DNA from: Chitinophagaceae bacterium | GTDB taxonomy: Bacteria; Bacteroidota; Bacteroidia; Chitinophagales; Chitinophagaceae | Direction of reading: 5' to 3' | Assembly: GCA_016786885.1 (NCBI GenBank) | Contig: JAEUVO010000067.1 | Coordinates: forward strand, 1 to 64,000 | Length of the DNA stretch: 64,000 nucleotides | Shown here: positions 1 through 64,000 of the stretch, piece by piece | Layout of the letters: every line of letters starts with the position of its first letter | Position numbering within the stretch: position 1 is the first letter of the stretch | Notes under the pieces: model-generated | Seen by the model: the letters and a program-made list of their open reading frames with translations, nothing else | Database searches by the model: none | Told to the model about the DNA's origin: nothing | Made by a program: the position numbers and the translations under genes

Positions 1-561
1 ATCCAGGAAATCGCTCAATATAAAAGCAATACTTTTTTGTTTGGTGGAGTTATTAAAATAACGAAGTGCCTTACTAACAGCTGTGCCCTCCCCTTTTGGC
101 TCTTTACTTAATAATTCCCTTACAATATATAATGCATGTTGCCTCCCTTTCTTGGGTGGTATATAAGCCTCTACCACATCACTGTAAAAAATAACACCGA
201 TCTTATCGGCATTATTTACAGCTGAAAAGCTAAGCACCGCCCCTATTTCTGTAATAACATCTCTTTTTCTTGCATAAGTGGTACCAAACAATGAACTGTT
301 ACTGATATCAACAAGCAACATTACTGTCAACTCTCTTTCTTCCTCGAATACCTTACTGAAGGGATGACCGAACCTTGCAGACACATTCCAGTCAATAAAA
401 CGTATATCATCCCCGGCAGCATATTCTCTCACTTCTTTGAACGACATCCCCTTACCTTTAAAAGCACTGTGGTACTCACCGGTAAACAGATCGGTGGTAA
501 TTTTCTTGCTTTTGATCTCCAACTCCCGGACCTTCTTTATTATTTCTGAAGTGGTAAGCAT
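1..561 (-). CDS. DUF58 domain protein (partial, C-terminus off the left edge)
   Basis: The first 187 codons of a DUF58 protein. DUF58 proteins carry a vWA-like fold and work with MoxR ATPases in envelope or metal-centre assembly; the exact role here is unknown. The family core GDDIRFIDWN is at about residues 50-59 and a MIDAS-like DxSxS motif at D85-S89. The ATG overlaps the stop of the upstream moxR gene by one base (TAATG on the minus strand), so the two are translationally coupled. The gene runs off the window at base 1. Family assignment is secure, substrate is not. Confidence 0.9.
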   Translation of the reverse strand, partial: MLTTSEIIKKVRELEIKSKKITTDLFTGEYHSAFKGKGMSFKEVREYAAGDDIRFIDWNVSARFGHPFSKVFEEERELTVMLLVDISNSSLFGTTYARKRDVITEIGAVLSFSAVNNADKIGVIFYSDVVEAYIPPKKGRQHALYIVRELLSKEPKGEGTAVSKALRYFNNSTKQKSIAFILSDFLD

Positions 562-1559
562 TATGGGACATTAATTTGTCTGAGTACATCTTCAATCACA
601 TCCTCCACTTTTACATTCTCAGCCTCCGCTTCGTAAGTGAGGCCAATACGATGACGAAGTACATCCTTACAAATACTCTTTACATCCTCAGGTATAACAA
701 ATCCTCTTTTATTCAAAAATGCCTGTGCTTTGGAAGCGAGGCCAAGATTAATACTTCCCCTTGGCGAAGCTCCATAGGATATCAAAGGTTTTAATTTTTC
801 CAGTTTATATTCTTCAGGCCTCCGTGTCGAAAACACAATATCAAGGATGTACTGCTCTATTTTTTCATCCATATATATTTGTTTGGTCAAATCCCTTGCA
901 TTCATCACTTCCTGAACAGATACAACTTGTTTTACTGAAGGAAAGTTGCCCTGTATACCCTGTCTTAACACAAGCTGCTCCTCATGCATTTTTGGATAAT
1001 CCACTATTACCTTCATAATAAACCGGTCTACCTGTGCTTCCGGAAGCGGATAAGTACCTTCCTGCTCCAATGGGTTTTGTGTGGCAAGCACTAAGAATGG
1101 CTCATCCAGTTTGTAAGTTGACTCTCCTATGGTCACCTGCCTTTCCTGCATTGCTTCTAATAAGGCGCTCTGAACTTTTGCCGGGGCCCTGTTTATTTCA
1201 TCTGCCAGGATAAAATTGGCGAAAATGGGACCTTTCCGTACTATGAATTCATTTCGCTGCTGGTTATATATCATGGTTCCAATCACATCAGCCGGCAACA
1301 GATCCGGAGTAAACTGAATCCGGCTGAATTTAGCATGAATAGCCTGTGCCAGTGATTTAATGGTAAGCGTTTTTGCAAGGCCCGGTACTCCTTCCAGCAA
1401 CACATGGCCATTACTTAGCAGTCCGATCAATAGCCTGTCCAGCATATTACTTTGTCCTATGATGACATGACTTATTTCTTCCCTTAATTTGTCGGTAAAC
1501 TGTCCGGCGTGGCTGATCTTCTCATTCAGTTGGCGGATATCTTCGGCGGTTTTGAACAT
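561..1559 (-). CDS. MoxR-family AAA+ ATPase
   Basis: A 332-residue AAA+ ATPase of the MoxR/RavA group, cytoplasmic, presumed to act as a chaperone on the DUF58/vWA proteins encoded with it. Walker A GVPGLAKT is at residues 57-64 and Walker B FILADE at 116-121, followed by NRAP. Length is normal for MoxR. It is the first gene of a minus-strand operon and overlaps the DUF58 gene by one base. The client is not determinable from the sequence. Confidence 0.95.
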   Translation of the reverse strand: MFKTAEDIRQLNEKISHAGQFTDKLREEISHVIIGQSNMLDRLLIGLLSNGHVLLEGVPGLAKTLTIKSLAQAIHAKFSRIQFTPDLLPADVIGTMIYNQQRNEFIVRKGPIFANFILADEINRAPAKVQSALLEAMQERQVTIGESTYKLDEPFLVLATQNPLEQEGTYPLPEAQVDRFIMKVIVDYPKMHEEQLVLRQGIQGNFPSVKQVVSVQEVMNARDLTKQIYMDEKIEQYILDIVFSTRRPEEYKLEKLKPLISYGASPRGSINLGLASKAQAFLNKRGFVIPEDVKSICKDVLRHRIGLTYEAEAENVKVEDVIEDVLRQINVP

Positions 1560-1713
1560 GATGGATATTTAATTGAGTCACAAAATACGAACTTGCTGTA
1601 AGCAAATAATTTGCCGTTATTTAAATGGCCGTAATTCCGGCACTATTTTGGAGTATTTTACCGTATAAAAACCAGAAAAGATTGAGTATTTTAGTCAAAT
1701 AATCCAACGATTT

Positions 1714-2169
1714 ATGCAAAAACAACACTTCTTATTTGCCATTACTGTATTAATTTCTGCAGCGGTTGTATCTGGCTGCGACAAAAACGATGATCCTCCG
1801 GCAAAAACAAAAAGTGAATTGCTGGTACAAGCCAGCTGGAAATTTCAAAGCGCTTCTGCCTCAGGAACCGATATCACCAATAATGCTGCTATTACCTGTA
1901 TCAAAGATGATGTAGTGACATTTACAGCTGCTGGCGGAGGCACTGTTACAGAAGGAGCTATTGTATGCAGTCCAACCACAGCGGGCAATTTCACCTGGAA
2001 TTTCCAAGATAGTGAAACAAAATTGATGATGTCTGCTGGGCTCTTTCCAGCAGGTTCAGGGCTTTTCACAATAGTAACTCTCAATGAAACAACATTGACT
2101 TTATCACAGGATGTAACTATTCCTCCATCCCCGGTGGCAATTCCTGTTGTGGCGACTTATGTTCATTAA
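1714..2169 (+). CDS. Small lipoprotein, lipocalin-like domain
   Basis: A 151-residue predicted lipoprotein with an N-terminal signal and lipobox VSGC (Cys22). The mature part, with ASWKFQSAS near its start and alternating hydrophobic strands, resembles the lipocalin-like lipoproteins common in Bacteroidota. It ends only 4 bases before the convergent nadE stop. No ligand or partner is evident, and the lipocalin-like assignment is by general appearance. Confidence 0.7.
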   Translation: MQKQHFLFAITVLISAAVVSGCDKNDDPPAKTKSELLVQASWKFQSASASGTDITNNAAITCIKDDVVTFTAAGGGTVTEGAIVCSPTTAGNFTWNFQDSETKLMMSAGLFPAGSGLFTIVTLNETTLTLSQDVTIPPSPVAIPVVATYVH

Positions 2170-2173
2170 AACA

Positions 2174-3856
2174 TCAGGAAAGGTATTTTCCTACTATTGG
2201 TACCCGTCTGCCCACACCAAATGCTTTGGGTGAAATACGGATGATGGGGCAAAACTGGTTTCGTTTGTATTCATTGATATTTACCAACCTTAAAACTCTG
2301 TCTACAAGCGCAGATTCAAAGCCCTGTGCCTTTATTTCTTTTGGTCCCTGTCTTTTTTCTATATACTGGTATAATATCTTGTCGAGAATAGCATAATCAG
2401 GTAAAGAATCTGAATCCTTTTGACCGGGACGCAACTCTGCAGAAGGAGGTTTGGATATAATATTTCCAGGAATGATCTCTTTATCCCTGTTTATGTACTT
2501 AGCTAAAGCATATACCTGCATTTTGTAACAATCGCCTAATACTCCCAGTCCTCCCGCCATGTCACCATACAAAGTGCCATAACCGGTAGCCAGTTCACTC
2601 TTATTGGATGTATTCAGCAAGATATAGCCGAACTTGTTGGCAATAGCCATTAACAGGTTTCCCCTGGTGCGGCTTTGAATATTCTCTTCAGCAACACTGA
2701 ATGGCAAATCTTTGAAGGTCGGTTTCAATTCATTCAGAAACGAATCATAAATGTTTCTGATAGGTACGATATCATAAGGGTTTTCGAGGTTCTTACTCAG
2801 CTGCTCGGCATCACTTACACTATGCCCTGTTGAATACTGTGAAGGCATCAATACAGCTCTTACATTCTCTTTACCTAAGGCTTCACAGGCTAATACCAGT
2901 GTAACAGCACTATCTATGCCCCCACTGCTGCCAAGAATGGCTTTGGTAAAACCCATTTTTGTAAAATAATCCCTGATACCAATAATGATTGCACTGTATA
3001 TTTCAGCAGTACATAAATTATGATCCAGCTCTGAAGGATTGAATTCTGCATCTGGCAGATCCTTCGCAAAAGCTATCACAGGTAAAGAAAAAGTTCCGTC
3101 ATCTTGCAGGTCAAAGACCTCCATCGCTTCCTCAAACAGTGGTAATTGCCTGATAAGGTTTGCATTTTTATCAAATACCAATGATGCCCCGTCAAAAACA
3201 ATCTCAGTTTGACTGCCCACACAATTACAATACAGCATAGGCAGTTTATACTTTGTCGTGTTTAGTTTTACGATGGCCTTCCTGTCTTCCACATGAGTGT
3301 AGTCAAATGGTGAAGCAGACAAATTCAGCATAATGTCCGGTTGCTGTTTCATCAGTTCATCCATCGGGCAATTGCGGTAAAGAGGATTATCTCCAAGATT
3401 CCAGATGTCTTCACAGATTGTAACTGCCAGTCGTTTTCCCAAAAACTCTATAACATTCCAGTCATATGCTGGTTCAAAATAGCGGTATTCATCAAATACA
3501 TCGTAGTTAGGAAGACAGGTTTTATGTGCAATTCCTTTTATCTCTTTGTTATGCAACAGGTAGGCAGCATTAAACAGATCCTTTCCCTCACGGACAGGAT
3601 TTCTGTCAGGGGCGCCTATTAAAACACCTATAGTGTCAGCATGTTGTTTTATTTCGTCAATTGCCTGGTAACATTTGCTAATAAAATCTTCAAATTCGAG
3701 AAAATCACGGGGAGGGTAACCGCAAACACATAATTCGGAGAATACCACCAGGTCAGCCCTTTGCTCTTTGGCCCAATTAATCCCTTCTATGATCTTTCGG
3801 GTATTGCTTTCAAAATTGCCGATATGATAATTTTGCTGGGCTAATGCTATTCTCAT
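2174..3856 (-). CDS. nadE: Glutamine-dependent NAD+ synthetase
   Basis: Catalyses the last step of NAD biosynthesis: amidation of nicotinic acid adenine dinucleotide with ammonia released from glutamine. The N-terminal nitrilase-fold glutaminase domain has the Glu41-Lys112-Cys148 triad (SEL, HKT, ICED contexts). The C-terminal synthetase domain has the ATP-binding SGGIDS loop at 311-316. At 560 residues it is a normal fused two-domain enzyme. It is divergent from gldB. A second NAD gene, nadC, lies about 7 kb away. The ATG is favoured because a TAAATTTG box ends 4 bases before it. Confidence 0.96.
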   Translation of the reverse strand: MRIALAQQNYHIGNFESNTRKIIEGINWAKEQRADLVVFSELCVCGYPPRDFLEFEDFISKCYQAIDEIKQHADTIGVLIGAPDRNPVREGKDLFNAAYLLHNKEIKGIAHKTCLPNYDVFDEYRYFEPAYDWNVIEFLGKRLAVTICEDIWNLGDNPLYRNCPMDELMKQQPDIMLNLSASPFDYTHVEDRKAIVKLNTTKYKLPMLYCNCVGSQTEIVFDGASLVFDKNANLIRQLPLFEEAMEVFDLQDDGTFSLPVIAFAKDLPDAEFNPSELDHNLCTAEIYSAIIIGIRDYFTKMGFTKAILGSSGGIDSAVTLVLACEALGKENVRAVLMPSQYSTGHSVSDAEQLSKNLENPYDIVPIRNIYDSFLNELKPTFKDLPFSVAEENIQSRTRGNLLMAIANKFGYILLNTSNKSELATGYGTLYGDMAGGLGVLGDCYKMQVYALAKYINRDKEIIPGNIISKPPSAELRPGQKDSDSLPDYAILDKILYQYIEKRQGPKEIKAQGFESALVDRVLRLVNINEYKRNQFCPIIRISPKAFGVGRRVPIVGKYLS

Positions 3857-3860
3857 TTGG

Positions 3861-3868
3861 CAAATTTA
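3861..3868 (-). promoter_or_regulatory. Candidate -7 box of nadE
   Basis: The minus strand reads TAAATTTG, a full match to the Bacteroidota -7 consensus TAnnTTTG, four bases before the nadE ATG. No good TTG -33 element is visible. If real, the transcript would have almost no leader. Confidence 0.45.
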
Positions 3869-3933
3869 TGCTAATGTTTTTGTAGCTACATTCGCAGCAC
3901 AACAATTTTAAACTGAATACGTTTTCACCAGCT

Positions 3934-4950
3934 ATGAAAAAACCCGGATTTCTATTAATAGCAGCCTTCTCCCTGTTTGCCTGTAATAATAAAGAAGGTA
4001 TTCCTGATGTATCAGCAATTGAAGTTGATATTCCGATAGAGAGATTTGACAATAGTTTCTTTAGTATTGACTCTAATGATATCAGTAACGGGTTGCGGAA
4101 AGTTCAGCAACAGCATCCCGATTTCTACACTGATTTCATGCAAAATATTCTGGGAGTGAGCGGAGTTAACACTAACCAGAATACAATCCTTGTAACTAAA
4201 GAATTTCTTCGTGGATACCTGCCTGTTCATGATTCTCTGCAACTGAAGTATAAAAAAACTGACTGGCTGCAAAAGGAACTTGAAAAAGCATTTCAGTATG
4301 TGAAATACTATTTCCCTCACTACAAAACAGGGAAAGCTATTTTATATACCGGCCCATTTGATGCTCCCGGGGTGGCGTCGGTTAATGCAGGAATTGCTAT
4401 TGGACTTCAGCAATTTGCCGGTAAAGATTTTTCTGTTTATCAGTCCCCGATGGGCCAGGAGCTTTTTCCCACCTACATTTCAAAACGTTTTGCCCCCGAG
4501 TATATTACGGCAAATTGTATGAAAGCAGTGGTAGAGGAGCTTTTCCCGGATAAAAGTGGTGATAAGCCATTGATCGACCAAATGATAGAAAAAGGAAAAC
4601 GGTGGTATTTACTTGATAAATTTCTTCCCACAACTCCTGATTCCATCAAAACAGGTTATACTGAGAAACAATTGAACTGGTGCAGTGAAAATGAAGGGTT
4701 GATCTGGAGTTACCTGTTTAAAAATGAAGACCTGAATTCACTTAGCCCCGCAGTGCTTCAAACCTATATCGGGGAAGCACCATTCACACAAGGCTTTTCA
4801 CAAGAATTTTCCCCGGGGAATATCGGCCAATGGATTGGCTGGCAAATCGTAAAAAAATTTGTTACAAAAAACACTGATATGATACCCCAGGATATAATGA
4901 GCACAGAAGCCAAAAAAATACTGGACGAGGCAAAGTATAAGCCAAAATAA
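3934..4950 (+). CDS. gldB: Gliding motility lipoprotein GldB
   Basis: A 338-residue lipoprotein with lipobox LFAC (Cys17), matching GldB, which is needed for gliding and for stability of the type IX secretion machinery in Flavobacterium. Recognised from the N-terminal pattern (VDIPIERFDNSFF) and the HPDFYTDFMQNILGV segment. It is divergent from nadE with a 77-base gap. gldC, the usual neighbour in Flavobacterium, is not present here; a desaturase gene follows instead. The gldKLMN operon lies about 17 kb downstream. Confidence 0.88.
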   Translation: MKKPGFLLIAAFSLFACNNKEGIPDVSAIEVDIPIERFDNSFFSIDSNDISNGLRKVQQQHPDFYTDFMQNILGVSGVNTNQNTILVTKEFLRGYLPVHDSLQLKYKKTDWLQKELEKAFQYVKYYFPHYKTGKAILYTGPFDAPGVASVNAGIAIGLQQFAGKDFSVYQSPMGQELFPTYISKRFAPEYITANCMKAVVEELFPDKSGDKPLIDQMIEKGKRWYLLDKFLPTTPDSIKTGYTEKQLNWCSENEGLIWSYLFKNEDLNSLSPAVLQTYIGEAPFTQGFSQEFSPGNIGQWIGWQIVKKFVTKNTDMIPQDIMSTEAKKILDEAKYKPK

Positions 4951-5051
4951 ACAGCTGGTCTGCAACTGTTTCAAACAGCAACTATCTTTTACGGAAATAA
5001 CCTGTACAGTAATAATATCCGGAATATAAATTCCATACATTTACTGCTATC

Positions 5052-6104
5052 ATGAAATCTCTTTCCACCACACTTACTGACCCTGTCTATACGCCAAAGC
5101 CTTCATTAAGTGCTTATGACGAACTTTGGTTGCGTATCATGAATGATAAGAGAGATCTTCCTTTTATTTATTTACTTACAAAAATTCATCTGCTAGTAGT
5201 ACCGGTTGCTGTTTTGTTATTCACACCTGTTTTAACCGGATGGTGGTGGTGGATGGTAGCAGTTCCCTATTTCTATGTCTCACAATTATATTTTAAAGGC
5301 CGTTTTGGGCTGATGTTTCACTGTCTATGTCACCGAAAAACTTTTAAAGCCCCTTACCAGCAACTATTTCATACATATGTAACCTGGATCATCTGCCCTT
5401 TGTTTGGTCATGCACCGGAAGGATATTTTAGTCATCATATGGGTATGCATCATATAGAAAATAATATGCCTGATGATACCAGCAGTACCATGGCTTACCA
5501 GCGGGATAGCGCTAAGGATTTTCTGGCCTATTTCTTTAAATTCATATTCAGAGGTGTAATTGACACGATCCGTTATTTGTTTGCCAGGAAAAGGAAAAAA
5601 TTGTACCAACGCCTAACAGCAGGAGAATATATCTATATGGCGTTTTGCATCGCTATGTGCTTTATAAACCTGAAAGCAACATTGGTTGTTTTTATTATTC
5701 CTCTTCTATTTGCCAGGCTGGTAATGATGCTGGGTAACTGGGCTCAACATTCTTTTGTTGACAGTCATGATCCGGGAAATTTATATACCAATTCTATCAA
5801 CTGTATAAATACAGTTTACAATAAGACCTGCTGGAATGATGGCTATCACATTATTCACCATCTCCGTCCGGGAATGCACTATACTGAAATGCCAGGCGAG
5901 TTTTTAAAAAGAAAAGATGAGTTTGCAGCCAATAAAGCCATTGTTTTCGATGGCATTCATTATCTCCACATATTTACCTGGTTGCTGACCAAACGATATG
6001 ATAAACTGGCTGATAACTTAGTAAACATCAATGGCAATATGTTTCAGTCAAAAGAAGAGGCGATTGAATTGATGAAAGAGAGAACGAAAAAAATTGTCAT
6101 TTAG
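5052..6104 (+). CDS. Membrane fatty acid desaturase-family protein
   Basis: A 350-residue membrane protein with the three histidine clusters of the di-iron fatty acid desaturase/hydroxylase superfamily: HCLCH at 90-94, HHMGMHH at 128-134 and HIIHH around 270. Hydrophobic segments surround the clusters, as expected for an integral membrane enzyme. The substrate is unknown (acyl lipid or another lipid). It starts about 100 bases after gldB and its stop interlocks with the convergent apaG stop in the tetramer TTAG. Confidence 0.85.
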   Translation: MKSLSTTLTDPVYTPKPSLSAYDELWLRIMNDKRDLPFIYLLTKIHLLVVPVAVLLFTPVLTGWWWWMVAVPYFYVSQLYFKGRFGLMFHCLCHRKTFKAPYQQLFHTYVTWIICPLFGHAPEGYFSHHMGMHHIENNMPDDTSSTMAYQRDSAKDFLAYFFKFIFRGVIDTIRYLFARKRKKLYQRLTAGEYIYMAFCIAMCFINLKATLVVFIIPLLFARLVMMLGNWAQHSFVDSHDPGNLYTNSINCINTVYNKTCWNDGYHIIHHLRPGMHYTEMPGEFLKRKDEFAANKAIVFDGIHYLHIFTWLLTKRYDKLADNLVNINGNMFQSKEEAIELMKERTKKIVI

Positions 6105-6487
6105 TTGTACTTCATCGGTACAATCATCTCAAAAGAAGGGATACTTACGTCAAACATTTTTTTGTTGTGCAAGTTTTCCATCTGGTAGGTACCATACATC
6201 TTCCCCATTTCTGTCCGCAGGTTACAACCACTTACATACTGGTAATTTTCACCGGGTTGTAACGTAGGCTGAACACCTACAACGCCTTCTCCTTCTACCT
6301 CCCGGTGACTGCCATTGCTATCAAAGATATACCAATGACGACGATGGAGTTTTACCGGGAATGAATTATGATTCTCAAGAGTAATCCGGTAAGCAAACAT
6401 AAACTCGGATTGCAACGGGTTGCTGTAATCAGATTGGTAGAATGTTTCCACACTTACCTGTACTCCTTCTGAGATCATACTGGTCAT
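6101..6487 (-). CDS. apaG: ApaG domain protein
   Basis: ApaG/DUF525 protein, an immunoglobulin-like beta-sandwich; E. coli ApaG has been linked to Co2+/Mg2+ resistance, with no clear biochemical role. The family signature is present: RRHWYIFDSNG, then GEGVVGVQPTLQPGE and MYGTYQM. The frame is open to a GTG at 6514, but ATG at 6487 (MTSMISEGV) fits the family N-terminus better; ATG 6478 is also possible. Convergent with the desaturase gene, overlapping by four bases. Confidence 0.9.
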   Translation of the reverse strand: MTSMISEGVQVSVETFYQSDYSNPLQSEFMFAYRITLENHNSFPVKLHRRHWYIFDSNGSHREVEGEGVVGVQPTLQPGENYQYVSGCNLRTEMGKMYGTYQMENLHNKKMFDVSIPSFEMIVPMKYN

Positions 6488-6561
6488 GTAGTAAAAATAA
6501 CTAAAAACAGCCACGAATCAAATCTTGCTGATATTTAACCGGTAAATACCCTATCAGGGCT

Positions 6562-6569
6562 TAATTTTG
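6562..6569 (+). promoter_or_regulatory. Candidate -7 box of isocitrate dehydrogenase gene
   Basis: TAATTTTG, a full match to TAnnTTTG, 23 bases before the ATG at 6593. No well-placed TTG -33 element was found. Confidence 0.5.
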
Positions 6570-6592
6570 CGCCTGATTCAAATAAAACATAT

Positions 6593-8044
6593 ATGAAAAT
6601 AGCAGTAGCAAAAGGGGACGGAATAGGGCCGGAGATCATGGATGCGGTACTTAAGATATTCAAAGCCAATAATGTGCCGCTGGAATATGATTTTGTAGAT
6701 ATGGGTAAGTGGGTGTTTGACAAAGGTTTTAACAATGGAATGACCCCTGAAGCAAAGCAGACAATTGAGGCTCTTGGCCTCCTTTTCAAAGGACCAATGG
6801 AAACACCAAAAGGGAAAGGAGTGAAAAGTATAAATGTGACTGCCCGTAAAACCTGGAACACTTTTGCTAATAAAAGAGATTTCAGAACGCTGCATGGAGT
6901 TGATACAGTCTTCAGCAAAGCAGGAATTCCAATTGACATTACTGTTGTCAGAGAAAATATTGAGGACACTTATGGCGGGATTGAACATATGCTCACACAT
7001 GATGTGGCCCTGAGTCGTCGTTTTATTACCCGTCCGGGTAGTATGCAGGTAATTCGTTATGCTTTCGAAATGGCCAGGCAAAAAAAGGCCAGAAGGATCA
7101 CCTGTGTGCACAAGGCAAACATCATGAAAATAACGGATGGTTTATTCCTTGAGTGCTTCCAGGAAGTAGCTAAAGAGTTTCCAGACCTGAAAGCAGATGA
7201 CATCATTGTAGATGATCTCTGTATGAAGCTGGTTACGAGACCCGATATGTTTGATGTACTGGTACTCACAAACCTGCAAGGAGATATTGTCTCTGATCTT
7301 TGTGCTGGTCTTGTTGGTGGTCTGGGCTTTGCGCCTTCTGCTAATATTGGTGATCATATCTCTATATTCGAAGCTGTGCATGGCACTGCACCGGATATCG
7401 CCGGTAAAAATATCGCTAATCCAACGGCATTATTATTAAGTGGTTTAGCCATGCTTCGTCATGTGGGGCTTACAGAAAATGCTGCGCTAATAGAAAATGC
7501 CTTGCTATATACGCTGGAAACCGGTATTCATACCGGTGACTTTGGAGATAAAGCAAAAGCATCAGTTAACACTACACAATTTGCTGATGCTATTATCAGC
7601 AATTTTGGTAAAAACCCGGAGATTGGTGCAAGAGAAATAATTCCGAACAAACCCGGAACTCCCACCCCGTTGAAATTAGAAACAAACCCAATGATGATCT
7701 CAAAAGAAGGTGAAAGTGAAACAATAGTTGGAGTAGATTTATTTATTGAAAGCGGAGAACAACCAACTGCAATAGCTGAAAAATGTAAACGACATGCCGG
7801 AGTAAAATTCAATCTCATTAATATTAGTAACCGTGGCACACAAGTTTGGCCTACTGGGTCAGTATATACTAATCTTGTGAATCAATATAATGTACGCTTT
7901 GAGAGCATAAATGATGAGCCATTGAACCAGCAAGATGTAATTGGTCTCTATGTAAGTATGAGTGGTAATTTCAAAATTTGCTCATTTGAACTGCTGAATA
8001 AATGGGCCGACAAAAAAGCATATAGTTTAGCACAGGGACAGTAA
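6593..8044 (+). CDS. icd: Isocitrate dehydrogenase, long Thermus-type
   Basis: Oxidatively decarboxylates isocitrate to 2-oxoglutarate in the TCA cycle. The N-terminal ~330 residues are the isocitrate/isopropylmalate dehydrogenase fold (GDGIGPEI at 9-16, the VRENIEDTYGGIEH phosphate/substrate loop near 120, and HGTAPDIAGK near 265). A further ~150-residue C-terminal domain matches the extended IDH form known from Thermus thermophilus. At 483 residues it is complete. Cofactor is probably NADP+, inferred from the family. Preceded by a -7 box at 6562. Confidence 0.93.
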   Translation: MKIAVAKGDGIGPEIMDAVLKIFKANNVPLEYDFVDMGKWVFDKGFNNGMTPEAKQTIEALGLLFKGPMETPKGKGVKSINVTARKTWNTFANKRDFRTLHGVDTVFSKAGIPIDITVVRENIEDTYGGIEHMLTHDVALSRRFITRPGSMQVIRYAFEMARQKKARRITCVHKANIMKITDGLFLECFQEVAKEFPDLKADDIIVDDLCMKLVTRPDMFDVLVLTNLQGDIVSDLCAGLVGGLGFAPSANIGDHISIFEAVHGTAPDIAGKNIANPTALLLSGLAMLRHVGLTENAALIENALLYTLETGIHTGDFGDKAKASVNTTQFADAIISNFGKNPEIGAREIIPNKPGTPTPLKLETNPMMISKEGESETIVGVDLFIESGEQPTAIAEKCKRHAGVKFNLINISNRGTQVWPTGSVYTNLVNQYNVRFESINDEPLNQQDVIGLYVSMSGNFKICSFELLNKWADKKAYSLAQGQ

Positions 8045-8187
8045 TCCTTGACTCGTCAGTTGTCAGTACATACTTATTTGCTTTAGCCCGTAGGAACGCA
8101 AACCGTATCCGGAGACATACATCTGCCCACACGACAGGGCTATCAGAGACAATCATTAACTCACTATGCCTTAGGCAGGTAAAAGAA

Positions 8188-9879
8188 TTATTTAATCGTA
8201 CATTTTCCCACTACCACTTTCGCTTTACCAAACACCTTATCAGTTTTTCCTATGAAATAAAATGTATTGCCAAGTTGGTTACCCAACCTTGGCATTGCAT
8301 TCGGGATATCATTGTTAGAAAATGCCACCTTGCGTTTCATTTCACCTGTTAGGAGGTTTACTTCCAGGGTATAGCAGTCAGATTTGTCGAAATTGTAATT
8401 CATTGTCTTTACCTTCTGCCCTGCTTTTGTTACGCCTGCATTCTTAGGGTTGTCGTTAAAGAAAAGAAATGATTTTCCTACAGCATTAGCCACCCCAAAG
8501 CCCGCATAATATGGCTTGTCCACCCGCCGGAGAAAATATGCAGCAGAATAACTGGGTAAAGTTCCCGCACTCACACCGGCCGGTATCCGCTCCCGCTGAA
8601 ATTTTGGAAATGTATAAAACCAGTTGATCTTTCCTGTCACATCTATTTTAGCGGTATAGATATCTCCGCATTCGTACAAAAGATAACTGGTGGTCGTTGC
8701 GCTCCGGGAAGCACCGGTACCATTATATGTAGTATAGCTTACCAGGCGACTAGATACTTTTTCAGCAAAGAATACAAATGAATTATCAGGTGCTATCACA
8801 AACTTTCTGAATACAAGGTCTCCCGACAAGCCTTCATCGTCGTCATCATCTTTCTTTTTTGATTTCTTATCCTCGTCATCTTCATCCTCTTCCACTATAC
8901 TGATCATTCCTTTATTCAGCTCCATGTTTTGATCAGACACCATGTTGCCAGTGGCGGGTTCAATCCGCATTACCACCAACCCATTAATCTCTTTTTTCTT
9001 TCTCTCATTAGAATAGAAAGCAGCCATTACTATTTCATTATTATTTATAAGTGCCTTACTGTTAACCAGCCATTTTTTCTCATTGTCAGTTTTTATTTCC
9101 TTTATCAATTTGCCATTGGTTCCATAAATCCGGGTATTATAATTCTTAAACTGCAGGAATTTATCTTTCTTTTTTCTCCCTTCCACATACTCATTCTCCC
9201 GACCAAGCAGCAATACCTGCCCGCCGGGTGCCACCAGCACATCTTCCAGTATATAGGTTTTAGGATCAAATTCATTGGTGATGGGAGGATACTTCTTTAC
9301 GAGGGAAAGGTCTGGCTCAAGTATTGAGATATTGTATGCATTGGTCTCTTTGCCAAGCAACGTATTTACAAAGACTACTTTGCTGCTGTCTCCTGTATAG
9401 TCAAACTTATATTGTATGGCCCTGCTTTTATCTTCGGCGTACAAGGTTTCCAACAGTTTCCAGTCTCCCTTTAAAACGCCGGTGGCTTTGTCCACCTCAG
9501 CGAAATAGATCATTAATTGCAATTCTTTCTTATTGTATTCATCAGCTATTATAAAAAGCTTGTCTTTTATAAACAGGAACCGATCAAATTCTTTGCCTTT
9601 TAATTCTTTGGCAAAATCAGTACTGTACTGTTCTGTCATACTCTTATCAAGGCGAATTAACTTTGCCACATCTCTGACAGAATAGCCAACTACGAAATAA
9701 CTTTTCACCACCTGGTGCGACTCTTGCAGGAAAAAGCCATTTTTATCCGAACCAATGACCTTAAACTCCATGCTACCCTTATTGAACTTCATTTCTTCAC
9801 TCCACATAACACCAGATACCTGCGATTGTACAATTGATGTTGCAAGAAGAAAAACAAAAAACAGTCTTATTTTATTCAT
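8188..9879 (-). CDS. Secreted protein of unknown function with an internal acidic tract
   Basis: A 563-residue protein with a signal peptide ending near VQSQ; I recognise no family. Repeated patterns such as FIIADEYNKKELQ and VLLLGRENEY suggest a beta-rich, possibly propeller-like fold, but this is a guess. A charged run of Glu, Asp and Lys sits at about residues 330-352. The frame is open to 9942, but ATG 9879 gives a clean signal peptide (MNKIRLFFVFLLA). It starts 20 bases after the SUI1-like gene on the same strand and may be co-transcribed with it. Confidence 0.7.
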   Translation of the reverse strand: MNKIRLFFVFLLATSIVQSQVSGVMWSEEMKFNKGSMEFKVIGSDKNGFFLQESHQVVKSYFVVGYSVRDVAKLIRLDKSMTEQYSTDFAKELKGKEFDRFLFIKDKLFIIADEYNKKELQLMIYFAEVDKATGVLKGDWKLLETLYAEDKSRAIQYKFDYTGDSSKVVFVNTLLGKETNAYNISILEPDLSLVKKYPPITNEFDPKTYILEDVLVAPGGQVLLLGRENEYVEGRKKKDKFLQFKNYNTRIYGTNGKLIKEIKTDNEKKWLVNSKALINNNEIVMAAFYSNERKKKEINGLVVMRIEPATGNMVSDQNMELNKGMISIVEEDEDDEDKKSKKKDDDDDEGLSGDLVFRKFVIAPDNSFVFFAEKVSSRLVSYTTYNGTGASRSATTTSYLLYECGDIYTAKIDVTGKINWFYTFPKFQRERIPAGVSAGTLPSYSAAYFLRRVDKPYYAGFGVANAVGKSFLFFNDNPKNAGVTKAGQKVKTMNYNFDKSDCYTLEVNLLTGEMKRKVAFSNNDIPNAMPRLGNQLGNTFYFIGKTDKVFGKAKVVVGKCTIK

Positions 9880-9899
9880 ACTATTTGGATTAGATATAA

Positions 9900-10241
9900 T
9901 CAGATTACTTTTGATTGTGTATAGCCGTTCTTTCTCAGCCATTGCAGTATTTTTTCCCGCTGATCTCCTTGCACAATAATCTCACCATCCTTTGCTGAGC
10001 CGCCTGTTCCGCAAAACGATTTCAATTTTTTACCTAGTTCTTCTATATCCTCTGTTTTTCCTACAAATCCCTCCACTAGTGTAACTGCTTTCCCGGCACG
10101 ATGCTTTGTATTAAGCTTCACTTTTAATTTTTGCTGTGCTGGTTCAAGTGTTTCCTGATGGTTATTTTCTTCTTCGAAAGAAAAATCAGGATCAGTACTG
10201 TACACGAATCCTCTTGTATCGGGTTTATTCTTCCTGGACAT
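9900..10241 (-). CDS. yciH: SUI1/eIF1-like translation factor (YciH family)
   Basis: A 113-residue protein with a C-terminal SUI1 domain: KLKSFCGTGGSAKDGEIIVQGD is the conserved core, followed by the KILQWLRKNGY helix. YciH-type proteins are thought to monitor start-codon selection, by analogy with eIF1. The first ~35 residues are charged and probably disordered. It begins one base after the nadC stop, so it is in an operon with nadC. Confidence 0.93.
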   Translation of the reverse strand: MSRKNKPDTRGFVYSTDPDFSFEEENNHQETLEPAQQKLKVKLNTKHRAGKAVTLVEGFVGKTEDIEELGKKLKSFCGTGGSAKDGEIIVQGDQREKILQWLRKNGYTQSKVI

Positions 10242-10242
10242 A

Positions 10243-11100
10243 TTAAACTATAACGGCTTTTAGGCTTAGATCAAGACTCCGGGCCTGGTGTATTAATCCT
10301 CCAACACTTACAAAATCGACTCCGGTTCTGGCATATTCTTTTATATTGTCAAGGTTAATTCCTCCACTGGCTTCTGTCTCAAAATCATCCCTGATCAATA
10401 GTAGGGCCTCACTAATTTGTTCAGGCCTGAAATTATCAAGCATGATGCGAAATACTTTTCCTTTACCAACAGCAACAACCCTTTTTACATCTTCTACACT
10501 TCTTGTTTCCACTTCTATTTTAAGTCCCGGCTTTTTGTTCATTACATATTCTGCCGCCCGATCAATTGCTTTTTCAAGCCCCCCACAGTAATCAATATGG
10601 TTGTCTTTCAGCATTATCATATCATACAACCCAAACCTATGGTTTAACCCTCCCCCAATTCTTACCCCTTCTTTTTCAAGCAGCCTGAAATTAGGAGTTG
10701 TTTTTCTTGTATCCAGTAGCCTTGTTTTATATCCTTTTAATTTGTCAGTATACTGCCTTGTCAATGTGGCTATACCACTCATTCGCTGCATACAATTAAG
10801 TACCAGTCTTTCACATTGCAAAATTGTATGTATTGAAGTTTCTACCTCAAACGCTTTTTCCCCATACTTCATTTCTTCACCATCTTCTTTAAAGACAGTA
10901 AAAACTGAAGCTGGCTCCTTATAGTTGAATATTTTTTGTGCCACCTGCATGCCCGCCAGCACACCATCCTGTTTTATTTTTAAAACTGCTTTCCCTTTTG
11001 CACTTGCCGGGATACAGGATAAAGTAGAATGATCGCCATCCCCAATATCTTCTTTCAAAGCTTCGTCGATCAGGTGATGCAGTTGTTCATCAAAACTCAT
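10243..11100 (-). CDS. nadC: Quinolinate phosphoribosyltransferase (decarboxylating)
   Basis: Makes nicotinate mononucleotide from quinolinate and PRPP in de novo NAD synthesis. A 285-residue type II PRTase with DTRKTTPN near 135, the RIGGGLNHR segment, MLKDNH and the C-terminal EASGGI and VSVGG phosphate-binding loops. First gene of a short operon with yciH. A strong terminator and then its own -7 box separate it from the upstream DUF4783 gene. Confidence 0.97.
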   Translation of the reverse strand: MSFDEQLHHLIDEALKEDIGDGDHSTLSCIPASAKGKAVLKIKQDGVLAGMQVAQKIFNYKEPASVFTVFKEDGEEMKYGEKAFEVETSIHTILQCERLVLNCMQRMSGIATLTRQYTDKLKGYKTRLLDTRKTTPNFRLLEKEGVRIGGGLNHRFGLYDMIMLKDNHIDYCGGLEKAIDRAAEYVMNKKPGLKIEVETRSVEDVKRVVAVGKGKVFRIMLDNFRPEQISEALLLIRDDFETEASGGINLDNIKEYARTGVDFVSVGGLIHQARSLDLSLKAVIV

Positions 11101-11105
11101 AGTTG

Positions 11106-11113
11106 CAAAAATA
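11106..11113 (-). promoter_or_regulatory. Candidate -7 box of nadC
   Basis: The minus strand reads TATTTTTG (full match to TAnnTTTG) with only five bases between it and the nadC ATG. It lies just after the terminator of the preceding gene, where a new promoter is needed. No clear -33 element. Confidence 0.5.
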
Positions 11114-11142
11114 CAGTTTCGTTTACTGATGACAGGTCATAA

Positions 11143-11182
11143 ACAAAAAAAATCCCCGTTATAATTAATATTATAACGGGGA
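11143..11182 (-). terminator. Rho-independent terminator of the DUF4783 gene
   Basis: A perfect 12-bp stem (11153-11164 with 11171-11182) and six-base loop, followed on the minus strand by an eight-base T run. It lies 20 bases after the DUF4783 stop and insulates nadC. Confidence 0.9.
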
Positions 11183-11201
11183 TAAAAAGTATTTTACCAA
11201 T

Positions 11202-11591
11202 TTAGTCTATCGACTGAAATCGTATTTCTTTAACAACATCTTTCCCGCTTTTTGACTTCATAAAAATGTTAGTGCGGAAATTACCTGAATTAGTTTGCAG
11301 GGTACCGATAGCAAAATAGCCACCGGGAGAAGTTCCTTTATGTTTTAACTCAAAACCCTTGACACCATTGTTAGAAAAAAAGTCCTTGACAATAAGTTGC
11401 GCCTGGGCTTTACTGTAGCTATCGCTTTTATCTGGTAAGGTCAATTCTACCGTATCATCAAAATATTTAGCCAACTCCGAAGCATTACCAGACTTTAAAG
11501 CGTTGATAACTTCGTCAATACCTTCCTGTGCCTTAAAAGAAGAAAATACCAGGATGGAAGAGAGCAGTAAAGATGTAAAAATCTGTTTCAT
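11202..11591 (-). CDS. DUF4783 domain secreted protein
   Basis: A 129-residue exported protein with signal MKQIFTSLLLSSILVFSSFKA. The mature part matches DUF4783, a SnoaL/NTF2-like small fold found mainly in Bacteroidota: EVINALKSGNASELAKYFD, then KAQAQLIVKDFF and a GYFAIGTL strand. It lies upstream of nadC but is separated by a strong terminator. Function is unknown. Confidence 0.85.
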   Translation of the reverse strand: MKQIFTSLLLSSILVFSSFKAQEGIDEVINALKSGNASELAKYFDDTVELTLPDKSDSYSKAQAQLIVKDFFSNNGVKGFELKHKGTSPGGYFAIGTLQTNSGNFRTNIFMKSKSGKDVVKEIRFQSID

Positions 11592-11795
11592 ATCAATTCA
11601 AATGTTGGTTTTCACAGAAGTACTAAACTAAAAACATGCCATGTTACAAATCAGCTATCAACGGGTACTAAAATACTAAAAATCAGCTTCTTTTGATAAA
11701 TCTGGCTGGGAAATAGCTGATTTGGGTGTAGTTTTACAGGGTACGGACGGGAATTATTCCCTTAAAAATGTGTTTATACCCCTTAATAATATTAC

Positions 11796-13322
11796 ATGTC
11801 AGCTAAAAAAGTAATTCTTATCATCATGGACGGCTGGGGATTAGGAAAAGTTGCATCATCTGATGCTATCCAGCATGCCAATGTACCTTTTACCAAAAGC
11901 CTTTACTCAAAATATCCCAATACTACTCTTGTCACTTGTGGTGAGGCTGTCGGTCTGCCCGACGGGCAAATGGGCAACTCTGAAGTAGGCCATTTAAACC
12001 TGGGTGCAGGCAGGATAGTCTACCAGGAACTGCAAAGAATTAATGTAGCTGTAAGAGATGGCTCTTTTGCACAGAATCAGAAATTGTTGAGTGCTGTGCG
12101 TTTTGCAAAAAAAAATAATAAACCTCTCCACCTGCTTGGGTTGGTTAGTAATGGAGGAGTACATTCGCACATTAAGCACTTAAAAGCCATTGTGGATGTC
12201 TGTAAAAATGAGGGTTTAAAAGAAGTTTTCATTCATGCTTTTACCGATGGCCGTGATTGTGATCCAAAGAGCGGACTAGCCTTTATCATTGAATTGCAAC
12301 AGCATCTAAACTATAGTGTTGGAAAAATTGCATCAGTAAGTGGAAGGTATTATGCTATGGACCGGGATAAAAGGTGGGAAAGAGTAAAACTGGCATATGA
12401 TGCGTTGGTAAAAGGAGAAGGAGCTAAATCAACAGATGCGGTAGCAGCAGTTGAAAATTCATATACCAATAATGTAACTGATGAATTCATCAAACCGACA
12501 GTGATAGTGGATGAGTCACAGCAACCCCTGGCAACTATTAAAAGTGGAGATGTAGCTATTTGTTTTAATTTCAGAACAGATCGTTGCAGGGAAATAACAC
12601 AAGTACTTACACAAATGGACCTGCCGGAGTTTGGTATGAATAAGCTATCGCTCCATTATACCACTATGACAGAATATGATAAAACGTACAATAATGTCGA
12701 AGTAATCTTTGAAAACGATAATCTGAACAATACTTTAGGCGAAATACTGGAGCAACATGGATTAAAACAAATCCGTATTGCAGAAACAGAAAAATATCCG
12801 CATGTAAGCTTTTTCTTTAGTGGAGGCCGTGAAAAACCTTTTGAAGGAGAAAAAAGAATAATGATCCCTTCTCCTAAGGTAGCCACTTATGATCTGCAAC
12901 CCGAAATGAGTGCAAATGAAGTAACAGACGCCATTGTTTCAGAAATAAAAGACAAATCAGCTGATTTTGTCTGTCTCAATTTCGCCAATGCAGACATGGT
13001 GGGTCATACCGGCATTTGGGAAGCGGCTATAAAGGCTGTTGAGACTGTTGATAAATCTGTAGAAAAAGTAGTAACAGCGGGACTTGCAAACTGCTATACC
13101 ATTTTCCTGACAGCAGACCATGGCAATTCAGACTATATGATCAACGAAGATGGCTCTCCCAATACAGCTCATACACTAAATCCTGTTCCATTATTTATAA
13201 TAGATAATGAGTGGAAAGGAATTATAAAACCGGGTAAACTTGGAGACATAGCGCCAACGATTCTTACACTAATGCAGCTACCCATACCAAAAGAAATGAC
13301 AGGCAATGTCCTGATTAACTAA
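11796..13322 (+). CDS. gpmI: 2,3-bisphosphoglycerate-independent phosphoglycerate mutase
   Basis: Interconverts 3- and 2-phosphoglycerate in glycolysis. A 508-residue two-domain alkaline-phosphatase-superfamily enzyme. Metal ligand Asp12 (MDGWG) and nucleophile Ser62 (GNSEVGH) are in place, and the second metal site is seen in NFANADMVGHTG and TADHGN near the C-terminus. Complete. The haem-binding protein gene follows after 22 bases on the same strand. Confidence 0.97.
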   Translation: MSAKKVILIIMDGWGLGKVASSDAIQHANVPFTKSLYSKYPNTTLVTCGEAVGLPDGQMGNSEVGHLNLGAGRIVYQELQRINVAVRDGSFAQNQKLLSAVRFAKKNNKPLHLLGLVSNGGVHSHIKHLKAIVDVCKNEGLKEVFIHAFTDGRDCDPKSGLAFIIELQQHLNYSVGKIASVSGRYYAMDRDKRWERVKLAYDALVKGEGAKSTDAVAAVENSYTNNVTDEFIKPTVIVDESQQPLATIKSGDVAICFNFRTDRCREITQVLTQMDLPEFGMNKLSLHYTTMTEYDKTYNNVEVIFENDNLNNTLGEILEQHGLKQIRIAETEKYPHVSFFFSGGREKPFEGEKRIMIPSPKVATYDLQPEMSANEVTDAIVSEIKDKSADFVCLNFANADMVGHTGIWEAAIKAVETVDKSVEKVVTAGLANCYTIFLTADHGNSDYMINEDGSPNTAHTLNPVPLFIIDNEWKGIIKPGKLGDIAPTILTLMQLPIPKEMTGNVLIN

Positions 13323-13344
13323 TTTTAAATCTAAATAGAGAAAT

Positions 13345-13833
13345 ATGTTTAAAAAAATTATGCTGGCCTTATTAGCAGTCCTTGTAATAATACAATTTAT
13401 ACATCCAAAAAAGAATAAAGCAGAAGGGCCACAGTCTAATTATATTGGAAACAATTTTACAGTTCCGGCTGATGTAAAAACAATACTCGATAAAGCCTGC
13501 AACGATTGCCATAGTAATAATAGCAACTATCCCTGGTATGCCAATCTGCAACCTGTTCACTGGTGGCTGGAAAAACATATAAAGGATGGGAAAAAACATA
13601 TAAATTATGACGAGTACACTAATCGTCCGCTCCGTTATCAATACCATAAAATGGAAGAAACAATTGAAATGATAAAAGAAGGAGAGATGCCATTAAATTC
13701 TTACACCTGGACACATAAAGATGCAAAACTCACCGAGGAAGAAAAAACAAAATTAATCAGCTGGGCTGAGTCCATTATGGACAATATGAAATCGAAATAT
13801 CCGATTGATAGCCTGGTACGGAAAAAAAATTAG
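13345..13833 (+). CDS. Haem-binding domain protein (CxxCH)
   Basis: A 162-residue protein with one N-terminal membrane helix or signal anchor and a single c-type haem motif CNDCH at 52-56, matching the Haem_bd family. The following NYPWY, PVHWWLEKHIKDGKKH and NY/DEY segments are typical of the family. It is presumably periplasmic, with an unknown electron-transfer or haem-sensing role. First of a run of haem-related genes (TonB receptor, PepSY protein) on the same strand. Confidence 0.88.
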   Translation: MFKKIMLALLAVLVIIQFIHPKKNKAEGPQSNYIGNNFTVPADVKTILDKACNDCHSNNSNYPWYANLQPVHWWLEKHIKDGKKHINYDEYTNRPLRYQYHKMEETIEMIKEGEMPLNSYTWTHKDAKLTEEEKTKLISWAESIMDNMKSKYPIDSLVRKKN

Positions 13834-13855
13834 TACCTTACACTACCAATTCAAT

Positions 13856-14362
13856 GTGAAAACCAATTCTAAAAAAACAGTCAGCCTTTTTTTTATCCTG
13901 CTTGGGGCAACCCCCTTATTGTTCATTCTTTCATCTGATATCAGAAAATGGAATATTAAGATCCGCATGAAAGAAAAAACTGCCCAAAAACAGGAATTAC
14001 AGACCATTGTACTTCCTGAAAATGAAGTTGTATGGATGGACAAACATGAGATATATGTAAATGACAAAATGTTTGATATCAGCACTGCTAAACTTGAAAA
14101 AGGAATTTACACTTTTAAAGGATTATATGATGAAGAGGAAACAGAGCTGGTAAAACAACAACAAAAACCTGCCTCCCAAAGCACAGAAAACATGAAGCTT
14201 TTATCCCGGTTGTTTAAGTTTCTGCAAAATTTTTATTACGATCAGCCTGTGTTTTGTTTTGATCTAATGCAGCAACAAAACAAGTATCCATCATTACAAT
14301 CATCTGCAATAGTTTCTCAATACTTGAAAATACCTACTCCGCCTCCACAGTTTATTTGCTAA
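13856..14362 (+). CDS. Unknown single-span membrane protein upstream of a TonB receptor
   Basis: About 168 residues: an N-terminal hydrophobic segment (LFFILLGATPLLFIL), then a soluble domain with VWMDKHEIYVNDKMFDI, which reads like a small beta-hairpin module, and a C-terminal half with FCFDL and a proline-rich tail. The frame opens at TTG 13805, inside the previous gene. GTG 13856 gives a good membrane-signal start 23 bases after that gene's stop. It lies 41 bases before the haem-type TonB receptor, so a linked role is likely but unproven. Confidence 0.65.
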   Translation: MKTNSKKTVSLFFILLGATPLLFILSSDIRKWNIKIRMKEKTAQKQELQTIVLPENEVVWMDKHEIYVNDKMFDISTAKLEKGIYTFKGLYDEEETELVKQQQKPASQSTENMKLLSRLFKFLQNFYYDQPVFCFDLMQQQNKYPSLQSSAIVSQYLKIPTPPPQFIC

Positions 14363-14403
14363 ACATACATAGCAAACCATATAAGTAACTAAACTTATTG
14401 TTA

Positions 14404-16611
14404 ATGAGCAAAAAATACTTGCTTGTTCTATTATGCATTATATGCATGACTGAAGCTGGCAATACTCAGGAAGATACAACAACTGAAAAAACGTTGGGCG
14501 AAATCATCGTGTCTGTAAACAAATGGGAACAAAAACTGAATGAAGTGCCCAACAAAATTGTAAAAGTCAATAGATATGATATCTTAAAAAACAATCCCCA
14601 GACAGCGGCAGATTTATTAGGACAGACTGGTGCCGTGTTCATTCAAAAAAGTCAGTTGGGTGGTGGAAGCCCGATGATCCGTGGTTTCGCTACAAACCGT
14701 GTACTGTTGGTCATTGATGGGGTTCGTATGAATAATGCTATTTACCGCAGCGGCAACCTGCAAAATGTAATTAGTATTGATGCATTGAGTACTGAAACAG
14801 CCGAAGTAATATTTGGCCCGGGGTCTCTTATCTATGGCAGCGATGCCATTGGTGGTGTAATGGATTTTCATACCCTGGATGCCCGGTTTTCAAAAGATGA
14901 AAAGATGCAGGTGAAAGGAAGTGTACTGGGCCGGTATTCAACAGCCAATAAAGAAAACACCTTTCATGCTGATATTAACCTAGGTTGGAAAAAATGGTCG
15001 TTGTTATCCTCTCTTTCTTACAGCAAATTCGACGACTTAAAAATGGGAAAGAATGGTGGACAGGACAGTTATCTGCGGCCAGAATATGTTGAAAGGATTA
15101 ATGACAAAGACAGTATTGTAAAAAACGGTGACCTCCGCATTCAACGTTTCAGCGGATATGACCAATTAAATTTTTTACAAAAAATACGGTTCCGGCCAAA
15201 TGAGCATTGGGATTTACAATACAGCTTTACTCATGCAAAAACAGGCGATGCTCCGAGGTACGACCGATTGATTCAATACAGGAACGGAGCGCTGCGTTTT
15301 GCAGAATGGTATTATGGACCAATGCGCTGGAATATGCATACACTGCAGGTTTTACATTCAAAGAAAACAAGTTTGTATGATGATGCCCGGTTAACAGTGG
15401 CCTATCAGGATTATGAAGAAAGCCGTATAGACCGCACAAGAGCTAATAATAATCGAAACCGGCAGGTAGAATTGGTAGATGCCATCAGTGTCAACTGGGA
15501 TGCAACAAAGGATGTTGGCAAAGGTCAGCTGTTTTATGGACTTGAATATGTGCACAACAAGGTCGGTTCGTTTGGTGAAAGAACCAATATTAGCACTAAT
15601 GCTGTAACGCCAATGGTAAGTCGTTATCCAGATGGTAGTACCTGGAGTACGACTGGTATCTATGGTAGTTATAAAATAAATCTGCATCCCAAAGTAACAT
15701 TGACGACAGGTTTACGATACAGCTATAATACATTAGATGCCACTTTCGATACTACATTTATCAAGTTTCCGTACAAGAATGCAGAACTGAGAGACGGGGC
15801 TCTGACTGGCAATGCTGGTCTTGTATTTCGTCCGGCAGAAAGCTGGCAATTGAATGGAAATATTTCTACTGGTTATCGTATGCCTAACGTAGATGATATT
15901 GGAAAGCTGTTTGAAAGTGTGCCGGGAAATATCACCGTTCCAAATCCCGATCTGACACCTGAATATGCCTGGAATTTTGAAATGGGTGTCATAAAAAATA
16001 TCCCTAATAAACTTCGCATTGAGTTAAATAGTTTTCACACCATTTTAAATAATGCTATTGTTCGTCGTCCAACCACATTCAATGGCGCTGACAGTATTTT
16101 GTTCAATGGAATATTAAGTCGGGTAGAAGCATTGCAAAATGTGGCAAAAGCAACTGTTTCTGGCCTTCAGGCAAGTGCAGAATTTTATTTTACCAAATCC
16201 TTGTCATTGCAAACTCATGCAAACTGGATAAGCGGAAAAGAAACGGATGATGTAAAAAATGAACAGGTACCGCTACGTCATGCACCTCCTTTTTATGGAA
16301 GCACATTACTGCGTTACCGCTTGAAAAAACTATTTGCAGAAGCATCTGCACAGTATAATAGTGAAATAGAAAATGCAGATCTGGCGCCTTCGGAGCAGGC
16401 TAAAACAGATATTTATGCAAAAGATGTAAATGGTAAACCTTACTCACCAAGATGGTACACTTTGAACATTAAAGCATCTTACCAGGTAATAAAGAACTTA
16501 CAGATAACAACAGGTTGGGAAAATATAACCAATCAACGTTATCGTCCTTATTCATCAGGTATAGTAGCTGCTGGTTCTAATTTTATTATTTCTCTGAGAG
16601 CTTCACTTTAA
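14404..16611 (+). CDS. TonB-dependent receptor, haem/haemoglobin receptor type
   Basis: A 735-residue outer-membrane receptor: signal peptide, N-terminal plug (LGEIIVSVNKWEQ TonB-box region, then PMIRGFATNRVLLVIDGVR) and a C-terminal barrel ending in aromatic-rich strands and SLRASL. The plug wording and RSGNLQNVI match the haem-receptor branch. TTG 14398 is the first open codon but ATG 14404 is the better start. Neighbours (CxxCH protein upstream, PepSY protein downstream) support haem or iron uptake. The exact ligand is inferred. Confidence 0.87.
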   Translation: MSKKYLLVLLCIICMTEAGNTQEDTTTEKTLGEIIVSVNKWEQKLNEVPNKIVKVNRYDILKNNPQTAADLLGQTGAVFIQKSQLGGGSPMIRGFATNRVLLVIDGVRMNNAIYRSGNLQNVISIDALSTETAEVIFGPGSLIYGSDAIGGVMDFHTLDARFSKDEKMQVKGSVLGRYSTANKENTFHADINLGWKKWSLLSSLSYSKFDDLKMGKNGGQDSYLRPEYVERINDKDSIVKNGDLRIQRFSGYDQLNFLQKIRFRPNEHWDLQYSFTHAKTGDAPRYDRLIQYRNGALRFAEWYYGPMRWNMHTLQVLHSKKTSLYDDARLTVAYQDYEESRIDRTRANNNRNRQVELVDAISVNWDATKDVGKGQLFYGLEYVHNKVGSFGERTNISTNAVTPMVSRYPDGSTWSTTGIYGSYKINLHPKVTLTTGLRYSYNTLDATFDTTFIKFPYKNAELRDGALTGNAGLVFRPAESWQLNGNISTGYRMPNVDDIGKLFESVPGNITVPNPDLTPEYAWNFEMGVIKNIPNKLRIELNSFHTILNNAIVRRPTTFNGADSILFNGILSRVEALQNVAKATVSGLQASAEFYFTKSLSLQTHANWISGKETDDVKNEQVPLRHAPPFYGSTLLRYRLKKLFAEASAQYNSEIENADLAPSEQAKTDIYAKDVNGKPYSPRWYTLNIKASYQVIKNLQITTGWENITNQRYRPYSSGIVAAGSNFIISLRASL

Positions 16612-16617
16612 CCAAAG

Positions 16618-16650
16618 AAGGGCTTGTATTAAAGCAAGCCCTTAATTTTA
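16618..16650 (+). terminator. Hairpin between TonB receptor and PepSY genes
   Basis: A 9-bp perfect stem (16618-16626 with 16635-16643) and eight-base loop, followed by AATTTTAATT. The T tract is short, so it may be an attenuator or partial terminator rather than a strong one. Confidence 0.55.
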
Positions 16651-16653
16651 ATT

Positions 16654-17226
16654 ATGAGCAATACTAAACAACAAGCCAAATGGATTCGCCGGCTCCGCTG
16701 GCTACACCGGAAGACTGCTATTTTTTTATTTATTTTTTTTCTGATTATATCCATCACCGGTTTATTACTCGGCATTAAAAAACAAACCGGGCTGCTTGCC
16801 CCTACTCAAAAAGGAATTTCTATTGACCTTTCGACATGGCTTACCGTGGATAGCTTACAAAAAAAAGCAATCGGTTATCTTCATGACTCAGTGTCAAAAG
16901 GCCTTTCTATTGATATTGACAGAATCGATATCAGGCCTGATAAAGGCACTGTAAAATTCATATTCAAAGATCATTTTAATGGCCTTCAGTTAGATGGCGC
17001 TACGGGACAGTTGCTTCTGGTGGAAAAAAGAAGAAGTGATTTTATTGAAAAGCTCCATGATGGATCTATCCTGGATAAGATATTCGGAACCGGCAGAGAT
17101 CAGATAAAAGTAAGTTATACTGTTATCATGGCACTTAGCCTTCTAATGCTTGTACTTTCCGGCCTTTGGCTTTGGTATGGCCCCAAAAGGCTTAGAAAAA
17201 GCCGTATTCACCAAACCCCACTATAG
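16654..17226 (+). CDS. PepSY-associated TM helix protein
   Basis: A 190-residue inner-membrane protein: charged N-terminus (RRLRWLHRKTA), TM helix at about 18-40, a periplasmic PepSY-like domain of ~100 residues (IDIDRIDIRPDKG, LDGATGQLL) and a second TM helix near 152-172. Short single-PepSY proteins often sit beside siderophore or haem TonB receptors and are proposed to act in ferric reduction. Here it follows the haem-type receptor. Confidence 0.88.
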   Translation: MSNTKQQAKWIRRLRWLHRKTAIFLFIFFLIISITGLLLGIKKQTGLLAPTQKGISIDLSTWLTVDSLQKKAIGYLHDSVSKGLSIDIDRIDIRPDKGTVKFIFKDHFNGLQLDGATGQLLLVEKRRSDFIEKLHDGSILDKIFGTGRDQIKVSYTVIMALSLLMLVLSGLWLWYGPKRLRKSRIHQTPL

Positions 17227-17349
17227 CTAATTGCGTAAAAACCCTAAAACCAGAGAGGTCGTTATCTGTTACTTTGCCCTAAATTTTACAATTTGGTGCA
17301 GCAATCGTACGGAAAAAATGTCTAATTTACAGGCAACCAAAGGGTAGTT

Positions 17350-17931
17350 ATGACCGAGGAAGCCATTTTACAAGGTTGTTTAAAAAATGATGCCACAGCC
17401 CAACGGGAGTTGTACAACAGGTATAGCCCCAAAATGCTAGCAGTGTGCTATCGTTTTGCTCACAATCGGGAAGATGCTGAGGATATGCTTCAGGAAGGTT
17501 TCATAAAGGTTTTCCTGCAGATTCACACCTTCGAAAATCGAGGAGCTTTTGAAGGATGGGTACGGCGAATCATAGTTCATACCTGCATCAATATCCTCAA
17601 AAAGAATAAGAAGTTCAATGAAAGTGTTGATATAATACATGCCACCGGGGTGCAGATCAGGGAAGAAAGTGTGCCAGCGATTATTCAGGCAAAACAGGTT
17701 GTGGAATGTATCAGACTTTTACCGATTGGCTACAGAACGGTATTAAATCTGTACGCAGTAGAAGGCTACAGTCATCGGGAAATTGCCAATATGCTGGATA
17801 TTGAAGAAAGCACCAGCCGAAGTCAGTATACGAGGGCAAAGGCTATGCTTGAAGATATTTTGATCCGTAAAAGAATATTACAGAAACCAAAACATGAAAA
17901 TAATTGGCTTGCTGCTGTTAGCCAGAGATAA
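17350..17931 (+). CDS. ECF-type RNA polymerase sigma factor
   Basis: A 193-residue sigma-70 family protein with region 2 (ELYNRYSPKMLAVCYRF, then NREDAEDMLQEGFIKVF) and region 4 (LPIGYRTVLNLYAVEGYSHREIA). No zinc-finger anti-sigma gene follows; the next gene, 31 bases on, encodes a membrane-anchored protein with a barrel-like C-terminus that is the likely regulator. Confidence 0.93.
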   Translation: MTEEAILQGCLKNDATAQRELYNRYSPKMLAVCYRFAHNREDAEDMLQEGFIKVFLQIHTFENRGAFEGWVRRIIVHTCINILKKNKKFNESVDIIHATGVQIREESVPAIIQAKQVVECIRLLPIGYRTVLNLYAVEGYSHREIANMLDIEESTSRSQYTRAKAMLEDILIRKRILQKPKHENNWLAAVSQR

Positions 17932-17962
17932 ATTTAAAAGTACCCTTAATCGCTGACTGGTT

Positions 17963-19417
17963 ATGGAGAGTAATTTTAATAATAGAGATTTTGAGCGGTT
18001 CCTGAAGCAAAATGCTGACCAGTACCGAATGTTTCCATCTGAGAATGTATGGAAAGGCATTCACAGTACATTGCATACCCGCAGAAGATGGTACGGTATA
18101 GGCCTGGCCCTTCTGCTCCTCACTACAGGTGCTGTAACCTGGGTAATGCTAACCAGCAGCCCGTCTTCGGGGAAAAATGAAATGGCTGCTAATAGCCAGG
18201 TGGCAGTTCCGGTTAAAAAAATACAAAAGGAACAACAACCAATTGTAATTACCCCTCTAAAAAAGGAAGATATAGATAAAGAGATATTAATAGCTTCTCC
18301 GGGTAACCATCAGAAAAACCTCTTTTTGGCCAATCCTGTAGTTGAAGATCAAAACAATAAGTTGGCCGAATTACAAAAAACAAATGCTGTTGTTCCGATT
18401 TCCAATTCACCAGGCAGCCTTCCTGCTACAGTTGTATCAGCACCTTCTCCTGTTTCTAAGCTAAATACATCCGGAAACAATAGAATAGCTGTTAAGGCAG
18501 AAACACCAAAACATAATGTCGCTGTTAACATAATTCCTGCTATCATTAATGAAGAAGCAATTAGTCAGCCTTCCCTTGTTCCTGCAGAAGATATTAAAAC
18601 AGACGAAATAAGTGCAGCAGCGCAAAAAGACATATACCCTTTGAGTATCGAAAGTGTTATTAATTCTTATAAAAGCAGTAGAAGATCAAAGAGGTTATCC
18701 TGGCAGGTTTACTTTACTCCTACCGTCAGTTACAGAGAATTGAAAGAAAATAAACAATTCATCAACGCCGCCCGTTCAAACCTCACTTCTACTTCTGTAG
18801 TATTTTCTCCGGACTTAAATAGCATCGTTACACATAAACCGGACCTGGGATTCCAATTAGGCTTTACAACAGGCTATCCTTTATCCAGGAAAATTACTCT
18901 TACAGGTGGTTTGCAGTTTAATGTAAGTAAATACGATATAAGAGCATATAACTACCCGGGTGAAGTTGCCACTATTGCTTTAAGTACAGCAAGCGGAGCC
19001 ACCAGTACTGTTTCTACTATTACTAACTATCGTAGTGCAGGCGGCAGCAGGGCAAACTGGCTTCGCAATCTTTATGTTTCTGCTTCAGCTCCTGTTGGTA
19101 TAGAACTAAAACTGGGTGGTAATAAAAAAACTTATTGGGGTGTTAATGGCACTGTTCAGCCAACTTATGTATTAGGAAACACGGCCTATGTCATCTCAAC
19201 AGATTATAAGAACTATGCCGAAATACCATCATTGACCCGCAGGTGGAATATTAATACAGGATTCGAAGCTTTTGCCGGGTTCTCTGTAGGCAAAACAGAC
19301 TGGAGAGTAGGACCGCAGGCCCGTTACCAAACAATGTCTAGCTTTAAAAAAGAATACCCTGTTAAGGAATACCTTTTTGATTTTGGTTTAAAAATGGGCA
19401 TTATGCTCAAAAAGTAA
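17963..19417 (+). CDS. Membrane-anchored protein with C-terminal beta-barrel-like domain, likely partner of the sigma factor
   Basis: A 484-residue protein in three parts. Residues 1-45 are soluble and charged (DFERFLKQNADQYRMFPSENVWKGI). A single TM helix follows at about 48-66 (GIGLALLLLTTGAVTWVML). Then come ~175 residues of low-complexity Pro/Val/Ser/Lys linker and ~240 residues of alternating beta strands resembling an outer-membrane barrel (WQVYFTPTVSY, GFQLGFTTGYPLS, FDFGLKMGIML). The order suggests a cytoplasmic anti-sigma-like end tied to an envelope sensor. The function is inferred from position; I recognise no named family. A strong terminator follows. Confidence 0.7.
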   Translation: MESNFNNRDFERFLKQNADQYRMFPSENVWKGIHSTLHTRRRWYGIGLALLLLTTGAVTWVMLTSSPSSGKNEMAANSQVAVPVKKIQKEQQPIVITPLKKEDIDKEILIASPGNHQKNLFLANPVVEDQNNKLAELQKTNAVVPISNSPGSLPATVVSAPSPVSKLNTSGNNRIAVKAETPKHNVAVNIIPAIINEEAISQPSLVPAEDIKTDEISAAAQKDIYPLSIESVINSYKSSRRSKRLSWQVYFTPTVSYRELKENKQFINAARSNLTSTSVVFSPDLNSIVTHKPDLGFQLGFTTGYPLSRKITLTGGLQFNVSKYDIRAYNYPGEVATIALSTASGATSTVSTITNYRSAGGSRANWLRNLYVSASAPVGIELKLGGNKKTYWGVNGTVQPTYVLGNTAYVISTDYKNYAEIPSLTRRWNINTGFEAFAGFSVGKTDWRVGPQARYQTMSSFKKEYPVKEYLFDFGLKMGIMLKK

Positions 19418-19445
19418 AACTGACACTAACTGCCGCTTTGCTTAG

Positions 19446-19490
19446 AATATCCCGTCTGTTTCACCAGGCGGGATATTTGTTTTCTTCTTG
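19446..19490 (+). terminator. Rho-independent terminator of the sigma factor operon
   Basis: A 13-bp stem (19446-19458 with 19465-19477, one G-T wobble) and six-base loop, followed by a T-rich stretch. It lies 29 bases after the stop of the membrane-anchored protein gene. Confidence 0.88.
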
Positions 19491-19520
19491 TTTTCAATAA
19501 CAGTGTTTACGCTAATTTTA
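19488..19520 (+). promoter_or_regulatory. Candidate promoter of the lipoprotein-uvrC pair
   Basis: TTG at 19488-19490, then 22 bases, then TAATTTTA at 19513-19520 (one mismatch to TAnnTTTG), four bases before the ATG at 19525. Confidence 0.4.
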
Positions 19521-19524
19521 GGCC

Positions 19525-20106
19525 ATGAAACAATATTTTCAATTAGTACTGGCTGCTACAGTCTTTTTATCCGCTTGCACGAATAAAGAAAAGGGAGATG
19601 AGAAAAAATTCATCTCTGTGTTATCATTAATAGAAAAACAAGTAGCGCATATAGATACATCACTTTATGCAATTACAAAATATGTTATTAAAGACAGCCT
19701 CCTTATTGATACCTTGTATATTCCAAGAGAGGAGTTTCGTTCTGTTGCAAAGGATTTCCTGGAAATACCTGACCTGTCGGCAAAAAAAGTGGCAAAACGT
19801 TATAAAGAAGAAACCCGCTATGACGAGCTGCTCAATCGTGTTATCATCAGTTATATTCCATTAAATCCCGAAAAGGAAGAAATACAAAAACAGGAAATCC
19901 TTGTAACACCAAATATAGCAACGGGTGACAAAGTCAATACAATTTTGATCAGCCGGGTCATCAATAACAGGGATGGTTTTTTACAAAAAGAAATGCTCTG
20001 GCAAATGGATAAAAGTTTCCAGGTGGTAACCACCACACAAAAGCCAGGGCAATCCGAGGTAATCATTACAACCAAAGTGACCTGGAACGAGGATGATGAT
20101 CAATGA
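19525..20106 (+). CDS. Lipoprotein of unknown function, coupled to uvrC
   Basis: A 193-residue predicted lipoprotein with lipobox LSAC (Cys18). The mature part is charged, with TSLYAITKYVIKDS, YIPREEFRSVAKDFL and a C-terminal beta-rich half (VVTTTQKPGQSEVIITTKVTW); I recognise no family. Its stop overlaps the uvrC start by four bases (ATGA), so uvrC translation is probably coupled to it. No functional link to DNA repair is apparent. Confidence 0.75.
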   Translation: MKQYFQLVLAATVFLSACTNKEKGDEKKFISVLSLIEKQVAHIDTSLYAITKYVIKDSLLIDTLYIPREEFRSVAKDFLEIPDLSAKKVAKRYKEETRYDELLNRVIISYIPLNPEKEEIQKQEILVTPNIATGDKVNTILISRVINNRDGFLQKEMLWQMDKSFQVVTTTQKPGQSEVIITTKVTWNEDDDQ

Positions 20107-21911
20107 CTGCTGCAGAATTTCAACATATTGCCACTGGTATACCCGCACAACCCGGTATTTATAAGTATTTTGACAACAATGGTGAGCTGCTCTATGTAGG
20201 GAAAGCGAAACATTTGCGCAAGCGGGTAAGTTCTTACTTCACAAAAACATTTACCAGCTACAAAACCTATGAACTGGTTCAGCGGATTACCAGGATTGAG
20301 TTTACCATTGTTAGTTCAGAGCAGGATGCCTTCTTGCTGGAAAATACATTAATCAAACAATTTCAACCCAGGTTCAATATAAACCTGAAGGACGACAAGA
20401 CCTATCCTTTCATCGTTATTAAGAATGAACCTTTCCCAAGAGTGTTTCTTACCCGGAAACAGGTCAATGACGGCTCAGACTATCTGGGACCTTATACGTC
20501 TGTCAAAAAGGTAAGGGAATTACTGGAGTTCATTAAACAAACCATACAGCTCAGAAATTGCTCCCTGAATCTTTCGGCGCCCAACATTAAAAAAGGGAAA
20601 TATAAAGTTTGTCTCGAATATCATTTAGGTAATTGCAAAGGCCCATGCGAAGGGTTGCAAACTGCTGACGATTATTTGGAAAACCTTATCCAGCTTAAAA
20701 ACCTGCTTCGGGGAAACCTGGCGCCTGTTATTCGTCATTTCAAAGAGGAAATGAAGAAGTTGGCTGCAGAACTTGCTTTTGAAAAAGCCTCACTGGTGAA
20801 AAAGAAAATTGATTTTTTAGAGAATTATCAATCACGGTCTGTAGTTGCCAATACCAAAACTGGCAGTATTGATGTGTTCTCTATATTAAAGGAAAAGGAA
20901 ATTGCCTATGTGAATTACCTGATGGTCAGAAATGGGGCCATCATACAAACACAAACTAATAAAGTAGAAACTCATCTTGATGAAGAACCGGAAGAAATAT
21001 TAAGCTTCTCCGTGGCTCAGTTGCGGGATACATTTAATAGTGATGCTGACGAAATAATAGTTCCTTTCAATATTGATTATCCGCAGAATGAAATTATTGT
21101 GACCGTTCCAAAAGGTGGCGACAAGAAAAAACTATTAGAGCTTTCGGAAAAAAACGCCAGTCATTTTATTGAAGAATTAAAAACTAAAGAAAGACTAAAG
21201 CTCAATATTAAGAATGCTGACATATTTAAAGTGCTTGAGCAGTTACAGAAAGATCTGCAATTACAGGATATCCCTCTTCATATTGAATGTTTTGATAATT
21301 CTAATTTCCAGGGTAGTTACCCTGTTTCGGCCATGGTATGCTTCAAAAATGGTGTACCCAGTAAAAAGGACTACAGAAAATTCAACGTTAAAACCGTGGA
21401 AGGAATTAATGATTTTGCGACAATGAAAGAGGCTGTTTTCAGGCGTTACAAAAGAGTAAAAGATGAAGAGCAGCCTTTTCCACAATTAGTGATAATTGAT
21501 GGCGGCAAAGGCCAGTTAAGCGCTGCTAATGAGGCTATAGCAGAACTGGGCCTGATCGGAAAAACTACCCTTATGGGTCTCGCAAAAAATGAGGAGGAAC
21601 TTTTCTTTACTGGTGACACAAGCTCTCTTAAATTGCCTTATAATGGCAGCAGCCTGAAAATGATCAGGGGGATCCGTGATGAAGTGCATCGCTTCGGCAT
21701 CACTTTTCATCGCCAAAAAAGAAGCAAGGGAACCTTTAAAAATGAATTAGAAGAAATTCCCGGAATCGGGAAATCAACAGCCGATGTACTCCTGAAGGAG
21801 TATAAATCAGTTAAAAGAATAAGAGAACTGAGTGAGGAAAAATTAGCAACAATTATAGGGAGATCAAAGGCCCGGATTCTCATTGAATATTATCGAAAAC
21901 AAATTTCCTGA
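20103..21911 (+). CDS. uvrC: UvrABC excinuclease subunit C
   Basis: Makes the 3' and 5' incisions in nucleotide excision repair with UvrA and UvrB. A 602-residue protein: N-terminal GIY-YIG nuclease (PGIYKYF, LLYVGKA), a four-cysteine cluster of the UvrC Fe-S type (RNC, KVC, GNC, GPC around 157-188), UVR motif near 215-245, RNase H-like nuclease (ECFDNSNFQG, VIIDGGKGQL) and C-terminal helix-hairpin-helix (IPGIGKSTA). It overlaps the preceding lipoprotein gene by four bases, and a terminator follows. Confidence 0.97.
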   Translation: MTAAEFQHIATGIPAQPGIYKYFDNNGELLYVGKAKHLRKRVSSYFTKTFTSYKTYELVQRITRIEFTIVSSEQDAFLLENTLIKQFQPRFNINLKDDKTYPFIVIKNEPFPRVFLTRKQVNDGSDYLGPYTSVKKVRELLEFIKQTIQLRNCSLNLSAPNIKKGKYKVCLEYHLGNCKGPCEGLQTADDYLENLIQLKNLLRGNLAPVIRHFKEEMKKLAAELAFEKASLVKKKIDFLENYQSRSVVANTKTGSIDVFSILKEKEIAYVNYLMVRNGAIIQTQTNKVETHLDEEPEEILSFSVAQLRDTFNSDADEIIVPFNIDYPQNEIIVTVPKGGDKKKLLELSEKNASHFIEELKTKERLKLNIKNADIFKVLEQLQKDLQLQDIPLHIECFDNSNFQGSYPVSAMVCFKNGVPSKKDYRKFNVKTVEGINDFATMKEAVFRRYKRVKDEEQPFPQLVIIDGGKGQLSAANEAIAELGLIGKTTLMGLAKNEEELFFTGDTSSLKLPYNGSSLKMIRGIRDEVHRFGITFHRQKRSKGTFKNELEEIPGIGKSTADVLLKEYKSVKRIRELSEEKLATIIGRSKARILIEYYRKQIS

Positions 21912-21950
21912 ACTACTTGAATATTCTGTTTTTCACCCGACCAGGTGCAA

Positions 21951-21990
21951 AAAAAAATGGGGCCGGAATAGAAATTCAGCCCCGTTTTTA
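21951..21990 (+). terminator. Terminator of uvrC
   Basis: A GGGGC/GCCCC stem (21959-21983, with one internal mismatch, then a GAAT/ATTC inner stem), preceded by an A run and followed by GTTTTTA. Confidence 0.75.
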
Positions 21991-22106
21991 AAATCCAATA
22001 TCCTATGAAAAACCAAGACGAAAGTACAACTTTTATCCAATTATCCTATAGGACTTTTACGATTTTCGAAACTTTTTTTCTTCTAATAATGAGCTAGTTA
22101 TACGAC

Positions 22107-22133
22107 AAAAAAGCCCCTTAACAGGGGCTTTTT
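22107..22133. terminator. Bidirectional terminator between uvrC and gldN
   Basis: AAAAAGCCCC and GGGGCTTTTT arms around a TTAACA loop. The symmetric A and T tracts let it work on both strands; it ends the gldKLMN operon on the minus strand, 28 bases after the gldN stop. Confidence 0.9.
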
Positions 22134-22161
22134 GATTGATGTTCAAACAAACAATAAGGTA

Positions 22162-23199
22162 TTAATACGACCAGAGATCCTGTTCGAAATTGAATATCTT
22201 TTCTTTAATATTTTCCCCTTCCAGTAACCTGAGGATAGGATCATTGATATAATTCCTGATCATTTTATTTCCTGGATTATCCAGGGTTGATTTTACAATG
22301 TAACTGCTGAACATACGGCTCTCAAACAGTTCTTCCCATGTCATTCTGCTCTGACCCATATTCTTGGGATTATATACTTCCGCCTTAACAAGCATTGGTC
22401 TCAAATCAGGGTAGTAAACCCAAAATAATGAAGATGTACCTCTTTCTTTTGTTGTATTAGGTATATACTCAGTTTTGAGTAATCCTATACCCAATATGCG
22501 AACAAACATACGGCTTGATTCTCTGTCAAAGACCCACTCTTCTTTCAAACGTATTCTTGTAACAGATTTAGCATCAAAGCTTGCTCTTGTCACATTCCAA
22601 CCAACTATCTTATCAATTTGCTTTGTGTCGTAAATAGGGAAAGTATCGAGTTTACCAGAGGTTAACTGCTGAACATCAGCTATCGCAAGCGGGGTAGTAA
22701 ACCTGTCATCAGAAAATGCAGTTACTTCTCCGGTTTGTACTGCTTTCATCAGCATATTAACGAATATCTGGCTGCCATTATCATCTACTGCCTCATACAT
22801 GAATATTTTATTCATTTTCTCCCTGAGGTCCAATTCTCTCCAAACTTTCTCTGCATACAAGGCATCATCCCAGCGAAGATGCTCATATATAAGCGGGGTA
22901 CGCTGAGTTAGACTGCCTTTATCAAAAGCATTATCATTTCTTAACGACTTCTTGGGAGAAATATCGTTACTGGTAGTATCATAAGTAATCGGCAGATTAG
23001 CCAGGGGATCATAACCAGACGGAGGCTGGTTATTATTGTTCTGTTGTTGTTCGTTACCACCAGTAGTAGGTGGTGCCGGATTTGTAGAAGGATTATTTGT
23101 ATCCTTCCTTTTCTTAGATGGCCTTTGTGCATTTGCATCGGTCAGCAAAAAGGCTGAAACCACCAGGCATAAACCGAACTTTAAGAATTTCATATTCAT
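22162..23199 (-). CDS. gldN: Gliding/type IX secretion protein GldN
   Basis: A 345-residue exported protein with a signal peptide (FGLCLVVSAFLLTDANA), a low-complexity Asn/Pro/Gln stretch at about 35-65 and a GldN core (WRELDLREKMNKIF, RIRLKEEWVFDRESSRMFVRI, FWVYYPDLRP). GldN binds GldK in the ring-shaped periplasmic/outer-membrane part of the type IX machinery. Starts 6 bases after the gldM stop. Last gene of gldKLMN, closed by the terminator at 22107. Confidence 0.95.
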   Translation of the reverse strand: MNMKFLKFGLCLVVSAFLLTDANAQRPSKKRKDTNNPSTNPAPPTTGGNEQQQNNNNQPPSGYDPLANLPITYDTTSNDISPKKSLRNDNAFDKGSLTQRTPLIYEHLRWDDALYAEKVWRELDLREKMNKIFMYEAVDDNGSQIFVNMLMKAVQTGEVTAFSDDRFTTPLAIADVQQLTSGKLDTFPIYDTKQIDKIVGWNVTRASFDAKSVTRIRLKEEWVFDRESSRMFVRILGIGLLKTEYIPNTTKERGTSSLFWVYYPDLRPMLVKAEVYNPKNMGQSRMTWEELFESRMFSSYIVKSTLDNPGNKMIRNYINDPILRLLEGENIKEKIFNFEQDLWSY

Positions 23200-23205
23200 A
23201 TCGCA

Positions 23206-24720
23206 CTATTTAATATAATAAACGAGTGAAGGGGCCTTTGTAGTACGTCCATCCGGACCTTTTACCCTGATATCATCAATTGTTACCATTCTGTCAGCCT
23301 TAACATGCTGATTTATAGCATTTCTAACAGCACCAGAGAAGGCAGCTCCCTGTACGGGTATTGAAATAATATCATCGTCTGTATCACAAGTAAACGTAAA
23401 GCTTACAACATCGTAATTCAGCTCGAAAGGGAAGTTCTTAATACCTGCACCAACTCCTCCCTGAGCTTTGAATGCTCCGGCAAGGAAAGGCTCACCACTT
23501 TGTTTACCTCCTACATAAGCCTGAGCTTCTGGGATAGTACGTACCCTGAAATTACTGGCACCTGCTACTTTCCCGTCCACAGTAACAGTTATAATAGTAT
23601 TATCATTAACGGTGTTAACTCGGGCAACATATTTGCCAGTGCCCGCTACTTTGATTAGAGAACCATTGTTAATAGTTGCTTTGATCCTGTCATCACCGCC
23701 GCCACTGGCAGCAATTGTAACAGGGTTATCAACACCAATATACAATACGTTCATTTTGTCAAGTGCTATTGAAGCATTTGCTGAACCAACAGTGTATTCA
23801 ACAGGTATAGTCCTTGTTTGAGGGTTACCATCCTGGTCAGTGAATGCAACGGTAACATTAATGGTATGTGAACCAACACCGCCTGCTGCTGCTTTATAAA
23901 TTGCCTGACCTTTTTCATTTAATGACACACCTGAACCATTGATGGTTACAGTAGGCAACTTGGTTTTACTGAAGGCACCCAGACCGGCAGTAATTTCAAT
24001 TTCCTGACCCGGCATTAGATATTTAGAGTTCTGTCCAACAATCGCCTCAAATGAATCAAATCTCAACTCAACTTTACCAACCTGCTCGTGACAGAATGTA
24101 ACGACTTTATTTTCTGATGTTTTGATGTCATTCTGAAATTTACTGAGGATACTTAAAGCTCCTACAGCAGGTGCCATATAAAAATAAGCTTCCTCCCATG
24201 TTTTCTTTTTTGAAGTAGTTGGTTTAGGTGGAGTAAGATCTACCTGCAGTGAATTAGCGAATTCTGACGCTATTGCTGAATCAACTCCCAATACATTCTT
24301 CTTGAATGCTTCAAGAATTTTATAAAGCTCCTTACCTTTTCCTTGCTGTACAAATATTCGTGTGGTTGCGTTTTGTTCATCTTCTTTGAACTTGCCGCCT
24401 TTGGATGACTCTGCAATTAATTCTTTCTTAAGGTTTTCTATAAAACTATAAGCCGTAGCAGAATAATCCATTACTTGTTTTGCTTTTGGTTGCCAGATTT
24501 CTGCCTTTGCTTTGGTGGTAGGGTCAGATATTTTTTCTGTCAACGAAGCAAAAATCCTGTCTGAAGATAATTTTACTGCGTTATTGGTTTTCTCCAGGCT
24601 TTCATTTATCGTTTTAAAGGCATTGAGGATCTCAGCCGAAATGTTAATAGCCAGTAAGGCTGTCAACACCAGGTACATGATATTGATCATCTTCTGCCGG
24701 GGTTCTTTAGGTAAAGACAT
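23206..24720 (-). CDS. gldM: Gliding/type IX secretion motor protein GldM
   Basis: A 504-residue protein with one N-terminal TM helix (MINIMYLVLTALLAINISAE, about 10-29) and a long periplasmic part of four domains. GldM and GldL form the proton-driven rotary motor of type IX secretion and gliding. The N-terminal SLPKEPRQKMINIMYLVLTA region is near-universal in GldM. Length is normal. Third gene of gldKLMN. Confidence 0.96.
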   Translation of the reverse strand: MSLPKEPRQKMINIMYLVLTALLAINISAEILNAFKTINESLEKTNNAVKLSSDRIFASLTEKISDPTTKAKAEIWQPKAKQVMDYSATAYSFIENLKKELIAESSKGGKFKEDEQNATTRIFVQQGKGKELYKILEAFKKNVLGVDSAIASEFANSLQVDLTPPKPTTSKKKTWEEAYFYMAPAVGALSILSKFQNDIKTSENKVVTFCHEQVGKVELRFDSFEAIVGQNSKYLMPGQEIEITAGLGAFSKTKLPTVTINGSGVSLNEKGQAIYKAAAGGVGSHTINVTVAFTDQDGNPQTRTIPVEYTVGSANASIALDKMNVLYIGVDNPVTIAASGGGDDRIKATINNGSLIKVAGTGKYVARVNTVNDNTIITVTVDGKVAGASNFRVRTIPEAQAYVGGKQSGEPFLAGAFKAQGGVGAGIKNFPFELNYDVVSFTFTCDTDDDIISIPVQGAAFSGAVRNAINQHVKADRMVTIDDIRVKGPDGRTTKAPSLVYYIK

Positions 24721-24799
24721 GAAGATTCGTGGTTTTTAAATTAGAAATAGTGACTTCTTTGAATCACGGATACGGATTCGTTCTGTTTAAAGTTTTGTT

Positions 24800-25573
24800 T
24801 TAGCTGCGACCCTGCATGGCTGTTAACATGTTACCGTAGATGTTATTCAAACGGCCCAGGTTAGATGCCAGGTGTCCGATTTGCTCCTGAACCCTCTTCG
24901 CATCTTCAGCGCTGTTCAACATTGAATTAGATGTTTCGGAAAGTTTACCGTAGAATGCATTCAACGCTTTCAGGTGGTTATTGCTCTCCTGCAGTTCCAA
25001 TTCATAAATTGTATTCAGCGAAGACAGGTTTTTGGTCAATACCTGGATCTGCTCATGGAATACCTTAGCACCTTCTGTAGCTGTATTAAAAGCACCTACT
25101 GAAGAAGCTGCAGTAGTGTAAGCATCTTTTACTTTATCAAGCTGGCCTGTTACTTCTCTTGTCTTATTAGTAAAGTCAGCCGTTGCATTGATGGTATCAC
25201 CAATGCCGTTCATACCTGTAACGGTAGTATTTAATTGTTTAAAACCTTCACCCAAACGTTTCATTGTGTCAGGTGTAATATCAGCTTCTGCAAGCATTTT
25301 ATCCATAGCCCCGAAAGTAGCCCTGCTTTTAGCCCCGGCTACTGAGAATTGCTCTTCATCATGAGAAGCATCTTTGATAGGAGGATATATCGCATACAAA
25401 ACGCCGTACAAGGCGAAAATTATTGCTTCTGTGGTAAGACCGATCCACAACCAGGTGTCTGCATCAGGCTGGTGGGTAATTTTTCTGAGTGCTCCCCAGA
25501 TTACTAATGCTGCGCCGAATGATACGCCTACGTCTACCCATTTACTTACCTTAGATGGAATTGCTGCTGCCAT
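24800..25573 (-). CDS. gldL: Gliding/type IX secretion motor protein GldL
   Basis: A 257-residue inner-membrane protein with two TM helices (VGVSFGAALVIWGAL and LWIGLTTEAIIFALYGVLYAI) and a cytoplasmic helical tail with coiled-coil character. A Glu in the second helix (TTEAII) matches the motor glutamate position known for GldL. Partner of GldM in the type IX rotary motor. Gap to gldM is 79 bases. Confidence 0.95.
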   Translation of the reverse strand: MAAAIPSKVSKWVDVGVSFGAALVIWGALRKITHQPDADTWLWIGLTTEAIIFALYGVLYAIYPPIKDASHDEEQFSVAGAKSRATFGAMDKMLAEADITPDTMKRLGEGFKQLNTTVTGMNGIGDTINATADFTNKTREVTGQLDKVKDAYTTAASSVGAFNTATEGAKVFHEQIQVLTKNLSSLNTIYELELQESNNHLKALNAFYGKLSETSNSMLNSAEDAKRVQEQIGHLASNLGRLNNIYGNMLTAMQGRS

Positions 25574-25685
25574 AATTGGATTTTTTAAAAGTGGTTTTGT
25601 TGATATTAATTAAGAGAGAAAGAAGAGAGGACAGATTTTACTTTACTGCCCTCTCAATATGTTTGATTTAGTTCGTCATTTTTTA

Positions 25686-26996
25686 TCAGCGACGTCCTTT
25701 TTGCGGAGCTGCGGGTAAATCAATCACACAACGGAAGCCGATGTAAGATTTAGTAGAATCCTGGTATTCGTAAGTGCTGGTACCTGTTTGCAGGTAATAA
25801 CCAACATCTTTCCAGCTACCACCACGAATGATCTTACGTTTCATCAGGGGAGGATCATCATCTTTAGCGTTCCAGCGAACATCAGGGTTCATATCATGCT
25901 GAAAGTTATTACGACCTTCATAATAGATTGAAGATGTCCACTCTGCTACGTTGCCAGACATACAGTACAGACCATAATCATTAGGCCAGTAAGCATCGGC
26001 ACGAACAGTGTAGAATCCACCATCTTCAGGATAGTTACCACGGCCTGGTTTAAAATTGGCCATCAGACATCCTTTTTTATTACGCAGGTAATAATTACCC
26101 CAGGGGAACATTGATTGTGAACGACCGCCACGGGCTGCATATTCCCATTGCGCCTCTGTAGGCAGGCGGAAATCTGATTCTTGTGTTCTTTTCTTTGAAT
26201 CGAGGTAAGCATTCAGGAAATGGGTTCTCCACTCACAGAAAGCAGTTGCTTGTTTCCAGTTTACACCTACAACGGGATAGTTACCAAAAGCCGGGTGAGA
26301 AAAATATCTTTTAGTCATCGGCTCATTATAAGAATATGAGAAGTCGCGGATCCATGCTAATGTATCAGGATAAATTGCTACGTCTTTCTTTACGATGAAA
26401 GTAGAGCGGGGTTTACCAGCATTCTCTCTTCTGGCTGCTTCTTTCAAATCGAAGGTCTCAGAATGGAATACTATTTTAGAAGGATCAATTTCTTTTTTTC
26501 CAAAAACCCTGTCATCCGGAGGAAGGATCATAGGTGTGGCAGCCAGTTTTTCCATTTCATTTGGATCACCCCACTTAAAGGTTTTCATTTTGGCCCAGTC
26601 CACATATTCGTTACCATCTTTACCGGTTTTCAGGTAACCCATATTACGGGCTACTACAGAATCCCGAACCCAGTATACGAACTGACGATACTCGTTGTTG
26701 GTAATCTCAGTTGCATCCATCCAGAAGCCACTGATAGATACAGAGCGGTTACGGGCACTGAATGCGTAGGCAGGATCCTCATCACTGGGGCCCATATGGA
26801 ATGTACCTTGCGGTACATAGACCATGCCTGGAGGCTTCGGAAGTGTATACTTACTTCCAGGAGCAACTCCATGCACCTGACCATCATTCGGAAGGCTACC
26901 GCCTTTGTTTTTCTTTCCTCCCAGTATTCCGCAACTGGTTAATACAGACACACAGGCGACTGCATACAAGGTGTAATAAAGGTTTCTCATTTTCAT
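25686..26996 (-). CDS. gldK: Type IX secretion lipoprotein GldK
   Basis: An FGE-sulfatase/SUMF1-fold lipoprotein: lipobox LTSC, then MVYVPQGTFHMGPSDED, FWMDATEITNNEYRQFV, RLPTEAQWEYAARGG and the C-terminal IRGGSWKD and SYIGFRC. GldK forms the outer-membrane ring with GldN; GldJ has the same fold, but position at the head of gldLMN identifies GldK. The frame opens at GTG 27047, upstream of a good promoter, so ATG 26996 (or 26990) is the start; about 436 residues. Confidence 0.94.
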   Translation of the reverse strand: MKMRNLYYTLYAVACVSVLTSCGILGGKKNKGGSLPNDGQVHGVAPGSKYTLPKPPGMVYVPQGTFHMGPSDEDPAYAFSARNRSVSISGFWMDATEITNNEYRQFVYWVRDSVVARNMGYLKTGKDGNEYVDWAKMKTFKWGDPNEMEKLAATPMILPPDDRVFGKKEIDPSKIVFHSETFDLKEAARRENAGKPRSTFIVKKDVAIYPDTLAWIRDFSYSYNEPMTKRYFSHPAFGNYPVVGVNWKQATAFCEWRTHFLNAYLDSKKRTQESDFRLPTEAQWEYAARGGRSQSMFPWGNYYLRNKKGCLMANFKPGRGNYPEDGGFYTVRADAYWPNDYGLYCMSGNVAEWTSSIYYEGRNNFQHDMNPDVRWNAKDDDPPLMKRKIIRGGSWKDVGYYLQTGTSTYEYQDSTKSYIGFRCVIDLPAAPQKGRR

Positions 26997-27015
26997 ACAC
27001 TTAAAGGGTATTGGG

Positions 27016-27050
27016 CAAATATAATGTTTAGAACTGTTCTCTGGCACAAG
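27016..27050 (-). promoter_or_regulatory. Promoter of the gldKLMN operon
   Basis: Minus strand: CTTG (27050-27047), 23 bases, then TATATTTG (27023-27016), a full -7 match. The predicted transcript start lies upstream of ATG 26996 but downstream of the GTG at 27047, which rules out the longer GldK reading. Confidence 0.65.
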
Positions 27051-27143
27051 GTTATAATTTATTTTTTTAAATCAAAACGTATTTTTCGAAGTAAATTTTC
27101 TAACGGATACTGGCTCTGTTTTATTGTATTAACTAAAAATTAA

Positions 27144-29207
27144 TTATTGCTTTTGGCCCTTGTTTATCAGCGACATAAGCTCTTTTGCAGAAAATACGGG
27201 ATTAAGGCAAGTGTAACTACGGCACAGGTATATAGTAGGATTCTCATTAATCTGTTTGCCTGCCAATAAGGGGTAGTTATTTCCCGGTTTTTCTGTCAGC
27301 ATCATCACCCTGTGCGGGATAAATTGTTTCAAAATTTCTCCATGCAAGCCCGATAATTTTTCGCCTGTTATCACTATCTCGTTAGTTCCCTGGATTATTT
27401 CTTGCAGAAGACAGGCCCAATTGCCAAAAGAACCCGGGTAGCGGATGATGGCATTGCCAAGAGAGGTAAGCATCGCCCTGCTTCTTTGCCCCCAGCCCCT
27501 TTCATCATATAAAATGGAAAGAAGGTGAAGATTATAGCCCATTACAGAATTACCCGATGGTACCGCCCCGTCGTACACTTCTTTCTTTCTCACAATAATA
27601 TCCTTTTGCCCTGCAGGTGTATAAAAAAAGAAAGGGCTGTCCACATCACTAAAATTCTCTATAACATGATTTGTCAGTTTCTTTGCTTTCTCTATCCACT
27701 CAGTTTCCCCCGTTATTTCCTGTAAACGAAGCAGTGCCTGAATTAAAAAAGCATAATCATCCAAAAAAGCAGGATACCTGGCTATACCGTTTTTATATGT
27801 GTGCCGAAAAGGTAAATTACCGTCATCAGTAAAGCTCGCCAGCAGAAAGTGCATGTTATCAATTGCAAGATTCTTGTATGATTCATTACCTGTCGCTTCA
27901 TAAGCCTTGCTACAAGCAGTATTCATTAAAGCATTCCAGCCTAATATGATTTTATCGTCCAGCAGCGGTCTTATTCTTTTGTTCCTTCGATCAAGTAACG
28001 CTTTTTTCCCGTTCTCTAATTTCCTTTTTAATTCGCCGGCTGATATATTTCTTGACATTGCGAAATCTTCCATTGGTCTTTTCACCCAAAGAATATTTGT
28101 ATGTTCCCAATTGCCTAGTTCAGTTATATCAAAGTATTCACAAAAGTCTGTCGCATCAGCTCCAAGTATTTCATTTATTTCCTGTAAGCTCCAGACATAA
28201 AATTTTCCTTCTACTCCCTCACTATCGGCATCCAATGCTGCAAAAAATCCTTTATCCTGACTTAGCAACTCTCTTTGAATGAAGGCCATTGTTTCATCAA
28301 TGACTTCTCTATACCGTTCTTTCTTAGTTAACTGGTAAGCCTCACTTAATACTGCCACTAATAATGCATTATCATAAAGCATTTTTTCAAAATGAGGAAC
28401 CAACCACTCTGTATCTGTTGAATACCTGGCAAAACCGCCACCAATCTGGTCATATATACCGCCTTCGATCATTTTATCCAGTGAAAGCAGGGCCTGAGTA
28501 AGTGCTTCTTCATTTTTTGAAGTATAATAGTAACGCAACAGAAACTGTATAGAAAAAGTTTGTGGAAACTTGGGTGCCTTTCCAAAACCGCCCCACTGCC
28601 GGTCAGCTGACCTCATTAAATTTTGAAATGAATCGTCTGTCTTATCATTGGCGAAAAAAACATCTGTTACTGAAGATCCGCCTACTCCAAACTCATTTGA
28701 TTTCGCCAAATGTTCGGTAAGGTTTTCTGCCTGAGCATCAATTTCATGCCTCCTTTCCCTAAAAGCTTGTATAACGCCATACAAAGTTTCCTGCCACGAA
28801 GGCCTGTTAAAGGCTCTTTGAGGAGGAAAATAAGTACCTCCATAAAATGGCTTTGTCTCAGGCGTTAAAAATACATTTAATGGCCAACCTCCGCTTCCCG
28901 TCATTGCCTGAACGGCATCCATGTAAAGATGGTCCAGGTCGGGCCGTTCCTCCCTGTCTATTTTGATATTGATGAAATGATCATTCATCAGCTTTGCGGT
29001 CGCTTCATCTTCAAAGCTTTCCCTTTCCATTACATGGCACCAATGACAAGCTGCATAGCCAATACTAACCAGAATGGGTTTGTTTTCCTGTTTTGCCTTG
29101 TTTAAGGCCTCATCTCCCCAAGGATACCAGTTTACAGGGTTATGAGCATGCTGCAGCAAATAAGGACTTGTCTCGTTGATAAGCTGATTAGTATGCTCTT
29201 TCATCAA
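27144..29207 (-). CDS. DUF255 thioredoxin-fold protein (YyaL/SPATA20 family)
   Basis: A 687-residue protein of the DUF255 family: an N-terminal thioredoxin-like domain with CHWC at 54-57 (family form [13 protein letters not shown]) and a long alpha/alpha-barrel part like N-acylglucosamine 2-epimerase ([29 protein letters not shown]). Widely conserved, function not settled. Monocistronic by appearance. Confidence 0.93.
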
Positions 29208-29254
29208 TTGTTATGTTATGATAACAACGAAGTTCGCTGAATATGGTTTCCCGA

Positions 29255-29286
29255 AAAAGAAAAGGACACTGGCAAAAGTGTCCTTT
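29255..29286 (-). terminator. Terminator of hemD
   Basis: A 10-bp perfect stem (29261-29270 with 29277-29286) around GGCAAA, followed on the minus strand by TTTTCTTTTTCGG-type sequence; 22 bases after the hemD stop. Confidence 0.85.
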
Positions 29287-29308
29287 ACAAATTGGTTATT
29301 CTGTAGAA

Positions 29309-30109
29309 TTATTTCTTTTTGACCAAAGTTGAAAGAAACTGGTCCAATGCAGCTACCATGCTTGGCGTTTGCGGCTGCGGAGCTTTTATTTCAAGCTTTA
29401 ATCCCTTTTCTTCAATGGCCCTGAAAGTATTGTTGCCAAATGCTCCTATCACTGTTCCGTTTTGCTTGTATTTAGGCAAGTTATCAAATAAACTTTTTAC
29501 GCCGCTGGGAGTAAAAAAGCAGATAACGTCGTATTCTGTTTTTAGCAAGATCTCTTTTACATCACTGCTTACACTCCGATACATAAAAGCCAGTGTAAAC
29601 TCACAACTATTGGCTTTGAGCCAGTTTACGATCTCATTATCTTGTTGATTCTCTGAGCATACGTAGAGAAATTTTTCATTAGCCTTATGTTTGTTGATGA
29701 CATCAAACATGCTTTTGTTGGTTCCGTCTGCTCCATAGAACACTTTTCTCTTTCTGTAAAGGATAAATTTCTGCAGGTACAGAGCTACAGCTTCGGTGAT
29801 ACAGAAATACTTTGTATCCTGTGGCACACTAACCTTCATTTCTTCGCACATACGGAAGAAATGATCGATAGCGTTGCGGCTGGTAAATATTATACCAGTA
29901 TAGTTTTGAATCTCAATCTTTTGTTTGCGGAAGTCCCGTGCCGGAATTCCTTCCAGACGGATAAAGGGATGAAAATCCAGCTCAACGCTGTATTTCCTGG
30001 CCAGCTCGAAGTATGGCGACTTCTCACTTTCGGGCCTTGGTTGGGTAATCAGGATTTTCTTTATTGCTTTGGCCTGTTCACCGGCCTTTTTAACCCCATT
30101 TGTACTCAT
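29309..30109 (-). CDS. hemD: Uroporphyrinogen-III synthase
   Basis: Closes the tetrapyrrole ring to uroporphyrinogen III in haem biosynthesis. About 266 residues; ILITQPRPES starts the first domain, and GIIFTSRNAIDHFF and VICFFTPSGVKSLF are the two conserved ligand-binding loops. The frame opens at TTG 30136, but a -7 box at 30134-30141 and ATG 30109 (MSTNGVKKAG) indicate the shorter form. Next to DUF4271, a common Bacteroidota arrangement. Confidence 0.9.
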   Translation of the reverse strand: MSTNGVKKAGEQAKAIKKILITQPRPESEKSPYFELARKYSVELDFHPFIRLEGIPARDFRKQKIEIQNYTGIIFTSRNAIDHFFRMCEEMKVSVPQDTKYFCITEAVALYLQKFILYRKRKVFYGADGTNKSMFDVINKHKANEKFLYVCSENQQDNEIVNWLKANSCEFTLAFMYRSVSSDVKEILLKTEYDVICFFTPSGVKSLFDNLPKYKQNGTVIGAFGNNTFRAIEEKGLKLEIKAPQPQTPSMVAALDQFLSTLVKKK

Positions 30110-30133
30110 GTTCGGTTCGGCTAAAGTTGGCTG

Positions 30134-30141
30134 CAAAGTTA
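30134..30141 (-). promoter_or_regulatory. Candidate -7 box of hemD
   Basis: Minus strand TAACTTTG, a full -7 match. It overlaps the stop codon of the DUF4271 gene and lies 24 bases before ATG 30109. It suggests hemD has its own promoter inside the end of the preceding gene. Confidence 0.5.
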
Positions 30142-31125
30142 AGTAGTTTGCCCGAAATACACTAACAAAGCCTTGTAAACCAGTAAAAGAGGGATTATTT
30201 CAAAGGCTAAGAAGTATAGAAGGAAGTGAAAGGGGCTGACTTTGACCTGATTACGAACAACAGAATAGGTTAAAATTATCCTGTAAATAAGCATTGCCCC
30301 AATTAAAATCCATGATAACGTAAGACCTATTGAAAAGAGATTGCTGGTGGAAAAGGCCAGGAGAATAAGGAATGGCAGCAATAGTATGCCTATCATTTTA
30401 TTGATAATAAATACAATAAAAATGTAAGAATTAGCAGCCTCCCTGGCATTAAAAAGCCAGCCTGATATTTTTAAACCTATGAATTTTACAAAATAGGCCA
30501 CCGAAAGACCTGCCGCACAGTACGCAAATAAAACCCAAAAATTATCGCCCGGGCTTATCTTAAAATACTCGATTAAAAAGGTCAGATAGAGTCCGGCGCT
30601 TATAACAAAGAAACCGTTTAATAAAACTGATGGTATTGGTGTTTGTACCAATTGTTCACTGATCTGTCTCACTTTGAGAGTATTCCTGAAAAACAACCTG
30701 AAAAGATCGTTGAAGTATTTTGGAAAGGCCTGTCGTAGCAAAGCAAAAATGATCAATAGTAAGACCAGACTATAAAAAAGTATCTCCTTACCATTTACCT
30801 GCCTGACCTCTCCCTCTGCAACAAAAACAGGTTTGGCTTTAAAGCCAAATCCAAAATAAGGATGATGGTCTAATATCTGCCAGCCGATTTTTTGCAATGA
30901 GAAGTTATCTGGAAGGTTCAATAACCATCCCGAATCTTGCTGCGGCCGTCTGGAAACTTCCTGGCTTGTTTGCACAAGTGGTAAAGAATCCTGTTGCTTC
31001 AAAGTATCGGCACCTGAGTATGTTGTATCTGCTGCATTGCCGGCAGATGAATCAATAACAGTCTGTGCAAAAGAGATAGCTGTCAGCGACAAAAAAAGAA
31101 ATAAGAGAGATAATATTTTTTTCAA
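30139..31125 (-). CDS. DUF4271 membrane protein
   Basis: About 328 residues: signal peptide (KKILSLLFLFLSLTAISFAQ), a ~90-residue periplasmic Ser/Gln/Asp-rich region, then about six to seven TM helices, matching DUF4271, a Bacteroidota family of unknown function next to hemD. The frame opens at GTG 31173, but that lies upstream of the -7 box at 31143; TTG 31125 yields an immediate signal peptide and fits the promoter, so it is preferred. Confidence 0.8.
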   Translation of the reverse strand: MKKILSLLFLFLSLTAISFAQTVIDSSAGNAADTTYSGADTLKQQDSLPLVQTSQEVSRRPQQDSGWLLNLPDNFSLQKIGWQILDHHPYFGFGFKAKPVFVAEGEVRQVNGKEILFYSLVLLLIIFALLRQAFPKYFNDLFRLFFRNTLKVRQISEQLVQTPIPSVLLNGFFVISAGLYLTFLIEYFKISPGDNFWVLFAYCAAGLSVAYFVKFIGLKISGWLFNAREAANSYIFIVFIINKMIGILLLPFLILLAFSTSNLFSIGLTLSWILIGAMLIYRIILTYSVVRNQVKVSPFHFLLYFLAFEIIPLLLVYKALLVYFGQTT

Positions 31126-31142
31126 GAAAAACTGTTGAGATG

Positions 31143-31150
31143 CAAAAATA
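31143..31150 (-). promoter_or_regulatory. Candidate -7 box of the DUF4271 gene
   Basis: Minus strand TATTTTTG, a full -7 match, 17 bases before the proposed TTG start at 31125 and after the stop of the BamA-like gene. It helps decide the start codon. Confidence 0.5.
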
Positions 31151-31179
31151 TAAAGTGAGCCCTGACTCTGCACCGATGA

Positions 31180-32985
31180 TTAAAAATAATTCACAAATCC
31201 AAAATGTATCTTTGACTGGCGAAGGTTCAATTCTGAATCATTTCTTTTTCCTATTGCCCAGGCCAGGTTAAATATACCCGCCTTTGTCTCAAACGCAAGG
31301 CCAAGTCCTGTTCCAAAATAAGTATAGTTAACATTTGTATTCAAACTGTTGTTCCTACCCCACCCACCATCTGCAAGGACATAAAAGAATGAGTTCTGTC
31401 CAACCAGGTAGCGGTATTCCACAGTTGCAATGGCAAATTGCGACAGGTATTGACTTTCCTCATCGAAGCCTCTTAATAGTTTATAACCCCCTACCTGGAA
31501 TAATTCATTCCTGAAAATGTTTCCGCTTTGAAACATGCCGGCATTTACTGCTGTCTTTATTGTACTTCGTTGCCCGGTCAGGGGAAAATATTTTGCCACC
31601 ATAGCCCTGACCCTGAACTGGTATGTTTTTAGTTTAACTGTGTCATACAATTTATTAAAATCAAAGAGGGGATCAGAAGGATCCTTTAATTCCAGTATTT
31701 CGTTGTTTTTCTTAAGTCTTTTTGTACCGGCAGAGGTGATTATTCGAAACTCAACGCCTTTTCTCGGGTTAAGCCGGTAATCTGTGCTATTTAATTCATA
31801 ATCCACCCCTACATTAAAAGAACTTACATCTCCAACATCCGGTAAGCGGCGGTTATTAATAATAAATGTTGAATCAATCCCTCCCTGGCTGACAATGGTC
31901 TGAAAACGTTGCAGAAAAAGTTTGCCTGATTGATTTCTATTTAATACATATTGTACACCCAGTTGAAAATTCACATTCACAAAATTGCTGTCTTTGCGAA
32001 ACATCTCGAACGAGAAATCAAGCCCGTAATGAGACTGAAAGATATAGGGATGCTGGTATAAAAGGTTTAATCGTTGCGACTTTACCTGTAATTGTTGCCA
32101 GTTTAACCCGATGGTTTCTCCGGCACCTAATGAATTTCTCAGCAAGATATTTGCCTCACCTGTTATCAGTAATTTTTTTGACGCCAGTTGGTCGTTATTA
32201 GGTAAAAAACCGATAATCGCATTAACCTGGCTGCTCTTTTTTTGCTTAAGATACATGTTCAGGACTGATCCGGTTCCAAGCATCGTTATATCAAAAGGTT
32301 TTTCCTCCTCCACATAGGTAATCTCCCTCATTTTTTGATTGATGCGCATTAATTTTTCTTTACTATAAATGCTTCCGTTGGGAATACTGAGATATTGCTG
32401 CAGATAATTGTTGGAAATCTTTGCATTGCCAAAAATGCGGATACTATCAATTTTATACAAGGGTCCTTTATCCATTTTAAGTAAGGCAAACACTTTTTCC
32501 GTTTCTAACTGCAAACTATCAAGGTAAATTTTAGCAAAAGGATATCCGTTATTCTCCAGGTATTGCAGAAGTTTCTCCTGCCACTCCTGCAACTGAACAA
32601 AATCCATGGATTTGTCCACAAAAACTTTCTCCCTCCATCCAACGGCATCCAATACAGCAGGGTCAGCATATTTTGTGTCTAATTGAGCCCACAGATATTT
32701 TTGCCCGGTATATAAAACAATATATGCAGAGGCAGAATCGTACCTGATACTGTCAACAGAAGCAGTTACATACCCTTGAGCATGAAGGGTGCCGGTTAGC
32801 CTGGCTACATAATCTGAACAGGCTGTACGGGAAGTAAAATCAGTTTGAAGCCCCAATTGAGATAGTTGTAGTGAATCGTCCATACCCGCACCCCTGACAA
32901 TAAGATTGTATTTGCCTTGCCCTGATGTATAAATACTCAGCAACAACAGAACCAGTACCGATATTTGCAGTCTGAATTTTCTCAT
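31180..32985 (-). CDS. BamA/TamA-family outer-membrane protein
   Basis: About 601 residues: signal peptide (RKFRLQISVLVLLLLSIYTS), POTRA-like N-terminal half (LYKIDSIRIFGNAKISNNYLQQYL is a clear POTRA), and a C-terminal Omp85 barrel with the LRGFDEES motif that corresponds to the conserved L6-loop RGF. It ends in a phenylalanine-rich strand (FGFVNYF). The presence of only one or two recognisable POTRAs suggests a TamA-like or patatin-less surface antigen rather than the main BamA. ATG 32985 chosen for the signal peptide; the frame is open to 33051. Confidence 0.85.
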   Translation of the reverse strand: MRKFRLQISVLVLLLLSIYTSGQGKYNLIVRGAGMDDSLQLSQLGLQTDFTSRTACSDYVARLTGTLHAQGYVTASVDSIRYDSASAYIVLYTGQKYLWAQLDTKYADPAVLDAVGWREKVFVDKSMDFVQLQEWQEKLLQYLENNGYPFAKIYLDSLQLETEKVFALLKMDKGPLYKIDSIRIFGNAKISNNYLQQYLSIPNGSIYSKEKLMRINQKMREITYVEEEKPFDITMLGTGSVLNMYLKQKKSSQVNAIIGFLPNNDQLASKKLLITGEANILLRNSLGAGETIGLNWQQLQVKSQRLNLLYQHPYIFQSHYGLDFSFEMFRKDSNFVNVNFQLGVQYVLNRNQSGKLFLQRFQTIVSQGGIDSTFIINNRRLPDVGDVSSFNVGVDYELNSTDYRLNPRKGVEFRIITSAGTKRLKKNNEILELKDPSDPLFDFNKLYDTVKLKTYQFRVRAMVAKYFPLTGQRSTIKTAVNAGMFQSGNIFRNELFQVGGYKLLRGFDEESQYLSQFAIATVEYRYLVGQNSFFYVLADGGWGRNNSLNTNVNYTYFGTGLGLAFETKAGIFNLAWAIGKRNDSELNLRQSKIHFGFVNYF

Positions 32986-33040
32986 TTGGCTTTTCGCCGG
33001 GATATTCGTTGCTAAATTATTCATTAAATCACAAATCAGC

Positions 33041-34159
33041 TTGGCAGGCATTTATATTCACATACCTTTTTGCAGGCAGGCATGTCATTATTGCAATTTT
33101 CATTTTGCCACTTCATTACGGTACAAAAACGAATTGATGGCCGCTTTATTGAAAGAACTGGAGCTTCAAAAGAACTTTCTGCAGGCATCACCGGTTGAAA
33201 CTATCTATTTTGGTGGGGGCACCCCAAGTTTGTGTACTTCTGAAGAAATTCAACATATTGTTCAAACCATACTGTCGTTATATAATGTAACAAAAGAAGC
33301 TGAACTAACTCTCGAAGCAAATCCTGATGACATTACAGAAGAAAAACTAGCTGGCTGGAAAAATGCAGGTATCAATCGCCTGAGCATTGGCATACAAAGT
33401 TTCTTTGAAGAAGACCTGAAATGGATGAACCGGGCACACAATGCCCGGCAAGCCTATGATAATTTACTTCTTGCCACAAAGCATTTTGATAACATTACTA
33501 TCGACCTGATCTATGGAACTCCGGCATTGACAAATGAAAAATGGAAACAAAATATTGAAACGGCTATTTTGATGGGCATACCACACTTGTCCTGTTATGC
33601 TTTAACAGTTGAACCTAAAACCCCACTGGACAAACTGATCCGTCAGCAAAAGTCAGATGATGTTAATCCTGACAAACAGTCTGAACAATTTCTATTACTA
33701 ATGCAGTGGTTGTCTGATGCAGGTTATGAGCATTATGAAATTTCCAATTTTGCCAGGTCCGGACAGAGAAGCCGTCATAATTCATCATACTGGAGGGGAG
33801 AAAAGTATTTGGGTATCGGACCTTCTGCACATTCATTTTCTGCCAATGAAAGGCAATGGAATATCGCTAATAATATTGCATATATAGAATCTATATCAAA
33901 GGGGATCATACCTTATGAGAAAGAACAGTTGACCAGCACACAGCAACTTAACGAATATATTATGATCTCTTTGCGAACCTCCGAGGGGCTAAACCTTAAG
34001 AAAACAAGTAGTGATGATGCAATTAAACTCAAGGTTGCTGCTCAAAAATATATCGATGCAGGATTGATGCTTTTTGAAAATGATTCTTTTGTACTTACTA
34101 ATGAAGGAAAATTATTGGCAGATGGAATTGCGGCTTCTTTATTTTTTAACCCTTCCTGA
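33041..34159 (+). CDS. hemW: Radical SAM haem chaperone HemW
   Basis: A 372-residue radical SAM protein: the CX3CX2C iron-sulfur motif (Cys11, Cys15, Cys18) follows GIYIHIPF, then GGGTPSL. This N-terminus and the short length match HemW, a haem-delivery protein often annotated as oxygen-independent coproporphyrinogen oxidase; the true HemN has extra cysteines and is longer. The start is TTG 33041, giving the family N-terminus AGIYIHIPFC. Divergent from the BamA-like gene. Confidence 0.92.
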   Translation: MAGIYIHIPFCRQACHYCNFHFATSLRYKNELMAALLKELELQKNFLQASPVETIYFGGGTPSLCTSEEIQHIVQTILSLYNVTKEAELTLEANPDDITEEKLAGWKNAGINRLSIGIQSFFEEDLKWMNRAHNARQAYDNLLLATKHFDNITIDLIYGTPALTNEKWKQNIETAILMGIPHLSCYALTVEPKTPLDKLIRQQKSDDVNPDKQSEQFLLLMQWLSDAGYEHYEISNFARSGQRSRHNSSYWRGEKYLGIGPSAHSFSANERQWNIANNIAYIESISKGIIPYEKEQLTSTQQLNEYIMISLRTSEGLNLKKTSSDDAIKLKVAAQKYIDAGLMLFENDSFVLTNEGKLLADGIAASLFFNPS

Positions 34160-34352
34160 TCCATGCAACAATAATGTTCAATACACAGCCCAATGCCACT
34201 AATGACGTAAGGATGAAATTGAACCATTTAATCGGGTGAGGTTTAGCACTGCCTTCTTTTTTACCATCCTGCCATTTGTTGAACTCAAGAACATTAAGTA
34301 CAATAAGAACAACAGCTGCAATCAGGAAGACGATCTGGAAAAAATTAACCAT
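34146..34352 (-). CDS. Small two-helix membrane protein
   Basis: A 68-residue protein with two predicted TM helices (FFQIVFLIAAVVLIVLNVLEF and FNFILTSLVALGCVLNIIVAW) separated by a charged loop. I recognise no family. It overlaps the convergent hemW 3' end by 14 bases. Real rather than a shadow, because it has a typical hydrophobic pattern and a good ATG, but unsupported by homology. Confidence 0.6.
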   Translation of the reverse strand: MVNFFQIVFLIAAVVLIVLNVLEFNKWQDGKKEGSAKPHPIKWFNFILTSLVALGCVLNIIVAWIRKG

Positions 34353-34398
34353 GCTATGGATTTAGAAGACATGAAGTTAATTTTTTTGTGACAATAAT

Positions 34399-34508
34399 TT
34401 ATGGCTTTAAGTGACGCTGTTTCCAATACTGCCAGATCTGACCAATGACCAGTGTTGCGATCATGATCAATATAGCAGCAGGTACAAATCCGTGATAAGA
34501 AAGAGGCA
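34399..34508 (-). pseudogene. Possible frameshifted ~36-residue membrane peptide
   Basis: Downstream of gpsA, one frame encodes a hydrophobic peptide (FVPAAILIMIATLVIGQIWQ) ending in a charged tail and TAA at 34399-34401. Its natural start would be ATG 34508, but that ATG is out of frame by one base across a CTTCTT repeat; with one extra base the product would begin MPLSYHGF. Either a broken gene, a sequencing error, or chance. Confidence 0.25.
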
Positions 34509-34526
34509 TAGGGCTACATTTACTGG

Positions 34527-35564
34527 TCAGACCAGTACCTGTTCTATGCGTTTAAAGCCTTCTGAAGCTTTAACATCTTCCCATAAAATTTTATAGATAG
34601 TCCCGGCTATCGGAATTCCCGCATCCAGCGATTTATTAATCGTATAAATACACTTCGCCGCATTATATCCTTCGGCTACCATATTCATTTCCAGTTCAGC
34701 GGCCTTCACAGAATATCCGCGGCCGATCATATTTCCAAAACGGCGGTTGCGACTATGCAATGAGTAACAGGTAACCAACAAATCACCCAAATAAACCGAA
34801 GCAGCATAATTAGGAGTCTTTCTATGAGTAACAGGATCTTCTCCTTCGTGTTCTCCAACTGTAATATGCTCTGCCCCAAATTTTTTCAGAAATCCTGCCA
34901 TTTCATCTGCGGCATTGGCAATATAAACGCTTAAGAAATTATCCCCATAATCAAGCCCATGAGCAATACCGGCACCCAATGCATAAATATTTTTTAGTAC
35001 CGCTGCATACTGAACCCCCATTATATCATGATTAACGACCGTACTTATAAAATCCGTAGTGAAATGTGAAGCTATTACTGAAGCCATCCTGACATCAATT
35101 CCTGAAAAAGTAAGATATGATAACTTTTCTTCTGCTACCTCTTCCGCATGGCAGGGGCCCAGCACAGCAAAATAATTCTCTAATGGTACCCCAAATTCAT
35201 TTTTTAAATATTCATTCAGTAAAATATTTTTTTCAGGCAATAATCCCTTGATCGCTGAAACAACTTTTTTGCTTTCCCAATCTGCTGGCTGAAGCCCCGC
35301 AAGACTACCTTCTGCATAGGCAGAGGGGATGGCAATGACCAATACATCTGATTGCTCGAACACTTGCTTTACGTCTGTGGACATATTAAGCAATGAAACA
35401 TTAAACTTTGCAGAACTTAAATAATGTGGATTATGACTTCTCTTCCTTATATATTCAATAGTGTCAGCATTTCTTACCCACCAGTTTATCGCATGTTTAC
35501 TGTCCGTCAGAATTTTTGCCAGGGCCGTAGCCCAGCTGCCGCTGCCTATAACGCCAAAAATCAT
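34527..35564 (-). CDS. gpsA: Glycerol-3-phosphate dehydrogenase [NAD(P)+]
   Basis: Reduces dihydroxyacetone phosphate to sn-glycerol-3-phosphate for phospholipid synthesis. 345 residues, Rossmann GVIGSGSWATALA at the N-terminus, then LGPCHAEEVAEE, YAAVLKNIYALGAGIAHGL with the catalytic lysine, and GRGYSVKAAELEM. A near-match to the -7 box sits one base before the ATG, too close to be the obvious promoter. Confidence 0.96.
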   Translation of the reverse strand: MIFGVIGSGSWATALAKILTDSKHAINWWVRNADTIEYIRKRSHNPHYLSSAKFNVSLLNMSTDVKQVFEQSDVLVIAIPSAYAEGSLAGLQPADWESKKVVSAIKGLLPEKNILLNEYLKNEFGVPLENYFAVLGPCHAEEVAEEKLSYLTFSGIDVRMASVIASHFTTDFISTVVNHDIMGVQYAAVLKNIYALGAGIAHGLDYGDNFLSVYIANAADEMAGFLKKFGAEHITVGEHEGEDPVTHRKTPNYAASVYLGDLLVTCYSLHSRNRRFGNMIGRGYSVKAAELEMNMVAEGYNAAKCIYTINKSLDAGIPIAGTIYKILWEDVKASEGFKRIEQVLV

Positions 35565-35627
35565 GCAAAGTGAATTTCCTGATTAAAAAATATAAAGAAT
35601 AAAGGTAATAAAGGAATAAAATACCTG

Positions 35628-35660
35628 ATAAAAAAGAAAACCCGGTATTATCCGGGTTTT
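35628..35660 (-). terminator. Terminator of the TolC-adaptor operon
   Basis: AAAACCCGG and CCGGGTTTT arms around TATTAT (35637-35660). Followed on the minus strand by a T-rich stretch, 22 bases after the adaptor stop. Confidence 0.88.
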
Positions 35661-35682
35661 CTCATGAAGTAATTCTTATACT

Positions 35683-37029
35683 TTATTTTTCAAACAATTC
35701 ATCTTTTGTCACCACTTTTACTTTCATTCCATCCTTCAGGTTTTTGCTTACGGCAGCATATGGAGCAATGATCACCTCATCTCCTTCCTTTAAACCGCTG
35801 AGAATTTCAATATAGTTGATATCCTGTATGCCTGATTTTACTACTACCTTTTTAACGGCTCCGTCCGTCTGCAATACAAAAGCCACTTCTTCCAGTTCAT
35901 CTCCTTCAACAATAACTGAAATATCATTACCATCTTCTCCTTTGCTATCCTCCTTTTGCTTTTTCTTATCTGCCATACTCAGGTCACTTCCTTTTACTCT
36001 TGCATTCACTGCCGCAATAGGTACAGCCAGCACATTCTCCACCCGTCTGGTCTTGATATCTGCACTTGCATTCATACCGGGGCGGAAAGGGAAGGTTTTA
36101 TCAACGAGATCCTTATACGATTCCTTATCCAGGCGAATCCTTACTTCATAATTGGTAACATCATTAGCAGACGTTAGTGATGTACTTTTAGTACTACTGG
36201 CTATTTTAGTAACCACTCCTTTGAACTTACGGTTATTGTAAGCATCCACTTCAACATCAGCCGAATCGCCGATATTAATTTTCACAATATCATTTTCGCC
36301 AACATCCACCCTTACTTCTAATACTGCCATATCAGCTACTGTCATCATTTCCGTACCCACATTAAAACTGTTACCTGCCACTCTTTCTCCTTTCTTAATC
36401 TTTAATGAGGATATTACTCCATCCATCGGCGCCACGAGAGTGGTACGGCTTAAATCTTTATTCGCTTTACTTAATCCCACTTGTGTACTTTGAACATTCG
36501 CTTTAAGCCCTTTTATATTTTGCTGAGCTGCTGTATAGTTAGCCTGGGCAGATTTAAATGTAGTTTCGAATTGCTCTAATTCTGCTTTTGAAATCACCTT
36601 GTCATCAAATAGCTTTTTATTCCTGTTATAGGATTGTTGTGCCAGTTCAAGATTGGCTTTTAATGCTTCAAGGGCCGCCTGGCTATTATCTACGGTTGCC
36701 GCAGATTGATTTACCCTTGACGCAGCTTCATCCCTCTGCAACGCATATATATCAGCATAGATGCGGGCCAGCACCTGGCCTCTTTTAACACTATCACCTT
36801 CTTCTACATTTAATTCAGTGACCTCTCCTGATATATCCGGGCTGATCTTTACTTCTACCTCTGGGTATATTTTTCCACTGGCATTTACTGTTTCAATAAT
36901 TGTTCTTTTTGCCGCCTTTTCTACTGCTACCTTCTCTATTTTATCATTACCACCAAATATCTTCGATAACAAAAACAATGCTCCCAGCACTCCTAAAACA
37001 ATCAATGTCCATTTCAGTTTCTTGTTCAT
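35683..37029 (-). CDS. Efflux periplasmic adaptor subunit (HlyD/MacA/RND type)
   Basis: A 448-residue membrane-fusion protein: N-terminal TM helix (LKWTLIVLGVLGALFLLSKIF), lipoyl-like domain halves (GEVTELNVEEGDSVKRGQVLARI and TLVAPMDGVISSLKIKKGERV), a helical hairpin of ~100 residues, then barrel and membrane-proximal domains. It should link an inner-membrane pump to TolC, but no pump is encoded next to it: a terminator follows. Preceded by the tolC-type gene with a 12-base gap. Confidence 0.92.
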   Translation of the reverse strand: MNKKLKWTLIVLGVLGALFLLSKIFGGNDKIEKVAVEKAAKRTIIETVNASGKIYPEVEVKISPDISGEVTELNVEEGDSVKRGQVLARIYADIYALQRDEAASRVNQSAATVDNSQAALEALKANLELAQQSYNRNKKLFDDKVISKAELEQFETTFKSAQANYTAAQQNIKGLKANVQSTQVGLSKANKDLSRTTLVAPMDGVISSLKIKKGERVAGNSFNVGTEMMTVADMAVLEVRVDVGENDIVKINIGDSADVEVDAYNNRKFKGVVTKIASSTKSTSLTSANDVTNYEVRIRLDKESYKDLVDKTFPFRPGMNASADIKTRRVENVLAVPIAAVNARVKGSDLSMADKKKQKEDSKGEDGNDISVIVEGDELEEVAFVLQTDGAVKKVVVKSGIQDINYIEILSGLKEGDEVIIAPYAAVSKNLKDGMKVKVVTKDELFEK

Positions 37030-37041
37030 ACAATAGTAAGT

Positions 37042-38466
37042 TTATAATTTTATTCCCTGCCCCTTATAGAATTCCAGCAATTTCATTTTGAATACATAAT
37101 CATATTGCGAATACAATGCCTGTATCCTAGCTCGCTGCAGGTTATTCTGGCTGTTAATCAGATCATAGGTTGATAACAGGCTTAACTCATAACGTTTACT
37201 TGCAAAATCATAAGCCTTCTCCGCTGTTAACACACTTTTTTTATCTGCATTAAATTTCTGCAAGGCAGCGGTAGCATCAGTATATGCCTTGTAGATATCC
37301 TGTTTCAATTGCATATCTCCCTGTTCCTTTTGCAATTCCAGTTGTTGTAATGTTAGTTTAGAGCGATCCCATGCTGTACGGGCTGCCTTTCCATTGAATA
37401 TGGGTATATTAACTCCGATACCGAAACTTTGTCCAAAGTTATTTCGCAGCTGGGTGCCCAGCGGAATCGGTTTCCCTTCAATCAATATAACATCCGGAGC
37501 AAGAACAGGTTGATTTATTCCATTCACATCTACTACCGCCCCTGTAGGAACTAATGGCCCGATCTGCCTGCTGTAGGATTTAATATTCACATAACTGGTA
37601 CTCAGGTTACCGAAAGCAGAAAATGTCGGATACATACCTGCTTTTGCGGCTGACATGCTTTTTTGCGCCGATTGTATCCGAAGATTATTAATTTTTTGCT
37701 GGGGCAATGTGCTGATCGCAGTAGCGTAAACAGCATCAGGCTGTAAATCAGCCAATGCTTCAACCGGAATAAGAGCAACCGGAGGTGTAACAATATCAAA
37801 AGAGGCGCCTGCATCAAGGTTCAGCAAGGCTTTCATTTGTAATAAAAATTGCTGCACAGACGCCTCGGCTGTTATCAGGCTTGAGCTATCTCTTGCCAGT
37901 TGTGCTTCCAGTTCTGCTGCATTCAATTCTGGTAATGCACCGGCATCCACTCTCTTCCGGGTGTTTTCCAATTGCGCCTTTGTCTGCTCCACCTGTACTT
38001 TTGCCAGGTTTGCCTGTTCTCCTGATAAAAGAATTTGTAAATAAGCTACTGCTACATTAAGAGCAATATCATTCTGTATTTTTTTTGTTTGCTCTTTATC
38101 TGCTTCCCAGGATAGCCTGCTGGCTTCTATTGTATTTTTTTGGGAAAACCAATTAAAAAGATTGACACTTGATTGTACCTGCATCCCAAGGTTTAGAAAA
38201 TTATTATCTTCCAAAACACCGGTAGTTGGATTTTCAGAACGACCTAAGCGGTAACCTGTACTGCTCCCAAAGTTCAGTGATGGTAATTGACCAGCTTTGT
38301 TTTGCTTATAAGTTAATTCGGAAAATCTTGACTGCAGATCAGTTTGCTTTACCGAAATATTATTCTTTAATGCATGATCAACGCATCTTCTGATATCCCA
38401 TTTATCCTGGCCGAATGAAGAACTAAAGATCAACAATGCAAAAGCCAGCTTAATGCTCCGTGTCAT
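37042..38466 (-). CDS. TolC-family outer-membrane efflux protein
   Basis: About 474 residues: signal peptide (LAFALLIFSSSFG), two repeated OEP halves with long helices (LSGEQANLAKVQVEQTKAQL; TLQQLELQKEQGDMQLKQDI) and beta segments typical of TolC. First gene of a two-gene operon with the adaptor. The frame starts at TTG 38475, which lies inside the -7 box; ATG 38466 is preferred. Confidence 0.92.
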   Translation of the reverse strand: MTRSIKLAFALLIFSSSFGQDKWDIRRCVDHALKNNISVKQTDLQSRFSELTYKQNKAGQLPSLNFGSSTGYRLGRSENPTTGVLEDNNFLNLGMQVQSSVNLFNWFSQKNTIEASRLSWEADKEQTKKIQNDIALNVAVAYLQILLSGEQANLAKVQVEQTKAQLENTRKRVDAGALPELNAAELEAQLARDSSSLITAEASVQQFLLQMKALLNLDAGASFDIVTPPVALIPVEALADLQPDAVYATAISTLPQQKINNLRIQSAQKSMSAAKAGMYPTFSAFGNLSTSYVNIKSYSRQIGPLVPTGAVVDVNGINQPVLAPDVILIEGKPIPLGTQLRNNFGQSFGIGVNIPIFNGKAARTAWDRSKLTLQQLELQKEQGDMQLKQDIYKAYTDATAALQKFNADKKSVLTAEKAYDFASKRYELSLLSTYDLINSQNNLQRARIQALYSQYDYVFKMKLLEFYKGQGIKL

Positions 38467-38472
38467 AGATTG

Positions 38473-38480
38473 CAAAAGTA
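38473..38480 (-). promoter_or_regulatory. Candidate -7 box of the TolC-adaptor operon
   Basis: Minus strand TACTTTTG, full -7 match, only six bases before ATG 38466; no clear -33 element. A transcript from here would be close to leaderless. Confidence 0.5.
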
Positions 38481-38619
38481 TAAGAAATTGCCTCTGTATA
38501 GATATGATTTTTTACCAGCGGGAGGTGAATTTAAATGATCATTTTATAATGGTTATTAATTCAAAGCCCTTTACCTGTTGCCCTTTCAGCAGTTTATTTA
38601 AACCAATTAATGCTTTATC

Positions 38620-41079
38620 TTAATAATAAATCTGTTTTTTTATGCTGATAAGACGGCCACTTACATCGTAACCTTCAGCTACTATTCGAATATTCCTGCC
38701 AAAATTTTTATGATAAACTTTTACTACTGCCTTTTTTGATTGATTTGCTGCTTCCGCATTAGAATCCCAGTAAAAAGTAATGTTACCAGTTCCTGCGGAA
38801 ACACTATCTGAAGGAGGGGCGGGATAATCAGGAATCCGGAATTTCTTACTGATCGAATAGCCTTTAAAATCAAAGAATTGTGTATGTGTTTTATCGTTTC
38901 TGGCAATTGTGATTTCCTTATTTAGGTAGACTACTAAAGCCCCTCCGGGGTAAGAACTTCCCGCTCCTAAAGCGCCTGCTTCAAAAAATTTTACCATGGC
39001 AATTTGATCTGCCCTCAGACTCTGTAATTGTATCAAATCAGTAGGTACTTCGTTAATGAAAAGTCCAACTTCCCAAAATCTCATCGCTCCGGATGTTGTA
39101 GTTCTGGGGCCTTGAGCCCTGATTGGCTTTTCCTTAAAATCCTGGATGCTAAAATTCTTTCTGTTTACAAGAGTCCCATATTGCACCCCTATGGTGGGAA
39201 TTCTGTTCAAAACAAAATCCAGTGCATTCATGGCTTTATCAACTGGTGGTGAATTAATATTATCAATCTTTATTTTTCCTCCTGTACTAAATAGTTCGCT
39301 TGTATATTTCTCATTAATAATATCAAGCTTTCGTTTTGGTTTTGCTGCTATAACAACGCTGTCAAGTATTTTTACAGCAAAATTATCTTTTTTGTCATCC
39401 TTGCTTTCATTACCATACTTATACTTAAAACCAGTATTTAAGTTTCCGAAAATCTCCGAAGAAATTTCAAATTTAGCATTGTTAAGTGTTTCGGTTAATT
39501 CATCTGTATCCAGTTTAATTAAAACAGGTTTTTCCTTTCCTTTTTTGTCTGTGTAGGTATAGAAAATTTTTGATTGCCCGAAGATCAAGAGAGAATCGAT
39601 TAAAAATTTCCCCCCGCCATTTACCTGAATACTATAACTATATAATGCAGAATCTCCTGATGAAATTAAAACATCAAGTACCCCATCCCCGACTGGTTTA
39701 TTAAGCAAACCATCATTTACCTGCCCTGAAATATTTATTAAATAACTATCATTATACTTTTTTTCTTGCAGTTGATTTCCAGGGGTTTTTTCCTGGCTGT
39801 ATCTGTCCCATTTATGTGTTAATAAAAGATTGTCAAGAGTCATGCTTACTGAATCACTATCAGATTCAAAATAATATGATGGATTAAATACATACTCCTT
39901 CAGATAGCTTGTTAATAAAAAGTGGGAGTAAATATTATCATTACTGGGTGTGTTGCAATTTCCAACATCAGAGACTGAGATAGAAATATTTCGTTGGAGA
40001 GTATCCGGGAAAATTAATTCAATTGTATCTTCCGTCTCATTTAATACACTCTTTTTTAATTCAATCTCGCATTGACTCCTGTATTCGCCATTATCCACAA
40101 ATGAAAGCCTTTCAGCAACAGGCTTTCCTGAGCTAAAAAGTGTAAAACGCAAAATACCTGAAGGAAGGCTATCAGTAATTAAATGGCCAATTACAGAGCT
40201 GTATCCATCAAAAAAAATCTCCCTTTCATACACAACATCATTATTTAATTTTACACTCAGTAACAAATCAGCCGGAGGAATATTATGAAGGCTTTTATGA
40301 CTTAATGTAAATTTTTTCTCTCCTTTTCCATTTTCTACCTTCAAAGTCACTCCAGAATCAAGCACAGCAGGAAGTGCATACCTCGTTTTGCCATCAGCAG
40401 TTTGTACATCTGCGTAGTATTTTCTTCCGGCTTTGGGTTTGAATATCAGTTTCCCAATACCATATTGATAGCTGGAAAATGTTGTAATCAACACTCCTTC
40501 GTCAGCCCTTATTTCTCCTTTTATTTTTACAGGGCTTCCATCCTGGTTACTAGCTTTGAAAGCCATAACGTTTGGTATACCATCAACTAAACTGCCTCCT
40601 TCGGGGAAAAACTGAAGTGAAATACCTTTTTCGAAATTGTTTCCTCTCAATTCAATACAAGACGAATCGCCGATATATATTCTCTTAGACTGAATAAACT
40701 CTCTGCCCCGGTTAAGCAAGGAGGCTGTATAACCATGGATATAATAGTTTCCAGGAGAGATTGAATCCGGAATACTAATATCTCCTTTTACAGCAGCATT
40801 TTCAATAGGGTACCTTTTTGACTCAATCACTTCACCCTTACTATCTGCAAAATGTATGTAAAAATTACTGCTACTACTATTCGGGTTGTTGTTGGTATAT
40901 AGGTAGGCTTTAAACCAAATTGTCTCTCCTGCTTTATAATGGTCTTTATCGAAATGAAAATATATTTTTTCGACAGGATAGTTATTCGTGATTGTCTGGG
41001 GAATTGAATTAACATTCTGTGCTGTTGTCCTAAACAAAGACAACAAAAGGATACTTTTTACTATAAACACCCTTTTCAT
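38620..41079 (-). CDS. MG2-domain and TonB-plug-domain secreted protein
   Basis: An 819-residue exported protein. After a signal peptide comes a macroglobulin-type MG2 domain (EKIYFHFDKDHYKAGETIWFK is the family hallmark), several beta-sandwich regions, and near residues 640-750 a TonB plug-like domain (LDFVLNRIPTIGV, VPTDLIQLQSLRADQIAMVKFF, GGALVVYLNK). It lacks a C-terminal barrel. Such proteins are common in Bacteroidota next to TonB receptors but their role is unknown. 38 bases downstream of the transsulfuration gene. Confidence 0.85.
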   Translation of the reverse strand: MKRVFIVKSILLLSLFRTTAQNVNSIPQTITNNYPVEKIYFHFDKDHYKAGETIWFKAYLYTNNNPNSSSSNFYIHFADSKGEVIESKRYPIENAAVKGDISIPDSISPGNYYIHGYTASLLNRGREFIQSKRIYIGDSSCIELRGNNFEKGISLQFFPEGGSLVDGIPNVMAFKASNQDGSPVKIKGEIRADEGVLITTFSSYQYGIGKLIFKPKAGRKYYADVQTADGKTRYALPAVLDSGVTLKVENGKGEKKFTLSHKSLHNIPPADLLLSVKLNNDVVYEREIFFDGYSSVIGHLITDSLPSGILRFTLFSSGKPVAERLSFVDNGEYRSQCEIELKKSVLNETEDTIELIFPDTLQRNISISVSDVGNCNTPSNDNIYSHFLLTSYLKEYVFNPSYYFESDSDSVSMTLDNLLLTHKWDRYSQEKTPGNQLQEKKYNDSYLINISGQVNDGLLNKPVGDGVLDVLISSGDSALYSYSIQVNGGGKFLIDSLLIFGQSKIFYTYTDKKGKEKPVLIKLDTDELTETLNNAKFEISSEIFGNLNTGFKYKYGNESKDDKKDNFAVKILDSVVIAAKPKRKLDIINEKYTSELFSTGGKIKIDNINSPPVDKAMNALDFVLNRIPTIGVQYGTLVNRKNFSIQDFKEKPIRAQGPRTTTSGAMRFWEVGLFINEVPTDLIQLQSLRADQIAMVKFFEAGALGAGSSYPGGALVVYLNKEITIARNDKTHTQFFDFKGYSISKKFRIPDYPAPPSDSVSAGTGNITFYWDSNAEAANQSKKAVVKVYHKNFGRNIRIVAEGYDVSGRLISIKKQIYY

Positions 41080-41117
41080 GTTACAGAATAAGTATACAAA
41101 ATAAATTTAGTAAGCAT

Positions 41118-42281
41118 TTAATCTAGTCCTGACAGCGCCTGCTCAAGGTCAGCTATAAGATACTGAGGCTCCTCGAGTCCCACATACATACGTATATATT
41201 TATGTGTATTATTGACCGGATCGAAGTCCCTGGGTTTGATACCCGCACATTTTGGTATCACCAGGCTTTCATGCCCGCCCCAGCTTACGGCCATCATGAT
41301 ATGTTGCAATGATTCACAAAACTGCACAATGGGTTCTCTTTTATCGGTTTTCAGCGTAAAAGTGAAGAGGCCGCAGGCACCTTTCATCTGTTGACGGGCC
41401 AGCTCATATTGAGGAAATGTTTCAGCTAAAGGAAAAAGGACAGTATCTACTTTTGGATGTTGCTGCATAAACTTTGCTACTTCTTCTGTCGATCTCGTTA
41501 TTCTCTCTATTCTTGCCGGAAGTGTCCTTAACCCCCGGATCAGCAACCAGGCGTTAAAAGGTTGAATACCGCTGCCGATATTCAGGTATTCACTATCAAA
41601 TATTTTCTTCATCATGGCATGAGAACCGCAAAGTACGCCTCCTAATGTATCGCTATGTCCTCCAATATATTTGGTAGCTGTCTGCATGGCCATATCAATA
41701 CCCATTTCTATTGGTTTTTGATATAGCGGGGTGCAGTAACTGTTATCAATCAATGTAGTAATACCCTTTGATTTTGCTAAAACCGCTACTTCTTTAATAG
41801 GCTGAATGGCAAAGTCCCAGCTGTTGGGTGATTCAAGGTAATAAAAGGTCGTATTAGCCCGGGTGGCTTCTTCCCAATTTTCAATTCTTGTACCATCAAT
41901 ATAGGTAGTTGTAATGCCAAATCTTGGCAGTATCACATCAAACATCCGCTGTGCCCATGTATATGGCGCCTTTACTGAAACAAGATGATCTCCAGATTTG
42001 ACATTGGCAAATATCCCGGCAAATATTGCCGCAGCACCATTATTGAATACAAGACAATCCTCCGCTCCATCCAGTGCTGCCAGCTTTCTCCTTAATATAT
42101 CAACGGTAGGATTAAGGCCGCGGCTGTAGAGGTAACCATTCATTTCGTCCTCGAACGCCATGGAAAGATCCGCTACCTTTTTAAAGGCAAAATTGCTGGT
42201 CTGAACAATTGGTGGAGCCACTGCATTAAAATAATGTTCCCGGTCTTCCCCCAGTTCGTTTATGATTTGAGAAATATCCAT
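41118..42281 (-). CDS. Transsulfuration-family PLP enzyme (Cys/Met metabolism)
   Basis: A 387-residue Cys/Met metabolism PLP enzyme (cystathionine gamma-synthase/beta-lyase or O-acyl-homoserine sulfhydrylase type). The PLP lysine lies in QTATKYIGGHSD; SRGLNPTVDILRRKLAALDGAE and VSWGGHESL are family motifs. The exact reaction cannot be told from the sequence. The frame is open to 42356; ATG 42281 (MDISQIINELG) fits the family, starting seven bases after the stop of the amino acid permease, with which it forms an operon. Confidence 0.9.
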   Translation of the reverse strand: MDISQIINELGEDREHYFNAVAPPIVQTSNFAFKKVADLSMAFEDEMNGYLYSRGLNPTVDILRRKLAALDGAEDCLVFNNGAAAIFAGIFANVKSGDHLVSVKAPYTWAQRMFDVILPRFGITTTYIDGTRIENWEEATRANTTFYYLESPNSWDFAIQPIKEVAVLAKSKGITTLIDNSYCTPLYQKPIEMGIDMAMQTATKYIGGHSDTLGGVLCGSHAMMKKIFDSEYLNIGSGIQPFNAWLLIRGLRTLPARIERITRSTEEVAKFMQQHPKVDTVLFPLAETFPQYELARQQMKGACGLFTFTLKTDKREPIVQFCESLQHIMMAVSWGGHESLVIPKCAGIKPRDFDPVNNTHKYIRMYVGLEEPQYLIADLEQALSGLD

Positions 42282-42288
42282 CAGGCTT

Positions 42289-43620
42289 CTATTTTTTGAG
42301 ACCCTTTCTGTTATGATTAAAAATAAAATAGATAATAATAAAAGCCACCAGCACACTTACGCCTATTAAAGCTGCTTTGGGATCATCGATAGCGATGCTT
42401 GTACCTACAAATAAATAAGCTGCTATGAAGATCACCGGCAGCAGGGGAAATAATTTCATTTTGTAAATGCCGGTTCCGTCCAGGTGCTTTGTTTTCTTTC
42501 TAAACCAGAAAATGGTGGCACTGCTTAAGACCATACCGAAACAATCCAGGAAAATGGTAAAACTGAGTATCTTCTCAAACTCCTGCGCAAAAAATAATAT
42601 GACAATACAAATAGCAGCAAAAATGGTAAGAGAGAAGGTGAGCACATTGGTTTTTACATTTTGCTTCGCAAAAATTTTCGGCAAACTGCCGTCTTCGCCC
42701 ATTGCATACATTACCCTGGGATTACTCATCAGCAGGCCATTTACATAGGCTAATACGCCGAGGAAAAGAAAAGCAGAAAAAATAGCTGCTCCTTTTCCCC
42801 CAAACATTTTATCGATAACCACATAAGCTACTTCTTTCTCTCCCTTCATTCTTTCAAACCCAACAAGATTATAATAACTAAGATTAGCCAGCAGGTATAA
42901 AGCAATGATCACTGCAATACCAATAAAAATACCACGTGGAATATTCTTAGATGGTTTTTCTACTTCATTTCCAAAGTTGATCGTCTGCTGATATCCGCCA
43001 TAAGTAAATGAAACGGCGATCAGGCTCACTCCCAAACTTTTGATCCAATCCATTGTGCTGAAAGCGGCGGCTGGAACTGTTGCACTTTGGCCAACATACT
43101 CTGCAGGGAATAATAATCCACCAATCAGTACCAGCAGCATGGCAATTTTAATAACCATCAGGATATTTTGTGCCCTTGAACTCATTTTTAGCCCCTGCAG
43201 GTTGATCACATAGAAAATAATAATAGCCACACAGCTAAGGAGGGCTTTGTGAATATCTGTCCATTCACCGGGAAATAATTTCAGAATATACCCGCTGCCG
43301 ATCAATGCCACGCCACTGAGGCTGGCTGCATTACTAACCAATATAAGGCAGTTGATAGCAAATGCAATACTGGGATGATACGCTTTTGCAAACACCTTAT
43401 AATAGCCGCCGGTGACAGGATAACGGCTTCCTATTTCTGCATACGTCAATGCCCCGCATAAAGCAACTAATCCTCCGATGATCCAGGCACTGAAATAAAC
43501 GGAAGGATTGAGTGCATCCTTGGCGCTGGTAGCAGCTGTTCTGAATATGCCCATGCCAATTACCAGGCCGATCACAATCATTGTGAAGGAAAACAACCCT
43601 AATTTGTTCTTTGATGTCAT
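42289..43620 (-). CDS. APC-family amino acid permease
   Basis: A 443-residue, about 12-TM transporter of the amino acid/polyamine/organocation superfamily. TM1 has the GMGIFR substrate loop (IVIGLVIGMGIFRT), followed by ALTYAEIGSRYPVTGGYY, both typical of the LAT/YfnA-like branch. Directly upstream of the transsulfuration gene, so it may import a sulfur amino acid or its precursor (inference). Start ATG 43620; the open frame extends to 43644. Confidence 0.92.
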   Translation of the reverse strand: MTSKNKLGLFSFTMIVIGLVIGMGIFRTAATSAKDALNPSVYFSAWIIGGLVALCGALTYAEIGSRYPVTGGYYKVFAKAYHPSIAFAINCLILVSNAASLSGVALIGSGYILKLFPGEWTDIHKALLSCVAIIIFYVINLQGLKMSSRAQNILMVIKIAMLLVLIGGLLFPAEYVGQSATVPAAAFSTMDWIKSLGVSLIAVSFTYGGYQQTINFGNEVEKPSKNIPRGIFIGIAVIIALYLLANLSYYNLVGFERMKGEKEVAYVVIDKMFGGKGAAIFSAFLFLGVLAYVNGLLMSNPRVMYAMGEDGSLPKIFAKQNVKTNVLTFSLTIFAAICIVILFFAQEFEKILSFTIFLDCFGMVLSSATIFWFRKKTKHLDGTGIYKMKLFPLLPVIFIAAYLFVGTSIAIDDPKAALIGVSVLVAFIIIYFIFNHNRKGLKK

Positions 43621-43622
43621 GG

Positions 43623-43654
43623 CTTGAAGATACAAAGAAAACAATCTAACTTTA
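43623..43654 (+). promoter_or_regulatory. Candidate promoter of the TonB receptor gene
   Basis: CTTG at 43623-43626, 20 bases, then TAACTTTA (43647-43654; one mismatch to TAnnTTTG), 22 bases before the ATG at 43677. It sits in the short divergent gap with the permease gene. Confidence 0.45.
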
Positions 43655-43676
43655 TGATGGCCAATTTCCAGTTTCT

Positions 43677-45770
43677 ATGAAAAAAACAATTTTATTTTTC
43701 TCCCTTTTGATATTCATTACTCCTTCTTTCTCCCAGGAAACAGAACCTGATTCTTTAAAGCAATTGGATGAAGTATTCATCAGGGCTTTTGAACAAAACA
43801 GGAAATCCAGGTTTGCAACAGCATCGGTAAAGATCATAGAACATAATAATGCAGACCGATATAATAAAAACTCACTGGTGAATGGATTGAATACAATACC
43901 CGGAGTACGGATGGAAGAACGAAGTCCCGGAAGCTACCGCATCAATATCCGTGGCAGTTCTCTGCGCTCCCCTTTTGGTGTTCGCAATGTAAAAGTCTAC
44001 TGGAATGAGATTCCCGTAACCGATCCGGGCGGCAATACTTATTTCAACCAATTTGCCTATAATAATTTTTCAAGTATAGAAATATTTAAGGGCCCTGCAG
44101 GTAGTATGTATGGTGCCGGTACAGGAGGATTAATACTCATAAATAATTTCGATCGCTGGCAGCCAGGAGCTAGTCTTGAATACATAACAGGCAGTTACAA
44201 TCTTCAAAATTTGTTCGCTTCCTCCAGATTTGGTACAAAAGAAAACCGCAACCAACTTACTTATGCCCATAATCAAAGTGACGGCTACAGGGTGCAAACA
44301 AAAATGCGACGTGACAATTTTTCCTGGCAATCGCAATTAAAATTGTCTGATAAACAACAACTGACTGCTTCTGTTTTGTTCACGGATATGTATTATCAAA
44401 CACCAGGGGCATTAACGCTGGCGGAGGTTAATACAGATCCAAAAGCAGCCCGGCCCGCAGGTGGTGGTTTCCCGAGTGCTGTCGCTGCGCAGGCTGCAAT
44501 TTTCCAGAAAAACATTACAGCAGGGTTCACTAATATTTATTCAATTAATTCCTCGCTTAAAAATTCGACTACCCTTTATGGCGCCTTTGCACAAATTAAG
44601 AATTCTGCTATCCGTAACTACGAAAGGAGAAATGAGCCGGGCTATGGCGGACGGACAGTTTTTATCTATAATAAAAAAAAGGAATCAGTATATAGTGGTC
44701 AAAAAGAAAATAGTTTTCAGTTGGTAGCAGGAAGTGAATTTCAGCAAGGAAGATTCAATACACAGGTATCAAAGAACAGAAATGGCAATCCCGATACCTT
44801 ACAGACAAATGATGATGTAGATTATACAGCGTATAGCTTTTTTCTCCAGGGGGATGTTTCAATCAGGGAAAACTGGTTCATGAGTGCGGGCATTAGCTTA
44901 AATAAAACAAAAGTTGATATCACAAGACTAAGCAGGTATCCCGTAGTAAGCCAAAGCCGCAGTTACCGGAATGAACTGGCTCCGAGGTTTTCAATAAAAA
45001 AACTAGTAACAGAAGATTTCTCCCTTAAGGCTACCTTATCAAGAGGGTTTTCACCTCCTACCGTAGCTGAGTTACTGCCATCAACTGGTGTAATTAGTAC
45101 CGACCTGGAGGCGGAGTACGGATGGAACTATGAACTGACTGCCGGTCACTCATTGCTTCGAAACAGACTTCACCTGGAAGCTACCGGTTTTTACTTTAAA
45201 CTTAATAAAGCCTTAGTACAACGGAGAGATGTCAGCGGAGCTGATTTTTTTGTAAATGCTGGTGATGTGCAGCAAAAAGGAATTGAATTACATGCTGATT
45301 ACACTCATTCAACGGCTTTACCTGCAATAATTGATTATATAATTCTGCAAATTGATTATACATATAATCATTTCAGGTATGGTAGTTTTATTAAAGGCAC
45401 GGATGATTTTTCTGGCAAAACCGTTCCTTCTGTACCTTCTAATACCTTGTCAGGTTTGCTTGATATTAACTTCAAAAATGGCTTATATGTAAACACAACT
45501 TATTATGCAGCTTCAAGGATATTTCTGAATGATGCCAATACTGCTTCTGCATCACCCTATCATCTTCTCAGCTCCAGGATTGGCTGGAAAAAAGCATTGA
45601 AGAAAAAATATAAAATTAATATATATGCCGGCGCCGATAACTTGCTGGATGAAAAATACAGTTTGGGAAACGACATCAATGCAGCTGCCAATCGCTTCTA
45701 TAATGCTGCCCCGGAAAGAAATTATTACGCCGGAATAGCCTTTCAGTGGATCAAAGTTTCTAAGAAGTAA
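43677..45770 (+). CDS. TonB-dependent outer-membrane receptor
   Basis: A 697-residue receptor: signal peptide (TILFFSLLIFITPSFS), plug (LKQLDEVFIRAFEQN, then NINIRGSSLRSPFGVRN-type core near 90-110 and IEIFKGPAGSMYGAGTGG) and a C-terminal barrel with LRNRLHLEATGFYF and a final AGIAFQW strand. Ligand not determinable; the plug resembles siderophore receptors. Divergent from the permease gene. Its 3' end overlaps the convergent pirin gene by 11 bases. Confidence 0.9.
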   Translation: MKKTILFFSLLIFITPSFSQETEPDSLKQLDEVFIRAFEQNRKSRFATASVKIIEHNNADRYNKNSLVNGLNTIPGVRMEERSPGSYRINIRGSSLRSPFGVRNVKVYWNEIPVTDPGGNTYFNQFAYNNFSSIEIFKGPAGSMYGAGTGGLILINNFDRWQPGASLEYITGSYNLQNLFASSRFGTKENRNQLTYAHNQSDGYRVQTKMRRDNFSWQSQLKLSDKQQLTASVLFTDMYYQTPGALTLAEVNTDPKAARPAGGGFPSAVAAQAAIFQKNITAGFTNIYSINSSLKNSTTLYGAFAQIKNSAIRNYERRNEPGYGGRTVFIYNKKKESVYSGQKENSFQLVAGSEFQQGRFNTQVSKNRNGNPDTLQTNDDVDYTAYSFFLQGDVSIRENWFMSAGISLNKTKVDITRLSRYPVVSQSRSYRNELAPRFSIKKLVTEDFSLKATLSRGFSPPTVAELLPSTGVISTDLEAEYGWNYELTAGHSLLRNRLHLEATGFYFKLNKALVQRRDVSGADFFVNAGDVQQKGIELHADYTHSTALPAIIDYIILQIDYTYNHFRYGSFIKGTDDFSGKTVPSVPSNTLSGLLDINFKNGLYVNTTYYAASRIFLNDANTASASPYHLLSSRIGWKKALKKKYKINIYAGADNLLDEKYSLGNDINAAANRFYNAAPERNYYAGIAFQWIKVSKK

Positions 45771-46473
45771 GTGATGATTCGATTACCAGCAGAATAGCAT
45801 CATTACTCAAGGCTTCCACTTCAATCTCTTCCGTGTCCAACAAAGCCAATCCGTCACGATTATGCAACAACCGTCCTTCTACCTCAAAAGCACCTTCGAG
45901 GACAAATACAAAGACGGCGGAGTTTTTTTTAGCCGGTGAAAAAGTTGTTCCACCTCTACCTGAAAATTTACCAATGTGCACACTAAAAGGAAATTCAGTT
46001 TCCCATATTCGTGAAGGAAAGATTTGCAGAAGGCAATTCATGAATTCATTTACATCATAAGTAGATATAGACGAATATGGCGTTGGTAATGGAGTATTTT
46101 TTCTGATCCATACCTGGAGAAAGTTTACCAGTTCTGTTTTAAAGGGGTTTTGCAGCTCAATGGTTTCCCCTTTTACAACACTTAACACCTGTACCTGGCC
46201 GGCCGCCAGGAGGTTTTTGGCACCTTCATCATCACAATACTCAATAGCGCCAATTATCGGTAACAGGATAACAAAAGACTCTTCTTCTACCATCATTTTT
46301 AGAGACCGGTTCCCATCCAATGTGTCATCATTTACCACATATATATTACCAAAAGGAGTTTTATGTTCATTTTGATATCTTCCAAAATTGAATGTATTGA
46401 AACTCCTGAACCAGGCCGTTTCATTAACTCCTCTTTCATCCGCCAGAAATATTTTTGCTTTCGACTGCACCAT
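45760..46473 (-). CDS. Pirin-family bicupin protein
   Basis: A 237-residue bicupin. N-terminal pirin cupin with the motif IFLADERGVNETAWFRSFN (YhaK/pirin-like) and a C-terminal cupin-like half (FVFVLEGAFEVEGRLLHNRD). Pirins include quercetinase-like dioxygenases and redox sensors. The classical pirin metal-binding histidines are largely absent here: GRYQNEHKTPFGN keeps one. The catalytic role is therefore doubtful. Separated by one base from the upstream gene of unknown function. Confidence 0.75.
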   Translation of the reverse strand: MVQSKAKIFLADERGVNETAWFRSFNTFNFGRYQNEHKTPFGNIYVVNDDTLDGNRSLKMMVEEESFVILLPIIGAIEYCDDEGAKNLLAAGQVQVLSVVKGETIELQNPFKTELVNFLQVWIRKNTPLPTPYSSISTYDVNEFMNCLLQIFPSRIWETEFPFSVHIGKFSGRGGTTFSPAKKNSAVFVFVLEGAFEVEGRLLHNRDGLALLDTEEIEVEALSNDAILLVIESSLTS

Positions 46474-46474
46474 A

Positions 46475-46984
46475 TCAGTTTTCTTTAATAGAAGAAACGC
46501 TCAGGAAAGGCTGCAATTGTACAAGATTTGTTAATATGCTTTCTTCTGTCACCGTTGCCGCCACATCCGAAACCAGCAGAAAGTCATTTATCGAGTCGTG
46601 CCAGCACATAGGCTCACTGAAAAAGTTAATAGCTACCTGGTGAGCTGCTTTATTATTTATATCAGAATTAATAATCTCAAACCGATATTGACTGAATTGC
46701 AGAAAATGTCTTCCAAGGTTATCTAATACACCAGGAATCTTACCGTTTAACTGCTGTATATAGCCAGTAACAGATGTGCTGACAAGAAAGTGCAGCTTTT
46801 CTGCCTGCGGGTTATTCAATAACATCTCAGCAAAAGATTTTTGTCTGTTACCCTGATTATACAATTGGGCCTGCATTTTAAACTCATTATACGAACTGTC
46901 AAATACAAGTTTCTCCCATGCTCCCGGTGAGGCAGCATCAATCATTTTACGGTAACAAAATCGTATAATTCTTTTTTTCTCCAT
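46475..46984 (-). CDS. Unknown protein coupled to pirin
   Basis: A 169-residue soluble protein with no signal peptide and no family I recognise. N-terminus is basic (EKKRIIRFCYRKM), the middle has LHFLVSTSVTGYIQQL and the C-terminus LLVSDVAATVTEES. The one-base gap to the pirin gene suggests co-translation and a shared job. No motif supports an activity. Confidence 0.6.
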   Translation of the reverse strand: MEKKRIIRFCYRKMIDAASPGAWEKLVFDSSYNEFKMQAQLYNQGNRQKSFAEMLLNNPQAEKLHFLVSTSVTGYIQQLNGKIPGVLDNLGRHFLQFSQYRFEIINSDINNKAAHQVAINFFSEPMCWHDSINDFLLVSDVAATVTEESILTNLVQLQPFLSVSSIKEN

Positions 46985-47047
46985 ATAAAATGAAATAAGA
47001 CGTTAAGTACGGATTAACGCCTTATCATTAAAGGACGTTGGATTTTA

Positions 47048-47791
47048 TCAGCCGGGTACATTGATAATATGTGTAAGTACATAGCCGGCAGATACACTTC
47101 CTGAAATAGTAGCAAGCTGAACACCTGCTGTATCATCACTGAATATATTATCACTGGCATTATAGGTATAACCTGTCATCCCCTTTGTATATCCATTGGC
47201 AGTACTCGCATTTACTAAAACTGTAGCATTATTTGCGCCTTCAGGAAAAGCGATTTGTGTGATCTTGAGTGACGTACCCGCCGAATTATAAATATGGACA
47301 TGTATATGTGTAGCCCTGCCTGAGTACCAGCCCGGGAAAATAGTGGTAAAACTCACCAGTCCGTTGGCATCAGTTGTTTGACGGCCACGTAAAAAATGTA
47401 CTCCGGTATAGTTCACTGATTGCATAGCCGTGCCGCCATACTCAGAATAATAACCATCTTTATCACAATGCCATACATCCACAATTGCGCCGGCAAGTAC
47501 TGCGCAATTATTATTGGTATTCTTTATTGTAATATTCATAGTAAGCGGCACTCCGGTCCTGTCATCCCTGATGTCTGAACGAACTAATGATGACGGGGTG
47601 ATAGTGGGGAAAGGGCCTGCTGTTTCCGTAGGGGCTACTGTGCATGTACCGCTGCCACTACCAGAACCACTGCCGGAGCCAGAACCGCTGGTTCCTGATA
47701 AATCATCTTTTTTACAAGCCTGTAAAATGACGGGAGCAGAAGCTGCACCTATCAGAAATTTTTTTAGGAATTGCTTTCTTGATTGTTCCAT
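47048..47791 (-). CDS. Intradiol ring-cleavage dioxygenase-like lipoprotein
   Basis: A 247-residue exported protein with a lipobox (LQAC, Cys26), a (Ser-Gly)n linker at about 33-48 and a domain like intradiol catechol dioxygenases: TAGPFP, AIVDVWHCDKDGYYSEYGG and PGWYSGRATHIHVHIYN, where the Tyr and two His match the Fe(III) ligands; the other Tyr is probably in YYSEY. Lipoprotein forms of this fold are known in Bacteroidota but substrate is unknown. The N-terminus (RKQFLKKFLIGAASAP) also looks somewhat Tat-like, with no twin arginine. Confidence 0.85.
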   Translation of the reverse strand: MEQSRKQFLKKFLIGAASAPVILQACKKDDLSGTSGSGSGSGSGSGSGTCTVAPTETAGPFPTITPSSLVRSDIRDDRTGVPLTMNITIKNTNNNCAVLAGAIVDVWHCDKDGYYSEYGGTAMQSVNYTGVHFLRGRQTTDANGLVSFTTIFPGWYSGRATHIHVHIYNSAGTSLKITQIAFPEGANNATVLVNASTANGYTKGMTGYTYNASDNIFSDDTAGVQLATISGSVSAGYVLTHIINVPG

Positions 47792-47892
47792 AACTGTTGA
47801 TTTTTGTTTGTTAAAGGTTCTACTCTTTCCTCACCTTCTAAATTCTTATAGATAAGCCGGAATATTGTACCGACTAATGTTTTGTTAACAAG

Positions 47893-47914
47893 GGGTCCTG
47901 TAGAAACAGGACCC
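47893..47914. repeat. Short hairpin, possible terminator of the downstream side of the DUF6089 gene
   Basis: A perfect 8-bp stem GGGTCCTG and CAGGACCC around a six-base loop. There is no T run, so a terminator role is uncertain; it lies between the DUF6089 gene stop and the dioxygenase start, both minus-strand. Confidence 0.4.
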
Positions 47915-48053
47915 GGCTTTACATCTAACTGCCCGACAAATTCATTCTGTATTCTCAATCCATGTCGCAACTATGTGAAAGAAATAGTTGCACCAGGTTA
48001 AATTTGTATCGGTAAAAAGTCCTATTGTACCGATGATTTCCCTTTTCAATTAA

Positions 48054-48809
48054 CTAATACCGGATTTTAGGGCACTTAAGCAGATCTCTTTTACCTGTCC
48101 GAAGTATTAATCCAATTGAGTAATTGAGATAGTGATCCTTTTTTGCGGGGTTTGCCGCCTGGCTGAACCCATCGAGGTAGTCTGTATAACCAAGACGATA
48201 AGAAGTCTCGATATTAAAAGCCAATTTGGGAGTAAAAAAATATTTTACGCCAATGCCGGCCGGAATTACTGGCATTACCCTTGGAAGAGTGTGAGCTGCA
48301 TCTGCAGCTAAGCCTGCCCATACATCCGATGTTTCCGGGTCAAAATAAGTAGTGCTAATACTACTGTAGTTCCGTCTTATTTTCAGGAAAGAAAAGCCAA
48401 TGCCGGCAAATACATAAGGAGAAAATCCTTTTTCGGCGTAGTTTCTTGCCAAAGGACTCCACACCAATTGCCCCGTTATCTCAGTTACCGGCGAAGTAAA
48501 ATTAAAATTTCGTTGTTGCCTGTATTCAGGATTGCTGTATTTCGCATCATCTCCATATAACTTACCTAATACCAGGTTTCCCCGTACTGAAAAAGACGGA
48601 CTGAATATCCTGCTGGCATGAAATCCCAATGAAAATTTTTGTGTTTTAAATGATCCTAGTTTCTCGGGTGTGAGATCACCCTGGTAAACCAGGAAACCTA
48701 GATTAAACCCAAACTCATACTTTGGTTTATTTTGCTGTGCCTGTGCGAGAAATGCTTCAAAAAATACAATAGAAAAGGCTATTGCCTCTTTAAAAAGTAA
48801 ACGCTTCAT
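48054..48809 (-). CDS. DUF6089 outer-membrane beta-barrel protein
   Basis: A 251-residue outer-membrane protein: signal peptide (FSIVFFEAFLAQAQ) and about eight beta strands (EFGFNLGFLVYQGDLTPEKLG is the family start; FSPYVFAGIGFSFLKI; LNYSIGLIL). DUF6089/OmpA-like small barrels are frequent in Bacteroidota and of unknown function. Downstream of the LytTR gene but separated by ~180 bases. Confidence 0.82.
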   Translation of the reverse strand: MKRLLFKEAIAFSIVFFEAFLAQAQQNKPKYEFGFNLGFLVYQGDLTPEKLGSFKTQKFSLGFHASRIFSPSFSVRGNLVLGKLYGDDAKYSNPEYRQQRNFNFTSPVTEITGQLVWSPLARNYAEKGFSPYVFAGIGFSFLKIRRNYSSISTTYFDPETSDVWAGLAADAAHTLPRVMPVIPAGIGVKYFFTPKLAFNIETSYRLGYTDYLDGFSQAANPAKKDHYLNYSIGLILRTGKRDLLKCPKIRY

Positions 48810-48991
48810 CGGACATTTTTTAATAGTTAGAAAAAATCTCCGGGCAGAAGCGACCCTGCATCGGCAGGAAATGGCTTGCTTTTAAATACAGAATGTGATT
48901 ACTTTCAAAACGACAGCTTACAATATTCAGTATGAATAGATTGTTAAAAAAATACTGTAATGAATTATGAAGAAAAAAAGACAAGAGGAAA

Positions 48992-49690
48992 TTAAACTTT
49001 TTTCCAATCGCTAATAAAATCAAGATAGCTGTCACTTATTGGCAGTTCAGCTCCCGACGACAGCTTTGCTTTCCGGTTTAATATTGATTTTACTTTATCT
49101 GTGGAAACTATATAACTACGATGTATTCTTCTGAACCTGGCAGAAGGCAATTTCTCCAATACTTTTTTCATTGTCATCAGTGTCATAATTGGTTTACCGG
49201 CTACCAGGTTAATCCGTATGTAATCTTCCAGGCTTTCAATGTACTCGATTTCGTTTAATAGAATTTTCACCATCCTGTATTCCGAATAAACAAATAAAGC
49301 ATCAGCTTCTTCGGTTATTGTTTTATTCCTGTACATATGATATTCAACCGCTTTACTGGCTGCTTTCGAGAATCGCTCAAAACTGATGGGTTTCAGCAAG
49401 TAATCCACTGCATTCAGCTCAAACCCTTCTAATGCAAACTTTTTATGCGCCGTTGTAAAAATGATCATGGGCGGGTTATCAAGAGAGCGGACAAGATCAA
49501 GCCCAGAAATATCAGGCATATTGATATCAATGAATAAGAGGTCTAACGGGTTTTGACGAATAAACTCACTGCCGCTAATAGCATCATCAAATGTCTGTAC
49601 CAACTGAAGCGCAGGTGTTTTTGCAATATACTCCCTGAGTAACACCAGGGCTGGGGGTTCATCGTCAATAGCGATACATCTGACTGGCAT
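48992..49690 (-). CDS. LytTR-family response regulator
   Basis: A 232-residue two-component regulator. Receiver domain: Asp9-Asp10 acidic pair, phosphoacceptor Asp55 (LLFIDINMPDISG) and Lys near 103 (TTAHKKF). A LytTR DNA-binding domain follows at about 135-232 (EIEYIESLEDYIRIN, KLPSARFRRIHRSYIVS). Its kinase is encoded 16 bases upstream, so the pair forms an operon. Targets are unknown. Confidence 0.95.
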   Translation of the reverse strand: MPVRCIAIDDEPPALVLLREYIAKTPALQLVQTFDDAISGSEFIRQNPLDLLFIDINMPDISGLDLVRSLDNPPMIIFTTAHKKFALEGFELNAVDYLLKPISFERFSKAASKAVEYHMYRNKTITEEADALFVYSEYRMVKILLNEIEYIESLEDYIRINLVAGKPIMTLMTMKKVLEKLPSARFRRIHRSYIVSTDKVKSILNRKAKLSSGAELPISDSYLDFISDWKKV

Positions 49691-49706
49691 TTACCTAAGA
49701 TACCAA

Positions 49707-50795
49707 TTATGCCTCTAATATCAGTCGCACTATAAACAATTCATTCTGGGTATTGATTTCCAGCTGGTGTTTTCCGGGATAGAGATGCTGCAGCCGCTTA
49801 CGGGCATTAGAAATACCGATTCCGGTACTCTCGTTGTTCTTGATTTCAAACAGTTTATTCTGACAAAAAAATGAAATGTTATTTTGTTCTATGCTGATCC
49901 GGATAATAATACTTGACGGTTCATGATTGCTCACGCCATATTTAAATGCATTTTCTACAAAAGTCATCAGCAACAGAGGTGCTATCATTTTCTCGTTTGC
50001 ATTGCCTTTAACAAGTAACTCAACATTCATTTTGTTTGCCAACCTGAGCTTCTGCAAGTCAATATAATCCCTCATGCAATCAATTTCACAACTCAATGAA
50101 ACATAATTCTCTCTCACCTCATCAGTTATATACCTCATTATATTGGATAGCTTCATTACACCATCAGCAGCCTTGTCATTTTTTGTAATCACAAGTGAAT
50201 AAATATTATTCAAGGTATTAAACAAAAAATGCGGATTTATTTGTGCTTTTAAAAATGACAGTTCCGCATTTGCTTTCTCTGCTTCCGCCTGTAAGGCCCT
50301 TTTTTCTGTAAGCCGCCATTGCCTGATTATACACATTGCCGTGCTTAAGGACCACACAGTTACAAATAAGACGATGCTCACAATATCAGTTTGTGTGGCC
50401 CCGGGTCTTCCGGGAGGTGGTGGCTGTCGTTCCAAAAAGCCTGGCGGGGCCTCATTAAATGGCGAAGGTTGCATTATTCTGTTATCTGTTACCCGAAATT
50501 GGCCCATCAGGCGATCAAATGGCATTATGAAGTAAACAGCTGCAAAAAGCAGCAGAACCAAAAAAAGGTAAACGAGGTATTTTTTTTTCAGATAAAATTC
50601 CGGGATCAAAAAATAAGTATTGAAATAAAACAAGAACAGGTAAACGATACCAAAAACGAGAAATGTCCATGAAAAAATAATGCTAAAAACACTTTGCTCT
50701 CTGTGTGAATCATAAAGAAAACCGAGAACAAGGCTAAAGAAAAATAACCAGCCGGCGGCATGGGCTATAACAGGAGTTAATTTGTTTTGTCTCAT
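49707..50795 (-). CDS. LytS-type sensor histidine kinase
   Basis: A 362-residue membrane kinase of the His_kinase family: three N-terminal TM helices (about 8-95), a proline-rich periplasmic loop, a fourth TM helix near 140-160, then LKAQINPHFLFNTLNNIYSL with the phosphoacceptor His (about 189), and a degenerate HATPase domain (FVENAFKYGVSN, STGIGISNARKRL). Works with the LytTR regulator downstream. Divergent from the btuB riboswitch. Confidence 0.94.
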   Translation of the reverse strand: MRQNKLTPVIAHAAGWLFFFSLVLGFLYDSHREQSVFSIIFSWTFLVFGIVYLFLFYFNTYFLIPEFYLKKKYLVYLFLVLLLFAAVYFIMPFDRLMGQFRVTDNRIMQPSPFNEAPPGFLERQPPPPGRPGATQTDIVSIVLFVTVWSLSTAMCIIRQWRLTEKRALQAEAEKANAELSFLKAQINPHFLFNTLNNIYSLVITKNDKAADGVMKLSNIMRYITDEVRENYVSLSCEIDCMRDYIDLQKLRLANKMNVELLVKGNANEKMIAPLLLMTFVENAFKYGVSNHEPSSIIIRISIEQNNISFFCQNKLFEIKNNESTGIGISNARKRLQHLYPGKHQLEINTQNELFIVRLILEA

Positions 50796-50888
50796 TACTT
50801 ACAAAGGAAGTTACATAAAAGTTAATCGTTGCAGAGAATCGGTTACCTGGTAAAATGTATGGACAAAGCCGGGTGTGAATAACTCTTC

Positions 50889-50918
50889 TTGCCAAAAAAG
50901 TACTTCGCCCTACATTTG
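50889..50918 (+). promoter_or_regulatory. Promoter of the btuB riboswitch transcript
   Basis: TTG (50889-50891), 19 bases, then TACATTTG (50911-50918), a full match to the Bacteroidota -33/-7 form. Predicted start is a few bases before the riboswitch core. Confidence 0.75.
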
Positions 50919-50924
50919 CATCGA

Positions 50925-51105
50925 TTTGGTTCTTTCGCCTCAGGCGGGAGATGAAAAGGGAAATCCGGTGTAAATCCGGTGCTATCCCCGTAGCTGTAAG
51001 CTCCTTTACAAGTTTTTTGATCTTCAAACCACTGTCCCGCCTTAGGCGAGATGGGAAGGTATCAAATAACGGAGCAAGCCAGAAGACCTGCCAGGTCAAA
51101 GTAAA
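50925..51105 (+). ncRNA. Cobalamin riboswitch
   Basis: Upstream of btuB lies a cobalamin aptamer: AAAGGGAA at about 50955-50962, TCCGGTG and AAATCCGGTGC, CCCCGTAGCTGTAA, CCACTG at 51029-51034, GGGAAGG at 51053-51059 and the B12 box AAGCCAGAAGACCTGCC at 51076-51092. The order and spacing fit the aptamer core. It should repress btuB when adenosylcobalamin is plentiful. The expression platform lies in 51093-51211 and is not clear; a short stem sits at 51116-51132. Boundaries are approximate. Confidence 0.93.
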
Positions 51106-51211
51106 CATTATTCAGCTTTCGGGTGAAAGGCATGAGATGTAAACGTCGAGGGACATTTATATTTCTATTTCTTTTTGTTTCCGGAAGCAGTCACACAAAA
51201 TTTCATTTTAT

Positions 51212-53152
51212 ATGAAAAGACATTTTTTTGTGCTGGCTGCTGTTATTTTCAGCACTCAGCTAAGAGCACAACAAGACACCACATCATTAAGCGAAGTGGT
51301 AATTACCACCAACAAGTATCCCAAAAAACAAAGTGAAACAGGGAAGGTTGTTACAACTATCTCCCGGGAACAATTAGAAAGGAGTGGTGGCAAAACACTT
51401 CCTGAACTTTTGAATACGGTAACAGGAACTGTTATTATTGGCGCCAATAATGCCCCCGGTACAAATCAAACAGTCAACATCCGCGGTGCTTCTGCCGGAA
51501 ACGTATTGATATTGCTGGATGGTATTCCGGTAAATGATCCTTCTGTAATAACAAATTACTTTGATGTAAACTTTCTACCCCTTGACCAAATAGAAAGAAT
51601 TGAAATACTAAAAGGCGGTCAATCCACTTTGTATGGATCAGATGCTGTAGCCGGCGTAATTAATATCATTCTGAAAAAAACAAGTGCAAAGAAGGCAAAT
51701 GTATACGGCACTTTTGCCGGCGGAAGCTTTAACACACTGCGGCAAAACATTGGTTTTAATGGCCGGGGAAACAAAGCTGATTACTCGTTAAATTATACAC
51801 ATCTTAGCAATGATGGATTCTCTGCTGCTCATGATTCCAGCGGATCTGCAAATTTCGATAATGATGGTTTTAATCAGCATGCCGTTAACGGGCGGTTAGG
51901 TTTTGATCTTAGTAAAACTATCAAGATGTCTTTATCAGGAACCTATAGTAATTACAAAACAGATATTGACGCTTCTGCTTATACAGATGACAGGGATTTT
52001 ACCTCAGAAAGTAATAACAAGCAATTTAGCGCTGGCTTGCTGCATTATTTTAGTAACGGGAGTATTCATCTTAATTACAACTACAACAGGGTTGAAAGAA
52101 GTTACCTTGACGATTCCTCACATAAAAGTAATTTGTTCGCCTCTTATTCAAAAAGTAACTATGTCGGGCGGACTCATTATGCAGAATTATATGGCAACTG
52201 GAAATTGAAAAATTGGGAAATCCTTACGGGAGCAGATTTTCGTTCCAATAATACAGACCAATGGTATTGGTCTACAGGAATTTTTGGACCATTTAATCAA
52301 CCGGCTTTAAATGCCCGGGCTAAACAGATCAGCCCCTACGGATCTGTTGTATATAAGATAAATGGTTTAAATGTTGAATTAGGCGGACGCTTCAATGAAC
52401 ATTCAGAGTACGGAAGTAATCTCACTTTTACATTCAATCCCTCCTTTCTTGTGAAAAAGAAGGCAAAGGTTTTTGCTAATCTGTACTCAGCTTATAAAAC
52501 ACCAACCCTATACCAATTATTTGATGCATATGCCGGAAACGCAGACCTGGTACCAGAAAAAGGCATCATAGCAGAAGCTGGCGCTGAACTGATAGCTGGC
52601 AACCCGTTTTCGGCAAGACTAGTAGGTTTTTACCGGAAAACAACAGATGCAATTGTATACACATTCAATCCTTCTACTTTTCAAAGTAGATACCTTAACG
52701 TAAGTGAGCAAACCAACTATGGTTTTGAAACAGAATTGTCATACGTAAAAAAAATCTTTAGTATTAATGCTAACTATACCTATACAAATGGTAAAACAAC
52801 TTCGCCTTATGACGGCACGGGGAGTCCTTTGGGTAAAGATACCAGCTACTATAATTTGTACCGCATTCCCAAACATGCCATTAACCTTTCTGCAGGCATC
52901 CAACTCAGCAAAGAATTTTTTGTGAGCACCCATTTCCGCAGTTTCAGCAAGCGGGAAGAATTCATATATGGTTCATCTCCCGAAAAGATTGATGCTTATG
53001 CGGTAGTAGACCTGTACAGTGAATACAAATTCGGAAAGGCGCTAAGAATATTCCTGGATCTGAAGAATATTACCAATAAAGTATACTTCGACATTCCTGG
53101 TTACAATGCAAGGAGGTTCAATTTCATCGCTGGCCTGAGTTTCCACTTGTAA
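51212..53152 (+). CDS. btuB: TonB-dependent vitamin B12 receptor
   Basis: A 646-residue outer-membrane receptor with signal peptide, TonB-box region (SLSEVVITTNKYPKK), plug (VNIRGASAGNVLILLDGIPVND, IERIEILKGGQSTLYGSDAVAGV) and a barrel ending in FNFIAGLSFHL. Assignment to cobalamin or a corrinoid is from the riboswitch directly upstream, plus the BtuB-like wording of the plug. The gene after it encodes a cysteine-rich CWC protein. Confidence 0.93.
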   Translation: MKRHFFVLAAVIFSTQLRAQQDTTSLSEVVITTNKYPKKQSETGKVVTTISREQLERSGGKTLPELLNTVTGTVIIGANNAPGTNQTVNIRGASAGNVLILLDGIPVNDPSVITNYFDVNFLPLDQIERIEILKGGQSTLYGSDAVAGVINIILKKTSAKKANVYGTFAGGSFNTLRQNIGFNGRGNKADYSLNYTHLSNDGFSAAHDSSGSANFDNDGFNQHAVNGRLGFDLSKTIKMSLSGTYSNYKTDIDASAYTDDRDFTSESNNKQFSAGLLHYFSNGSIHLNYNYNRVERSYLDDSSHKSNLFASYSKSNYVGRTHYAELYGNWKLKNWEILTGADFRSNNTDQWYWSTGIFGPFNQPALNARAKQISPYGSVVYKINGLNVELGGRFNEHSEYGSNLTFTFNPSFLVKKKAKVFANLYSAYKTPTLYQLFDAYAGNADLVPEKGIIAEAGAELIAGNPFSARLVGFYRKTTDAIVYTFNPSTFQSRYLNVSEQTNYGFETELSYVKKIFSINANYTYTNGKTTSPYDGTGSPLGKDTSYYNLYRIPKHAINLSAGIQLSKEFFVSTHFRSFSKREEFIYGSSPEKIDAYAVVDLYSEYKFGKALRIFLDLKNITNKVYFDIPGYNARRFNFIAGLSFHL

Positions 53153-53162
53153 AATAATACAC

Positions 53163-53378
53163 ATGTGTCAGCATGAAACAAAATATTGTCCCCGGTGTAA
53201 GTCAGTATTTGAATGCAAGCCGGGAAATGTAGTGCAATGCCAGTGTTATGGCATTGCACTTACCAATGAACTAAGGATTTATATAGAACAGCGCTATAAT
53301 GATTGTCTGTGCGGGAACTGCCTCGAATATCTTTCTGTTGAACTAAACCTGTTTAAAGAGAAATATATCTTCAGATAG
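53163..53378 (+). CDS. Cysteine-rich CWC family protein
   Basis: A 71-residue protein with nine cysteines, including CPRC (9-12), CQC (26-28) and CLCGNC (48-53), matching the Cys-rich CWC family, a probable metal-binding small domain of unknown function. It follows btuB by 10 bases and so falls under the cobalamin riboswitch. A function tied to cobalamin uptake or processing is an inference from this context. Confidence 0.85.
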   Translation: MCQHETKYCPRCKSVFECKPGNVVQCQCYGIALTNELRIYIEQRYNDCLCGNCLEYLSVELNLFKEKYIFR

Positions 53379-53379
53379 C

Positions 53380-53387
53380 TACTTTTG
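53380..53387 (+). promoter_or_regulatory. Candidate -7 box of marC
   Basis: TACTTTTG, full match to TAnnTTTG, 16 bases before the marC ATG and just after the CWC stop. It would allow marC to be transcribed outside riboswitch control. Confidence 0.5.
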
Positions 53388-53403
53388 CAGAAAACCAGCA
53401 ATT

Positions 53404-53997
53404 ATGCAATTTCACCTGCAGGAATTCCTGACGCTGACTTTCACTCTTTTTGCCGTTATTGATATTGTAGGGTCTGTACCAATGCTCATTTCTATTAAAC
53501 AGAAAATGGGTGCTATCAATGCCTGGAAAGTAACCCTTATTTCTGGCGCATTAATGGTGTTATTTTTCTTCATTGGCAAACCTTTTCTGAATGTTCTGGG
53601 AGTTGATATTAGGTCCTTTGCCGTAGCTGGCTCTATTGTAATTTTTATTCTTGGCCTTGAAATGGTTCTCGGCATAGAATTTTTTAAACCAGAAAAAGGA
53701 GTTCCTTCCGGCACGGTTGTTCCTATAGCCTTTCCCCTCATTGCAGGAAGTGGCACATTAACCACTATAATGTCACTGAAAGCTACATTTGAAAGAAGTG
53801 ATAAAAATGAATACATGATCCTGCTGGCGATATTAATTAACCTTATTGTAATCTACCTTGTCATTCGTTCACTGAGCCTTATAGAAAAAGTTTTAGGGAA
53901 GGCCGGATTAATGGCGGTACGAAAATTTTTTGGCGTAATTTTGCTGGCTATTGCCGTAAAGGTGTTTGCTACCAATGCGGCGGGATTGATCAAGTAG
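53404..53997 (+). CDS. MarC-family membrane protein
   Basis: A 197-residue, about six-TM protein of the MarC/YchE family (FLTLTFTLFAVIDIVGSVPMLIS; AGSGTLTTIMS near 115). Function is not settled; it was once linked to multiple antibiotic resistance. A -7 box precedes it, so it is probably independent of btuB. Confidence 0.92.
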   Translation: MQFHLQEFLTLTFTLFAVIDIVGSVPMLISIKQKMGAINAWKVTLISGALMVLFFFIGKPFLNVLGVDIRSFAVAGSIVIFILGLEMVLGIEFFKPEKGVPSGTVVPIAFPLIAGSGTLTTIMSLKATFERSDKNEYMILLAILINLIVIYLVIRSLSLIEKVLGKAGLMAVRKFFGVILLAIAVKVFATNAAGLIK

Positions 53998-54054
53998 TTT
54001 GAATTTCTGGGTTTAAGTTTGAGGACATCAAACTTTAAACATCAAATATTTTCT

Positions 54055-54126
54055 GGCCTCGTAGTACAATGGATAGTATAAGAGTTTCCGAAGCTCCAGA
54101 TACAGGTTCGATTCCTGTCGAGGCTA
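54055..54126 (+). tRNA. tRNA-Arg (CCG anticodon)
   Basis: A 72-base cloverleaf: acceptor GGCCTCG with CGAGGCT (first pair is G-U), D arm GTAC/GTAT, anticodon arm with loop TTCCGAA (CCG anticodon reads CGG), T arm ACAGG-TTCGATT-CCTGT. No CCA is encoded. The outer anticodon-stem pair is an A-C mismatch at 27-43. Fits arginine tRNA. A hairpin follows. Confidence 0.93.
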
Positions 54127-54133
54127 CTACTAA

Positions 54134-54160
54134 GAAAGCATCTTTCAACAGGATGCTTTC
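54134..54160 (+). terminator. Hairpin after the tRNA, probable terminator
   Basis: A perfect 9-bp stem GAAAGCATC/GATGCTTTC (54134-54142, 54152-54160) with a nine-base loop, followed by TACTTTCCC. The T run is weak. Confidence 0.6.
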
Positions 54161-54209
54161 TACTTTCCCGTAATATTTTTACCTTCCCTGTCAATAAAAC
54201 ACTTAAACC

Positions 54210-54647
54210 ATGCCAACAACATCCCGCAAACCATCTACTTTCCTGATATTTCCCTGGGGATTGCTATCAATTGTATTAGTACTTGGATTGAACCTCACAC
54301 TGGATAATGAATGGTTCAGTAAAAACTGGAGCTGGATTGCTTTGGTGCTGATCATTCCGGCAGCTATTTTGGAAAATTTCAAAGTAGGCTATTCCACTAT
54401 GAGGATCATGTTCATGAAAGTGGTCTATTCATTAATTTCATTTCTTTTGGTAGGCATGGCTTTCGGCTCTGCTCTTTCCGGGTGGCATATTGAAAAATTC
54501 CAAAAAATATCGGGTGTAAAAACAATCACACTTCCCTGGTATGTGATGCTGGCATTGGCTGTATTGTTACTGATCCAGGTAGCCCAATTATTCAGCATGC
54601 TAAAAGCTGTAAAAAGGGAATTTATGCAGATGGATCCTGATCAGTAG
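54210..54647 (+). CDS. Four-helix membrane protein of unknown function
   Basis: A 145-residue protein with about four TM helices (LLSIVLVLGLNLTL; WIALVLIIPAAIL; KVVYSLISFLLVGMAFG; YVMLALAVLLLIQVAQLF). I recognise no family. It ends at 54647 and the convergent crtY gene ends at 54648, with no gap. Real coding is supported by the hydrophobic periodicity and a good ATG. Confidence 0.65.
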   Translation: MPTTSRKPSTFLIFPWGLLSIVLVLGLNLTLDNEWFSKNWSWIALVLIIPAAILENFKVGYSTMRIMFMKVVYSLISFLLVGMAFGSALSGWHIEKFQKISGVKTITLPWYVMLALAVLLLIQVAQLFSMLKAVKREFMQMDPDQ

Positions 54648-55793
54648 TCAAAGTTGCCTTAGTGCGGCTTTTAAAAAAGGCCAGGTTGGCAACGAAGAAA
54701 TAATTTTTAACTCCTCAATATAAGAGCTTTCATTATCCAGGAACCTCAGCACCTGCTGAGGTTTATTTTTTTTAAATAGCCGGGTAAATATGCTCTTTCC
54801 TGGTATTGTATTGCGATATAAAATATCAAGCAGGGTATTATCATAGAATCTAAACCTGGCCGGTGTCCTGGGAATTGTATCCAAAGATTTTCCGCTCAAC
54901 AGGCAGTCCACTATTTGCTGCGACTGCTTTTGAATAAACTGAAAAGTATATCCACTGGAGGCCTTTGTCTGCCCTCCGGCTGTGCCAATATTCCATGCTT
55001 CGCCTGTAAACGAGAACCTTCTGTTTGTCATGGGGATGACGCCAAACTCTTCTTCCTTTATTTTATAGTTACCAATATCAAGAAATGTTTCTATATAACT
55101 CCTTATTGCCTCATCATATTTTTTAGCAGGTAATAATTCCTTTGTAAATAAAGTGTACTCAACCAATGCAGTTCTTTCATTGAAAGGAAGGACATAAACG
55201 AATGTAGTACCATAGTCCTGGGGCATCCTGAAATCCATCATTGTTGCCTTATGAGGTTCAAAGACTGATTTATCAGACTCAATCACCCAGCCCTTAAAGT
55301 GTTGCAACAATTGGATACTACCACTTTCATTATCTGCAGGCTTATAGATAGAATTAAAAATAACAGGATTCCCAAGTGAATGCTCCTGTCCGTTCAGAAA
55401 AACTGTTGCTATATTTTTTTCCCGTTGACATTTACCTATTTCAGCAACAACAACTTCAATGTTTGTATGATTTGAAATTTCCTTAAAACTATAGTTGTAA
55501 AAATCAATACCCCTGATCATCTTATATTGATACGGAGCAATCTGCATAACACAAGAAAAATTACCTCCAAAAAAAGAGAGCATATCCCATTTCTTATATA
55601 CAATCTCATCAAAAAAGCCATTCTCAGTTTCCCAATAACACCAGGTACGGTCATTACTTGTTTTGGGTTGTCTATCCAACAACAAAATTTTTTTATCCTC
55701 AAACTTCTTTGCCTGAATCATACGCATCAACAAACTCAGGCCTGCGCAGCCTGCACCCAAAAAAACATAATCGTATGAACTTGATTTTAACAG
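54648..55793 (-). CDS. crtY: Lycopene beta-cyclase
   Basis: Cyclises the ends of lycopene to beta-carotene. A CrtY-type flavoprotein: Rossmann LGAGCAGLSLLMRM, then RTWCYWE, and GTAGGQTKASSGYTFQF in the C-terminal half. The shorter reading starts at TTG 55760 and would cut the first beta strand (YDYVFLG). Upstream the frame is open only to a TAA at 55824-55826 and has no ATG; CTG 55793 gives MLKSSSYDYVFLGAGCAG, which fits the family N-terminus. Thus a CTG start is likely, about 382 residues. Last of the crt operon. Confidence 0.85.
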   Translation of the reverse strand: MLKSSSYDYVFLGAGCAGLSLLMRMIQAKKFEDKKILLLDRQPKTSNDRTWCYWETENGFFDEIVYKKWDMLSFFGGNFSCVMQIAPYQYKMIRGIDFYNYSFKEISNHTNIEVVVAEIGKCQREKNIATVFLNGQEHSLGNPVIFNSIYKPADNESGSIQLLQHFKGWVIESDKSVFEPHKATMMDFRMPQDYGTTFVYVLPFNERTALVEYTLFTKELLPAKKYDEAIRSYIETFLDIGNYKIKEEEFGVIPMTNRRFSFTGEAWNIGTAGGQTKASSGYTFQFIQKQSQQIVDCLLSGKSLDTIPRTPARFRFYDNTLLDILYRNTIPGKSIFTRLFKKNKPQQVLRFLDNESSYIEELKIISSLPTWPFLKAALRQL

Positions 55794-55835
55794 AAGTAGA
55801 AGTTGATAAAATAAAGATAGGGGTTAGCTATGTAA

Positions 55836-56345
55836 TTATTCAGCCTCAGGAGCATACTCTACTTTTTTGCTTCCGGCCATCAGTTTTTTATCACGACGAA
55901 CTTTATCCATATACTTCTTATGTACAAATAGGAAACCAAAACTTTCCCCATCCTTCTTCCCTAAATGCTTATGATGCATCTTATGGGCCCATCGGATTGC
56001 CCTTACATATGTATTATTACTTTTGGTAAACCATTTGAAACGCTGATGTATAATGACATCATGAACCAGGAAATATGCAAGCCCGTAAAGCATAATACCA
56101 AATCCTATGGCCTGCATCCACCAGATATGGTCGTATGTGCCAAAATATATCAGCAAAAAACTCGGAACGGCGAATATGAATGCAAAGAGGTCATTTTTCT
56201 CAAAAAATCCTGGTTCCACCTGGTGGTGATCCTTATGCAGGTACCATAGAAATCCATGCATCACAAACTTATGGGTACACCAGGTTAATCCTTCCATCAT
56301 CGAAAATGTTCCCGCCAATACTATAATATATAATAACGTATCCAT
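55836..56345 (-). CDS. crtZ: Beta-carotene hydroxylase (fatty acid hydroxylase superfamily)
   Basis: Adds 3-hydroxyl groups to beta-carotene, giving zeaxanthin. A 169-residue four-helix membrane enzyme with the CrtZ histidine set: HKFVMH (about 25-30), HKDHH (37-41), HDVIIH (94-99) and HKMHHKH (121-127). Ends 10 bases before the stop upstream of crtY's open frame. Confidence 0.92.
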   Translation of the reverse strand: MDTLLYIIVLAGTFSMMEGLTWCTHKFVMHGFLWYLHKDHHQVEPGFFEKNDLFAFIFAVPSFLLIYFGTYDHIWWMQAIGFGIMLYGLAYFLVHDVIIHQRFKWFTKSNNTYVRAIRWAHKMHHKHLGKKDGESFGFLFVHKKYMDKVRRDKKLMAGSKKVEYAPEAE

Positions 56346-56365
56346 CCGGTCATAAAATTAGTCTG

Positions 56366-56908
56366 TTATGTAATACTCTTCCTGAAGGAGTTTTCTTTTC
56401 GCCATTGCTGTATCCTGGGGAATGCTAAATGAAACCACGCTGTGTAATGCTGGGGATATGAGTGCAGCAACTCTTCTATTTCATCGATACTTTTATAACA
56501 AAAGCCCATCACCTCTGTTTTATTAAAGTCAACGCCACCATTGTATTCTCCCGCAAAAACATGATCGAATTCATATTCTGTAAGTCCGTTTTCAAAGCTT
56601 GACCTGTACACAAAATCAAATACTTTTTCAATCCTTGTATCAAATCCCATCTCTTCCTGTAATCTTCTGTGTGCGGCGCTCACCGTCTCTTCCCCTTCTG
56701 CAGGATGACTGCAACAGGCATTTGTCCATAAGCCTCCACTATGATATTTATCAATAGCCCGCTTCTGTAGTAACATCTCCCCTTTGCTGTTAAAAATGAA
56801 AACACTAAAAGCTCTGTGCAACAATCCTTTCCGGTGGGCTTCTAATTTTTCACAACTTCCGATGGGATTATCCTGCTCATCCACCAATATCACCTTTGTT
56901 AGATCCAT
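56366..56908 (-). CDS. idi: Isopentenyl-diphosphate isomerase, type 1
   Basis: Interconverts IPP and DMAPP to feed carotenoid synthesis. A 180-residue Nudix-fold enzyme: catalytic Cys in TNACCSHP, Nudix-like region EGEETVSAAHRRLQEEMG, and the catalytic Glu in YEFDHVF. Starts one base after the crtB stop. Confidence 0.95.
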   Translation of the reverse strand: MDLTKVILVDEQDNPIGSCEKLEAHRKGLLHRAFSVFIFNSKGEMLLQKRAIDKYHSGGLWTNACCSHPAEGEETVSAAHRRLQEEMGFDTRIEKVFDFVYRSSFENGLTEYEFDHVFAGEYNGGVDFNKTEVMGFCYKSIDEIEELLHSYPQHYTAWFHLAFPRIQQWRKENSFRKSIT

Positions 56909-56909
56909 A

Positions 56910-57746
56910 TCAGATCAGCCTTAATTGATTTTTAACTCCTGCCCTGAAAACAATCAATGCTTTCAGGTAGTTGGGAATTCGTATTCTTGATTCCAATACC
57001 CGGGCGGGTTTTAATCGCTTTATTTTTTTAAATAATGACAAGTAATACTTGTAAGCAACGTACACACCAAATCTTGCTTTAAAGGGCAATCTTTTAATAC
57101 CCTCATATGCAGTTTTAAAATCCGCCTGAATATCATCCTCAATCTGTCTTTTATCTTTTTCCGAGAAATTAGCGAAATCACATCCGGGGAAATAAACTCT
57201 CGATAAGCCATTATAATCAGCTTTTATGTCCCGCAAAAAATTCACCTTTTGAAAGGCAGCCCCTAATGCCCGGGCAGAAGATTCCAACTTCGCATATTTA
57301 TCAAGATTACCTTCGCAGAAAACATACAAACACATAAGACCCACTACTTCTGCAGATCCATAGATATATTCCTTATATCCATCACAATCATAACATTTCT
57401 TATCAAGGTCCATTTCCATGCTGTGAAAAAAAGCATCCACCAGTTTAAGATCAATATTATACTTATTGACCGTTCCCTGGAAACTATTAAGAACAGGGTT
57501 CATGCTTATTCCACGGTTTATTGAGTTATAAGTTTCTTCCTTAAACTCCTGGAGAAGATCTGCTTTATCATATTCATGAAAGGTATCCACAATTTCATCT
57601 GCCAAGCGTACAAAACCATATATATTAAATATTGGTGTTCTTAAATCTCTGTGAAGCATACGAATAGCAGAAGCAAAGGAGGTACTGTAATTCTCTGTAA
57701 CAATTCTGCTGCAATTTTCACTTGTAATATGAAACAGTTGAATCAT
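56910..57746 (-). CDS. crtB: Phytoene synthase
   Basis: Joins two geranylgeranyl diphosphates to phytoene. A 278-residue squalene/phytoene synthase with the two Asp-rich motifs: RLADEIVD (about 47-54) and YGSAEVVGLMC, with LRDIKAD near 175. ATG at 57746, a few bases after crtI. Confidence 0.94.
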   Translation of the reverse strand: MIQLFHITSENCSRIVTENYSTSFASAIRMLHRDLRTPIFNIYGFVRLADEIVDTFHEYDKADLLQEFKEETYNSINRGISMNPVLNSFQGTVNKYNIDLKLVDAFFHSMEMDLDKKCYDCDGYKEYIYGSAEVVGLMCLYVFCEGNLDKYAKLESSARALGAAFQKVNFLRDIKADYNGLSRVYFPGCDFANFSEKDKRQIEDDIQADFKTAYEGIKRLPFKARFGVYVAYKYYLSLFKKIKRLKPARVLESRIRIPNYLKALIVFRAGVKNQLRLI

Positions 57747-57762
57747 AGTTGAATTTAAGCAA

Positions 57763-59241
57763 TTATTTAAACGCCTTGATAACTTGTTTAGCGACTACTT
57801 CTCCGCTTATCAATGACGGAGGAACTCCCGGCCCAGGAACTGTAAGCTGCCCGGTATAAAACAAATTTTTAACCTTATTACTTCTGCAAGCAGGCCGGAA
57901 AATGGCTGTTTGCAGTAATGTATTTGCTAATCCATATGCATTTCCCCTGAACGAGTTGTAATCATTTACGAAATCGCTTACAGAATAAGTTTTCTTATAT
58001 ACGACTGAGTCCAGTATTGATTCTCCAATATGTTTTTCCATTCTTTTGGCGATGATCTGAAAATATTTTTCTCTTAATTCCTCCGTATCATTCGTCAGAC
58101 CAGAAGCTACCGGAATCAGGAAAACTATGTTTTCATGACCGGGCGGTGCAACAGTATCATCCGTAACAGATGAAACACTTACATAGAATAAAGGTTCAGC
58201 CGGCCATTTGGGATTTTTATAGATATCCTCACCATGTTGTTCAAAAGGAACATCAAAGAAAAGGGAATGATGAACAGGTTGTTTCAATTTCTTATTTAAA
58301 CCAACATAGTACATAAGACAGGAAGGTGCCATCACTCTTTTTTCCCAATATTTATCCGGATATGTTTGATAGCGGACAGGTAGTAGGCTCTTCTCTGTAA
58401 AGTGATAATCAGCTCCGCTGATAACAACATTCGCTTCGTAATTGGATTTATCAGTTAACACTTTCCTGGCAGTTGAGCCGTCAACCAGTATTTCTTTCAC
58501 ATTTTCTCCAAAACGAAATGTGACACCCAGCTCTATTGCCAATTTATACATCCCTTCCGCTACTGCATACATACCACCACGGGGGTACCATGTGCCTCCC
58601 TTAATATCCGCATAATTCATCAAACTGTACAACGCTGGTGTGTCCTTTGGCAATGCTCCCAGAAATAAAACGGGAAACTCCATTAGTTGCCGCAACTTCG
58701 GATTTTTGAAATATTTTTCAATGTGTTTTTTTATAGAGGTGAATACCTCTAGTTTAAAAACACCACTGATAGTTTGCCAGTCCATAAACTCGGTAAGAGA
58801 AAGACCCGGCTTATAAACAAGTTTATTTATACCAACTTCGTATTTGTATGCAGCACCTCTGAGATACTTTTCAAGCTTTTCGGAGCTTCCGGTCTCAATA
58901 GATTCAAAAATTTTTTCCAATTCCTGAAAATTGGCGGGTATATCTGAATAGCTGTCATCCCAATATATCCTGTACGAAGGGTCAAGCCGCTCAAGAGAAT
59001 AATAATCAGAAACTTTTTTCCCAAATTGGGTAAAATACCTGTCGAACACATCCGGCATCCAGTAAAAACTAGGCCCCATGTCAAACGTAAACCCATCCTC
59101 CTTTAATTGTCTTGCCCTTCCTCCGGCTGTTTCATTTTTTTCTATAACAGTAACAGACCAGCCTTCCCTGGCCATAAATGAAGCCGCGGACAAACCTGCA
59201 AACCCACTACCAATAACAACAACTGATTTATCCGTCACCAC
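57763..59241 (-). CDS. crtI: Phytoene desaturase
   Basis: Desaturates phytoene to lycopene. A 492-residue FAD enzyme of the CrtI type: N-terminal dinucleotide-binding VVVIGSGFAGLSAA, the DMGPSFYWMP segment, LPKDTPALYSLMNYADI and the C-terminal LFYTGQLTVPGPGVPPSLISGE. Starts seven bases after the sigma factor stop. The length and conserved ends argue for a complete gene. Confidence 0.95.
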   Translation of the reverse strand: MVTDKSVVVIGSGFAGLSAASFMAREGWSVTVIEKNETAGGRARQLKEDGFTFDMGPSFYWMPDVFDRYFTQFGKKVSDYYSLERLDPSYRIYWDDSYSDIPANFQELEKIFESIETGSSEKLEKYLRGAAYKYEVGINKLVYKPGLSLTEFMDWQTISGVFKLEVFTSIKKHIEKYFKNPKLRQLMEFPVLFLGALPKDTPALYSLMNYADIKGGTWYPRGGMYAVAEGMYKLAIELGVTFRFGENVKEILVDGSTARKVLTDKSNYEANVVISGADYHFTEKSLLPVRYQTYPDKYWEKRVMAPSCLMYYVGLNKKLKQPVHHSLFFDVPFEQHGEDIYKNPKWPAEPLFYVSVSSVTDDTVAPPGHENIVFLIPVASGLTNDTEELREKYFQIIAKRMEKHIGESILDSVVYKKTYSVSDFVNDYNSFRGNAYGLANTLLQTAIFRPACRSNKVKNLFYTGQLTVPGPGVPPSLISGEVVAKQVIKAFK

Positions 59242-59248
59242 AAAATTT

Positions 59249-59749
59249 TTAGAAGCGATTGATTTGCTCTTTTAATAATTTCCGTGCAAAATGTATCCGG
59301 CTTTTAATAGTTCCCAGCGGTTCGTTGAGCACTTCCGCTATCTCGTTATACTTATATCCATCAAAGTACAATAAAAAGGGGGTTTTGAATATTTCTGGTA
59401 ATTGATGAATAGCCTTTTTGATCTCCTTAATCCGCATATCACTTTCTGCAGCATTGCTAACCGTTGCCTGGTTAAGATTGATCAGGTAATCATTAGGCGT
59501 ATTATCGAATATCGTTTTCTGTTTAGCTTTTCTACGGTAATTATTTATAAAAATATTTCGCATTATGGTAAACAGCCATGCCTTAATATTTGTACCCGAA
59601 TTATACTTTTCCTGGTTGGCTAGTGCTTTATACAGCGTTTCCTGAAAGAGGTCATTCGCTGCTTCTGTATCTCTCGTAAGGTTCACAGCAAAAGGTTTCA
59701 GAAAATCTGCATTGCTCAAAAGCATTTGGTTAAACTCAGGGCTTGACAT
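59249..59749 (-). CDS. ECF-type sigma factor heading the carotenoid operon
   Basis: About 166 residues: region 2 (DTEAANDLFQETLYKALANQ, IKAWLFTIMRNIFINNYRR) and region 4 (LPEIFKTPFLLYFDGYKYNEIA). No anti-sigma gene is next to it. ATG 59749 is preferred over the GTG at 59788 because the promoter lies between. Gene order matches carotenoid clusters in related Bacteroidota; presumably it transcribes crt genes or related stress genes. Confidence 0.92.
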   Translation of the reverse strand: MSSPEFNQMLLSNADFLKPFAVNLTRDTEAANDLFQETLYKALANQEKYNSGTNIKAWLFTIMRNIFINNYRRKAKQKTIFDNTPNDYLINLNQATVSNAAESDMRIKEIKKAIHQLPEIFKTPFLLYFDGYKYNEIAEVLNEPLGTIKSRIHFARKLLKEQINRF

Positions 59750-59751
59750 AA

Positions 59752-59792
59752 AATTGTGTTTAATTTTATAGACCCCAAAACTAAACACAATT
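59752..59792. repeat. Perfect 11-bp inverted repeat over the crt promoter
   Basis: AATTGTGTTTA (59752-59762) and TAAACACAATT (59782-59792) are exact inverted copies, 19 bases apart. The right arm overlaps the -7 box (59776-59783) and the left arm ends just before the sigma factor ATG. Half-site core is TAAACA. Good candidate operator for the CarH-like regulator. Confidence 0.75.
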
Positions 59793-59808
59793 AGTTGATA
59801 CGTCCAAA
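59776..59808 (-). promoter_or_regulatory. Promoter of the carotenoid operon
   Basis: Minus strand TTTG (59808-59805), 21 bases, then TAGTTTTG (59783-59776), a full match to the Bacteroidota -33/-7 form, 26 bases before the sigma factor ATG. It overlaps the inverted repeat at 59752-59792 and the -33 box lies next to a second one. Confidence 0.75.
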
Positions 59809-59811
59809 TTT

Positions 59812-59845
59812 TTTGTTTAATAATTTTATAAAAAAATTAAACAAA
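59812..59845. repeat. Second inverted repeat upstream of the crt promoter
   Basis: TTTGTTTAAT (59812-59821) and ATTAAACAAA (59836-59845) form a perfect 10-bp inverted repeat with a 14-base spacer, starting three bases beyond the -33 box. Same TAAACA half-site core as the repeat at 59752-59792, and TGTTTAA...ATTTTATA is shared by both elements. Confidence 0.75.
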
Positions 59846-59870
59846 TAGAAATCAATATTTTATGAATGCT

Positions 59871-60749
59871 TTATAGCGATGTGAAATACTCCATCACCTC
59901 GGAAAGTGACTTTTTAAAAGTAATTGTAGCCGGAACATTTTTGTTATACCCATATGTAAGCTGACCGGACACTACTGTAGAAACACCTCCAAATTGTGAG
60001 TTGATTGCGGTAAGAAACTTTTCAAAATTAAAATTAGAAGAAGTTGCGGTAAGATGGGTAAATGCAATGTTTGGCTTTTTTAGATTAACCACATAAGCTA
60101 CATCTTTTACAGGCACATTTGCCCCCAGGTATATTGTTTGCATGCCCCTACTCTTAAACATATAATACATAAACAATAATCCAAGTTCGTGGTGTTCTCC
60201 TTCAGGCAAAAAAAGCAATATCGTTTTATCTGATTTTAAATGTGTGACACAGGTTTCAATAGCAACTACCAGTTTTTGCCGAATGACATTTGTAACGAGG
60301 TGTTCCTGCGCAGGATTTATATGTCCTGTTTGCCACAAAATGCCAATCTTTTCGAGGAATGGGAAAATGATCTGAGTAACAGTTCGTTCAACCCCTTTAG
60401 ACGAAATATAGGTTGTCAGTATCTTTTCGAGATTGTCAATATTAAGATCCACCATTTCCTGTACCAATTCATTGACTATTCTTTCCTGTATAGCTTTTGT
60501 ATCACCCAATGATAAAATTTTAGCCCTGATCTCCTGTGGCTGCATTCTGTCAATATGAGATATTTTAAACCCATACTTGTTAAGCAAAGCAATGTTGAGT
60601 ACAGTTTTCAATTCATCGTTGCTGTAGTAGCGGATATTCGTATTGGTACGCTGAGGCTTTAAGAAATTGTACCGTTGCTCCCAGATTCGGATTGTGTGGG
60701 CTTTGATGCCGGAAAGATTCTCAAGATCCTTTATAGTAAAAGCGTTCAT
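59871..60749 (-). CDS. carH: CarH/LitR-like B12-binding MerR regulator
   Basis: A 292-residue regulator: MerR HTH at about 1-70 (IKDLENLSGIKAHTIRIWEQRY), then a helical cap with the adenosylcobalamin motif W-x9-EH at W139-H150, and a B12-binding Rossmann domain with E185-x-H187-x-x-G190, where H187 would be the lower cobalt ligand. These are the key residues of CarH photoreceptors, which repress carotenoid genes in the dark and release DNA in light. It sits directly upstream of the crt operon. ATG 60749 chosen (family start); the open frame extends to 60821. Confidence 0.92.
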   Translation of the reverse strand: MNAFTIKDLENLSGIKAHTIRIWEQRYNFLKPQRTNTNIRYYSNDELKTVLNIALLNKYGFKISHIDRMQPQEIRAKILSLGDTKAIQERIVNELVQEMVDLNIDNLEKILTTYISSKGVERTVTQIIFPFLEKIGILWQTGHINPAQEHLVTNVIRQKLVVAIETCVTHLKSDKTILLFLPEGEHHELGLLFMYYMFKSRGMQTIYLGANVPVKDVAYVVNLKKPNIAFTHLTATSSNFNFEKFLTAINSQFGGVSTVVSGQLTYGYNKNVPATITFKKSLSEVMEYFTSL

Positions 60750-60791
60750 AGTATTATAGATACAACCCGCCCGGAAAAAAGTTTGAGAAAA

Positions 60792-60811
60792 TGAACAAAA
60801 ATCCGTGTTTG
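60792..60811. promoter_or_regulatory. Possible half-sites upstream of carH
   Basis: TGAACAAA (60792-60799, plus) and CAAACACG on the minus strand (60804-60811) resemble the TAAACAAA and TAAACACA half-sites of the crt promoter region, with one and two mismatches. They would suit autoregulation, but the match is modest. Confidence 0.3.
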
Positions 60812-60824
60812 ATCGGAACACTTC

Positions 60825-61577
60825 TTACAATTCAGCATTCTTTATTTTACCTGTATCAAGTAGTTTTTTTAACTGCGAAGCAATATTAGCCTTGGTACTC
60901 AGTGCTTCAAGATGACCAAAATGGTGCATATCAGTACCAACCAGGTCATAATATTCTTTCTTCATCAGGTATTGGGCAAGCTCCTGAACTGATTTTCCAT
61001 AGTAGCCTGATACTGACAGGATATTAAGCTGAAACAAGCAGCCGATATCTTTCAGTTCATCATAAAATCCTTTATTCTGATCCAGGTAAATATATCTCTC
61101 CGGGTGGGCAATAATGGGCTGGTAGCCCTGCATCTGCATATCAAATAAAATATCTTTAAGACTGTGAGAAGGATAGGCCATTGAAAACTCAACTAATACC
61201 ATATTTCCACTAACTGTAAGCAAAGGTTCATTATTTGCTACCAGTCCTGCAACATGGTCATCCAGAAAATATTCAGCCGCTGCATGAATTTCGATATCCA
61301 GTTCTGCTTCTTTTACTGTTGTCCTCAGCCATTCAAGTCGTTCCAGTATTGTCTCCCGTGAATTCTTATACATATCCCACATAATGTGGGGGGTAGTAAT
61401 AATCTTTCTGAACCCCAGCGAATGTAAGCCTCCGATAAGCCTCAACGAAGTTTCAATATCCGGTGCCCCATCATCTATGCCCGGAATAAGGTGTGAGTGC
61501 ATATCCGTTCTCAGAAGACTAAACTCTGCCAGTTCCGCCGATTCCTTTTTTTTGGATTTTGAAAACAGTTTAAACAT
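60825..61577 (-). CDS. CpsB/CapC-type tyrosine-protein phosphatase (PHP fold)
   Basis: A 250-residue PHP-family phosphatase that dephosphorylates tyrosine kinases of capsule/exopolysaccharide export. TDMHSHLIPGIDDGAPD near the N-terminus carries metal ligands; others lie in ITTPHIMWDMY, HPERYIYL and VGTDMHHFG. ATG 61577 chosen. Located beside the sugar-transferase genes, as expected for surface-polysaccharide control. Confidence 0.92.
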   Translation of the reverse strand: MFKLFSKSKKKESAELAEFSLLRTDMHSHLIPGIDDGAPDIETSLRLIGGLHSLGFRKIITTPHIMWDMYKNSRETILERLEWLRTTVKEAELDIEIHAAAEYFLDDHVAGLVANNEPLLTVSGNMVLVEFSMAYPSHSLKDILFDMQMQGYQPIIAHPERYIYLDQNKGFYDELKDIGCLFQLNILSVSGYYGKSVQELAQYLMKKEYYDLVGTDMHHFGHLEALSTKANIASQLKKLLDTGKIKNAEL

Positions 61578-61625
61578 AATACACAACTGACTTTACAATC
61601 GAAATTACAATGAAATTGAACCTGT

Positions 61626-62288
61626 TCAGAAACTTCTTTTCGGCAAAGAAGGAAAAACCTTGTAAACAAGGGAGCTTTTAGGGAAAACCACATACCAGGC
61701 TGTCAAGAATAATATCATGAAATCAGTGAAAAAATTCTGGTGCTGCTGGTACCATACCTCTAATGCCCCTTTATAAGGAAGAATCACATCTCTGTAGCAT
61801 TCATGCGGCGGTAAATTACTTTGGGTAATAATCAGTTCCTCATCCCTGAACACAATAGAGCCAATACCTGTAAGACCGGGTTGCGCATTATACACTTTTA
61901 ATTTCATTTCGTCAGAATAGCGGTCAAAGCCAACCTTCATTAATGGTCTTGGACCAACAAAGGACATATCGCCGGTTACTATGTTAATCACTTGTGGCAA
62001 TTCATTTAGTTTACTCTGACGCAGAAACCTTCCTACTGCAGTTATGCGGGGATCTTTTCTAACCGTTACATCACCATGTCCCATATTTGGACTATTCTTA
62101 AGCATTGTGGCGAATTTCCAAATGCGGAATATTCTATTCTTGTACCCGACCCGCTCCTGCCGGAAGAAAACTTCATGTTCCCCGGTAAGTAATAATAAAA
62201 TAACTATTGGAATAAATACCGGCAGCAATAGCAGTATTGCGATCAGCGAAAACAGGATGTCAAAAAAACGCTTAATGATTCTGTACAT
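61626..62288 (-). CDS. Polyprenyl-phosphate sugar-phosphate transferase
   Basis: A 220-residue membrane monotopic phosphoglycosyl transferase (WcaJ/PglC core): N-terminal hydrophobic hairpin (FFDILFSLIAILLLLPVFIPIVILLLL), FRQERVGYKNRIFRIWKF, KLNELPQVINIVTGDMSFVGPRPL and GLTGIGS. It starts polysaccharide or glycan assembly by moving a sugar-1-phosphate to undecaprenyl phosphate. The sugar is unknown. Five bases after the aminotransferase stop. Confidence 0.95.
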   Translation of the reverse strand: MYRIIKRFFDILFSLIAILLLLPVFIPIVILLLLTGEHEVFFRQERVGYKNRIFRIWKFATMLKNSPNMGHGDVTVRKDPRITAVGRFLRQSKLNELPQVINIVTGDMSFVGPRPLMKVGFDRYSDEMKLKVYNAQPGLTGIGSIVFRDEELIITQSNLPPHECYRDVILPYKGALEVWYQQHQNFFTDFMILFLTAWYVVFPKSSLVYKVFPSLPKRSF

Positions 62289-62293
62289 AATAA

Positions 62294-63442
62294 CTACCCT
62301 ATGGCTTCTTTAATTTCTTTTACTACAATAGCTAATTCTTCATTTGTAATACTGGTAGAACTGGGAATACTAAGACAAGTATTATAAATATAATCTGAAT
62401 TATCGCTTCGCTGTATATAGACACAACCTTTATACATCGGTAATTTATTCATGGGCATCCAGAAACGGCGACTCAATATCTTATTTGCATTCAGATGGTC
62501 CAATAATTGCTTTTGTTTGTCTGTCTGAATTGTAAATAGCCAGCCATTGGTTTCCACATCAGTTAATTCCTTTTGAAAACGAATATCAGCCACACCAGTT
62601 AATTCCTTTTTATAAAAAGCTACACATTCCTTCTTTCTCTTAATAAATGAAGGGAGCAGCTCCATTTGGCCTACTCCAATGGCCGCCAAAACATTTACCA
62701 ACCGGTAATTATAGCCCACTTCATCATGGTAATATTCATCAGGGCTTGCTTTTGCTGTTGTTGTCAGGTGTTTTGCATGTTTAGCCAGCGTTTCATCATC
62801 AGTAACGATCACACCCCCACCGCCAGTAGAAATAATTTTATTGCCATTAAAGCTAAAACAGGCCAGCGGACTGAAAGTACCGGCACTTTTCCCTTTGTAA
62901 GTGGTACCCAGTGCCTCTGTTGAGTCTTCAACAATTGGCAACGGGTATTTTTTTGCAATAGATAAGAACCTGTCCATATCACACATATTACCAAGAATAT
63001 GTACTGGCATGATAGCACCTATTCTGCGGCCATCTTTGATATAAATGAGATCTCCGTTCTTTTCATCTGTCTCATTCTCCAGGAATTCTTCCAGCAAATC
63101 GAGATCCATTTGCCATAAGTCCGGATCTGCATCAATCAACAAGGGTTCTGCGCCAAGGTATTTGATAGAATTAGCTGAAGCTACAAAAGTGAGATTGGGT
63201 AAAATAACATAATCATCCTCCTTAACGCCACTAAGCAATAAGGAGATATGTAATGCTGCCGTTCCATTAACAGCTGCTACACCATATTTGGCACCGGCAA
63301 AACCAGCAACCATTTCCTCAAACTGTGTAACATAAGAACCTACAGAAGAAATCCAACCGGTATCCAAACAATCTTTTACATATTTCCATTCATTTCCGGC
63401 TATATTGGGAACACTTAAGGGGATAAATTTATCATTACTCAT
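62294..63442 (-). CDS. LegC-type DegT/DnrJ/EryC1 sugar aminotransferase
   Basis: A 382-residue PLP aminotransferase of the LegC branch, which aminates 4-keto-6-deoxy sugar nucleotides. IPLSVPNIAGNEWKYVKDCL and GWISSVGSYV are the LegC hallmark; the PLP lysine lies in FSFNGNKIISTGGGG. The start overlaps the stop of the upstream epimerase gene by eight bases, so they are co-translated. Likely makes an amino sugar for the surface glycan. Confidence 0.92.
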   Translation of the reverse strand: MSNDKFIPLSVPNIAGNEWKYVKDCLDTGWISSVGSYVTQFEEMVAGFAGAKYGVAAVNGTAALHISLLLSGVKEDDYVILPNLTFVASANSIKYLGAEPLLIDADPDLWQMDLDLLEEFLENETDEKNGDLIYIKDGRRIGAIMPVHILGNMCDMDRFLSIAKKYPLPIVEDSTEALGTTYKGKSAGTFSPLACFSFNGNKIISTGGGGVIVTDDETLAKHAKHLTTTAKASPDEYYHDEVGYNYRLVNVLAAIGVGQMELLPSFIKRKKECVAFYKKELTGVADIRFQKELTDVETNGWLFTIQTDKQKQLLDHLNANKILSRRFWMPMNKLPMYKGCVYIQRSDNSDYIYNTCLSIPSSTSITNEELAIVVKEIKEAIG

Positions 63443-64000
63443 AAACTAATTTTCCAGATTCAAGATATTGGTTATACCATTCAACCGTATTTTTTAACCC
63501 TTCTTTCCACATTACTTTAGGTTCGAACCCTAATTGCTTCCTTGCTTTGCTGATATCGGGGCAACGACGGGAAACAGAACCGGGATAAGTAGGTGCATTT
63601 TCAAAAGATCCTTTGAAATCCATCAATTCACCGGCATAATGAATCAGTTCACCAATTGTAATCTCATCCTGTGTACCGATATGATATATCTGGCCATTTG
63701 TATTAGGTTGCTCCATAGCCAGTACGGTTCCTTCTACCGCATCAGTAATATAACAAAAAGCTCTTGTCTGGTCATGCCCGTAAACTTTGAATGGTTCTTC
63801 TCCCTTTCTATAACGAACCACCAGGTGAGGAATCACATGTTTGAAACCCATTCTCGGGCCATACACATTATGATAACGGACAATCGTTGTTTCAAAGCCA
63901 AGTATCCGTGCATAGTTAAGAAAACCTGATTCACCCAGCATTTTTGTAACCGCATAGGTAAACCTTGGATGCCCGATATCCTGTATACATAAGGGTACTT
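63435..64000 (-). CDS. NAD-dependent sugar epimerase/dehydratase (partial, N-terminus off the right edge)
   Basis: C-terminal part of an extended short-chain dehydrogenase acting on nucleotide sugars. The catalytic YxxxK (YAVTK) lies just inside the window edge at about 63942-63956, followed by GESGFLNYAR, YHNVYGPRM and GHDQTRAFCYITD. The frame is open to base 64000, so the N-terminal Rossmann part is beyond it. Probably forms the keto sugar used by the LegC-type aminotransferase. Confidence 0.9.
   Translation of the reverse strand, partial: VPLCIQDIGHPRFTYAVTKMLGESGFLNYARILGFETTIVRYHNVYGPRMGFKHVIPHLVVRYRKGEEPFKVYGHDQTRAFCYITDAVEGTVLAMEQPNTNGQIYHIGTQDEITIGELIHYAGELMDFKGSFENAPTYPGSVSRRCPDISKARKQLGFEPKVMWKEGLKNTVEWYNQYLESGKLVYE

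Follow-up and report, generated by a model that had tools for sequence, protein, structure and literature searches.

Paired inverted TAAACA half-sites as a putative operator of a CarH-type photoreceptor at a carotenoid promoter of Chitinophagaceae

The window (the whole stretch of 64,000 nucleotides that was analyzed) carries a carotenoid operon headed by an ECF sigma factor gene, with a CarH-like regulator gene directly upstream and a 121-bp intergenic region between the 2 genes that holds 2 inverted repeats (Table 1). Are these repeats an operator of the neighboring regulator, as an earlier note on this DNA had proposed, and, if so, what form does such an operator take?

Table 1. Features of the carotenoid locus and its putative operator, in coordinates of the window
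Feature	Position	Strand	Basis or remark
crtY lycopene cyclase	54648..55760	-	Pfam Lycopene_cycl
crtZ-like beta-carotene hydroxylase (inferred)	55836..56345	-	no Pfam match; context and histidine-rich sequence
idi, isopentenyl-diphosphate isomerase-like	56366..56908	-	Pfam NUDIX; name from gene context
crtB phytoene synthase	56910..57746	-	Pfam SQS_PSY
crtI-type phytoene desaturase	57763..59241	-	Pfam Amino_oxidase; synteny with crtB
ECF sigma factor gene, first gene of the operon	59249..59749	-	Pfam Sigma70_r2/r4_2
Proximal operator element TGTTTA-N19-TAAACA (putative)	59757..59787	-	half-sites 59782-59787 and 59757-59762
Predicted -7 box TAGTTTTG (Bacteroidetes TAnnTTTG)	59776..59783	-	sequence; overlaps proximal left arm
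Predicted -33 box TTTG	59805..59808	-	sequence; between elements, under neither arm
Distal operator element TGTTTA-N18-TAAACA (putative)	59814..59843	-	half-sites 59838-59843 and 59814-59819
carH-like regulator, 292 aa	59871..60749	-	MerR HTH and B12-binding domains; motifs Wx9EH, ExHxxG

Both repeats were found as the earlier note had described them, with a perfect 11-bp inverted repeat (AATTGTGTTTA, 59752-59762, and TAAACACAATT, 59782-59792; spacer 19 nt), a perfect 10-bp inverted repeat (TTTGTTTAAT, 59812-59821, and ATTAAACAAA, 59836-59845; spacer 14 nt), and TAAACA(C/A)A common to all 4 arms. Arms of 10 to 11 bp, perfect as they are here, exceed the conserved core: relatives, in which the outer bases vary, keep only TGTTTA/TAAACA and the A/T beside it. 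The hexamers begin at 59757, 59782, 59814, and 59838, which corrects the arm spacings of 27, 30, and 26 bp given before to 25, 32, and 24 bp; the proposed phasing near whole helical turns fails within each element, and only the 32-bp distance comes close to it. Together, the elements span 87 bp, with about 56 bp from dyad to dyad, and the proximal hexamer ends 7 nt 5' of the ECF gene ATG (59749). When the intergenic region was dinucleotide-shuffled, one TGTTTA-N18/19-TAAACA pair arose in 0.1% of shuffles and two pairs in 0 of 20,000. The 64-kb window has 2 such pairs against an average of 0.045 after shuffling, and 2 of only 5 exact N16-21 pairs in the whole genome are the window's elements. 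A chance origin of the repeats was rejected on the shuffle counts and the genome-wide pair count.

The proximal repeat lies over the predicted -7 box and the predicted start and the distal repeat lies upstream of the -33 box, both as had been claimed. The claim that the repeats occlude both promoter boxes goes too far, with only the -7 box and start overlapped and the -33 box, 21 bp away, left in the gap. A TAnnTT[TC]R motif was identified at the -7 position, inside the proximal element, in 57 of 61 relatives, and the -33 box is weakly conserved among them. Because the proximal left arm partly coincides with the -7 box, part of its conservation is that of the promoter. The -7 box sits at element position 4 in Chitinophagaceae; in Flavobacteriaceae-type genomes it is found at position 15 in most cases and is thus displaced, relative to the element, by 11 bp, roughly one helical turn. 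The putative operator is separable from the predicted promoter, yet it is laid over the -7 box.

Family-level searches returned 110 loci with a CarH homologue, 95 of them with an ECF gene directly downstream, and removal of near-duplicates left 66 non-redundant carH-ECF loci, one of which is the window's. All 66 have the proximal pair upstream of the ECF-crt genes, exact in 60 and with no more than 1 mismatch per arm in the others; its spacer is 18 or 19, and most often 7 nt lie between its right arm and the ATG; absence of the repeats upstream of orthologous crt operons, which had been named beforehand as evidence against an operator, was thus not what we found. The distal pair is present in 52 loci and missing in 14, and where present it has a spacer of 18 or 19 in 51 of 52 and a gap of 25-26 bp to the proximal left arm in 49 of 52. 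Within the family, near-invariance is confined to the hexamers, the A/T next to them, and the -7 positions.

This pattern bears on the alternative that the repeats are an RNA element (hairpins, an attenuator, or a carH terminator) instead of protein-binding DNA. The 126-nt strand does fold better than its shuffles (z -4.3), but the arms are invariant and do not covary, and the flanks pair little better than shuffled columns, save one base beside the proximal arm. Further, the upstream arm of the proximal element precedes the predicted start, the placement of the -7 box inside the element differs between families, and Rfam gave no credible match, the sole one being a meaningless miRNA at E 0.56. 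We rejected RNA structure as a good single-sequence fold without covariation support, and we consider this explanation scarcely credible.

The product of the carH-like gene matched Pfam MerR_1, B12-binding_2, and B12-binding, the last below the curated cut-off. Its best PDB relatives are CarH/LitR of T. thermophilus (3whp/5c8d, E ~2e-21), and its AF2 model (pLDDT 91) had full-length Thermus CarH (5c8d/5c8e) as top Foldseek matches, with Z of ~17.5-17.9 over 193-194 residues against the Thermus CarH cobalamin domain. The motif residues were located at W139, E149-H150, E185-H-H187, and G190, and the key residues of Wx9EH and ExHxxG are invariant across 22 aligned sequences; we take Wx9EH to be the pocket for the Ado group and ExHxxG to supply the lower axial His. 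By predicted fold and motifs, the window's regulator is a member of the known CarH/LitR family of B12 photoreceptors, and the same features point to control by AdoCbl and light. A second CarH/LitR-like paralogue, with 34% identity, was identified in the same genome (G000, contig 88, 35859-36647; L002/L207); it keeps Wx9EH, is without ExHxxG, has no such operator nearby, and is possibly a light-independent or class II-like regulator.

We searched the 95 family loci (788 kb) for exact pairs and identified 126 at the ECF promoter and 18 elsewhere, with all 18 of the latter directly upstream of carH, within ~115 bp. In 2 loci (L020 and L090), the crt operon lies on the other strand, upstream of carH, and two pairs precede the relocated ECF gene. 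Other families of the class, with CarH proteins mostly 34-51% identical to the window's, have pairs with a spacer of 18 or 19 before ECF-crt, before ECF-less crtI, and before carH. Among 71 non-redundant CarH homologues class-wide, the pair was present in 50 of 50 that lie beside crt or ECF genes versus 4 of 21 others (Fisher p 6e-13, uncorrected for phylogeny). In total, 92 pairs were observed class-wide against 3.1 expected from other spacings, with half-sites of TAAACA (133), TGAACA (24), and TAGACA (9).

Absence of the regulator is matched by absence of the sites. In none of 18 family genomes with an ECF orthologue but without an adjacent orthologous carH was the pair found. These 18 cases come from two sets (7 and 11) whose contigs extend 770 bp or more beyond the ECF gene on its upstream side; within the set of 11, L266 has an adjacent CarH paralogue of 32% identity, and the ECF protein of L275 is only 55% identical. 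Several of the 18 ECF promoters still show a TAnnTTTG -7 box, and 2 of the loci (L145 and L260) share genus g88 with L121, in which both carH and the site are present. A family locus with a CarH fragment (L262) is without a proper pair. We rejected L263, L264, and L274, with the site and no carH, as counter-examples; their contigs start 80-325 bp ahead of the ECF gene, and carH would thus be expected beyond the contig end.

These distributions argue against the repeats being bound by another carotenoid regulator, or serving autoregulation by the ECF sigma factor, with carH a mere neighbor. Such a reading has in its favor that the repeats precede the ECF gene in the window, but pairs also lie upstream of crtI in ECF-less loci and upstream of carH, and they are absent from the 18 genomes that keep the ECF gene without an adjacent orthologous carH. 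To our knowledge, ECF promoters are not of inverted-site form, which we counted against ECF autoregulation. We regard this explanation as unlikely. Assignment of the elements to the adjacent CarH-like regulator, as the earlier note had it, is very probably right: the sites track carH across the class and follow a relocated crt promoter, and the presence of sites at carH promoters, their absence without carH, and a TnnACA half-site add to its support.

The ECF gene without an orthologous carH (L145-L149, L151, L171, L260, L261, L265-L270, L272, L273, and L275), in several cases together with crtI, implies light-independent or differently regulated carotenoid synthesis in these Chitinophagaceae. 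The pair was identified at carH's own promoter in Flavihumibacter, Hydrotalea, and Flavobacteriaceae-type genomes. Upstream of the window's carH, no relaxed pair was found within 250 bp, and carH autoregulation through the pair was rejected for this genome. A genome-wide regulon was rejected as well, with pairs in the window's own genome (exact and one-mismatch) at the level of a backwards control (25 versus 22; 22 versus 26); since pairs elsewhere in this genome are at chance, no target besides the crt operon is called.

Published CarH operators, those of Thermus thermophilus, Bacillus megaterium, and myxobacteria, consist of tandem 11-bp direct repeats (nnnnTnnACAn) with the core TnnACA (PMC8156234, PMC9304148). 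All 4 TAAACA half-sites of the window share this core, and like the window's elements, these operators overlap crt promoter elements, with carH linked to crt in several cases. The difference lies in the arrangement, which is 11-bp tandem direct in the published operators versus inverted, 24/25 bp apart, and usually in two pairs in the window type.

We scanned for operator architecture with the published core TnnACA alone, so that TAAACA was not assumed. Across the 66 Chitinophagaceae promoters, inverted TGTnnA..TnnACA at 24/25 bp start to start occurred 93 times against 0.8 expected and the inter-element distance of 31/32 occurred 47 times against 0.8, whereas 11-bp direct repeats in the same promoters were at chance (1 versus 0.8). 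A direct-repeat operator hidden within the element was considered, and none was found. Other families gave an inverted peak at 24, both upstream (23 versus 0.3) and downstream (24 versus 0.2) of carH. Most Flavobacteriaceae-type crt and carH promoters and some Chitinophagaceae promoters carry a single pair. As many promoters have one pair only, a single inverted pair, in many cases duplicated, appears to be the operator unit, and the earlier picture of one tetramer on four half-sites is unsupported as it was stated. In promoters with two pairs, the dyads lie 42-46, 52-57, or 63-64 bp apart (55-57 in Chitinophagaceae), three clusters about one turn apart, in modest numbers and with family values that are not exact multiples; this spacing suggests cooperation on the same side of the DNA. 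Three CarH proteins with an altered recognition helix (INAHTLRKWESRY twice and IQAHTLRVWERRY once) go with half-sites such as TAGACA, TGGACA, and TGAACA, a match that is, in these few cases, consistent with direct recognition by CarH.

Because the half-sites conform to TnnACA and the tandem repeat is missing, we read the window's elements as a new type of operator for a known regulator family. CarA and class II LitR already provide examples of inverted half-sites, which differ from the window's in sequence and spacing (PMC9304148, PMC9758184). The CarA operator of Myxococcus xanthus has two inverted repeats around -35 over ~55 bp, bound stepwise and cooperatively by two dimers (PMC9304148), and it resembles the window's in having two inverted elements at a crt promoter. 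It differs in sequence and spacing, and the CarA elements lie upstream of and over -35, whereas the window's cover 87 bp, flank -33, and place the proximal element on the -7 box and start. Class II LitR operators of Pseudomonas PplR1/PmlR2 have two sites of T(G/A)TACA-N12-TGTA(C/T)A (PMC9758184). They belong to the same regulator superfamily and, like the window's, comprise two sites of two hexamers, lying over -35 and near the start in LitR; TGTACA with N12 (18 bp start to start) versus TAAACA with N18/19 places the window's elements outside class II. PmlR2 is released by a LOV-domain photoreceptor and not by B12 of its own (PMC9758184). In a study of light-induced carotenoids in a flavobacterium, a LitR-like gene was a matter of speculation only (PMC7064467), and we found neither a Bacteroidota CarH operator nor binding, footprint, or expression data for a Bacteroidota CarH in the open-access literature searched. 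As for gene order, the window's carH-ECF linkage resembles an arrangement in a different phylum. In Streptomyces, a CarH/LitR gene adjoins the ECF sigma factor gene litS, which controls carotenoid genes.

Taken at sequence level, the two inverted elements are very probably the operator of the adjacent CarH-type photoreceptor, with AdoCbl-CarH most likely blocking the promoter in the dark and light releasing it. In the dark, AdoCbl-CarH would bind the inverted pairs, cover the -7 box and start, and keep the operon repressed; light would cleave AdoCbl, CarH would leave the DNA, and the operon, with whatever part its ECF sigma factor may play, would be expressed. The double site might be occupied by a dimer, by a tetramer that engages it through two of its four DNA-binding domains, or by two tetramers.

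CarH might instead activate the operon or act as a dual regulator, from inverted pairs positioned for MerR-style remodeling of the promoter, and many MerR-family proteins do activate from sites within promoters (PMC8156234). The characterized CarH proteins, though, are repressors that cover the promoter (PMC8156234, PMC9304148), and TAnnTTTG is kept at the ECF promoter in several carH-less genomes, so that the promoter need not be helped. The 11-bp shift of the -7 box relative to the element between families also argues against activation, which we judge very unlikely. As to how CarH engages the DNA, the chances seem evenly balanced that the Bacteroidota protein acts in a non-tandem assembly, in which one unit would grip an inverted pair of half-sites at 24/25 bp and two such units, in phase, would hold ~87 bp on either side of the -33 box, perhaps bending or wrapping the promoter; such a geometry is not known to have been described for B12 photoreceptors.

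As CarH sites, the elements would provide a concrete operator code for the light control of carotenoid synthesis in a class for which the literature searched describes no CarH operator. At least two operator architectures on the same half-site are suggested for the B12 photoreceptor family, which bears on how these proteins engage DNA. For tests, the loci also offer wild-type promoters along with naturally "operator-less" ones and, possibly, AT-rich light-switchable promoters for Bacteroidota.

Just upstream of carH, the gene at 60825-61586 codes for a protein of the CpsB/CapC type that belongs to a polysaccharide cluster; an exopolysaccharide locus thus borders the carH-crt block. A CarH subclade with the recognition helix INAHTLRKWESRYSFI (L138/L215 and L141) does not lie beside crtI, crtB, or an ECF gene, and it carries two tandem TGTC..GACA-type pairs at its own promoter (upstream of carH in L138/L215). 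In the carH-ECF intergenic region of Sediminibacterium-type loci (L033, L041, L043, L048, L056, and L060), a compact palindrome, TGTTTAAACA, adjoins an intrinsic terminator-like hairpin farther upstream than the distal element; the palindrome is perhaps a third CarH site or a terminator-linked element.
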